NCBI GenBank assembly: GCA_026389335.1
Contig: JAPLIB010000008.1
Span: 1-41,505 of the forward strand
Reading direction: 5' to 3'
Source: Cyanobacteriota bacterium
GTDB taxonomy: Bacteria > Cyanobacteriota > Cyanobacteriia > PCC-6307 > Cyanobiaceae
DNA length: 41,505 nt
A program made the translations under genes and the position numbers. Below the pieces are notes generated by a model, which ran no database searches, had not been told where the DNA came from, and saw only the letters and a list, made by a program, of their open reading frames with translations. Shown in pieces: positions 1 to 41,505 of the stretch (its first letter is position 1; every line of letters begins with the position of its first letter).

Positions 1-257
1 ACCGCGATGGCGTAATGCCTTCTTTACTACCGGATACCTGAGTTCAGCAGCAAGAGCAGCACGGCTTCTTTGACCGCTCGGCGTTGAGCGATCAGGCGTG
101 CATTCGCGCGGCGGTACGTCCCGACCCCTGAATGGGTACAAAAAATCAATCAAATGCAATCTATCAGGTCCAAGCGCCGTCTCGACGTGGCCATGATGTC
201 AGGGCCTGATCCACGCGCTAAAGTTACTTGGTTTCGCCTCTATCCAGGGAAGGATGA
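1..257. other. left-edge segment without a recognised gene
   Basis: No gene is recognised here. A plus-strand frame is open from the window edge to a stop at 71-73, and one minus-strand frame is open to the edge. Either could be the tail or head of a gene outside the window, but neither resembles a family I know. The part around 140-165 is AT-richer than its surroundings and could hold the promoter of the small genes that follow; I could not define -35/-10 boxes. Confidence 0.4.
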
Positions 258-506
258 ATGCTGCTGAGCTTGCTGGCCGACATCCTGGCGATGGACACCC
301 TCATTCGACTCTGGTCCAAGCCCCTGCCATGGATGTGGTGGCAAGTACTGGCGATGTTTGTCGGTGATATTGTGCTGATGACTCTCTACCGTGGCACCGT
401 CAGGCGCAATGGTCGCAAAAGTCAATTCAGTAGAAGAATGGGCCTCCTGACTCTCTTCAATCGCCTCGGCTTGGTGGCCATCGGTTTGTCTTCTTTGTTG
501 CCCTGA
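258..506 (+). CDS. small hypothetical membrane protein (82 aa)
   Basis: I do not recognise this protein. It is 82 residues long and rich in Leu, Trp and Met. It has two likely hydrophobic segments, roughly residues 20-42 and 62-80, separated by a basic stretch (RRNGRKSQFSRR), so it is probably a two-span membrane protein with a positively charged loop on the cytoplasmic side. The ATG is preceded by a good purine-rich ribosome binding site (GGGAAGGA), which supports a real gene. The next ORF starts 10 bases after its stop, so the two may be co-transcribed. It could also be a fragment of a larger membrane protein. Confidence 0.5.
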   Translation: MLLSLLADILAMDTLIRLWSKPLPWMWWQVLAMFVGDIVLMTLYRGTVRRNGRKSQFSRRMGLLTLFNRLGLVAIGLSSLLP

Positions 507-516
507 TGGGAAGTGT

Positions 517-852
517 GTGAAGCAAGGTTTTTGGTCTCTTGTCCTGCTGCTCCTGCAGGGTTATGCGACGCTCTATCTGTCATCACCATCGATGGCGGGA
601 GTACAGCCCATTCGTCCCTTGCCCAAAAAAGATGGCTGTCCCAGTGACTACAGCAGCTGGGACGGCTACTGTCTGCCTGGTCGTTCGGCCAGGGGTGCGA
701 TCGAGCGGATCGGCGCCTATTGCCCGGCTGGTTTCGAGGCCTCAGGCGCTTACTGTGTTGCCTATCCCCAAGGTAGAGAAGCCATTCCCAAAGTGGGCTA
801 TTCGTGTCCGCCTGGCTGGGACAGTTCCGGAGCGTACTGTTTGAGCCCCTGA
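517..852 (+). CDS. secreted Cys-rich triple-repeat protein (111 aa)
   Basis: This small protein opens with a Sec-type signal peptide: Lys2, a Leu-rich core at about residues 6-22, then an Ala-containing cleavage region near residues 25-28 (SMAG). The mature part carries three copies of a Cys-pair motif, CPSDYSSWDGYC, CPAGFEASGAYC and CPPGWDSSGAYC. Each is about 12 residues with a Cys at both ends, suggesting three small disulphide-closed loops in an exported protein. The copies are joined by Arg/Gly/Pro-containing linkers. The start is GTG with GGGAAG just upstream. No enzyme motif is visible and I do not recognise the family. Whether it sits in the periplasm, at the cell surface or outside is unknown. 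Confidence 0.6.
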   Translation: MKQGFWSLVLLLLQGYATLYLSSPSMAGVQPIRPLPKKDGCPSDYSSWDGYCLPGRSARGAIERIGAYCPAGFEASGAYCVAYPQGREAIPKVGYSCPPGWDSSGAYCLSP

Positions 853-1158
853 GGCCTTTACGCTTAGTTCTCCTGATTGGCCCGTTTTCCGCTGGCCGCC
901 TGGTTGTAAATGTGGCAGCGAGCCCCAGCACAAGCGGCGTCTGCGATTTCGCCCCACGCTCTCCATGCGGAGCATGTTGCAGCACATCGTTCGTTCTGAG
1001 TCAACAGTCATCACAGGCCCCAGGCGGGATCAGTCTGCTACCACTTTGAGCTGTGGCCAGGACCATGCCCCCACGACCCTGCGGTTTTGCCATGCGCTCT
1101 CACTGCGTGGCTTCGGGTCGCACGACCAGAATCGAGTCGGCTTCAGACCCCGTCCTGG

Positions 1159-1266
1159 TTTTGATGCCGATTTAGGTGCCGATTTGGATGATCGTTTAGA
1201 TGTAGGTTTAGATGTTGGTTTGGATGTTGGTTTGGATGTTGGTTTAGGCGTTGGCTTGGAAGTGGG
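1159..1266. repeat. 12-nt tandem repeat array, about nine units
   Basis: Nine consecutive 12-base units are readable, with a core such as TTTGGATGTTGG. The central copies (1207-1242) are nearly identical, and the outer ones (1159-1206 and 1243-1266) are increasingly diverged. The array lies in a spacer. Its period is a multiple of three, so it stays open in all frames and produces repetitive peptides on both strands. Replication slippage is the simplest origin. Confidence 0.85.
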
Positions 1267-1404
1267 CGTCTGTACTTGTGTCCGGCTCTGTGGCTTTCAA
1301 GTGGCTGTCCCTGGCTGCGTTGGGTTTGAATCGTCGGTTGGGTTTGTCTGAATTGCTGATGATCCAGTGGCTGCTGATCTGGTTGGTTGTAATTTGATCA
1401 TGGC

Positions 1405-1428
1405 CAGGCTTGATAGGCCTGCTTTTCT
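1405..1428 (+). terminator. weak intrinsic-terminator-like hairpin
   Basis: CAGGC at 1405-1409 pairs with GCCTG at 1417-1421 across a 7-base loop and is followed by the T-rich tract CTTTTCTT. The stem is only five base pairs, so this is a candidate terminator for transcripts entering from the left, not a firm call. Confidence 0.25.
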
Positions 1429-1534
1429 TGATGCAGCAGTCTTCGTTCTTTCCCCTCAACGGATAACTTCCCAGAGGGCAGGTTGCTGCTGCATGATGGT
1501 CTGACTGTGCGGCGGTTGCCGTTCCGGAGGTGAT

Positions 1535-2488
1535 GTGCTGCTTCAGGAGGCCCTGGCTGCTGGTCAATTTGCCTTGACGGCCGAGGTGACCCCCCCCCGG
1601 GGTGCCGATCCGAGCCGCACCCTGGCGGCGGCAGCGGGGTTGCGGGGGCTGGTGCATGCGGTGAATGTCACCGATGGCAGCCGGGCGGTGATGCGTATGA
1701 GCAGTCTGGCGATGTGCCGGCTGTTGCTGGAGCAGGGCCTGGAACCGGTGTTGCAGGTCACCTGCCGCGATCGCAACCGGCTGGCGCTGCAGGCGGATCT
1801 GCTCGGTGCCCACGCCCTCGGCATCCGCAATCTCCTCTGTCTCACCGGCGATCCCCTCAAGGCCGGTGATCAGCCCAGATCACGGCCGGTGAATGAGCTG
1901 GAGGCGGTGCGGCTGCTACAGCTGGTGCATAGCTTCAATGCCGGCGAGGATCCGGTCAAGGGGAATCTGCCCGATGGCGGCACCGACCTGTTTGCCGGTG
2001 CGGCGGCCGATCCCCAGTCCCCCAGCTGGAGCGGTCTGGGGGCTCGGGTGCGGCGCAAGCAGGCGGCTGGAGCCCGCTTCCTGCAGACGCAAATGGTGAT
2101 GGATGAGCAAGCTCTGAGGCGTTTTGTGCGGGAGATCACCGAGCCCTTGGGCTTGCCGGTGCTGGCGGGGGTGTTTCTGCTCAAATCCGCCAAAAATGCC
2201 GCCTTCATCAACCTCGTCGTGCCTGGCGCCAACATCCCCCAGCCCATCATTGACCGTCTGGCTGGCGCGGCCGATCCCGCCAGCGAAGGCATCGCCATCG
2301 CCGCCGAGCAGGTGGCCACCTACCGCACCATCGCCCAGGGGGTGCACCTGATGGCCGTCAAGGCCGAGGAGCGCATCCCTGAGATTCTGCGGCTGGCGGG
2401 AGTGGCGGCTGTGGCGGCTGTGGCAGGCAGCGCCGGTGGTGCGGCGGCGGCGGGAGTGGCGCTGGCGAGGGCCCAGTCTCCCAGGTGA
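1535..2488 (+). CDS. metF: methylenetetrahydrofolate reductase family protein
   Basis: The protein resembles the TIM-barrel flavoenzyme that reduces 5,10-methylenetetrahydrofolate to 5-methyltetrahydrofolate, the methyl donor for methionine synthesis, in the cytoplasm. Visible family signatures are the N-terminal Glu17 before VTPPRG (18-23), NVTDGSR (44-50), TCRDRNR (76-82) and LTGDP (103-107). At 317 residues it is slightly longer than the usual ~295, because of an Ala/Gly/Val-rich tail from about residue 284 that may be disordered or membrane-seeking. The start is GTG four bases after a perfect GGAGG at 1526-1530, and no better start exists. It stands alone between two long spacers. Divergent MTHFR-like proteins exist, so the exact substrate is inferred from family. 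Confidence 0.85.
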   Translation: MLLQEALAAGQFALTAEVTPPRGADPSRTLAAAAGLRGLVHAVNVTDGSRAVMRMSSLAMCRLLLEQGLEPVLQVTCRDRNRLALQADLLGAHALGIRNLLCLTGDPLKAGDQPRSRPVNELEAVRLLQLVHSFNAGEDPVKGNLPDGGTDLFAGAAADPQSPSWSGLGARVRRKQAAGARFLQTQMVMDEQALRRFVREITEPLGLPVLAGVFLLKSAKNAAFINLVVPGANIPQPIIDRLAGAADPASEGIAIAAEQVATYRTIAQGVHLMAVKAEERIPEILRLAGVAAVAAVAGSAGGAAAAGVALARAQSPR

Positions 2489-2913
2489 TCGTTGGTGTGT
2501 GAGCGGTATTTCCCTGGGCCTGGGCTGATGCTCAGGCGAAGATCAATAATCTAAGGATATGATTCGTGTGCTAATTGTGGTAGCTGATTGATTTATGAAG
2601 CGCTATGAATAGCGCTTCATATGCTTCGGCGTGGTGAAAGTGAGGTTGCTCTTCGTCGCCAGGGACTCTCGCTCGCTCGGGGTTGAATCTCCGTGCAAAG
2701 CCTGAAATGATTGCAGCGGAAAGGGTTTTGGCTTTGTTCTGCCCCTCTGAGTCGGTTGCCAATCAGTAATGTTTATGCCATTTGGTAGTTGTTGAATTAT
2801 GGGCTATGTATTCAAAAAAGAGTCGTCGTGATCGGCGAGCTCCCGTGCGACCAGGAGCTTTCTTGCTTTGACCAGCGGTTGAACGCCAAGGGCGATGTTG
2901 CGACGGGGCACTA
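2489..2913. other. AT-richer spacer containing a perfect palindrome
   Basis: About 425 bases with no supported gene. The stretch from about 2530 to 2820 is visibly richer in A+T than the rest of the window. It holds a 13-bp perfect inverted repeat at 2594-2621. A 63-codon minus-strand frame crosses it but has a TTG start and no recognisable features. The segment could be a remnant of acquired DNA or a promoter-containing region for minus-strand transcripts. Confidence 0.5.
2594..2621. repeat. perfect 13-bp inverted repeat with 2-nt loop
   Basis: TATGAAGCGCTAT (2594-2606) is followed by GA and then its exact reverse complement, ATAGCGCTTCATA (2609-2621). There is no T tract on either side, so it is not a classic intrinsic terminator. 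It could be a dyad binding site for a dimeric protein, a cruciform-forming element, or a remnant of a small repeated element. It lies 106 bases past the metF-like stop. Confidence 0.8.
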
Positions 2914-4089
2914 TCAGGGATTCAGTGCCAGCTCACTTCCCAGCAGTTCCGCCATTGCTTTTTGCTGCGCTGAAGGGGCTGCCACGTCCTGGCGGCGGGC
3001 GTCGGTGATCAGCCAGTCGAGGGAGGCTTCCTGCAGATCGAAGTGGTCGCCGTTGCGATCGACGCAGTAGCGGCCATACACCAGTTTTTCCACCAGGCGC
3101 ACGCCGGCGCCGATGCGGGAATAATCAAAAATGATCGAGTTGTCGATCGTGGCGCCACTGCAGATGTGGCAGCTGGGGCCGATCATCGCCGGGCCGATGA
3201 TCGTGGCACCGTCTTCGATGCGGGTCATGCCGCCTACATAGATCGGCCCCTCCACCGTGATCTTGTCCCAATCCGCTGCCACATTCAGGCCTGTGTAGAT
3301 GCCCGGGCGTACCTGTTTGCCCGGGATCTGCACCTGGCGCACATCTCCCTGCAGCACGCTGCGGATCGCCTGCCAGTAATCCGGCACCTTGCCGATATCC
3401 ACCCACTCAAACTCCATTGGCAGCGCATAAAAGGGCGCTGCGGCCGCCACCAGCTTCGGGAATAGATCGGAGCCGATATCAAAGGCGGTGCCGCTGGGGA
3501 TGAAGTCCAGCACCTCCGGCTCGAAGATGTAGATGCCCGTGTTGATCATGTCGCTGGCGGCCTCATCCACCGCCGGCTTCTCCTGGAACGAGAGCACCCG
3601 GCCCTCGGGATCGGTGACCACCACGCCGTAGCTGCTCACCTGCTCCCTGGGCACCCGCTTGGTGATCATGCTGGCCATGGCGCCTTTCTGCTTGTGGCGC
3701 CGCACCGCTTCGGTGAGATCGAGATCGATCAGTGCATCTCCGCAGAGCACCACAAAGGTATCGTCGAAGAAGGGCTGGAAATCCTGGATGCGCTTGAGGC
3801 CGCCGGCCGAACCCAGGGCATCGCCGATCAGCTGGCCATCTTCAATCCGGCCTTCGAAGCTATAGGCGATCTGCACGCCGAAACGCTGGCCGTCGCGGAA
3901 GTAGTTCTCAATTTCCTCCGCCAGGTGCGACACATTCACCATGATCTCGTTGAAGCCGTGCTCTCGCAGCAGCTCCAGCAGAAACTCCATCACCGGTTTC
4001 TGCAGAATCGGGATCATCGGCTTGGGCGTGGTGTGCGTGATCGGCCGCACCCTTGTTCCCTTGCCGGCCGCCAGAATCATCGCCTTCAT
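2914..4089 (-). CDS. sugar-1-phosphate nucleotidyltransferase with left-handed beta-helix
   Basis: This cytoplasmic enzyme should couple a sugar 1-phosphate to an NTP to make an NDP-sugar. The N-terminal Rossmann-like domain carries the pyrophosphorylase signature AAGKGTR (7-13) with THTTPKPM (18-25), the nucleotide-contacting LGSAGGLKR (92-100) and CGDAL (116-120). The C-terminal third, from about residue 270, has the Gly/Ile-rich hexapeptide pattern of a left-handed beta-helix. I chose the ATG at 4089 because it begins directly before the conserved strand; longer in-frame extensions only overlap scpA. The resulting 391 residues fit the cyanobacterial family annotated as mannose-1-phosphate guanylyltransferase or glucose-1-phosphate transferase. 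Which sugar and nucleotide are used cannot be read here. It follows scpA by 44 bases on the same strand. Confidence 0.9.
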   Translation of the reverse strand: MKAMILAAGKGTRVRPITHTTPKPMIPILQKPVMEFLLELLREHGFNEIMVNVSHLAEEIENYFRDGQRFGVQIAYSFEGRIEDGQLIGDALGSAGGLKRIQDFQPFFDDTFVVLCGDALIDLDLTEAVRRHKQKGAMASMITKRVPREQVSSYGVVVTDPEGRVLSFQEKPAVDEAASDMINTGIYIFEPEVLDFIPSGTAFDIGSDLFPKLVAAAAPFYALPMEFEWVDIGKVPDYWQAIRSVLQGDVRQVQIPGKQVRPGIYTGLNVAADWDKITVEGPIYVGGMTRIEDGATIIGPAMIGPSCHICSGATIDNSIIFDYSRIGAGVRLVEKLVYGRYCVDRNGDHFDLQEASLDWLITDARRQDVAAPSAQQKAMAELLGSELALNP

Positions 4090-4133
4090 CGGCGTCGGCC
4101 ACTCCAATCGTGAAGTCACCTTAGGGAGGCGGC

Positions 4134-5057
4134 TCAGGCTGCCAGCTGCTGGCGAGCCGGCCCCCCATCTGACCCCTGGGCACTGGGGTTGGCGGCTACG
4201 GCCAGCGGTAACGGCACCATCTCCCCTGGTGCCACCAGGCGCTTGAGGCTCAGCGGCGCATAGAGCCCACCGGGCTGGTCCAGTTCCACCTTCCCCTGGG
4301 AGCAGAGGAACAGCAGCGCCCAGAACACCCCCACCCGATCCTGATCCAGGTCTTCCTGGGCACTGGCCTGATCCACCGCCTGCCCCCACGCCTGCACCAG
4401 GTCTTCGAAGCCCACCCAGCTGTTGTTGGTGCTGCCGCTCCAGCTCTGCAGGAAGCGGCTGAGGGCGGCGGTGGTTTCCGGCAGCTTTTCGCGGTGGGCC
4501 AGGGCCGCCACCTGGGCGATGGCAGCCCGGTCGCTGTAGCGCTTGGGCCGCTGCTTCTGGCGCACCCGACCCTCATCGGCTTCCAGTTGGGCGGCGATGT
4601 CTTCCAGCTGGCGGATCAGCTCTCCCAGGGTCACGGGCCGCTGCAGCGGTGGCGGGGCCACCAGGCGCCGCTGCAGCCGCCGCTCCGGCCTGGCCGGCAG
4701 GCTGAAGCCACCGTCCTCCCCAGACCAGTCGTCGCTGGGATCGTCGTCCCCGCAGGCCTCCAGTACGAGCACTTCCGCGGGGAAGGTGGCCGCTTCCAGC
4801 ACCTCCGCCTTCAACCCCACCAGCACCGAGGCCGCCAGGAAGGCCTCGCTGCTCTCAGCCAGATCCTGCTCATAGCTGCCCCCCTGGATCGCCATCAGCC
4901 TGGGCGCCTCAATCCGCTGGCGCAATTGGTCGAGGAAGCCGTCGATCACGGCGATCACATCCACATCCCAGGGATCAATCTCACCCCGTTCGGCGGCATC
5001 CTGCAGCAGACGGATGGCCAGCCTGGCGCCCGCTTCAGCCATCCTGCCCCCGGCCAT
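4134..5057 (-). CDS. scpA: segregation and condensation protein A (ScpA)
   Basis: ScpA is the kleisin that links the SMC ATPase heads and ScpB in the bacterial condensin, which organises and separates chromosomes. The N-terminal part (GARLAIRLLQDAAERGEIDP and the following helices) matches the kleisin SMC-neck-binding region. The middle is low-complexity, acidic and Arg-rich (about residues 95-150). The C-terminal winged-helix region (VFWALLFLCSQGKVELDQ, about residues 240-260) is the head-binding end. Length is 307 residues, slightly long for the family owing to the middle linker. An alternative ATG at 5042 (MAEAG) would also suit the homology. No scpB is in view. Confidence 0.88.
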   Translation of the reverse strand: MAGGRMAEAGARLAIRLLQDAAERGEIDPWDVDVIAVIDGFLDQLRQRIEAPRLMAIQGGSYEQDLAESSEAFLAASVLVGLKAEVLEAATFPAEVLVLEACGDDDPSDDWSGEDGGFSLPARPERRLQRRLVAPPPLQRPVTLGELIRQLEDIAAQLEADEGRVRQKQRPKRYSDRAAIAQVAALAHREKLPETTAALSRFLQSWSGSTNNSWVGFEDLVQAWGQAVDQASAQEDLDQDRVGVFWALLFLCSQGKVELDQPGGLYAPLSLKRLVAPGEMVPLPLAVAANPSAQGSDGGPARQQLAA

Positions 5058-5469
5058 GGCAAGCGATGGCCGTGCTCGGTGGGATGGCCTGGAAGGGAGC
5101 GAAAACTGGGATCATGACCTGGACCTGGCGATCAACTTAACGAGCCCGGCCCCAGCTGACCAGTCAGCGCCCGAGATTTCCGTCTCTGGAGTGGATAACG
5201 CTGGCGTTGCTTGCGGAGCCAGGACGCTTCCCCAGCGAAAACGCTGCTGCCAGGGTTGTGGACGCAGCGCCGGCGGCTGTTGCTGTCGAATCAGCCGGCA
5301 TGGCTGACCCAGAGGCAACGGTGGCGTGCCCAGCTGGTTTGATCCGCCCGTTTTGACTGCCCAGCAGCCAAAGCCTGCCGAGCAGATAGGGCCTGGTCGG
5401 CAGATAGGACCTGGTCAGCAAACAGAGCCTGTCCCATGGAATGGTTGGAGGGGTTCAGGCTGTGCTGAC
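5058..5469. other. spacer with 18-nt tandem repeats
   Basis: 412 bases between the LapA-domain gene and scpA. It contains four 18-nt units at 5362-5433. Open frames across the repeat give hexapeptide-periodic, low-complexity peptides with no recognisable domain, so I list no gene. It may carry the scpA promoter, but no clear promoter boxes were seen. Confidence 0.5.
5362..5433. repeat. 18-nt tandem repeat, four units
   Basis: Four consecutive 18-base units start at 5362, 5380, 5398 and 5416. The middle two are nearly identical (core AGATAGGRCCTGGT), and the outer ones are diverged. On the minus strand the period reads as a hexapeptide of the form x-Ala-x-Gln-x-x. A similar period and peptide pattern recurs at 11098-11187 on the plus strand, suggesting one dispersed repeat family. 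Confidence 0.75.
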
Positions 5470-5859
5470 TCACTCCATGGAGATCGAGGCCGCCTCAATC
5501 GGCACAGCGGCCTCGCGGCCGGAGGTCTGCCCGGCTGCCGGCAGCAGGCCCAGCTGGGCGTCCACCGTGGCGCGGTAGCGCTGCAGATCGTTTTCCAGCT
5601 CGCGGATGCGCACTTGCTGGGCCTCAGCCTCATCCGGATCCTGCAGGGTTTGCACCTTCTTCACCACACCGCTCCAGACGGCGAAGATCCAGGCGGCCGT
5701 GGCGCCGATGCCGCCCACCAGCAGCAGCAGGGCGGCCAACGGCAGGGTGGTGCTCACCCCGGGCAGAAAGTGGACCGTGGTGGCGGCGGTGTTCTCAAGC
5801 GTGAACATCACCATCGCCAGGCCGAAGCTGAAGATCAGCAGGAAGTTCAGCTGACGCAT
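5470..5859 (-). CDS. LapA-domain (DUF1049) membrane protein
   Basis: A 129-residue integral membrane protein of the lipopolysaccharide-assembly-protein-A domain family. It has two hydrophobic spans, about residues 5-25 and 40-64, joined by a short loop (ENTAATTVHFLPG) typical of the domain. A cytoplasmic helical segment rich in Glu, Gln and Arg follows (about 68-103) and is probably coiled coil. In proteobacteria LapA-type proteins adjust lipopolysaccharide synthesis; the cyanobacterial role is not established. The ATG at 5859 gives the usual N-terminus with the first span at once. Confidence 0.8.
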   Translation of the reverse strand: MRQLNFLLIFSFGLAMVMFTLENTAATTVHFLPGVSTTLPLAALLLLVGGIGATAAWIFAVWSGVVKKVQTLQDPDEAEAQQVRIRELENDLQRYRATVDAQLGLLPAAGQTSGREAAVPIEAASISME

Positions 5860-5980
5860 GGCTGGGCAGCAGGTGTCGGAACTGGAGCGTAGTCAGAGTG
5901 CGTTGCAACTCCAGGGCCGCCGGCTGGCGGCTGCAGAGTTTCGTTACCGGGGCAACGATTGCTGGGCCGCCGCATGGGCT

Positions 5981-7657
5981 TCAGCCCAGGGCCGGAGCCT
6001 GCAGCAGGGCCGGATTCAGCAGGCCCATCGGCAGCTGACGCATCACGGCCCGGGCTGGTGGGTTCTCCACTTTGGCCAGGGCCACCTCCTCGCGGGCCAC
6101 CAGGGCCTCGATCGACGCCCGGTAGGTGTCGGTCATGATCCGGGGGTAGAGGCCGATGCCGATGATCGGCACCAGCAGGGCCGAGATGATGTAGATCTCG
6201 CGGGGCTCGGCGTCCACCAGCTGGGTGTGGGCCGCCAGTTCGGCGTTCTCTTTGCCGAAGAAGATCTCGCGCAGCATCGACAGCAGGTAGACGGGGGTGA
6301 GAATCACGCCGATCGCCGCCAGCACCGACATCACCACTCGGAAGCTGAGCGAGTAGGCCTCGCTGGTGGCGAAGCCCACGAACACCATCAGCTCACTCAC
6401 AAAGCCGCTCATGCCTGGCAGGGCCAGGGAGGCCAGGGAGCAGACGGTCCAGAGGGCGAACATCTTGCGCATCTTCTGGCCCACGCCGCCCATCTCATCG
6501 AGCTGCAGGGTGTGGGTGCGGTCGTAGGTGGCACCCACCAGGAAGAACAGGCTGGCGCCGATCAGGCCGTGGCTCACCATCTGCAACATGGCGCCGCTGG
6601 TGCCGAGGGCACTGAAGCTGCCGATGCCGATCAGCACGAAGCCCATGTGGCTGATCGAGCTGTAGGCGATCTTGCGCTTGAGGTTGCGCTGGGCGAAGGA
6701 GGTGAGCGCCGCATAGATGATGTTCACCACCCCCAGCACCACCAGCAGCGGTGCGAACTGGGCGTGGGCAACCGGCAGGATCTGGACGTTGAAGCGCAGC
6801 AGGGCGTAGCCGCCCATCTTGAGCAAAATGCCCGCCAGCAGCATGTGCACCGGTGCCGTGGCCTCGCCATGGGCATCGGGCAGCCAGGTGTGCAGCGGCA
6901 CGATCGGTAGCTTGACGCCGAAGGCAATCAGCAGGCCCGCATAACAGAGCACCTGGAAGCCGGTGCCGAACTCCTTGGCGGCCAGGGCCGTGTATTCGAA
7001 GCTGGGGGTGCCGCCGCCGTAGAAGCCCATGGCCAGGGCGGCCAGCAGGATGAACACCGAGCCACCGGCCGTGTACAGGATGAACTTGGTGGCAGCGTAC
7101 TGGCGTTTTTTGGCGCCCCAGATCGCCAGCAGCAGGTACACCGGCAGCAGCTCCAGCTCCCAGGAGAGGAAGAACAGCAGCATGTCCTGCACGGCGAACA
7201 CGGCGATCTGGCCGCCATCCATTGCCAGGATCAGGAAGTAGAAGAGCCGCGGCTTGAAGGTGACCGGCCAGGCCGCCAGCACCGCCAGGGCGGTGATGAA
7301 GCTGGTGAGCAGGATCAGCGGCATCGACAGACCGTCGGCGCCCACCGACCAGGCCAGGCCCAGATCCGGTAGCCACTGCACCCGCTCCACCAGCTGCAGA
7401 CCCGCCACGGCGGGGTCGTAGCCGTTGAGGTAGCCCCCCACCGTCAGCAGGAAGGTGACCAGGGCGATGCCGAGGGCATACCAACGGATCTGTTTGCCGT
7501 CTCCCTTGTCCGGGACGAAGGGGATCAGCAGGGAAGCCGAGATCGGAAAGAGGATCGAGGCGCTCAGCCAGGGGAAAGCCACAGGCCCGTGCAGGGTGAT
7601 GGCCGGAGTGTAGAAATCCCGGCCAGGCCTGCACTGGGCTGGTGGGGGATGGCACAC
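5981..7657 (-). CDS. ndhD: NAD(P)H-quinone oxidoreductase subunit 4 (NdhD1-type)
   Basis: NdhD is one of the antiporter-like proton-pumping subunits of the thylakoid NDH-1 complex, which takes electrons from ferredoxin to plastoquinone in cyclic flow and respiration. The protein is almost wholly hydrophobic, with about 14 spans, and carries the antiporter core ([20 protein letters not shown], about residues 160-180, with the conserved Glu). It also has [12 protein letters not shown] (about 250), a family hallmark. The listed start is GTG at 7657, giving 558 residues. The first ~28 residues (to [11 protein letters not shown]) are not typical, and a GTG at the VAFPW position is an alternative. 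It follows ndhF by 24 bases on the same strand, as in NDH-1L operons. Confidence 0.95.
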
Positions 7658-7681
7658 AGGGTGAGCCGGTCAGCCGGCGCC

Positions 7682-9697
7682 TCAGCCGAAGGCGCTGAAC
7701 AGCAGCACCATGGCGATCACGCCACCGAACACGATCAGGGCATAGAACTGCACCCGGCCGGTCTCGAAGTACTTGAGCCCCTCGCCGCTGCCCAGGGTCA
7801 GCAGGCCGGTGAGGTTCACCACCCCGTCCACCACCTTGGAGTCCACCTCCAGCACCTGGCGGGCGATGCGGCGGCTGCCCTTGACGAAGATCTTGTCGTT
7901 GATGTCGTCCAGGTACCACTTGTTGGCCAGGAAGCGGTTGACGGCCGGGAAGCGGCCGGCCACGGCGGTGCCCAGGTCGATCTTGTGCAGCAGGTAGGCC
8001 AGCACCGCCAGGGTGATGCCTGCCACCGAGATCGCCACGGAGGCGCCAGCCAGCGGCAGGAACTCGCCCCAGGAGAAGTGTGCGGCCATCTCGGCGGCTT
8101 CCTCGGGATTAAGCAGGGCGGCGAAGCGGCTGTGCCAGGGGGTGCCGAGCAGGCCGATCAGGACCGAAGGCACCGCCAGTACCGCCAGGGGCATCGCCAT
8201 CTGCCAGCCGGATTCGTGGGGATGGTCCGCATGGGCATGGCCGTGGTCGTCGGCGTGGTCGTCACCGCTGCCCTTGCCCGCCGCCAGCAGCAGCTGGGCG
8301 GCGACGGCCTTGTCCTTGCCGCGGAAGCTGCCTTCGAAGGTGAGGAAATAGAGCCGGAACATGTAGAAGGCGGTCATGCCGGCGGTGATGAAGCCCGCCA
8401 CCCAGAGAATCGGGAAGCTGCCGAAGGCCTGGCCAAGGATCTCGTCCTTGCTCCAGAAGCCGGCCAGGGGTGGGATGCCGGCGATGGCCACACAGCCGAT
8501 CAGAAAGGTGGTGCTGGTGATCGGCATGAACTTGCGCAGGCCGCCCATCAGGCGCATGTCCTGGGCGAGCACCGGCTCATGGCCCACCACCTCTTCCATG
8601 GCGTGGATCACCGAGCCGGAGCAGAGGAACAGCATCGCCTTGAAGAAGGCATGGGTCACCAGGTGGAACATGCCGGCCACCGGCGCGCCGCAGCCCATGG
8701 CCAACATCATGTAGCCCAGCTGGGAGACGGTGCTGTAGGCCAATCCCTTCTTCAGATCCATCTGGGTGAGGGCGATCGAAGCCCCCAGCACCAGGGTGAT
8801 CGTGCCGATCACGGCGATCGTGGCCTGCACCGCCGGGAATGGCGCGTACACCGGCTGCAGCCGCGCCACCAGGAACACGCCGGCGGCCACCATCGTGGCG
8901 GCATGAATCAGGGCCGAGATCGGTGTCGGGCCCTCCATGGCGTCGGGCAGCCACACATGCAGCGGGAACTGGGCCGATTTGGCCATCGGGCCCATGAACA
9001 CCAGCAGGCACAGCAGCACGGCCACACCATTACCGAGGCTGCCGCCGGCCACGGCCTCGCTGAGGCGGCTGCCGATCTCTTCGAAGCCGAAGCTGCCGGT
9101 GGCCCAGAACAGGCCCAGGATGCCGAGCAGTAGACCGAAGTCGCCGACGCGGTTCACCACAAATGCTTTCTGGGCCGCATTCGCCGCCCCATCGCGGTCG
9201 TACCAGAAGCCGACGAGCAGGTAGGAGCACATGCCCACCAGCTCCCAGAACACATAGATCTCCAGCAGGTTCGGGCTGATGATCAGGCCCAGCATCGAAC
9301 TGCTGAACAGGGCCAGATAGGTGAAGAAGCGCACATAGCCCTTGTCGTGGGCCATGTAGCCATCGGAATAGACCATCACCAGCAGGGCGATGGTCGTGAC
9401 CAGGGCCAGCATCACCGCCCCCAGGGGGTCAACCCGGAAGCCCATCTGCAGATTGAAGGTGCCGGCGCTGGCCCAGTCGAACAGCACCTCGGTCATGCCG
9501 GCACCTGCCAGCTGTTCCGCCAGAACGGCGTAACTGAGCACGGCGGCAGCGCCCACACAGGTGAGCAGCATCACGGCCACCGGCTTGCGCAGGCGATTGA
9601 TCGTGCGGTTGAAGGTGATCAACCCGAGACCCGAGAGGCAGGCCCCGAGCAGGGGGAGCACCGGGATCAACCAGGCGAGCTGGGCTGCGGACGGCAT
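7682..9697 (-). CDS. ndhF: NAD(P)H-quinone oxidoreductase subunit 5 (NdhF1)
   Basis: NdhF is the distal antiporter-like membrane subunit of thylakoid NDH-1, with the long lateral helix near its C-terminus. The first ~400 residues contain the antiporter core, including the segment from FTYLALFSSSM through YVFWELVGMCSYLL (about 125-160) and HVWLPDAMEGPTPISALIHA (about 245-265). These are diagnostic of complex-I NuoL/NdhF. Its 671 residues match the family. A notable insertion is a His/Asp-rich stretch (HADDHGHAHADHPH, about residues 477-492) in the soluble region. It sits directly before ndhD and 70 bases after the NnrU-like gene, so all three may form one transcript. Confidence 0.97.
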   Translation of the reverse strand: MPSAAQLAWLIPVLPLLGACLSGLGLITFNRTINRLRKPVAVMLLTCVGAAAVLSYAVLAEQLAGAGMTEVLFDWASAGTFNLQMGFRVDPLGAVMLALVTTIALLVMVYSDGYMAHDKGYVRFFTYLALFSSSMLGLIISPNLLEIYVFWELVGMCSYLLVGFWYDRDGAANAAQKAFVVNRVGDFGLLLGILGLFWATGSFGFEEIGSRLSEAVAGGSLGNGVAVLLCLLVFMGPMAKSAQFPLHVWLPDAMEGPTPISALIHAATMVAAGVFLVARLQPVYAPFPAVQATIAVIGTITLVLGASIALTQMDLKKGLAYSTVSQLGYMMLAMGCGAPVAGMFHLVTHAFFKAMLFLCSGSVIHAMEEVVGHEPVLAQDMRLMGGLRKFMPITSTTFLIGCVAIAGIPPLAGFWSKDEILGQAFGSFPILWVAGFITAGMTAFYMFRLYFLTFEGSFRGKDKAVAAQLLLAAGKGSGDDHADDHGHAHADHPHESGWQMAMPLAVLAVPSVLIGLLGTPWHSRFAALLNPEEAAEMAAHFSWGEFLPLAGASVAISVAGITLAVLAYLLHKIDLGTAVAGRFPAVNRFLANKWYLDDINDKIFVKGSRRIARQVLEVDSKVVDGVVNLTGLLTLGSGEGLKYFETGRVQFYALIVFGGVIAMVLLFSAFG

Positions 9698-9767
9698 CCG
9701 GGTGGATCGGCTGTCGCGAGTGTAGGCAGGGTGGCTGCGGGATCCGGTTCGTGTGCGGGGCTGCCGA

Positions 9768-10529
9768 TCAGCTCAGCCAGTGGCCGAGGCCGGAGCGCGA
9801 GAACGCGGTGGCTCCCATGCCGATAAAACGGTGGGCCCACCAGAACAGGCCCACGGCAATCGCGATGCCCAGCTGGGAGGGCCGCAAGAACTCCGAGAGC
9901 ACCAGCCGCTGGCGCCCATCCAGCACGGCTTGAAACGGAATCACCGAGGTGCTGGCCTGGAGCGCCTCGAAGGCGGCCCCAAAACGGTTGCGCAGGCGTC
10001 GATCGCCATTCCAGACCGCAAACAGGTGGTGGGCGATCAGGCCGAAGCAGGCCCAGGCTGTGAAGCTGGTGCCGATCCAGAGCAGGTGGGTGGCGCACCA
10101 GAGGATCTGGCCCACTGCCTGGGGATGGCGGCTGATGCGGATGATGCCGGTGGCATAGAGCCGCACTTGCGGCTTCAGCAGCGCCGGGATCTCCAACAGG
10201 TTGTATGTGGCGGGATACAGGAACAAAAAGCTGATGGCGGTGCCGGTCCAGACCAGCGGCACGATCCAGGGCTGGTCCTGCAGGTTCCAGAGCCTCACGC
10301 CGTCGTAGCGGTGAGCCAGGAAGTAGCCGATCACCACCACCGCCGCCGGAATGCTGAGGGCGGCGAACAGCAGCCGCCAGACCCGTTCGCCGATCCGCTC
10401 CACCCCCCAGGCCCGCAGCGAGGCGCCGCCGCTGTGCAGCACGGCGAACGCCAGGAGCAACGCCAGCATCACCAGGCTGCTGGGGTTGGGGCCGCCGCTG
10501 GGCATGGGCTCGGGGAGCAACTTTGACAT
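9768..10529 (-). CDS. NnrU/Z-ISO-like membrane protein
   Basis: A 253-residue membrane protein of the NnrU family with about six hydrophobic spans and the family landmark RISRHPQAVGQ in the middle (about residues 136-146). The first span begins near residue 20. In plants the NnrU-like protein Z-ISO is the haem-dependent 15-cis-zeta-carotene isomerase acting between phytoene desaturase and zeta-carotene desaturase, and related proteins occur in cyanobacteria. In denitrifying bacteria NnrU has a different, poorly defined role. Here crtP and crtB lie within 4-6 kb, which makes the carotenoid role attractive but is only context. It precedes ndhF in the same direction, so it may be co-expressed with NDH-1 genes. 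Confidence 0.75.
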   Translation of the reverse strand: MSKLLPEPMPSGGPNPSSLVMLALLLAFAVLHSGGASLRAWGVERIGERVWRLLFAALSIPAAVVVIGYFLAHRYDGVRLWNLQDQPWIVPLVWTGTAISFLFLYPATYNLLEIPALLKPQVRLYATGIIRISRHPQAVGQILWCATHLLWIGTSFTAWACFGLIAHHLFAVWNGDRRLRNRFGAAFEALQASTSVIPFQAVLDGRQRLVLSEFLRPSQLGIAIAVGLFWWAHRFIGMGATAFSRSGLGHWLS

Positions 10530-11371
10530 CCGGATTCTCGCCGCCAGCCGCGCCCCTTAGAGTTCGAAGCAGCGCGACGATGGGGATCGCCCCGGGGCTC
10601 GGACTCGATCCAGGCCCCCAGTCCATGGCCCCAGGTTCAGTCTGCCGGCTCAGGCTGTTGTCAGGGATTCGTTCCACGGCAAGCCACCCGTGTCCAGGCA
10701 GCCACTGAGATCCAGCCACGAGGATCCAGCTCCAGCGATCCACCCGCAGTAGCTCCAGCCACAACGTTCCAGCCCCAGAGAGTTCTCGACGGAATTTCAT
10801 CAAAAGGCGCTGCTGTGATCGACTTTCTGCTCTCCCATCCAGGCCCCCAGATCCGATTCACCCGCCGACCCATGGCGCCCAAGCACCCAAGAGCGGCTTG
10901 TCCCACCCTTCCCCAGCCGGCCTACCGCTCCCGGCGCTTCGGCCCCGCTCCCAGGCCTGGCTTGCAACCCTGATTTCTCCGACCCCGATCGACCGCGGCC
11001 TGATCCCCTTGAACCCGATCTCTCCGTGCTCGATCCCCACGTCTGTTGCTCGCCAACCGCTGCGACCTTGTCCAGCGGCTCTGGCTTGCCAGTTTGTTTT
11101 GCTCAGTCAATCCGGCTTGCTTGGCCAATCCGGCTTGCTTGGCAAACCGGCCCCGCTGGTCAAACCGACTCCGCAGGTCAAACTGGCGCCCCAGCGCAGA
11201 GCGGTGTCGCACCGTCGATTCGTGAGGCCACAACGATCGGGTCTGCAGCGTGCTTCGGCCCTGCAGTCCAGCCCTCTCCGACAGCTGGGCCGTCCTCTGC
11301 AGGCCAGTCCTGCCAGGCGCTCACGATCTGCCTTTGTCCCGTTCTCTGACCCCGTGGCCTGACGCGATTCC
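10530..11371. other. divergent spacer between NnrU-like gene and rbcR, with 18-nt repeats
   Basis: This 842-base spacer separates divergent genes and should hold both promoters. No ORF in it has family features. The stretch 11098-11187 is a degenerate 18-nt tandem array. Several long open frames here (up to 154 codons) are repeat-derived or low complexity. LysR proteins usually bind their own divergent upstream region, so a T-N11-A type operator is expected, but I could not single one out. Confidence 0.5.
11098..11187. repeat. 18-nt tandem repeat, five units
   Basis: Five 18-base units start at 11098, 11116, 11134, 11152 and 11170, with core CTTGCTTGGCCAATCCGG drifting to TCCGCAGGTCAAACTGGC. 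On the plus strand they read as hexapeptides such as LAWQTG, PAGQTD and SAGQTG. The period and the x-Ala-x-Gln pattern match the array at 5362-5433 read on its minus strand. Confidence 0.75.
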
Positions 11372-12355
11372 ATGGCGGACCTCCCCTTCACCCTTGATCA
11401 GCTGCGCATCCTGCGGGCCATCGCCAGCGAGGGCAGCTTCAAGAAAGCCGCCGACAGCCTCTATGTGACCCAGCCGGCCGTGAGCCTGCAGATCCAGAAC
11501 CTGGAGAAGCAGCTCGATGTCTCCCTGTTTGATCGGGGCGGCCGCAAGGCCCAGCTCACCGAGGCCGGCCATCTGCTGCTGAGTTATTGCGATCGCATCC
11601 TCAGCCAGTGCCAGGAGGCCTGCCGTGCCATCGATGATCTGCACAACCTCAAGGGGGGCTCCCTGGTGGTCGGTGCCAGCCAGACCACGGGCACCTACCT
11701 GATGCCGCGCATGATCGGCCTGTTCCGCCAGAAATATCCGGACGTGGCGGTGCAGCTGCAGGTGCACAGCACTCGCCGCACCGGCTGGAGTGTGGCCAAT
11801 GGCCAGATCGACCTGGCGATCATTGGCGGCGAGCTGCCCGGTGAGCTCAATGATCTGCTGCAGGTGGTGCCCTACGCCAACGATGAGCTGGCCCTGGTGC
11901 TACCGCCCAAGCATCCGTTGGCCCGCTTGCCGGAACTCACCAAGGACGACCTCTACCGGCTCGGCTTCGTCTGCCTCGATGCCCAGTCCACCACCCGCAA
12001 GATGGTGGATCAGCTGCTGCTGCGCTCCAAGCTCGATGTCGGCCGGCTCAAGATCGAGATGGAGCTCAACTCCTTTGAGGCGATCAAAAATGCTGTGCAG
12101 GCTGGCCTCGGCGCCGCCTTCCTGCCGGTGGTGTCGATTGAGCGCGAATTGGCAGCCGGCACGCTCCATCGCCCCCAGGTGGTGGATCTGATGGTGCGCC
12201 GTCAACTGAAGTTGATCACCCATCCCGCCCGCTACTGCTCCCGGGCGGCTGAAGCCTTCCGCAAGGAGGTGTTGCCGGTGTTCGCCAGTCCCGACAGCCC
12301 GCTGCGCCAGGGGGGAGGGGCCAGTCGCGGCGACAGCAGCGGCGCCGTGGGCTGA
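11372..12355 (+). CDS. rbcR: LysR-family regulator RbcR (Rubisco/carbon-type)
   Basis: A LysR-type transcription factor of the RbcR/CmpR/NdhR group that senses carbon status and controls Rubisco, NDH-1 or carbon-uptake genes. The N-terminal winged helix-turn-helix spans residues 7-66 ([18 protein letters not shown], then [16 protein letters not shown]). A linker helix follows to about 90, and the periplasmic-binding-like effector domain runs from about 95 to 300. The ATG at 11372 gives the standard N-terminus. The C-terminal ~20 residues are Gly/Ser-rich. It is divergent from the NnrU-ndhF-ndhD run, so regulation of that run is plausible but unproven. RbcR versus NdhR cannot be settled without phylogeny; I favour RbcR. 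Confidence 0.88.
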
Positions 12356-12535
12356 GCGCGCCCTGGGTCTCGTCCTGTCGTCAGCGCACAGCACCGAGGG
12401 CGTCGCCGCAGATGGCTGGGCGCGAGCCGGCCATCGTCCTTATCCCATTCGCTGAAGGCGCCGAGGCCACCGCCACCGCCATCGCCATCGACGGGATCGG
12501 CTCGATGGGCTCCTGTCGCTTGGGCCGGTTGGTCT

Positions 12536-12556
12536 GGCCCGGCGTCGCTCCGGGCC
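12536..12556. terminator. GC-rich hairpin between convergent genes
   Basis: GGCCCGG (12536-12542) pairs perfectly with CCGGGCC (12550-12556) around a 7-base loop, in the 216-base gap between convergent rbcR and the DUF3172 gene. It could act as a bidirectional stop, but no T tract follows on either strand. Confidence 0.3.
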
Positions 12557-12571
12557 GGCCGGAGCATCCGC

Positions 12572-13369
12572 TCAGAACTGGTTGGCTTCCGGGGTGATGC
12601 CGGCGGCATCATCGGCGACGCCCTTGGTGATGAACTTGTTTTCGGTGACGTCGGTCTGATAGACGCAGCGCACGATCGGCTTGTCCTTGACGGAACCGAT
12701 GTAGGCGAAGGTGTTCATGCGCTGCTTGCACTGGCGCATCTGCTCCGCCGTCACGGCTCCCTCCTTCTGCAGCACGCTCCAGTTCTCCCGTCGGATCACG
12801 CAGCCCGGCTTGAGGGTGGGCTGGGTCACGAAGCTGCTGCTGGGGTTCATGGTCGTGTACATCTCCACGTCGATCACGAAGGCACTGGCGCCCCATTGCT
12901 TGCAGAACTCGGGGTCGGCCACGGCCATGTCCAGTTGCTGGCTGCTGGCGATGTTGCCCTGGTCGCCCTGGGTGTTGCTGGACAGGCTGGTGCCGATGCC
13001 GATGCCCACGATCAGCACGCCGGCCAGCACGGCCACGGTGGCCACATTGAACTTGAAGGTCTTGCCGTCACCGTTGGGGCCGCCACCATCGCCACCGCCG
13101 CTGGGACCACTGCCGCTGGGACCACCGCCGCCGGGACCGCTTCTGCCGGGACCATCGCCGGGGCCTCTGCCGCCGCCGGTGGCTGGGTTGCGGCGGCCGC
13201 CGCCGTCATAGTCGCGCTCGTAAGCCCGCTCAAACTCCTGGTCGCGCTGCCGCGGGGCGTTGCGCTCATAGCGCGGGTCTGGACGCTCGCCCGAGCGCCC
13301 GCCGGAACGACCGGAGGGGCGGCTCCAGGCGTCGTCATCCGACGGGCGTGAGCGCGGAGAGCGGCTCAC
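12572..13369 (-). CDS. DUF3172-type membrane-anchored protein
   Basis: A 265-residue protein that I assign to the cyanobacterial DUF3172 group. Residues 1-103 are disordered, first Arg/Ser/Asp-rich and then Gly/Pro/Ser repeats. A single membrane span lies at about 109-129. Residues 145-265 are soluble with four cysteines spread along the sequence (in FCKQW, GCVIR, QCKQR and RCVYQ). The function is unknown. Its start overlaps the ndhM stop by four bases (ATGA), implying translational coupling with ndhM. A link to the thylakoid NDH-1 complex is a guess from that coupling. Confidence 0.75.
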
Positions 13370-13713
13370 AGGTTCTCGCTGCTGCGGGGCAGGCCCATGG
13401 AGTAATTCAGCACCCGGGCATCGGGGTTGTACCGCAGTTCACCGGCCTGCAGCAGGGCACGGATCAGTCCCTCCAATTCCGAGCCGATCCGCCGCAGGGT
13501 GTAGTCGTTGAGGTCTGCCCCGGCCTGGGCTGCCACTTGCTGCCGGAAGCCCTCGCGCACCTTCTCAAGGCTTGTCTCGTCCCAGAGAAACTCGTTGTCC
13601 GGGTCGATATCGAGGGTGAGCTGGTCGCGATCGGCCACCAGATCGCCGTTTTCCACCCGGGCGGTGAAGATCCGGATGTGCCGGGTGGTGGACTTCAGCA
13701 GGGTGTCAGCCAT
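13366..13713 (-). CDS. ndhM: NAD(P)H-quinone oxidoreductase subunit M (NdhM)
   Basis: NdhM is a small peripheral subunit of the oxygenic-photosynthesis-specific part of thylakoid NDH-1, on the cytoplasmic side near the ferredoxin-binding region. The sequence from [16 protein letters not shown] onward, with DNEFLWDE in the middle and a short C-terminus containing LNYSMGLPR, is characteristic of the family. I chose the ATG at 13713, giving 115 residues, because it places the conserved block at residue 4. The in-frame upstream extension is Pro/Arg-rich and not family-like. It is coupled to the DUF3172 gene by a 4-base overlap and is divergent from crtP. Confidence 0.93.
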
Positions 13714-16483
<2,770 letters not shown>

Positions 16484-16525
16484 TGTGCTGGCTCAGATGC
16501 ACTGAAGCGGCAGTGGTTTGTGCCC

Positions 16526-17455
16526 TCAGGGAGCGCTGATCCACTTCAGCAGCAGTGGATTCACGGCTTGCGGGGCCTCGTCGTGGGGGCAGTGGCCGAC
16601 GCCGGGCAGCACTTCCAGGGCCTTGATGCAGCTGTAGGTGTCGCGCCAGCGGCGGGCTTCGGCCGGGGCCTCCCAGGGATCCTCGGCGCCCCAGATCATC
16701 CGCACCGGCAGCTGCAGCCGCGCCAGCAGGTCGGGGGCGAGGTGGTCTTCGAACAGGTTGATGAAGCCGCGGAAGCTCTCCGTGGCACCGGGGTCGGTGG
16801 AGGGGCGATACAGCAGCGCCACCAGCTCCTCGTCGACGTTCTGCCCGCTGGGATAGGCCTGGCGCAGCACCTGGCGGATGAAGGCGGGACGGGCCAGGAA
16901 GCGAAACAGGGGGGCGATCAGCCAGCGCTGCCGCACCAGGGCCTTGACGGCTGGCCTGCTGGCCCGTTCCAGGGGCGGCAGCTGGGCCACCCGTTTTTCG
17001 TCCAGGGTGCGCTGGGCGCAGTCGATCAGGATCACCTGGGCCGGAGGCCGGCCGGCCTCACTCAGCAGCACCGCAGCGTCGAGGGCCACCATGCCGCCGA
17101 TCGAGTTGCCGATCAGGTGCACCGGCCGTTCGCCGGCCTGGGCCACTTCGGCCAGGAAATCCAGCACCTGTTCGGCCCAGAGGTCGAAGCAATAGCGCAC
17201 CGCCCCCGCCACTGGTTGCTCATCGGCGAGGTACGAGCGGGGCTTGTCGCTAGCACCAAAACCCAGCAGGTCGAGGGCATACACCTCAACCTGCTGGGCC
17301 AGGACGGATTGGTTGTGGCGCCAGTGATCGACACTGGCACCGAAACCGTGAATCAGCAGGGCCACGGAACCGGCGGCGGGATCACCGCTGCGGGTCCAGT
17401 GGATGCGGTGGCCCCGCCACAGCCAGCGGCGATCCGCCCTGGCGGCTTCAGACAC
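16526..17455 (-). CDS. alpha/beta-fold hydrolase, possibly chlorophyll-dephytylase-like
   Basis: An alpha/beta hydrolase with the oxyanion strand HGFGAS (36-41), the nucleophile elbow GNSIGG (116-121, Ser118), a late Asp (GAEDPW) and the catalytic His (GVGHCPHDEAP near the C-terminus). All triad positions are present. The GNSIGG elbow and the spacing resemble the plant pheophytinase/chlorophyll dephytylase group and many cyanobacterial homologues, but other ester or C-C substrates are equally possible. I chose GTG at 17455, overlapping the RRM gene's stop by eight bases, which gives 309 residues. The longer frame to 17674 lies wholly over the RRM gene. It is convergent with crtB. Confidence 0.82.
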   Translation of the reverse strand: MSEAARADRRWLWRGHRIHWTRSGDPAAGSVALLIHGFGASVDHWRHNQSVLAQQVEVYALDLLGFGASDKPRSYLADEQPVAGAVRYCFDLWAEQVLDFLAEVAQAGERPVHLIGNSIGGMVALDAAVLLSEAGRPPAQVILIDCAQRTLDEKRVAQLPPLERASRPAVKALVRQRWLIAPLFRFLARPAFIRQVLRQAYPSGQNVDEELVALLYRPSTDPGATESFRGFINLFEDHLAPDLLARLQLPVRMIWGAEDPWEAPAEARRWRDTYSCIKALEVLPGVGHCPHDEAPQAVNPLLLKWISAP

Positions 17456-17873
17456 CGACGCTCTGGTTGGCCAGCAGGGCCTTGAGCTTGGCCAGTTCGC
17501 CGGCCCAGCGGGGATCAGGGGATTCGCTGTCGACGTTGTCGGCGTGCACCACCTTGTTGTTGGCCTTGCGTGCTGCCGCAGGGGCCGCGCCCGGACGGCG
17601 GTCGGTGCTGGCGGTGCTGCGGGCATCGCGGCGCTCGGAGATCTCGATGCGCAGGGTGCTGCCACCGAAATCACGGCCGTTCAGTTGCTCGATCACCGTC
17701 TCAGCCAGGGCCTGGCTGTCCACGTTGGCGAAGCCGAAGCCGCGGCTGGCTCCGGTGTCACGGTCGTTGACCGCTTTGAAGCGCACTCCCTCCCCCACGC
17801 TGGTGAACAGAGCTTCAAGCTCCTTGGCATCAAAAGACTGCGGCAGGTTGCCGACGTAGAGGCGAACGCTCAT
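17448..17873 (-). CDS. RRM-domain RNA-binding protein (Rbp type)
   Basis: A 141-residue cytoplasmic RNA-binding protein with one RRM: RNP2 LYVGNL (5-10) and RNP1 RGFGFANV (44-51), both with the aromatic residues that stack on RNA. It then has a basic, Ala-rich linker and a short conserved-looking tail (DPRWAGELAKLKALLA). Cyanobacterial Rbp proteins are linked to cold response and to mRNA localisation near thylakoids. ATG at 17873 starts at the usual MSVRLYVGNL; the upstream extension is not RRM-like. The alpha/beta hydrolase start overlaps its end, suggesting coupling. Confidence 0.92.
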   Translation of the reverse strand: MSVRLYVGNLPQSFDAKELEALFTSVGEGVRFKAVNDRDTGASRGFGFANVDSQALAETVIEQLNGRDFGGSTLRIEISERRDARSTASTDRRPGAAPAAARKANNKVVHADNVDSESPDPRWAGELAKLKALLANQSVGV

Positions 17874-17941
17874 GGGGGAGAGGAAGATGAGAAAAGACTT
17901 TTTCGCAGCCGGGCAAACACGCCGTTGCACTCAGAAGTTAA

Positions 17942-19387
17942 TCACGCCACCGGTCTGCCGTCTCTCCGCTCGCGCTCTTCCGCCATCGTGGCTGCAGCTG
18001 TGGCCCCCCACCAGCGCTGGGCCGCCTGCAGGCAGGCTTCCGTCTCCGCTGGGCTGGCCGGCCGTTGAGCCGGCAGCCGCCCGAAGGCCCGCTCCCGGGT
18101 CAGATGCTCGAGCAAGCGGCCCAGTCGGGGCCCGGGGGGGAGCTGGAGCCGGGCCTGAAGCTGGCCGCCGTCGAGCGGTGAGCGCGGGTGCAGCAAGACA
18201 TCCGCTGGATCGCGCCAGCGTTGCAGTAACTGGCAGCTGTCGGCTGGAGCGAGCAGGAGCGCCAGGGCCGGGAAATCCGCCTCAAGCTCGCGCTGCAGAT
18301 CCAGCCGTTCCGCCTCAGACAGGCCCTCAAGAGCCCCGCGCGGCAGCACCCCAGGGGCCAGGGATGCCGGGCTCAGGGATTCAGGGTTCAGGGATGGAGT
18401 GTCGCCGGCGCGGGCTGGGCTGGTGGGGACGGGCGGGCGGTTGGGCCCTGTCTGCAGACAGGCCTCCAGGCGCTGCCGCCAGTGCCGTAGCCGGGCGCAG
18501 CGCTGTTGCAGCCGGCGGCTGCCATGCAGGCGCCGCACCGCCGAGCCATCCAGGCAGGCCGCCAGGCGCGCCAGGGGCAGGGCCCAGCTGATTTCTGCCG
18601 CCGTCAGTCCATGAGCCAGAGCCTCGTCGCGGCTGAGGCTTGCCAGCAGCGGACAAGCCCCCGGCCCCTCGCCGCCCCAGACCTGCAGCAGCCCCAGCTG
18701 GATCGCCAGGATCAGGCCAGTGGCACCCGCCTCGGCCAGCGCCAGTCGCTCCAGCTCAGCCAGCACCCGTTCGCCGGCGACGGCCGCCAGGTGCTGGTGC
18801 TGGCGACCGATCCAACTCTGGGTGAGGGGCTCCAGCTGGAAGTCCAGTTCGGCCGCCAGTCGCACGCCCCGCAACAGCCTCAGGGGATCCTCGCGCAGGT
18901 TGGCTGCGCTGATCGCCCGCAGTTGTCCGGCGGCCAGATCCACCAGCCCGCCGGTGGGATCGAGCAGTTCGGCCCCCGGAGCCAGGGGGAGGGCGATGGC
19001 ATTGATCGTGTAGTCCCGACGCTTCAGATCGGCTTCGAGGTTGGCGCCGATCCGGCGGGCCAGGTCGATCGTCCAGCCCTTGAGCACCAGCCGGGCCATG
19101 CAGCGCTCCGCGTCGAGCACCACGCAGCTGCCACCGCAGCGGTTCGCCAGCGAGCGGGCCAGAGCGATGGCGTCGCCATTCACCACCAGATCGAGATCGG
19201 GGTGCTGGCGCAGGCGGCCGAGCAGGGCGTCGCGCACGGCTCCCCCCACCAGGGCTGTCTCCGCCGGCAGCAGGGCCGGATCAAACGGCCAGCGTTCCGG
19301 TGCCAGCACCTGAAGCAGCAGCTCCCCTTGACGACTGGCTGCAGCCGACAAAATGGGAAACGACGGTCCCTCGGGCGGCATGTGCAT
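17942..19387 (-). CDS. cca: CCA-adding tRNA nucleotidyltransferase
   Basis: A class II polymerase-beta-type nucleotidyltransferase that adds or repairs the 3' CCA of tRNAs. This is needed because the tRNA-Asn gene in this window does not encode CCA. Signatures are LVGGAVRD (46-53), DLDLV (64-68, metal-binding carboxylates) and RRDYTINAIAL (about 128-138), then the neck helices. The C-terminal half carries a Pro/Ser/Leu-rich repeat insertion around residues 320-350, with units such as SLNPE and SLSPA. Two ATGs (19387 and 19381) overlap the start of ycf34 on the other strand. A GTG at 19309 is a third candidate and would avoid that overlap. Full length is 481 residues. Whether it adds CC, A or all three bases is unknown. 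Confidence 0.9.
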   Translation of the reverse strand: MHMPPEGPSFPILSAAASRQGELLLQVLAPERWPFDPALLPAETALVGGAVRDALLGRLRQHPDLDLVVNGDAIALARSLANRCGGSCVVLDAERCMARLVLKGWTIDLARRIGANLEADLKRRDYTINAIALPLAPGAELLDPTGGLVDLAAGQLRAISAANLREDPLRLLRGVRLAAELDFQLEPLTQSWIGRQHQHLAAVAGERVLAELERLALAEAGATGLILAIQLGLLQVWGGEGPGACPLLASLSRDEALAHGLTAAEISWALPLARLAACLDGSAVRRLHGSRRLQQRCARLRHWRQRLEACLQTGPNRPPVPTSPARAGDTPSLNPESLSPASLAPGVLPRGALEGLSEAERLDLQRELEADFPALALLLAPADSCQLLQRWRDPADVLLHPRSPLDGGQLQARLQLPPGPRLGRLLEHLTRERAFGRLPAQRPASPAETEACLQAAQRWWGATAAATMAEERERRDGRPVA

Positions 19388-19631
19388 CTGCGTGGATTGC
19401 CATTGGGTCGACCGCTGTCAGGCCTACCACGCGGTGGAGCGGCAGCACGGCGTTCCCCATCTCAGTGCGGCCCCCGATATGGTGCCGCGGCAGCCGCGCA
19501 TCCATGTTCAGGTGATTGATCTGGGCGAGGCCGCCGTGGGGGTGGAATGGGATGTGCGCGCCTGCGCGGATTTTCGCCGTGATCCCGGTCGCTGGCAGCG
19601 GCTCCGCCCCGATCTGGCGGTGCCCTTATGA
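19380..19631 (+). CDS. ycf34: Ycf34 family protein
   Basis: Ycf34 is a small protein conserved in cyanobacteria and red-lineage plastids. In Synechocystis it has been reported to bind an iron-sulfur cluster and to influence photosynthetic electron transport. The N-terminal signature MCICVDCHWVDRCQAYHAVE has Cys at 2, 4, 7 and 13, and another Cys occurs in the C-terminal half (RACADF), consistent with cluster binding. I chose the ATG at 19380 for this signature; the frame's earlier start at 19353 adds a non-conserved leader. It gives 83 residues. Its start overlaps that of divergent cca, and its stop overlaps the tsaB start by four bases (ATGA). Confidence 0.93.
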   Translation: MCICVDCHWVDRCQAYHAVERQHGVPHLSAAPDMVPRQPRIHVQVIDLGEAAVGVEWDVRACADFRRDPGRWQRLRPDLAVPL

Positions 19632-20341
19632 GCGCCGGCTCCTCCCCTGCCACCGCTGCTGCTGCCGCTGCCGCTGCCGCTGAAGAAGACCAGGGTGCCG
19701 CCGCGGTGGTTCAGCCCGGTTGGCTGTTGGCCCTGCACAGTTCCACCGACACCCTGGGGGTGGCCCTGCAGGGGCCGTATGCGCTGGGCCAGGAGCCCCC
19801 GCCCCCCCAGCTGGCCGCCTTTCCCCTCGGTCGTGCGCTCTCCAACCAGCTGCTGGCCTGTGTTGAAGCGCTGCTGCCTGCCTCGCAATGGCCCCAGCTC
19901 CGTCGCTTGGCGGTGGCCACGGGCCCGGGTGGTTTCACCGGCACCCGGCTCACCGTGGTGCTGGCCCGAACCTTGGCCCAGCAGCTCGGCTTGCCCCTGG
20001 ACGGCGTCAGCAGTTTTCAGCTGATCGCCCGCCGCCTCCTGGCCCCAGACCCGGACCCGCAACCTTTCTGGCTGGTGCAGGAGCTGCCGCGGCGGGGTCT
20101 GGTGGCCGGCCGGTACCGCGCCGATGCCGCCGTGCCCGGTGGGGTGGCTGAACTCAGCTCGCCACGGCTTTATGCCGCCGATCAGGCCTTTGACGGGGTC
20201 AGCCATCCGGCCGTCGCCCTGTTGCCCGACGACGTGGCCCAGCTGGTGGCGATCAGTCGGGCCCGGGAGGCGGCGGCCTGCGCTGCCCCCTGGGCGGTGG
20301 TCTTGCCGCTCTACCCCACCAGCCCGGTGCAGGGGGGCTGA
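19628..20341 (+). CDS. tsaB: tRNA threonylcarbamoyladenosine synthesis protein TsaB
   Basis: TsaB is the ASKHA-fold partner of TsaD in making the t6A37 modification of ANN-decoding tRNAs. The signature GPGGFTGTRLT (about residues 98-108) after LAVATG is typical of TsaB. The segment LLALHSSTDTLGVAL (about 33-47) is the first phosphate-binding strand. The first ~30 residues are an Ala-rich low-complexity extension (a run of nine Ala), so the native start may be further in, although the ATGA overlap with ycf34 argues for the listed ATG. Length is 237 residues. Its stop overlaps the next gene's ATG by one base. Confidence 0.9.
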   Translation: MSAGSSPATAAAAAAAAAEEDQGAAAVVQPGWLLALHSSTDTLGVALQGPYALGQEPPPPQLAAFPLGRALSNQLLACVEALLPASQWPQLRRLAVATGPGGFTGTRLTVVLARTLAQQLGLPLDGVSSFQLIARRLLAPDPDPQPFWLVQELPRRGLVAGRYRADAAVPGGVAELSSPRLYAADQAFDGVSHPAVALLPDDVAQLVAISRAREAAACAAPWAVVLPLYPTSPVQGG

Positions 20342-21114
20342 TGGCTCGCTCCCCGCAGCCCCGCCGCCGATCTGCGCCGCCGCCGCGGGGCCGCCGCCGT
20401 CGTTCGGCACCCGTGCCACTGGAGCTGCCGGCTGTCACCCCAGCCGCTGGGCTGGGCCTGCAGCCGCTGCCGATCGTGGCTCCCGCCGCTGGCCGCCGCC
20501 GCCGCCTGGTCCAGCGGCCACCAAGGCGCCGCCGGCTGTCCTGGCGCCTGCTGCTGGCGGGAAGTCTGGGGCTGACGCTGGTGTGGCTGTCGCGGGGGTG
20601 GTGGCTGCCTTCGCCGCCACCCCCGCAGATGATCCTGGTGCTGGGCGGCGATGTCGATCGCGAGAAGGCCGCCGCTCGCCTGGCCCGCCGGGAAGGGCTG
20701 CCGGTGGTGGTCAGTGGTGGCACCAATCCCGAGTACGCCCACTGGTTGTTTGAGCAGCGCGAAGGCTTGCCATCGCATCAGGTGCACCTCGATTACCGCG
20801 CCTCGGACACGGTCAGCAACTTCACCTCCCTGGTGGACGATCTGCGCCGGGCCCGCATCCGCCATGCCCTGCTGGTCACCAGCAGTGACCACATGGAGCG
20901 GGCCCTGCTGGTGGGCCAGATTGTGGCCGGCAGTCGCGGCATCCACCTGACGCCGGTTGCGGTGCCCTGCGGTCAGCTCTGTGTGAAGGAGCGTCGCCGC
21001 CGACTCTGGGAGGACGGCCTGCGGGCCGTGCTCTGGGTGATCAGTGGTCGGGATCTGCGGGACTGGGCGGAAGGGCACCTTGTGCCCTGGCTGGGGCGAG
21101 CCGGCCTGCGCTGA
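20341..21114 (+). CDS. YdcF/ElyC-like (DUF218) membrane-anchored protein
   Basis: A DUF218 protein related to SanA/ElyC/YdcF, which are envelope-associated and of uncertain enzymology. Residues 1-60 are Arg/Pro-rich. One membrane span lies at about 62-84, and the DUF218 domain follows with ILVLGGDVDRE (about 97-107), VVSGGTNPEY (about 121-130) and LVTSSDHMERAL (about 177-188). The conserved Gly-Gly and Ser-Asp-His positions are present. It begins at the tsaB stop (TGATG), so it is translationally coupled. Its last 74 bases overlap the convergent plsC-like gene. Confidence 0.85.
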   Translation: MARSPQPRRRSAPPPRGRRRRSAPVPLELPAVTPAAGLGLQPLPIVAPAAGRRRRLVQRPPRRRRLSWRLLLAGSLGLTLVWLSRGWWLPSPPPPQMILVLGGDVDREKAAARLARREGLPVVVSGGTNPEYAHWLFEQREGLPSHQVHLDYRASDTVSNFTSLVDDLRRARIRHALLVTSSDHMERALLVGQIVAGSRGIHLTPVAVPCGQLCVKERRRRLWEDGLRAVLWVISGRDLRDWAEGHLVPWLGRAGLR

Positions 21115-21799
21115 TCAGGCCCTCGTCCAGCATCCGGTTGATCTGCTCCTGCACGGCCGCTGTGGCCAGATCGAGATCGACGCGTCGCCTGGAGGCCGGC
21201 GGGGGCACGGGCGTGCCGATGCGGATGTGGATCGGCACCAGCCGCGGCGCAGCCTGGCCTGGCCCGAAGGCCCGATGGCTATTGATGATCGCCACTGGCA
21301 GCAGGGGCACCCCGGCGCGGGCCGCCAGCAGGGCGGCGCCGGCCTGGGGATTGTTGACGCGCCCATCGGCCTGGCGGCTGCCGTCGATGAACACGCCGGT
21401 GGCCCAGCCCTGTTGCAGGCGGTCGGTGGCGACGCGGATCGCTTCCCGGTCGCTGGCGCCGCGGGACACCGGGTAGGCCCCACAGGCGCGGATGATCGGC
21501 CCCAGCAGGGGCACCTTGAACAACTCCGCCTTCGCCATGAAGGCCACCGGCCTGCCCAGGGCATGGCCTAGCAGCGGTGGATCCAGATGGGAGCCGTGGT
21601 TGGCCACCACCACCAGCGCTCCCTCCACCGGCACGTTGCCATTGCCGGCGGTGCGGCCGCGAAACAGCAGCCGATAGATCGGAAACACCAGCAGGTAGCT
21701 GATCAGCCGGTAGGTGAGGCTCGGTTTTGGGGTGCTGAGCAGGGCCGGCAGCGCGGCGGGCCGGCGGCTGCGGCGCAGGGCCCGACGCATGCTGCCCAT
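21041..21799 (-). CDS. plsC: 1-acylglycerol-3-phosphate acyltransferase (PlsC family)
   Basis: A membrane-bound acyltransferase that converts lysophosphatidic to phosphatidic acid. The catalytic HX4D motif is HGSHLD (within NHGSHLDPP, about residue 67). Block II is FMAKAELFKVPLLG. Block III reads FIDGSRQADGR, where most members have a Glu (EGTRS) and this one has Asp. The listed ATG is 21799. A TTG at 21823 would overlap the fabD stop by four bases (TTGA) and is a real alternative given the coupling elsewhere. The hydrophobic N-terminal part (YRLISYLLVFPIYRLLF) is the anchor. It follows fabD and overlaps the convergent DUF218 gene by 74 bases. Confidence 0.88.
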   Translation of the reverse strand: MGSMRRALRRSRRPAALPALLSTPKPSLTYRLISYLLVFPIYRLLFRGRTAGNGNVPVEGALVVVANHGSHLDPPLLGHALGRPVAFMAKAELFKVPLLGPIIRACGAYPVSRGASDREAIRVATDRLQQGWATGVFIDGSRQADGRVNNPQAGAALLAARAGVPLLPVAIINSHRAFGPGQAAPRLVPIHIRIGTPVPPPASRRRVDLDLATAAVQEQINRMLDEGLISAGRLAPARAQGALPPSPADPDH

Positions 21800-21819
21800 G
21801 GCGTTGCCGCGGAGGTCGC

Positions 21820-22719
21820 TCAAAGTCCCAGGTCGGTGGCGGCGGCGATCTGCACCGTGGTGATGCCGTCGCAGCCGCGTTTGATCAGGCCACTGAGTAC
21901 TTTGCCCGGGCCGATCTCCATGGCGGTGTCGATACCGCAGGCGCTGAGTTGCTCCATCGTTTCGCGCCAGCGCACGCCGCTGGTCATCTGGTTCACCAGA
22001 CGCTGCTTCAGCACCTCGCCATCGGTTGCCGGGGTGGGATCGGTGTTGCTCAGCACCGGGATGGTGGCTTGGGCGAAGGGCACGGCCGCGAGGCTGGTGG
22101 CGAAGGCCGCGGCCGCTTCGGCCATCAAGGGTGAGTGGAAGGCGCCGCTCACCGCCAGCGGGATCGCCCGCTTGCAGCTCAGCTGGGCGCTGACGCTGGC
22201 CACGGCTTCGGGGGTGCCGGAGAGCACCACCTGGGCGCTGCTGTTGTCGTTGGCGATCACTACGCCCTCATGGGCGGCCACCAGCTCCTCGAGCTGGCTG
22301 CGTTCGAAGCCGATCACGGCGGTCATGGCGCCGCCGCCGGCGGCAGCCATCAGCTCACTGCGGCGCTGCATCAGGGCCAGGCCGGTGCTGGCGTCGAACA
22401 CGCCGGCGGCGTAGAGCGCCACCAGTTCACCGAGGCTGTGGCCGGCCACCAGATCGGCCTGGCGGCCCTGGTCGCGCAGGTGATCCACCAGCAGGCTTTC
22501 GATCACGAACAGGGCCGGCTGGGTGTTGCGGGTGTCGTTGAGGTCGCTGGGTTCCGGCGTGCTGAGTGCCGCCTCTCCAGCGCAGATGGCCAGCAGATCG
22601 CGGCCCAGCAGCTCGGAGGCGGCGGCGAAGCGGTCGCGGGCTCCCGGCAACGCCAGCACGGGGGCGGCCATGCCGGCTTTCTGCGAGCCCTGACCAGGGA
22701 ACACCCAGGCAATTCCCAT
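21820..22719 (-). CDS. fabD: malonyl-CoA:ACP transacylase FabD
   Basis: FabD moves malonyl from CoA to acyl carrier protein for fatty-acid synthesis. The sequence shows GQGSQ (9-13), the nucleophile elbow GHSLGE (about residues 93-98, with Ser95 as the acyl acceptor), the conserved Arg in MQRRSELM (about 117-124) and the catalytic His in GAFHSPLM (about 197-204). At 299 residues it has the normal length and a standard start (MGIAWVFPGQGSQ). It lies 67 bases after fabH and shares a 4-base stop/start overlap with a possible TTG start of plsC. Confidence 0.96.
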   Translation of the reverse strand: MGIAWVFPGQGSQKAGMAAPVLALPGARDRFAAASELLGRDLLAICAGEAALSTPEPSDLNDTRNTQPALFVIESLLVDHLRDQGRQADLVAGHSLGELVALYAAGVFDASTGLALMQRRSELMAAAGGGAMTAVIGFERSQLEELVAAHEGVVIANDNSSAQVVLSGTPEAVASVSAQLSCKRAIPLAVSGAFHSPLMAEAAAAFATSLAAVPFAQATIPVLSNTDPTPATDGEVLKQRLVNQMTSGVRWRETMEQLSACGIDTAMEIGPGKVLSGLIKRGCDGITTVQIAAATDLGL

Positions 22720-22786
22720 CGCGGCGCCGCTCCATCGAACGGCAGGAGATTAGAACCCGGCTGCGGCCAGCTCCGGCAGGGGAGCC

Positions 22787-23821
22787 TCAGGCCAGGCGGC
22801 CGCTCCAACGCAGCAGGGCCCCGCCCCAGCTCAGGCCGGCGCCGAAGCCGCTGCTGGCGAGCAGGTGACCCGGCTGCACCCGGCCGTCGCGCACGGCCTC
22901 ATCGAGCATCAACGGGATCGTGGCGGCGGAGGTGTTGCCGTAGAGGCCCAGGTTGCTGAGCACCCGCTCCTGGGGCACGGCGAAGCGATCGGCCACGGCG
23001 TCGAGAATGCGTTGGTTGGCCTGGTGCAGCAGCAGCCAGTCGAGGGCGGAGGCCTTGATGCCGGTGGCTTCGAGCAGCTCGGAGAGCACGGCGGGCACTT
23101 CGCGCACCGCGAACTTGTAAACCTCCTGGCCGTTCATATGGATCGGGGCGAAGCCGCCCACCTGGGCCGTCAGGCCAGCCACCAAGGGCCGGTGCTCCGG
23201 CGTCTGGGCCAGGGTCAGACAGGCGTTGCGGCTGCCATCGGAGCGCATCCGGAAGGCCAGCAGACCGTCGTTGGCCTGCGGGCAGGCCTGCAGGGCCACG
23301 GCCCCGGCCCCGTCACCGAACAGCACGCAGGTGCTGCGATCGTCCCAGTCGACCCAGCGGCTGAGCTGGTCGGCGCCGATGACGAGCACCCGCTCGAAGC
23401 TGCCGCTGCGGATGTACTGGCTGGCGGTGATCAGGGCAAACAGGAAGCCGCTGCAGGCGGCGGTGAGATCAAAGGCCACGGCGGCGTGGGCGCCGATCTC
23501 CGCCTGCACCCGCGGGGCGGTGCCGAACAGGTCGTCCGGGCTGGAGGTGGCCAGCAGGATCAGGTCCACATCGGCCGGCTGCCAGCCGGCTTGCTCCAGG
23601 GCGGCAAGGGCGGCCGCACTGGCCAGGCTGGTCACCGTCTCACCCGCTCCAGCCACCCGCCGGGAGCCGATGCCGGTGCGACTGCGGATCCAGTCATCGC
23701 TGGTTTCGACCCGTTGGCCCAGCAGGGCATTGCTGATGCTGGCGCCCGGCAGGGCGCTGCCGCTGCCCACCAGCGCCATCCCCCGGTTGGACCTCTGGGA
23801 GTTGCCTGCGCCGCCTGACAC
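22787..23821 (-). CDS. fabH: beta-ketoacyl-ACP synthase III FabH
   Basis: FabH condenses acetyl-CoA with malonyl-ACP to start fatty-acid chains. The Cys-His-Asn triad is visible: Cys in LTAACSGFLFAL (about residue 122), His in LLLHQANQRI (about 265) and Asn in NLGLYGNTSAATIP (about 295). The listed ATG at 23821 gives 344 residues; an ATG 14 codons further in (MALVGSG, 23779) fits the usual length of about 330 better. It sits 31 bases after plsX. Confidence 0.95.
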   Translation of the reverse strand: MSGGAGNSQRSNRGMALVGSGSALPGASISNALLGQRVETSDDWIRSRTGIGSRRVAGAGETVTSLASAAALAALEQAGWQPADVDLILLATSSPDDLFGTAPRVQAEIGAHAAVAFDLTAACSGFLFALITASQYIRSGSFERVLVIGADQLSRWVDWDDRSTCVLFGDGAGAVALQACPQANDGLLAFRMRSDGSRNACLTLAQTPEHRPLVAGLTAQVGGFAPIHMNGQEVYKFAVREVPAVLSELLEATGIKASALDWLLLHQANQRILDAVADRFAVPQERVLSNLGLYGNTSAATIPLMLDEAVRDGRVQPGHLLASSGFGAGLSWGGALLRWSGRLA

Positions 23822-23852
23822 GGGAATCCAGCCCCTGTTGCTTCCGGGTCAG

Positions 23853-25310
23853 TCAACCACAGGCAGCTGCGTCACTGCTGTTGGCCTGGGCGCTGACCGG
23901 GCTGTCGCCGCCCAGGGCGTGGAGGTCGTCCATCACGCCATGGCTGGCTGCTGAATGGGCCAACCGCAGGGCACTCACCACCGACAACGCCTTGCTGCTG
24001 CCGTGGCCGATCACGCAAATCCCATCCACACCCAGCAGCAGGGCGCCACCGTGCTCGGCATGGTCGAGGCGCTTCTTGATGCGCACCAGGTTGCTGCGCA
24101 GGAAGGCCGAACCCACCTTGCCGCGGCGGCCGCGGGGCAGTTCGGCCCGCAGCACATCCAGCAACACGCTGCCCACCGATTCGAGGAACTTCAGCAGCAC
24201 GTTGCCGCTGAAGCCGTCGCAGACCACCACGTCGAAATCGCCGGAGAGGATGTCGCGCCCTTCGCAGTTGCCGGCGAACAGGAAGCGGTCATCGCCGGCC
24301 AGCAGCGGATAGGTCTTGAGGCAGAGCTCGTTGCCCTTGCACTCCTCCTCGCCGATGTTCACCAGACCGATGCGGGGCTGACGCACCTGCAGCACATCGC
24401 GGCTGTAGATGTTGCCGAGCAGGGCGAACTGGTGCAGCCATTCGGGCCGGCAGTCCATGTTGGCGCCGACGTCGAGCACCAGCACCTGCTGGTCGGGATC
24501 CTTGGTGGGGAACAGGGCGCCGATCGCCGGCCGGTCGATGCCCTTGAGCCGCCCCAGCCGGAAGATCGCCGCGGCCATCACGGCCCCGGAGTTGCCGGCG
24601 GAATACACGGCCGTGGCCTCACCGCGCTTCACCAGGTCCATGGCGAGGTTGATGCTGGCATCGCGTTTGCGGCGCACCACCTTGGCCTCTTCGTGCATGC
24701 CCACTGAGGGCCCGCTTGCCACCAGGTGCAGCAGGCCGCGAGCCACGGCTTCATTGAGTTCTTCCTGCAGGCCCATGGCCTTGACTGCAGCCTGCAGGGG
24801 CTCGCTTTCGGCGACGAAGCGGATGCGCAGGGGCAGCAGGGCCACGGCCCGCAGGCAGCCCTCCAGGATCGGTCCGGGGGCGTGATCGCCGCCCATGCCA
24901 TCGACCGCCACCCAGAGCCGTTGGCGATCGTTGATCGGCTCGTTCCTGGCCAGATCGCCGCCGCCCACTCCTTGCTGCAGGCGCCGCAGCGGATCGAACA
25001 CCAGGGGCTGCAGCACCGAGCCCGCGACGGAGCTGGCGGCCCCGGCCACGGAGCTGGCGGCGCCCGCCACCGAACCGGCGGCGTTGCCGGCCGCCCCCGC
25101 CATCGAGCCGGCCATGGAGGCGGTGACGTTGGCGGTGGCATTGGCGGTGTCCACCAGGGCCGAGGCGGTGTCCACCAGCGTGGTGACCGCCGCGTTACGG
25201 CGATACCAGATCACCAGGCGGCGGATCGCCCGGCTCGGTTTGGCACGGACCTGCTTCGCCCGGTAGGGGGCGGCGGGCTGGTCGGTGGGGTCAGGCTCCT
25301 TCGTTGGCAA
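23853..25310 (-). CDS. plsX: phosphate acyltransferase PlsX with long N-terminal extension
   Basis: PlsX converts acyl-ACP to acyl phosphate, the first step toward phosphatidic acid with PlsY. The catalytic domain starts at about residue 130 (VAVDGMGGDHAPG) and contains YSAGNSGAVMAA (about 235-246), LVLDVGANMDCRP and CDGFSGNVLLK. It has an unusual ~125-residue extension: a basic start (RAKQVRAKPSRAIRRLV), then an Ala/Gly/Val-rich repeat region with near copies of AGAASSV at about 78-95. That region could lie along the membrane. The listed start is TTG at 25310, overlapping the rpaB stop by 20 bases; AAGGAG lies just inside, so a start further in is possible. Family length is usually about 340. 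Confidence 0.92.
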   Translation of the reverse strand: MPTKEPDPTDQPAAPYRAKQVRAKPSRAIRRLVIWYRRNAAVTTLVDTASALVDTANATANVTASMAGSMAGAAGNAAGSVAGAASSVAGAASSVAGSVLQPLVFDPLRRLQQGVGGGDLARNEPINDRQRLWVAVDGMGGDHAPGPILEGCLRAVALLPLRIRFVAESEPLQAAVKAMGLQEELNEAVARGLLHLVASGPSVGMHEEAKVVRRKRDASINLAMDLVKRGEATAVYSAGNSGAVMAAAIFRLGRLKGIDRPAIGALFPTKDPDQQVLVLDVGANMDCRPEWLHQFALLGNIYSRDVLQVRQPRIGLVNIGEEECKGNELCLKTYPLLAGDDRFLFAGNCEGRDILSGDFDVVVCDGFSGNVLLKFLESVGSVLLDVLRAELPRGRRGKVGSAFLRSNLVRIKKRLDHAEHGGALLLGVDGICVIGHGSSKALSVVSALRLAHSAASHGVMDDLHALGGDSPVSAQANSSDAAACG

Positions 25311-26067
25311 CGGGTTCGACGCGGGGTTCGACGAGGCGCTGAAACAGATAACCGGTTCCCCTGGCTGTGAGGATCAGCTCGGGATTCGCCGGATCATCCT
25401 CCAGTTTGGAACGCAGGCGGGAAATATGAACATCCACCACCCGGGTGTCCACGTGACGTTCGGGGGTGTATCCCCATACCGCGCGCAGAATCTCGCTGCG
25501 GCTGATGGGCTTGCCGGAGCGACTCACCAGCAGCTCCAGCAGGCTGAACTCCATGCCGGTGAGCCGGATGCGCTCGTTGCCCGCGAACACCTGGCGCTTG
25601 TTGCTGTCGATGCGCAGGTTGCCGATCTCGATCACGCCGGAGTCGGGGAGCCCAGCTACCTGCTCCTTCTCAACCCGGCGCAGCACGCAGCGGATGCGGG
25701 CTTCCAGTTCCTTGGGGCTGAAGGGTTTGACCACGTAGTCGTCGGCCCCCAGTTCCAGGCCGGTGATGCGGTCGGCCACATCACCCAGGGCGGTGAGCAT
25801 CACGATCGGCACATCGGAATCCTTGCGCAGCTCCTGGCAGACGCCGTAGCCATCGAGCCTGGGCATCATCACGTCCAGCACCACCAGGTCTGGCAGGCGC
25901 TGGCGGAAGAGCTCCAGGGCCTCCTCGCCGTCGCAGGCGGTGATCACCTGGTAGCCAATCATCGACAGCCGGGTTTCCAGGATGCGCCGGATGCTGGCCT
26001 CGTCGTCCACCACGAGGATCGTTTCCCTGGCCGGGGATGGTGCGGTGACGGGGGAGGTTGCGGTCAT
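25291..26067 (-). CDS. rpaB: OmpR-type response regulator RpaB (Ycf27)
   Basis: RpaB is the essential cyanobacterial response regulator, paired with the kinase NblS, that controls high-light and redox genes by binding HLR1 sites. The receiver domain (about residues 18-130) has acidic pocket residues in VVDDEAS, the phospho-acceptor Asp in VVLDVMMP and the conserved Lys in VKPFSPKE. The C-terminal winged helix (about 155-245) ends with HISRLRSKLEDDP and GTGYLF. I chose the ATG at 26067 (MTATS), giving 258 residues; the longer frame to 26274 runs into radA. It heads a minus-strand run plsX-fabH-fabD-plsC and overlaps plsX. Confidence 0.95.
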   Translation of the reverse strand: MTATSPVTAPSPARETILVVDDEASIRRILETRLSMIGYQVITACDGEEALELFRQRLPDLVVLDVMMPRLDGYGVCQELRKDSDVPIVMLTALGDVADRITGLELGADDYVVKPFSPKELEARIRCVLRRVEKEQVAGLPDSGVIEIGNLRIDSNKRQVFAGNERIRLTGMEFSLLELLVSRSGKPISRSEILRAVWGYTPERHVDTRVVDVHISRLRSKLEDDPANPELILTARGTGYLFQRLVEPRVEPVANEGA

Positions 26068-26179
26068 GCTGCAGCTGGAGCGCTGTTCTGGAGCGTCAGC
26101 AGGTTGGCGCCCACCAAGCTCACCACTGAAAATCGCTCCAGGGTGCTTCATTAACAAACGCCAACTTTCTTCATAGTCA
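26068..26179. promoter_or_regulatory. divergent rpaB/radA promoter region
   Basis: 112 bases between divergent starts. It includes an AT-richer patch at about 26130-26175, where promoters are most likely. TTAACA at 26151 and CATAGT at 26172 resemble -35/-10 boxes but sit too close to the radA start for normal initiation, so exact boxes are not assigned. Confidence 0.35.
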
Positions 26180-27625
26180 GTGCCCCGATCTGCCGCCCCC
26201 TTCGTCTGCCAGGCCTGCGGCGCCCGCACCCGCCAGTTCTTCGGGCGCTGCTCTGCCTGCGGCGGCTGGAACACGCTGGTGGAACAGCGGGAAACCGCCG
26301 TCGACAGCCGCCGCAGGCGGCCCGTGGCGGCGGCCAGCGAAGCCGAAGCTCCCGGACGTGCCCACCGTTCCGAGCCGATGGCCAGCGTTGACGAACGACC
26401 CCTGCAGCGGCTGGCCAGCGGCTACGGCGAGCTCGATCGGGTGCTGGGGGGAGGCCTGGTGCCGGGGTCCCTGGTGTTGCTGGGCGGCGATCCCGGCATT
26501 GGCAAGAGCACCCTGCTGCTGCAGAGCGCCCGGGCGATGGCCGAGCACCAGAGCGTGCTGTACGTGAGTGCGGAGGAATCGGCCCAGCAGGTGAGGCTGC
26601 GCTGGCGCCGCCTGGGGGAGGAGGGGGAGCGGTGTGGCCAGGCCTCAGCGGCCTTGCCGCTCTCGCGCCTGCAGTTGCTGGCGGAAACCGATCTGGAGCT
26701 GGTGCTGCAGGAGTTGGAGGTACTGCGACCGGCGGTGGCGATCATCGACAGCATCCAGGCCCTCCACGACGGTGAGCTGGCCAGTGCACCGGGCTCGGTG
26801 GCCCAGGTGCGCGAGTGTGCCGCTGCCCTGGCTCGCATCGCCAAGCGCCAGGACACGGCCCTGGTGCTGGTGGGCCACGTGACCAAGGAGGGGCTGCTGG
26901 CTGGCCCCAAGGTGCTCGAGCATCTCGTCGATGCGGTGCTCACCTTCGAGGGAGATCGCTTTGCCAGCCACCGGCTGCTGCGGGCGGTGAAGAATCGCTT
27001 CGGCGCCACCCATGAGCTGGGGGTGTTCGAGATGCGGGGGCAGGGGCTGGCGGAGGTGACCAATCCCAGTGAGCTGTTCCTCGGCCAGGAGGGGCCCTCT
27101 CCGGGTACCGCCACGATCGTGGCCTGTGAAGGCACCCGACCCCTGCTGGTGGAGCTGCAGGCCCTGGTGAGTCCCACCAGCTATGCCAGCCCGCGGCGGA
27201 CCGCCACCGGCATTGCCGTCAACCGACTGCATCAGATCCTGGCCGTGCTCGAGAAGCATCTGGGCCTGCCGCTTTCGCGCTTCGATTGCTATCTGGCCGT
27301 GGCCGGCGGCCTGGACGTGGAGGAGCCGGCAGCGGATCTGGGGGTGGCGGCCGCCGTGGTGGCCAGCTTCCGCGACCTGACCCTGCCGGCGGGCACGGTG
27401 CTGGTGGGGGAGCTGGGCCTGGGCGGCCAGTTGCGCCAGGTGTCCCAGCTGGAGCTGCGGCTGCAGGAGGCAGCCCGCCTGGGCTTCGTGCGGGCGGTGG
27501 TGCCCCGCGGCAGTGGCCTGGGGGCGGCGGCGGCCGGCCTGGGGTTGCAATTGCTGGAGGCCGCTTCGGTGGCCGAGGCCCTGGTGGCGGCGCTGGGGGT
27601 GGATCCGGCGGATGATCGGGCCTGA
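26180..27625 (+). CDS. radA: DNA repair protein RadA
   Basis: RadA is a hexameric RecA-like helicase that helps branch migration and processing of recombination intermediates. The N-terminal C4 zinc finger is visible (CQACG, then CSACG, about residues 10-29). The RecA-like core has Walker A GGDPGIGKST (about 105-114), the RadA-specific KNRFGATHELG (about 271-281) and a Lon-like C-terminal domain (from SYASPRRTATGIAVNR to the end). Its 481 residues are normal. The start is GTG at 26180; no ATG upstream is in frame. It is divergent from rpaB. Confidence 0.97.
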   Translation: MPRSAAPFVCQACGARTRQFFGRCSACGGWNTLVEQRETAVDSRRRRPVAAASEAEAPGRAHRSEPMASVDERPLQRLASGYGELDRVLGGGLVPGSLVLLGGDPGIGKSTLLLQSARAMAEHQSVLYVSAEESAQQVRLRWRRLGEEGERCGQASAALPLSRLQLLAETDLELVLQELEVLRPAVAIIDSIQALHDGELASAPGSVAQVRECAAALARIAKRQDTALVLVGHVTKEGLLAGPKVLEHLVDAVLTFEGDRFASHRLLRAVKNRFGATHELGVFEMRGQGLAEVTNPSELFLGQEGPSPGTATIVACEGTRPLLVELQALVSPTSYASPRRTATGIAVNRLHQILAVLEKHLGLPLSRFDCYLAVAGGLDVEEPAADLGVAAAVVASFRDLTLPAGTVLVGELGLGGQLRQVSQLELRLQEAARLGFVRAVVPRGSGLGAAAAGLGLQLLEAASVAEALVAALGVDPADDRA

Positions 27626-27776
27626 GGGACTGTCGGGGACTTGGGCTGGGCGCTCGGCCACCGACGCCTGGGCCTCCCACTGTGCTCGCCTTTCTCCCCC
27701 CGTTCCCTGGGGCGGTCGGCGTCCATTCCGTTGCCCGGTCAGGGGTGGCGCGCACGCGCCCAGGAATGCCGCCGTT

Positions 27777-28869
27777 ATGGCCTTGCTCGCAAACGACAAT
27801 CGCTTGCCTGAGATCGCCCGACCCCTGGCCGAGCCCTTACGACCCTTGCGGTTGGGTTTGGCGGGGGCCGGCCGTTTCGGCCAGTTGCACGCGTCTGTGC
27901 TCGCCCGGCTTCCCGGCGTGCAGCTGCTGGCCGTGGCGGATCCGGATCCCGTGGCGCTGGAGCGCACCCTGGTGGGCCATGGGGTGGAACGCAGCTATGG
28001 CAATGGGCTGGAGTTGATCGCCGACCCAGAGCTCGACGCCTTGGTGCTGGCCACGCCCGATGCACAGCATCACGGCCAGGCGCTGGCGGCCCTGCGCAGC
28101 GGGTGCCCCGTGTTTATCGAAAAGCCCCTCGCCACCACCTGGGCTGAGGCGCGGGAGTTGGCAGGCGCTGCCCAGGTCCATCACACCTGAGTTTCAGGTC
28201 GGACTGGTGTTGCGTTACGACCTGTCCCACCGCCTGCTGCAGCAGCGAATCAGGGCCGGTGCCTTCGGCGACCTGGTGTCGATTCGCACCCAGCGCAATT
28301 GCAGCCAGAGCTCGTTCGCTTCCATCGCTGAGCGGATTCACACGGTGTTCCGGACCCTCACCCACGACATTGATCTGATCCTGTGGCTCTCGGGTTCGCG
28401 GGTGAGGCGCGTGATGGCCACCGAATACCGCCAGGGGGATCACCTCTCGCCCCAGGGCTGTATCGCCCTGCTTGAGCTGGCCAATGGCTGCATCGCTCAG
28501 CTGGAGAGCAGTTGGTACGTGCCGGCTCAGGCCCCGGCCAACATTCAGGGACAGCGCGCCGCCAGCTGCATTGACGCGGAGCTGGCGGTGGTAGGCACGC
28601 GCCAGAGCGCCAAGCTGCGCTGGCTGGACAGCCCCCTGCAAATCTGGAGCCCCGAGGGGGTTCAGCGGCCTGACACCGATTTCTGGCCTGAGGTCGATGG
28701 ACGGGTGGTCGGCGCTCTGGCCGAGCAGATGGCCGATTTCGCCCGGGCCGTACGCAGCGGTGAGCCCTCCGCCATCGCCGACCTCGGCGCCGCCGTCGAG
28801 GGTCTGCAGATCGCCGAGGCGATCATTGCGTCGGCCTCCACTGGCCAGCCGGTGAGCCTCGATCCGTGA
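27777..28869 (+). pseudogene. Gfo/Idh/MocA-family oxidoreductase, frameshifted
   Basis: An NAD(P)-dependent oxidoreductase, usually acting on sugars or inositols, broken by one frame change. The first frame runs from ATG 27777 to TGA 28188-28190 and holds the dinucleotide fold GAGRFGQLH (about residues 27-35) and the EKP motif (VFIEKPLATTW). The C-terminal domain continues in another frame, from FQVGLVLRYDL (about 28192) to the stop at 28867-28869, with HDIDLILWLSG as a substrate-domain landmark. The switch lies between about 28175 and 28192 and fits one extra base or two missing ones. The whole would be about 360 residues, a normal length. It may be a true pseudogene or a sequencing error; the substrate is unknown. 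Confidence 0.85.
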
Positions 28870-29219
28870 GCCGAGGGGGCGACCGGTGGTTGGGCTGAAC
28901 ACACGGGGACGGGCTGGACATGTGGAAAGTCCCCTGTGAAGGGGTGCACCGCAGGCCGCAGACCCCCATGCGGCCATGATTAGGGTCTCCATTCGGCCCT
29001 TGCCCTGCGCCGCCGGCCCGCTCGGCCGGGGCTCGGCCGTTTGCTGAACCCAACCGCTTCGGCGTCGAAGTCCCATTGCCGCTGGACTGGAGGCCCCGCA
29101 GGCTCCAGAAGCAAGGTGCCCGCCTCAGCTGCTAAGGGCGGGTCGGACGTGAACGACTCACCGCGATCTCATCCTGTTCCGAATCGGATCCTTTCGGTGG
29201 CGGGGCGCCCTCGGTTGCT
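28870..29219. other. spacer with two small hairpins
   Basis: 350 bases between two broken genes. CCCC/GGGG (28931-28944) and GGCCGCA/TGCGGCC (28954-28975) form consecutive hairpins, without a T tract afterwards. The minus strand has no supported gene. The frame leading into the adenylation gene is open from 29136 but offers only the GTG at 29220 as a normal start. Confidence 0.45.
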
Positions 29220-31279
29220 GTGTGTGGGTGGTATTTGCGCAGCAGTGCGCTCCTGGTCGATGGCCAGCACCGCCAGGCGGTGGAGCTACGCAATGGCCAG
29301 AAAGATGGGCGGCTCGGTTGTTGTCTGGCCTGGCCCTGGTCGGATCCCTGGCTGGATCTGCCGCGCTTGCTTGGGCTGTGGCTGGCCGGCGGCACCTGGA
29401 TTGCCCATGCAAAGGGCGGGGATCGGGAGGCGCTGGCGTGCGAGCTGGCGGCGCAGGTCTTTGGCCCGGAACAGGGGGCGGGGATCTGGCAGAGCCTCCT
29501 GTTCAGCTCGGGCTCCACCGGCGAGCCCAAGGTCCTGGTGCGGGGCTGGCGTCAGGCCCTGAGCGAAGCCGATGCCTATGCCGATCTGCTGCATCTGCCC
29601 GCTGGAGCCCAGGCCGCCCTGTTGGTCAACCCCTGGTTCGGCGCCTGCACAAAACAGCTGTTGGCGGGACTGCTGAACGGCTGGTGCCAGACCATCGGAC
29701 GGGCGAATCTGGAGGCGATCGGTCTTGGCGGGGACCTGCTCTATGCCACCCCCAGCCAGCTGCAGGCCCTGGGGCCGCCGGCGCCAGGGGCTGGTGGGTT
29801 CGCCTGGATCTCGCTCACCGGTGAAGCCTGTCCGGCCGCACTCTGGCCGCTGCTGCGCCGTTGGGCTCGGCCGGAGGCGAGGCTGCTCAACGCCCTCGGC
29901 GCCAGTGAGACCGGTGTGATCGCCAACCAGGTGCTGCCTCTGGACGGTGACTGGCAGCCCTTCGCCGCGGAGGTGGCCCAAGGCAAGCAGGTGGATCTGC
30001 TGGACGACCAGTTGGTGGTGCTGTGCCAGGCGGGGGCGATCGGCCGGTTACGGGTGCGTGGTCAGGCCCTGATGGAAGGCCAGCTGCTGCTGCAGGGTGC
30101 CGGCTGGCGGCTGTGCGCTCTGTCGGGTGGCCCCGACGGGATGGAGTTCCTCAGCCACGATCTGGCCCGCTGGAGTGGTAAGGGCGGCTGGAATGGCTGG
30201 GGCGCAGCAATCAGCTGGTCAAGCGCCATGGGGAGTGGATCGATGCGGCGCCCCTGCAGCAGCTGCTGGAAGGCCAGCCGCGCGTGCGTCGCTGCCAGCT
30301 GTTCGGTGAGGGTGACGGGTTGGTGGCCTGGCTTGAAAGCGAAGACCCCACCCTGGGGTGGCTGGAGGCGCTACACGGCATCTTGGTCCCTGAGCTCGCC
30401 GATCCACGGCTGCTGCCGCAGCGGTTGTGTGCCCTGGATTCCCTGCCGCTGAACCACAACGGCAAGCTCGATCTGGCCCTCCTGCGGGCGGCCCATGCCG
30501 ATCCGGGGCGGCTGGGGGGCGTGGGCTTCAGCCCCCTGCCACCCGTGCTGCCTATCGCTGGGCTGTGCCCGGGTGCGCTGCCACTCGATTCCCTGGATCA
30601 GGCCCAGCTGATTGCCCGACTGCAGGACACCAACCTGATCTGGTGTGGTCCTGGTCTGCGGCAGTTGGCCGGCGCACGGCTTGAGCCGGTGGGTCTGCTG
30701 GGCCTGCCATTCCCGCGGGTGCCACCTGCGTGGCAAGTGGGCCAGGGGCCCTCGCTGCGCCAGGAGGCTCTGGCCCTGCTGGAGCCCCTGCTGTTGATCA
30801 CGAACCAGGGCCTGGGTCGTCGCATCTGGCTCGGGGGCTTTTCGGCGCCGGCCTGGTTGGCGTATGCCCTGGCGGAGTTGTTGGAGGAGAGGGGTTTCCC
30901 GGTGGCGGGGGTGATCCTGCTGGATCCGGTGAATGTGTTCAGCGGGACCTTCCGCTGGCCCTGGCGACGCTGGCTGGCGGATCGCTGGCGGCGGGGAGTT
31001 GGTGGCCGCTGGGGTCGCCAACGGCCAGTCCAGGGGCAGCTGCAGAAAGCCTGGACCCAGGAGCTGCTCGGCCGCTGGCGGCCCAGCCCCCTGGCCGGGG
31101 GGCGGTTGCTGGTGATCCGCAGCCGCTGGCGGCGACGGCTGCCGCGGCGTCACGCCCGGGCCCTCCACCCCGGCATGCACCTCCTGGACCTCCCCTGTCC
31201 TCGCCACGAGGCCATGCTTCGGGATCCGGCGGTGATCGCCGCCTGGCTGGAGCGGATCAGCGCCACGCTGGAGTCCTGA
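29220..31279 (+). pseudogene. NRPS-like adenylation-thioesterase protein, frameshifted
   Basis: One gene in two frames. The first (GTG 29220) carries adenylation motifs: the phosphate loop FSSGSTGEPK, LNALGASETG (A5) and SHDLARW (A7). At TGG 30189-30191 the frame must step back one base to continue as EWLGRSNQLVKRHGEWID (A8), then PLNHNGKLDL with the A10 Lys. The rest is an alpha/beta thioesterase domain. It has GGFSAPA with Ser codon 30842-30844, LLDPVN, and a late His (CPRHEAMLRDP). A carrier-like helix (LPLDSLDQAQLIARL) lies between, without a convincing full carrier domain. It should activate a carboxylic acid as the adenylate and release or transfer it. The adenylation N-terminus is short. 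One missing G in a run explains the break, so decay and sequencing error are both possible. Confidence 0.82.
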
Positions 31280-31346
31280 TCAGGCCGCCGGATCCCGTGG
31301 CCGGTGGCAACGCCAGGCGGGCGCTCTGCTCCCCCCAGGCCCCAGC

Positions 31347-32141
31347 TCAGAGCAGCGCCCGCAGCCAGTGCCACAGCATGCCCAAGGTCTCCAACCCCAG
31401 GGTGCCGATCAGCAGGCGATAGATCCACAGCCGCGCATTCGGCCCCAGGGCCAGGGCCGCACCCAGCCAGCCGCCCAGGGCGCTGCCCACCAGCAGCGGC
31501 AGGGAGGCGAACCAGTCGATCTCGCCCTTGGCGATGAACACGACCAGGGAGGCGATCGTGGCCATGCCGATCAGCACCACCTTGATCACATTGGCCCTGG
31601 GCAGCGACAGCCCGCCGATCAGCACCAGGGCCACCAGCAGGTAGGTGGCGGCATCGAGCACGATCAGGCCGGTCCAGAAGCCCACCCCACCCATCAGGAC
31701 CTGAAGCAGGGGCGATGGCCTGGGGTCGTTGGCTTCGTCGCGGCCGTCGTCCTTCAACCAGCGGTGGGGGCGCAGCAGCACCATCAGCAGGGCCAACAGC
31801 AGGGCTCCGTCAATCAGCAGGCGGATCCCCCGCATCGGCAGCACCGCCGCGATGATCGCCCCGAGCACCGCCATGCCCAGAAAGGCCGGCAGCAGTCGCC
31901 CGATCAGGCGCCAGGGAATCGCTCCGGCCCGGTGGAAGCGCCAGGCGGCGGTGACCATCCCCGCCAGCACACCCACCCGGTTGGTGCCGTTGGCCACGCT
32001 CGGCGGCAGGCCCAGGGACAGCAGTAGGGGCAGGGTGATCGCCGAGCCGCTCGAGGCGGCGGCGTTAAGAAAACCGCAGAGCACCCCACCGCCCAGGGAC
32101 CACAGCCAGGTCTGGACGAGCGGGGGAGCGGAGATCAGCAT
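31347..32141 (-). CDS. TauE/SafE (TSUP) family permease
   Basis: A 264-residue membrane protein with about eight spans, of the sulfite exporter TauE/SafE family. The first repeat, with GFLNAAASSGSAITLPLLLS and NGTNRVGVLAG (within the first 65 residues), and the second, with GFWTGLIVLDAATYLL, show the two-fold internal repeat of the family. Members move sulfite, sulfonates or related organosulfur anions across the inner membrane. I chose the ATG at 32141; the frame's earlier ATG at 32186 overlaps the preceding gene. It follows a sulfite-oxidase-fold enzyme by 22 bases, which makes a sulfur oxyanion a plausible but unproven substrate. Confidence 0.85.
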   Translation of the reverse strand: MLISAPPLVQTWLWSLGGGVLCGFLNAAASSGSAITLPLLLSLGLPPSVANGTNRVGVLAGMVTAAWRFHRAGAIPWRLIGRLLPAFLGMAVLGAIIAAVLPMRGIRLLIDGALLLALLMVLLRPHRWLKDDGRDEANDPRPSPLLQVLMGGVGFWTGLIVLDAATYLLVALVLIGGLSLPRANVIKVVLIGMATIASLVVFIAKGEIDWFASLPLLVGSALGGWLGAALALGPNARLWIYRLLIGTLGLETLGMLWHWLRALL

Positions 32142-32163
32142 TCGGTTGTGCGGCAGGCCAGGC

Positions 32164-32892
32164 TCACAGCCCGGCGAACCATTCATAGCCCTGGTCTTCC
32201 CAGGTGCCGCGGCGCAGGGGATCCAGGCTGGCCAGCAGGCGGATGCCCGTGACCCACTTGCTCTGCTTGTAGCCGAGTTTCAGGGGAGTGGCCAGTCGCA
32301 GGGGGGCGCCGTTGGCGGCGGGCAGGGGCGCCCCGTTCATGCGGCTGACCAGCAAGGTCTGGGGGTGGAGGGCCGTCGGCCGGTCCCAGGTCTCGAAATA
32401 ACCGTCAGCCGAATCGAAGGCCAGGTAGCCCGCCAGGGGGGAGACGCCCGCCAGGGCCAGCACATCGGCCAGGCGCACGCCGCCCCAGGCCACGATCGCC
32501 GCCCAGCCCTCCACACAGACGTGGCGGATCACCATCTCGCGCTGGGGCAGGGCGGCCAGATCGGCCAGGGACAGGCTCAAGGGCCGATGCACCAGGCCCT
32601 CCACGCTGAGGCGGAAGCTGGCGGGATCGATCTGGGGCACTGCCTGGAAGTTGTTCACCAGCAGCCGCTGCGGTTCCACCTGATCGCGGCGGAATTCCGG
32701 TATCGGGCCGCGGCTCTGCAGCCAGGCCTCCAGCCGTTCGTTGAGGGGCCGACTGGCGCCGGCCACCCCAGGCCCGAGGTCATTAAGGGCGCAACCGCCG
32801 AGCAGCAGTTGGCCGGCGCTGGCCAGGCCGGCCTGCAGCAGCTGGCGGCGGCCAGGGCCAGGAGATGGGGGCATCGGTGCTGCCGGGCTCAT
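32164..32892 (-). CDS. molybdopterin-dependent oxidoreductase, sulfite-oxidase fold
   Basis: A 242-residue enzyme of the sulfite oxidase/MsrP (YedY) superfamily. The Mo-ligating Cys is most likely in VIRHVCVEGWAAI (about residue 122), with the following WGGVRLADVL. The N-terminus has RRQLLQ followed by a hydrophobic stretch ending in LLLGGCA (about residues 16-34). This resembles a twin-arginine signal plus a lipobox, predicting export and lipid anchoring. It lacks the dimerisation domain of true sulfite oxidases. ATG 32892 overlaps the preceding cytochrome gene's stop by four bases. The b-type cytochrome next door is its likely electron partner, as in MsrPQ, although the cytochrome family differs. 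The substrate is unknown. Confidence 0.87.
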   Translation of the reverse strand: MSPAAPMPPSPGPGRRQLLQAGLASAGQLLLGGCALNDLGPGVAGASRPLNERLEAWLQSRGPIPEFRRDQVEPQRLLVNNFQAVPQIDPASFRLSVEGLVHRPLSLSLADLAALPQREMVIRHVCVEGWAAIVAWGGVRLADVLALAGVSPLAGYLAFDSADGYFETWDRPTALHPQTLLVSRMNGAPLPAANGAPLRLATPLKLGYKQSKWVTGIRLLASLDPLRRGTWEDQGYEWFAGL

Positions 32893-33479
32893 CCCACCAT
32901 GCTGCGCAACAGCCGCAGTCCGCCGATCCGCCAGGACAGCACCCCATGGCTGAGGGTCAGGGCGGCCATGGCCGGCACCGTGGCGAAGTGCACGGTCCGC
33001 AGCGTCTGCCAGTTGCCGAAGCAGCCAGACAGCCACCAGAAGCTGGCCGGTTTGTACATCGCCAGGCCGCTGAGCAAAGCCAAGGACAGCACGATCAGCA
33101 TCGCCGTGTACACCAGCCGATGGCTCGCGAGACGCCTGCGCGGCTGGCTCTGGCTGGCGCGCAGGCTGGAGACATCGTCCAGGGCCGCCAGACGCCGGTG
33201 GCGCTGCCGCAGCAGCAGGGCGATCCAGATCCCCAGATTGAGGGCGAACAGGCCCATGCCGGCGAAATGCCACTGGCGCCCACCCCCCAGCCAGCCCCCC
33301 AGCAGCAGCGGTGCTGGCAGGGTCATGCCCTCGCGGCCGCCGAAGACGGGATTGGCGTTGTAGATCTGCAGACCGCTGCTGACCATCACCAGCAGCAGCG
33401 CGATGTCCAGTGCGTGGAAGGCCCTGGTCCAGAGGGGTTGGATTCCCCGCGGCGGGGTCGGTGTCTGCATCGCAGCCAT
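32889..33479 (-). CDS. cytochrome b561-like membrane protein
   Basis: A membrane protein with four likely spans (about residues 20-38, 70-90, 122-142 and 160-180). Histidines in or near them suit b-haem ligation: RAFHALDIAL, WHFAGMGLF, SHRLVY and HFATVPAMAALTLSHG. It matches the cytochrome b561/DsbD-type or thiosulfate-reductase-cytochrome-b-like group and probably passes electrons between the quinone pool and the adjacent molybdoenzyme. I chose the ATG at 33479, giving 196 residues. A TTG at 33488 and an ATG at 33470 are alternatives. It begins 25 bases after the ycf3 stop, so it may be read from the ycf3 promoter. Confidence 0.82.
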   Translation of the reverse strand: MAAMQTPTPPRGIQPLWTRAFHALDIALLLVMVSSGLQIYNANPVFGGREGMTLPAPLLLGGWLGGGRQWHFAGMGLFALNLGIWIALLLRQRHRRLAALDDVSSLRASQSQPRRRLASHRLVYTAMLIVLSLALLSGLAMYKPASFWWLSGCFGNWQTLRTVHFATVPAMAALTLSHGVLSWRIGGLRLLRSMVG

Positions 33480-33504
33480 ACGGGGCAAGGTTCAGGCCTG
33501 AGGC

Positions 33505-34026
33505 TCAGAAGTACACATCGACCGTGCTGCGACCCGAGCTCTTCAGCCAGTTCTCGATGTCGAGGTAGCCGCCGGGGTAGAGCTTGACCGCCTTGCCCCA
33601 GGTTTCGGCGGCCATGTCCAGCCAGCGGTCGGCGGTGTCCTGGTCGCCACTTTCGGCGGCGATGCGGCCCCATTTCTCGTAGATCAGCCCCATGTTCTTG
33701 AGGCAGGAGGGCGAGTTGCCGTTGGCCTCCAGGGACTGGCCGTAGAAGTCGAGCGCCTTCTGCTCATCGCCGGTGCTCATGAAGATGATCGCCATGTTCT
33801 TGAGGATCTCGCCGCGGTCGATGGCGTTCTCCTCGAGCCGCAGCGCCTCTTCGTAGTTGTCCAGAGCCTCGGCGTAGTCACCGTCGTTCTGGGCGGAGAG
33901 CCCATCGCGGTAGTACACGTAGGCCTCCTTGGCCTTGGCATCGATCGGCAGCAGCTTGACGATCAGGTCCGCCATCACCGTGAAGCTCTTGTCGATGAAG
34001 TTGTCATTGCGCTGGGAGCGGGGCAC
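33505..34026 (-). CDS. ycf3: photosystem I assembly protein Ycf3
   Basis: Ycf3 is a thylakoid-associated tetratricopeptide protein needed to assemble photosystem I. Three TPR-like repeats are visible, around [42 protein letters not shown] and [14 protein letters not shown]. The N-terminus [19 protein letters not shown] is diagnostic. GTG at 34026 gives exactly the usual 173 residues, so I prefer it to the ATG at 34053. It is divergent from the copper ATPase, and three apparently unrelated genes follow it closely on the same strand. Confidence 0.96.
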
Positions 34027-34192
34027 GGCGGGCTGTCTGGATCTGCCCACCATCCTGCCCCGTTCCCCGGGGGAGTCGGTCTGAGGGGCTGGAGCTTCCT
34101 ACCGTGGGGCCCCCTGGGTCCGATCCCTGCTGCCGTTGGCCCCTTCCGCTCCCCATCGGCCCAACCGCAGCGAGCTGCCTGCCAGCGCTCTG

Positions 34193-36907
34193 ATGGCCAG
34201 TGATCAGCCCATCAAGGACCAGCTGGCTAAGGAGCCGCTGGCCACTGAGCAGCCCTCGACGCTGGTGCCTGCCCAGGAGCGATCGCGGCGTGAGATCCCC
34301 CCCAGTGGTGCGCTGCCGCCGCTGGGATCGCCCCTCCAGCCGTCGCTGACGGTGCTGCTGGAGGTGGATGGCATGAAGTGTGGCGGCTGTGTGCGCGCCG
34401 TGGAACAGCGCCTGCAGCAGCAGCCCGCTGTGCGGGCCGCCAGTGTCAACCTGCTCACGCGCACGGCCTGGCTGGAATTGGAGCCCGGAGTTGGGTCGGG
34501 CGTTCCCGCTTCACTCACGGTTCCCCCTTCACTCACGGTTGCCGCGCCACCAACTGCCGCGCCACCAACTGCCGCTGCCGCCACAGCGGGTGAGCCCAGC
34601 TCTGCGGCTGTTGTTACGGGTGCGGCTGCCCCAGGCTCGGGCAACGATCCGCTGGCCTCGGTGCTGGCCAGTCTGGCGGCCCTCGGTTTCCCGGCCCGGC
34701 TGCGCGATGGCACCCAGATCCTGCCCAGCACGCTCCAGGAGCGCCGCCGGCAGCGGGACTGGTGGCAGCGCTGGCGCCAGCTGGTGGTGGCCCTGGTGTT
34801 GGTGCTGGTTTCGGGTTTCGGTCATCTGGCCGATGCCGGCCAGCTTCCCTGGCACGATCCCTGGGGGCTGCTGGCCAGTCCCTGGCTGCATGGCCTGGTG
34901 GCCAGCGTGGCCTTGGCCGGCCCGGGGCGCACGATCCTGCTGCAGGGGGCCCGTTCGGCCCTGGCCGGCATGCCGAGCATGGACACCCTGGTGGGCCTCG
35001 GTGTGGCCAGTGCCTGGCTGGCCAGCCTGGTGGGTCTGCTGTGGCCCCAGAGCGGCTGGCCCTGCTTCTTCAACGAGCCGGTGATGCTGCTGGGCTTTGT
35101 GCTGGCCGGTCGCTTCCTGGAGGAGCGTGCCCGCTGGCGTACGGGTCGGGCGATTGAGGAACTCGCCGGCCTGCAGCCCGACCATGCCCTGCTGCTGCTG
35201 GGCGATGGCCCCCCCCGTCAGGTGCGGGTGGGGGGCCTGCGGCCGGGGGATCGGCTGCGGCTGCTGCCGGGCGATCGGGTGCCGGTGGATGGGGTGGTGC
35301 GTGAGGGGGCCTCGGCGGTGGACATCTCCGCCCTCACCGGCGAGCCCCTGCCGCTGCAGGCGGCCCCAGGCACGGATCTGGCGGCCGGCAGTCTCAATCT
35401 GGAAGCACCGCTGGTGCTGGAGGTGCTGCGCAGCGGTGCCGACAGTGCCATCGCCCGCATCGTGCACATGGTGGAGCAGGCCCAGGCGCGCAAGGCGCCG
35501 ATCCAGGGGCTGGCCGATCGGGTGGCGGGACGCTTCGCACTCGTGGTGCTGGCGCTGGCGCTGGGCACCTTCCTGTTCTGGTGGCTGTGGGGCACCCGCC
35601 TCTGGCCCGGGGTGCTGGTGGATCCGGCGCTGACGACGCTGGCCCAGGCGGGTGGCCATGCCGGCCTGCATGGGGGGCTGCATGAAGGTCATGGCGTGTT
35701 CGGGGCCAGGGCCAGCACTCCGCTGGCCCTGGCCCTGCAGCTGGCCATCGCCGTGCTGGTGGTGGCCTGTCCCTGTGCCCTGGGGTTGGCCACCCCCACG
35801 GCGATCACGGTGGGATCGGGTCTGGCCGCCCGCTCGGGCCTGTTGTTCCGCGGCGGCGACGCGATCGAGATGGCAGCCCGTCTGCAGGTGGTGCTGTTCG
35901 ACAAGACCGGCACCCTCACCCTCGGTCGCCCCCTGGTGACGGCGGTGGAGGTTGTGGCTGCAGGTGATTCCACCGCTGGGCTTTCGCCGCAGGATCGGCT
36001 GGTGCAGCTGGCCGCCAGCCTTGAACAGCAGAGCCGCCATCCCCTCGCCCATGCCCTGTTGCAGGAGGCCCAGCGGCGCCAGCTGCCGCTGCTGCCCCTG
36101 GGCGAGTGCCGCACGGTGGTGGGTGAAGGCCTGCAGGGCTGGCAGGCGTCAGCTGCTGCCGCTGGGCCGCCCAGCCTGCTGGTGGGCCGCCTCGCCTGGC
36201 TGGCCGCCTCCCAGGTGCCGGTCAGCGATCGGGTCCGCCAGCGCCAGGAGGCCCTCGAAGCCGGTGGGGCCACCGTGCTGGCGGTGGCGGAAGCCGGCCA
36301 ACTGCTGGGTCTGGTGGCCGTGCAGGACAGCCCCCGCCAGGATGCCGTTGCCACCCTCAAGGCCCTGCGCCAGCGCGGCCTGCACCTGGGGCTGCTCAGC
36401 GGTGATCGCGAGGCCAGCGTGCGCCGGCTGGGCGGGCTCCTGGGTCTGGCCGACGACGAGCTGGCCTGGGAGCTGAGGCCGGAGCAGAAGCTGGAGCGGA
36501 TCCTGGCCCAGAAGCGCTCGGGTGGCGCGGTGGCGATGGTGGGGGATGGCATCAACGATGCCCCGGCCCTGGCGGCGGCCGATCTGGGCGTGGCCGTCGG
36601 CACCGGCACCCAGATCGCCCAGGAGAGCGCCTCCCTGGTGGTGATGGGCGATCGCCTCCAGGGGCTCGATGACGCCCTGGAGATTGCCGCTCGCACCATG
36701 GCCAAGGTGCGCCAGAACCTGTTCTGGGCCTTCGGCTACAACCTGATCGTGTTGCCGATTGCGGCTGGGGTGCTGCTGCCGCGCTTCAACCTGCTGCTCA
36801 CGCCGCCGCTGGCAGCGTTGTTGATGGTCCTGAGTTCGATCACCGTGGTGCTCAATGCCCTGTTGCTTCAGGATGGCCGCCGCCGCCACCGGAGTCCGTC
36901 GGCTTGA
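34193..36907 (+). CDS. Cu(I)-translocating P1B-type ATPase
   Basis: A heavy-metal P-type ATPase moving Cu(I) across a membrane, like cyanobacterial CtaA or PacS. An N-terminal HMA domain has GMKCGGC (about residues 60-66). The actuator has SALTGEPLP, the membrane site CPC lies in VVACPCALGLATPT, and the phosphorylation site is DKTGTLT. The HP motif is RHPLAHALL and the hinge is GDGINDAPAL. YN in the next-to-last span and MVLSS in the last fit the Cu(I) subgroup. Between HMA and core is a repeat-built linker (SLTV and PPTAA copies, about 104-140). A His-rich loop (HAGLHGGLHEGHG, about 489-501) precedes the CPC span. ATG 34193 is preferred to the TTG at 34136. Length is 904 residues, longer than the usual 750 because of these insertions. 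Confidence 0.93.
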   Translation: MASDQPIKDQLAKEPLATEQPSTLVPAQERSRREIPPSGALPPLGSPLQPSLTVLLEVDGMKCGGCVRAVEQRLQQQPAVRAASVNLLTRTAWLELEPGVGSGVPASLTVPPSLTVAAPPTAAPPTAAAATAGEPSSAAVVTGAAAPGSGNDPLASVLASLAALGFPARLRDGTQILPSTLQERRRQRDWWQRWRQLVVALVLVLVSGFGHLADAGQLPWHDPWGLLASPWLHGLVASVALAGPGRTILLQGARSALAGMPSMDTLVGLGVASAWLASLVGLLWPQSGWPCFFNEPVMLLGFVLAGRFLEERARWRTGRAIEELAGLQPDHALLLLGDGPPRQVRVGGLRPGDRLRLLPGDRVPVDGVVREGASAVDISALTGEPLPLQAAPGTDLAAGSLNLEAPLVLEVLRSGADSAIARIVHMVEQAQARKAPIQGLADRVAGRFALVVLALALGTFLFWWLWGTRLWPGVLVDPALTTLAQAGGHAGLHGGLHEGHGVFGARASTPLALALQLAIAVLVVACPCALGLATPTAITVGSGLAARSGLLFRGGDAIEMAARLQVVLFDKTGTLTLGRPLVTAVEVVAAGDSTAGLSPQDRLVQLAASLEQQSRHPLAHALLQEAQRRQLPLLPLGECRTVVGEGLQGWQASAAAAGPPSLLVGRLAWLAASQVPVSDRVRQRQEALEAGGATVLAVAEAGQLLGLVAVQDSPRQDAVATLKALRQRGLHLGLLSGDREASVRRLGGLLGLADDELAWELRPEQKLERILAQKRSGGAVAMVGDGINDAPALAAADLGVAVGTGTQIAQESASLVVMGDRLQGLDDALEIAARTMAKVRQNLFWAFGYNLIVLPIAAGVLLPRFNLLLTPPLAALLMVLSSITVVLNALLLQDGRRRHRSPSA

Positions 36908-37644
36908 GCCTCGCTGCGCCTGCCTCCAGTCATCCCCTGCCGGGTCGCTTCCTGGTGCTTGAGGGCATTGATGGCTGCGGCAAGACCACCCAGCTGGAAG
37001 CGCTGCGCCAGTGGTTGCCCGCCAGTGGCCTGCTGCCGGCGGGTGCCCAGCTGCTGGTGAGCCGGGAACCTGGGGGGACGGCCCTGGGCCAGGCTCTGCG
37101 AGGCCTGCTGCTGCATCCGCCCGAGGCGGCGGCTCCCTGCCCCACGGCTGAACTGCTGCTCTATGCCGCCGATCGGGCCCAGCATGTGGAGGCCACGATC
37201 CGGCCAGCCCTGGCCGCTGGCCATTGGGTGCTCTGTGATCGCTTCGCCGGCTCCACGGCCGCCTATCAGGGCTATGGCCGCGGCCTGTCGCTGGCCTTGA
37301 TCGCCCAGCTGGAGGCGATCGCCACCGCCGGCCTGCGCGCCGACCTCACCCTCTGGCTCGATCTGCCGCTGGCGCTGTCCCTGCAGCGCCGCCAGGGCAG
37401 GGCCGCCGACCGTATCGAGGCGAGTGGCGAGGCTTTCCTGGCCCGGGTTGCTGCCGGTTTCGGCCAGCTGGCGGCGCAGCGAGGCTGGCCCAGGCTCGAT
37501 GCCAGCCTCCCGGCGCTTGAGGTGACCGCTGCCTGCTGCCGCCTGCTGGAGTCCAGGTTTGGCCTCGGTGGTTCCGATCCGGTCTCGCCGTCCTGGGGGC
37601 CAGTTGTGGAGGGGGCCTCGGTGCTGCCGGGGGATGGCGCCTGA
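36904..37644 (+). CDS. tmk: thymidylate kinase
   Basis: Tmk phosphorylates dTMP to dTDP for DNA synthesis. The P-loop EGIDGCGKTT (about residues 20-29), the DR motif in LCDRFAGSTAAYQGYGRG (about 110-127) and the lid region RRQGRAADRIE (about 161-171) are in order. The listed start is TTG at 36904, overlapping the copper ATPase stop (TTGA). No ATG lies upstream of the P-loop in frame. Its 246 residues include a C-terminal tail of about 35 that is not family-like. holB follows immediately. Confidence 0.94.
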   Translation: MSLAAPASSHPLPGRFLVLEGIDGCGKTTQLEALRQWLPASGLLPAGAQLLVSREPGGTALGQALRGLLLHPPEAAAPCPTAELLLYAADRAQHVEATIRPALAAGHWVLCDRFAGSTAAYQGYGRGLSLALIAQLEAIATAGLRADLTLWLDLPLALSLQRRQGRAADRIEASGEAFLARVAAGFGQLAAQRGWPRLDASLPALEVTAACCRLLESRFGLGGSDPVSPSWGPVVEGASVLPGDGA

Positions 37645-38766
37645 ATGGCTGAGCTGTTCGCCGACCTGCTGGGCCAGCCCCGGGCCGTGGCGCTGCTGGA
37701 GGCCGCCCTGGAGCGCCGCCGGATTGCGCCGGCCTATCTGTTTGCGGGTGCCGATGGGGTTGGTCGGCGGCTGGCGGCCCTGCGTTTCCTGGAGGGGGTG
37801 GTGGCCGGGCCCGAGGCCTGGCGCTCGGGATTGCCGAGCCTGCGTCGCCGTCTGGGCCAGGGGAACCATCCCGATCTGCTCTGGGTTCAGCCCACGTATC
37901 AGCATCAGGGCCGGCTGCTGAACGCCGCCGAGGCCCTGGCGGAGGGGGTGAATCGCCGCAGTGCTCCCCAGATCCGTCTGGAGCAGATCCGCGATCTGAC
38001 CCGTTTTCTGGCCCGTCACCCGGTGGAGGCTCCGGGGGGTATGGCGGTGCTGGAGGGGGCCGAGTCCATGGCGGAGGGGGCCGCCAATGCCTTGCTCAAG
38101 ACCCTCGAAGAGCCTGGTACGGGGATGCTGATCCTGATCAGCGCCGCGCCAGGCCAGCTGCTCAGCACGATCCGCTCCCGCTGCCAGCAGATTCCGTTCG
38201 TGCGCCTCTCCAGCCCATTGGTGGGCCAGGTGCTGGCGAGCCTGCCGGCGGTTGCGCCTCCTGCGGCCGTGGCCGAAGCCGCCCTGATGGCCAAAACGTC
38301 GTCCAAAAAAGCCACTGGCAAAAAAGCGGCGGCGAAGCCCGTGGCCACCTCTGGCGCCATGGCAAGCGAGGGCCTGGCCGAGGCCGATCCTGCTGCTGAC
38401 GAGCCGCCGCCGTCGCCGAGACCCGATCCCCCTGAACTGCTGGAGTTGGCGGCGGGTTCCCCCGGAGCCTTGCTCGACCATCGCCGCCAATGGCGGGAGT
38501 TGCCGGAGGGCCTGGCCCTCCGGCTGCTGGCCTTGGATCGCGATCCGCTCACGGCCCTGGGCCTGGCCAGGGATCTCAGCGAGGCCCTCGACGCTGAGCA
38601 ACAGCTGTGGCTGCTCAACTGGTGGCAACTGGCCCTCTGGCGACGGCAGGGCCCCGGGGTGGATCTGCAACGGCTGGAGCGTCTGCGTTCCCAGCTGCGC
38701 GCCTATGTGCAGCCCCGTCTGGCCTGGGAGGTGGCTCTGCTGGAGCTGGCCGGGATCGGGGTCTGA
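37645..38766 (+). CDS. holB: DNA polymerase III delta' subunit HolB
   Basis: HolB is the delta' clamp-loader subunit, an AAA+ protein without catalytic ATPase activity of its own. The start MAELFADLLGQPRAVALLEAAL, a degenerate P-loop (FAGADGVGRR) and EGAESMAEGAANALLKTLEEP (about 135-155) are typical. IRSRCQQIPF is the sensor and SRC region. A Lys/Ala-rich insertion (KTSSKKATGKKAAAKPV, about residues 216-232) and an acidic Pro-rich stretch separate the AAA+ part from the C-terminal collar domain. At 373 residues it is somewhat long. The ATG directly follows the tmk stop. It is convergent with rpaA with only three bases between stops. Confidence 0.92.
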   Translation: MAELFADLLGQPRAVALLEAALERRRIAPAYLFAGADGVGRRLAALRFLEGVVAGPEAWRSGLPSLRRRLGQGNHPDLLWVQPTYQHQGRLLNAAEALAEGVNRRSAPQIRLEQIRDLTRFLARHPVEAPGGMAVLEGAESMAEGAANALLKTLEEPGTGMLILISAAPGQLLSTIRSRCQQIPFVRLSSPLVGQVLASLPAVAPPAAVAEAALMAKTSSKKATGKKAAAKPVATSGAMASEGLAEADPAADEPPPSPRPDPPELLELAAGSPGALLDHRRQWRELPEGLALRLLALDRDPLTALGLARDLSEALDAEQQLWLLNWWQLALWRRQGPGVDLQRLERLRSQLRAYVQPRLAWEVALLELAGIGV

Positions 38767-38769
38767 AGC

Positions 38770-39573
38770 TCAGGCCGCTTCGTTGCCGTCGCCCGCAACG
38801 CCGGAGCTGGTCTTGACGAGGGCGGCGCGGGCGTCGCGCATCAGCCGCTCCAGGGTGGCGAGTTGGTCACCGGTGGGCAGCTCCAGGCAGTAGCCGGCGC
38901 CGTAGACGGTTTTGATGAAGCGCGGTTTGCGGGGATCGGGCTCGAGCTTGGTGCGCAGATGGCGCACGTGGACCCGGATGGTTTCGATGTCGTCGTCGGG
39001 CTCGTAACCCCACACTTCCTTGAGGATCAGCGACGGGGCCACGGTCTGGCCATGGCGCTGCAGCAGGCAGTGGAGCAGTTCAAACTCGAGATGGGTGAGC
39101 CGCACCGGCTGGTCGAACCAGATGGCCTCAAAGCGCTCCGGCACCAGGGTGAGGCTGCCGTAACTGAGGATCTCGTTGTGCTTGCTGGAGAGCGGCGCCC
39201 GCTCGGAGCGCCGCAGCAGGGCCTTGACCCGCACCATCAGCTCCTCGAGATCGAAGGGCTTGGCCAGGTAGTCGTCGGCGCCGGAGTTGAAGCCACTCAC
39301 CTTGTCTTTGGTGCTGCCCAGGGCGGTGAGCATCAGGATCGGGATCTTGGCGGTGCGCTCATCGCGGCGCAGGCGCTGACACAGGGTGAGGCCATCCACT
39401 TTCGGCAGCATCAGATCCAGCAGGATCACGTCCGGCCCGTACTGCAGAGCCAGGGCCTGGCCCTTGATGCCGTCATCGGCCCGCTGGACATCAAAGCCGC
39501 CGTGCTCAAGGTGACCAGCCACGAGCTCGCGCATGTCGCCGTCGTCTTCGATCAGCAGGATGCAGGGCTTCAT
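38770..39573 (-). CDS. rpaA: OmpR-type response regulator RpaA
   Basis: RpaA is the master output regulator of the Kai circadian clock, phosphorylated through SasA, and drives dusk genes. The receiver domain (about residues 3-120) has IEDDGDM, the phosphorylatable Asp in ILLDLMLP, and the Lys in [10 protein letters not shown]. The DNA-binding winged helix (about 145-235) contains [23 protein letters not shown] and GAGYCLELP. Its 267 residues start at ATG 39573. rpaB lies in the same window, about 13 kb away. The 496 bases upstream have no gene and should contain its promoter. Confidence 0.94.
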
Positions 39574-40069
39574 GGCGGTCGTCGGGTACGCAGGGAGCGC
39601 TCGGATGTGGCTCCCCGGCCGCGGTACTCCTTACCGCGACAACGGAACAGGGCGCCATTCTTAATCTTTACGCCCCCCCATCGCTTCCCCTGCGGCGGTT
39701 TCGGGTGCGGCGCGCAGCCAGCCGGTCGCCGCTGCTCAGGTGAGGCTGGGGGATCAGAGGCCTTGTCAGGACTGGAAAAACCAGGAGCCTGCGGCAAGTC
39801 GCGTCGCGGAAATCTTCAGGTTTTTTTCGCCGGAATTTGTTGCAATGGCTGGCCGTTTGACCGCGGGCTTGCGGTGCTGTCCGTCCCCGGGCTACAGCTC
39901 TCGGCTCCTGGGCTTTGAGCCGGTGGGCAGGTCGAGGTGCGGTGGCTGGTTTGATCGAGGGCCCGGGGCGCTGTTGGCGGGGCCGAGGACCGGCTCACCC
40001 CGGCTCAAGTCCGACAACGGCCCCTTAGGCGATGGGCAGGCCTGTTGACCTGGCTGTGAATGGATGAAA
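39574..40069. other. spacer upstream of rpaA
   Basis: A 496-base gap between rpaA and tRNA-Asn, both on the minus strand. I see no supported gene. A seven-T run sits at about 39819-39826, following a GC-rich patch with only weak dyad symmetry. The rpaA promoter is expected here, but no boxes are clear. A small RNA gene cannot be excluded from reading alone. Confidence 0.45.
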
Positions 40070-40141
40070 CTCCCCGGGCGGGATTCGAACCTGCGACCAA
40101 TCGGTTAACAGCCGACCGCTCTACCACTGAGCTACCGAGGA
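40070..40141 (-). tRNA. trnN: tRNA-Asn(GTT)
   Basis: A complete 72-base cloverleaf reads on the minus strand. The acceptor stem TCCTCGG pairs with CCGGGGA (one T-G pair), followed by discriminator G. The D arm contains GCTCAGTGGTAGAGC, the anticodon loop is CTGTTAA with anticodon GTT at 40107-40109, and the T arm is CAGGTTCGAATCCTG. CCA is not encoded, so the cca product must add it. It decodes AAC/AAU, and as an ANN-reading tRNA it is a t6A substrate of the TsaB pathway. Confidence 0.98.
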
Positions 40142-40173
40142 ATGAACCGGCTATGACCGGATCGCTAGAGACC

Positions 40174-40902
40174 TTACCTTTCAGCCCGTCCAGTGGGCAA
40201 GGGGGCGAGTCCTACCCGTAAAGCGGCGCCGTTCTGCCAGGGGCCGATGCGACCGGCGTCCATGCGGGCGGCGCCGTCGCAGTGGTCGAGTTCCTCCAGA
40301 CGATGGGTGATCCACAGGGCCGTCAGCGGGGCCTCGGAACGGCTGCAGAGTCTGCGGATCAACGTGATCACCTCCTGCTGGCTGGTGGGATCCAGCAGGG
40401 CGGTGGGTTCATCGAGCAGCAGCAGCTCCGCGTCGGTGGCCAGGGCGCCGGCGATTGCAAGCCGCTGCTTCTGGCCGCCGCTGAGGGTGTGGATCGGCCG
40501 CGCGCCCATTCCGGCCAGCCCCACCTGCTCCAGGGCCAGTTCCACCCGTGCCTGGCGCTGCGCGGCTGAGAGCTGCTCGGGCAGGCCCAGTTGCAGATCG
40601 CTGGCGCAGCTGGGCAGCAGCAGCTGGTGATCGGGGTTCTGGAACACCAGGGCGGGTTTGAGCTGGGTGTGAATCGCTCCGCCGCAGGGCTGCAGCAGGC
40701 CGGCGATCAGCCGCAGCAGGGTGCTTTTGCCACTGCCATTGCTGCCCACCAGCATCCACAGCCCCGGCCGCTCGATCCGTAGCCCACAGCCGCGCAGGGC
40801 GGTCTTGCCCCCGGGCCAGGCGAAGTCCAGGCTGTCCAGGACGAGCGGGGGGGGGAAGACGCTGGCTGGGCCCTCTTCGGGCAGGGGTTGGGAGGCGATC
40901 AA
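40174..40902 (-). CDS. ABC transporter ATP-binding protein (ECF/cobalt-type)
   Basis: An ATPase subunit of an importer, most similar in feel to energy-coupling-factor (CbiO/EcfA-like) ATPases. Walker A is GSNGSGKST (about residues 53-61) and the Q-loop lies in [19 protein letters not shown] (NPDHQ is the ECF hallmark). The signature is [12 protein letters not shown] (about 142-153), Walker B is LLLLDEP, and the switch His is in WITHRLEEL. The listed start is TTG at 40902, overlapping the UPF0367 stop by four bases; no in-frame ATG or GTG precedes the conserved core. Length is 242 residues. No membrane or substrate-binding partner is in view. Confidence 0.88.
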
Positions 40903-41162
40903 CTCTCGAGGCTGAAGCCGGGCCGTTTGCCACCACCACCGCCGGCCGACTTCTCATAGGTCTGTACGGCGAGGATCTCACTGCTGAGCAGGCTCACCTG
41001 CTTGTGCTCGTCCTTTTCGCAGCTGAGGTCGAAAACCTTGGGATGGCCGCTTTCAATCGCCTGACGCACCTCTGCAAAGAGCGCCTGAGCCGCTTCGCGC
41101 TCCTTGCGCTCCACGGCGATGGGCATGGGGCTGAGCCGAAGGGAGAGCTCGACTACGTACAT
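40899..41162 (-). CDS. UPF0367 family protein
   Basis: A short, strongly cyanobacterial protein of unknown function. ATG 41162 gives 87 residues starting [20 protein letters not shown], which matches the UPF0367 pattern, with [20 protein letters not shown] in the middle and KRPGFS near the end. The extension to 41216 is Pro-rich and not conserved in character. It contains no membrane span. Its stop overlaps the ABC ATPase start. It is divergent from psbD. Confidence 0.88.
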
Positions 41163-41323
41163 GGTTGGGGAGATGGTGACGCGATCGCCGGCCGGAGGCG
41201 GCGGTGAGGAAGCCACTCTGGCGAATCACCGGCGAGCACGGGTTCGCCGTAGGCACTTTTACTCATTCAGTCCATCCCGGACGAAGCCGGTCCGCACGAG
41301 CGCCCCGTGACCCGTACAGTGGC

Positions 41324-41341
41324 TGTGTAACGCATCGTTAA
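41324..41341. promoter_or_regulatory. HLR1-like RpaB site upstream of psbD
   Basis: On the minus strand this reads TTAACGAT, two bases, then GTTACACA. The published HLR1 consensus is two (G/T)TTACA(T/A)(T/A) copies spaced by two bases; here 13 of 16 positions agree and the spacing is exact. It ends eight bases before the psbD start. RpaB binding there is inferred. Confidence 0.4.
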
Positions 41342-41349
41342 GCACTCTC

Positions 41350-41505
41350 ATGACGATCGCAGTTGGGCGCGCTCCTGCCGCTCGCGGATGGTTCGACATC
41401 CTCGACGACTGGCTCAAGCGCGACCGCTTCGTTTTTGTGGGGTGGTCCGGTCTGCTGCTCTTCCCCACCGCCTATCTGGCACTGGGTGGCTGGCTCACCG
41501 GAACC
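41350..41505 (+). CDS. psbD: photosystem II D2 protein, 5' part only
   Basis: PsbD (D2) forms the photosystem II reaction-centre core with D1, binding chlorophyll, pheophytin and the QA quinone in the thylakoid membrane. The first 52 residues are present ([20 protein letters not shown], then [19 protein letters not shown], where the first membrane helix begins). The sequence is cut off by the window edge. The ATG at 41350 gives the standard D2 start, although no Shine-Dalgarno is evident. psbC normally follows and overlaps psbD. Confidence 0.97.

Follow-up and report, generated by a model that had tools for sequence, protein, structure and literature searches.

The locus examined here raises two questions: how a gene with adenylation and thioesterase parts comes to be divided between two reading frames, and what an enzyme that joins these two activities without a carrier domain would activate and onto what it would load the product. 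The window, by which we mean the whole analysed stretch of 41,505 nucleotides, is contig C8 of a genome of 4.05 Mb, assembled in 171 contigs and assigned to the Cyanobiaceae. An earlier note on this DNA had described a free-standing adenylation-thioesterase (A-TE) enzyme at 29220-31279, split by one missing G. The gene is a damaged member of a rare family of carrier-less A-TE proteins.

One gene in two frames

A codon-use frame plot gives coding scores to frame +3 of the forward strand from about 29248 to 30186 and to frame +2 from 30187 to 31275, the two abutting with a switch at 30186/30187. Two intact orthologues from genomes of the same family, G227 and G239, place the break almost identically by tblastn. 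Alignment in frame +3 ends at 30185 (G239) or 30176 (G227) and picks up in frame +2 at 30182 or 30185, respectively, so that both breakpoints fall between 30176 and 30185. A stop codon in frame +2 at 30179 requires the frame change to lie just downstream of it, confining the frameshift to 30179-30187. The second frame stands at −1 relative to the first, and the frame arithmetic agrees with the loss of one base. The single-base loss proposed in the earlier note thus stands, while its placement at TGG 30189-30191 moves a few bases upstream.

The frame +3 segment (29248-30186), which carries an in-frame GTG at 29220, encodes the N-terminal adenylation subdomain, recognised by PF00501 and 57.4% and 57.7% identical to the two orthologues. 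Frame +2 opens with the C-terminal adenylation subdomain (30182-30490), which contains motifs A8 to A10 and aligns with the orthologues through NGKLD (30458-30472). It continues through a short LDSLDQAQL segment and helix (30584-30625) into an alpha/beta-hydrolase thioesterase domain (30629-31279) with Ser, Asp and His at 30833-30850, 30914-30928 and 31202-31216. The motifs through A10 and the catalytic triad claimed earlier were therefore all located. In G227 and G239 one uninterrupted frame, of 738 and 816 codons respectively, codes for this protein; the two orthologues, 724 and 735 aa long, are laid out as an N-terminal helix, the adenylation motifs and the thioesterase. Codon use, tblastn breakpoints and orthologues thus agree that the frames at about 29248-30186 and 30182-31279 belong to one A-TE gene and not to two.

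Two other readings of the split were rejected. That an adenylating enzyme and a thioesterase are encoded by separate adjoining genes would fit the different frames of the two halves, but both homologues are read in one frame and the adenylation C-subdomain falls within the second, leaving this reading practically no chance. Programmed frameshifting, for which the second frame has the right −1 register, is equally negligible, as no canonical in-frame −1 slippery heptamer occurs at 30100-30299 and the orthologues are read through without any shift.

An adenylation domain joined directly to a thioesterase

The adenylation part matches PF00501 (AMP-binding) above its cut-off (E 1.9e-11, 43.9 bits against 29.9), the match being restricted to profile positions 167-382 (within 162-383 overall). 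All three homologues contain A3 (SSGSTG.PK) and A10 (NGK.D, with the A10 lysine). Alignment with cyanobacterial nonribosomal peptide synthetase (NRPS) domains places Gly in all three at position 235 of GrsA numbering, the Asp of which we take to be the contact for the substrate amino group, and Lys at position 239. Since the amino-contact Asp is replaced by Gly and the position four residues later is Lys, the sequences suggest an acid without an alpha-amino group as substrate, perhaps one with a second negative charge. The best structural match of this part is DltA (Z 24.4, 415 residues, 3.6 Å). The A-TE proteins have motifs A3, A5, A8 and A10 in common with DltA and the aryl and acyl ligases, stand-alone enzymes that adenylate carboxylic acids, but differ from them in the fused thioesterase, the Gly for the amino-group Asp and the Lys at 239. 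The NCBIfam matches listed, to AA-adenyl-dom, TIGR02372 and PRK08308, all lie well under their cut-offs.

The C-terminal part is a thioesterase by alignment and fold. PF00975 is matched weakly (17.6 bits in the window, 16.1-18.3 among the homologues, against a cut-off of 26.4), and alignment and model both show an alpha/beta-hydrolase fold with Ser, Asp and His in place. The Ser and His align with those of all 13 cyanobacterial thioesterases compared, while the Asp aligns with that of the five type I enzymes, which the A-TE proteins thus resemble in all three residues, and not with that of the eight type II enzymes. In the GxSxG motif the homologues have Pro or Lys in place of the second Gly, and strand 1 is followed by a loop some seven residues shorter than that of the cyanobacterial thioesterases compared. 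Fold matches to the C-terminal model include NocB (1.0e-10), RedJ (4.1e-9), Pks13 (9.2e-9), EntF (5.2e-8) and DEBS; structural alignment gives Pks13 (Z 18.8, 216 residues, 3.5 Å), NocB (Z 17.3, 206 residues, 3.8 Å), EntF (Z 16.5, 198 residues, 4.1 Å) and SrfTE (Z 15.7, 180 residues, 3.1 Å). Other alpha/beta hydrolases come close (ABHD6 at Z 15.7, esterases and dehalogenases at 15.1-15.6), and with values so nearly equal a thioesterase is not proved by the fold alone. The C-terminal model was built on an alignment that included thioesterases, which biases it toward their fold; an earlier model of the whole protein, built without them, has a similar order of strands and helices, at low confidence in that region. 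The earlier note would have been overturned by a non-thioesterase fold in the C-terminal half, which instead models as a thioesterase.

Between these two domains a carrier would be expected, and the earlier note had found no convincing one, only a carrier-like DSL helix. The distance from NGK to the first thioesterase strand is 52 residues in G227 and in G239 and 58 in the window, compared with 112-130 in A-carrier-TE proteins obtained by a pattern search of cyanobacterial loci (seven rows representing six proteins, as L023 and L075 are the same gene). A model covering the last 296 residues (mean pLDDT 77.0; the whole-protein model is weaker, at 63.3) shows LDSLDQAQL as a lone helix directly before the first thioesterase strand. 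No Pfam carrier match is found between the domains, in 63 aa of the window or in the homologues. Of the three Pfam families relevant here, only AMP-binding therefore passes its cut-off, with Thioesterase under it and PP-binding unmatched. Because of the short spacing, the model and the missing Pfam match, we conclude from sequence and prediction that the A-TE protein is without a carrier domain, in agreement with the first of the earlier claims. On the same three counts the DSL helix, called carrier-like in that note, is not a carrier.

The segment might still be a shrunken but working carrier, with a phosphopantetheine-bearing Ser that supplies the thioesterase in cis. LDSLDQAQL is invariant in all three homologues, and its Ser lies 38-44 residues past NGK, near the 54-60 of the carrier Ser in the comparators. 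Only 14 residues, however, separate this Ser from the first thioesterase strand; the total is about 60 residues short of the A-carrier-TE proteins; Pfam recognises no carrier; and from the last adenylation helix to the first strand the model contains nothing more than the DSL helix and a four-residue helix of low confidence. Many of the structural alignments, judged by their first aligned residue, start at model residues 30-36, making the segment the start of the thioesterase domain. Spacing and model led us to reject a carrier remnant, which we regard as very unlikely. The carrier-less arrangement shares the order of adenylation before thioesterase with NRPS termination modules (EntF, SrfA-C, AB3403), but lacks their carrier, being about 60 residues shorter, and their condensation domain, and matches the adenylation profile only in part. 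Foldseek aligned the whole model with these three over 749-799 columns at low TM-scores (0.31-0.44 by query).

Rare relatives and a serine-type ketosynthase

The A-TE gene is rare, being present in three of 400 genomes of the family and intact in two. With the first half as query, three of 300 genomes of the family matched at E 1e-15 (the window genome, G239 and G227), and a two-protein profile found five of 400 at E 1e-20, these three together with G202 and G024, which encode condensation-adenylation-carrier modules and not A-TE. The search for the same architecture in related genomes, proposed in the earlier note, thus returned intact copies in G227 and G239, both in a single frame and neither divided into separate genes. 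The second half had no match at E 0.001 in 41 other genomes of the genus, some of them incomplete. A wider contig scan with the C-terminal half gave Fulvivirga and two Streptomyces (41-49% over 52-73 residues), taken as matches to the adenylation C-subdomain. In a draw of 386 genomes from the phylum, which did not contain G227 and G239 (both would have matched), 31 matched with E 1e-15 or lower, one of them being G000. The remaining 30 match in part only, ending by profile position 506 of 743; L038, which reaches this position, reads by eye as adenylation and carrier without thioesterase. None of 91 plasmid records had one place covering 80% of the query, and PHROGs gave two weak matches for the A-TE and none for the ketosynthase described below. 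A search of 22 genomes for the thioesterase family at E 1e-10, a limit that the A-TE itself does not reach, found none in five family members.

The remark that picocyanobacteria, among which the earlier note places this genome, are not known for NRPS genes is not supported: condensation-adenylation-carrier modules occur in two of the 400 family genomes, of which one belongs to the same genus. The part of PMC11837572 consulted agrees, describing few clusters as typical of picocyanobacteria and some terpene, PKS and NRPS clusters among the MAGs of that study. L046 and L047 are closely similar NRPS modules of the condensation-adenylation-carrier type in two family members, one of them of the same genus.

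In G227 the genes for the membrane protein, the ketosynthase, the A-TE and the permease follow one another. The start of the A-TE gene overlaps the end of the gene for a 400-aa ketosynthase, and its own end is overlapped by an amino-acid permease gene. Upstream of the ketosynthase gene lies that of a protein of 171 aa, whose Vut_1 match falls slightly under cut-off. The description of the enzyme as free-standing therefore suits the window copy and not that of G227. In G239 a ferritin-like gene precedes the A-TE gene on contig C7, and the membrane protein and ketosynthase genes are at the end of contig C17. As the A-TE and the ketosynthase are on separate contigs there, G227 alone shows the gene order. 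The two C17 genes are directly preceded by that of a type III polyketide synthase (L018:11483-12631), DpgA-like by an NCBIfam match below cut-off.

At E 1e-40 a ketosynthase orthologue occurs in two of 300 family genomes, the same two with an intact A-TE; the A-TE was searched in 400, and the co-occurrence is valid for the 300. At E 1e-50 none of the 386 phylum-draw genomes matched, in a search without a positive control. With a two-row profile the orthologue was not found in the window genome, whose closest ketosynthase is distant (5e-30), nor was a match to the membrane protein found there, again without a positive control. On contig C75 of the window genome (L087:6352-9141) a carrier-like gene, a ketosynthase and a type III polyketide synthase of the chalcone/stilbene type stand in a row.

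The two partner ketosynthases (L011:150-1352 and L019:139-1326) are FabF-like and have Ser in place of the catalytic Cys, whereas the one other ketosynthase looked at in each of G227 and G239 has Cys. They score below cut-off against models of fabF (136.6 and 144.6 bits) and of AmcF of the cispentacin pathway (115.2 and 126.4 bits) and, like these types, keep the His and Lys/His motifs. They differ in the catalytic Ser, since AmcF is described, in the part of PMC10698177 consulted, as a ketosynthase with a conserved Cys, Cys146. Carrier matches number two each in G227 and G239, all on other contigs.

The surroundings of the A-TE gene are partly shared among the genomes, as homologues of its neighbours show. 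An intact TauE/SafE family permease gene follows it in the window (31347-32186, reverse strand; Pfam, 45% identity by tblastn) and has a homologue in the A-TE region of G227. Homologues of this gene and of the molybdopterin oxidoreductase and cytochrome b561 genes of the window lie within about 20 kb of the G227 A-TE, and in both G227 and G239 the window oxidoreductase described below has a homologue some 7-8 kb upstream of the ketosynthase.

A copy probably damaged recently, and its intact relatives

That the one missing base is the sole damage, as the earlier note implied, is not supported. The orthologues have about 50 additional conserved N-terminal residues (alignment score 135 between G227 and G239), the expected coding place of which in the window is 29136-29247. 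In no frame of 28870-29380 did these residues score above shuffled sequence, the best values being 36 for G227 and 27 for G239, where the 95% points of the shuffles lie at 40 and 38. The GTG at 29220, from which the split gene had been read, is thus probably not the original start, judging from the alignment. The adjoining upstream gene, for a Gfo/Idh/MocA oxidoreductase (27843-28869, forward strand; Pfam), is also frameshifted, near 28187, according to the frame plot and to two-frame tblastn with the G227 and G239 homologues. The window accordingly holds at least two frameshifts (28187 and 30187); four further frame changes in the plot, near 4142, 17458, 19621 and 20402, were read by eye as real gene ends or starts.

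Changes unique to each lineage, summed over three segments, number 61 in the window, 60 in G227 and 70 in G239; for the first adenylation segment by itself the counts are 32, 22 and 24. As an overall excess of amino-acid changes is absent in the window lineage, any decay, if real, is recent. We read the window A-TE as a young pseudogene; from its sequence the copy looks inactivated and would presumably yield no product.

The main rival is that the one-base shift is an error of sequencing or assembly and that the organism makes the full A-TE protein. Persistence of constraint until recently makes such an error possible for the shift taken alone; the catalytic motifs are preserved, codon use is coding-like on either side and the overall rate of change is not raised. 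One erroneous base would not, however, cover the second shift in the adjoining gene (which could itself be an error), nor account for the unrecognisable N-terminus or for the ketosynthase and membrane-protein partners that were not found. We therefore consider an error a serious possibility, but a doubtful one.

Our favoured interpretation, held with moderate confidence, is that the window gene is a recently inactivated carrier-less A-TE, of a kind that in two related genomes is accompanied by a small membrane protein and a ketosynthase of the Ser type, the set probably making up a rare small pathway. In textbook NRPS systems the activated acid is loaded onto a carrier before the thioesterase acts. 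In the intact relatives the adenylation domain would activate a carboxylic acid as acyl-AMP, and the acyl group would bypass an internal carrier, to be received either in trans by CoA or a carrier or directly by the serine of the thioesterase. This domain may then release the group or pass it on to an acceptor that the ketosynthase makes or binds. A bolder version, which we think unlikely, is that the intact members form a new carrier-independent acyl-transfer pair, in which the A-TE moves the acyl group from AMP to serine within one protein and the Ser-type ketosynthase condenses or transfers oxygen-esters and not thioesters. Among abstracts in the literature we recognised neither a carrier-less A-TE nor a Ser ketosynthase of this kind, though one may be in print.

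The window copy suggests a gene that seems to be disappearing from one lineage. The interest lies not in this broken gene but in the probable rare small pathway of its intact relatives, where an A-TE without a carrier and a Ser ketosynthase, together in two genomes, would offer a compact test of direct cooperation between adenylation and a serine hydrolase.
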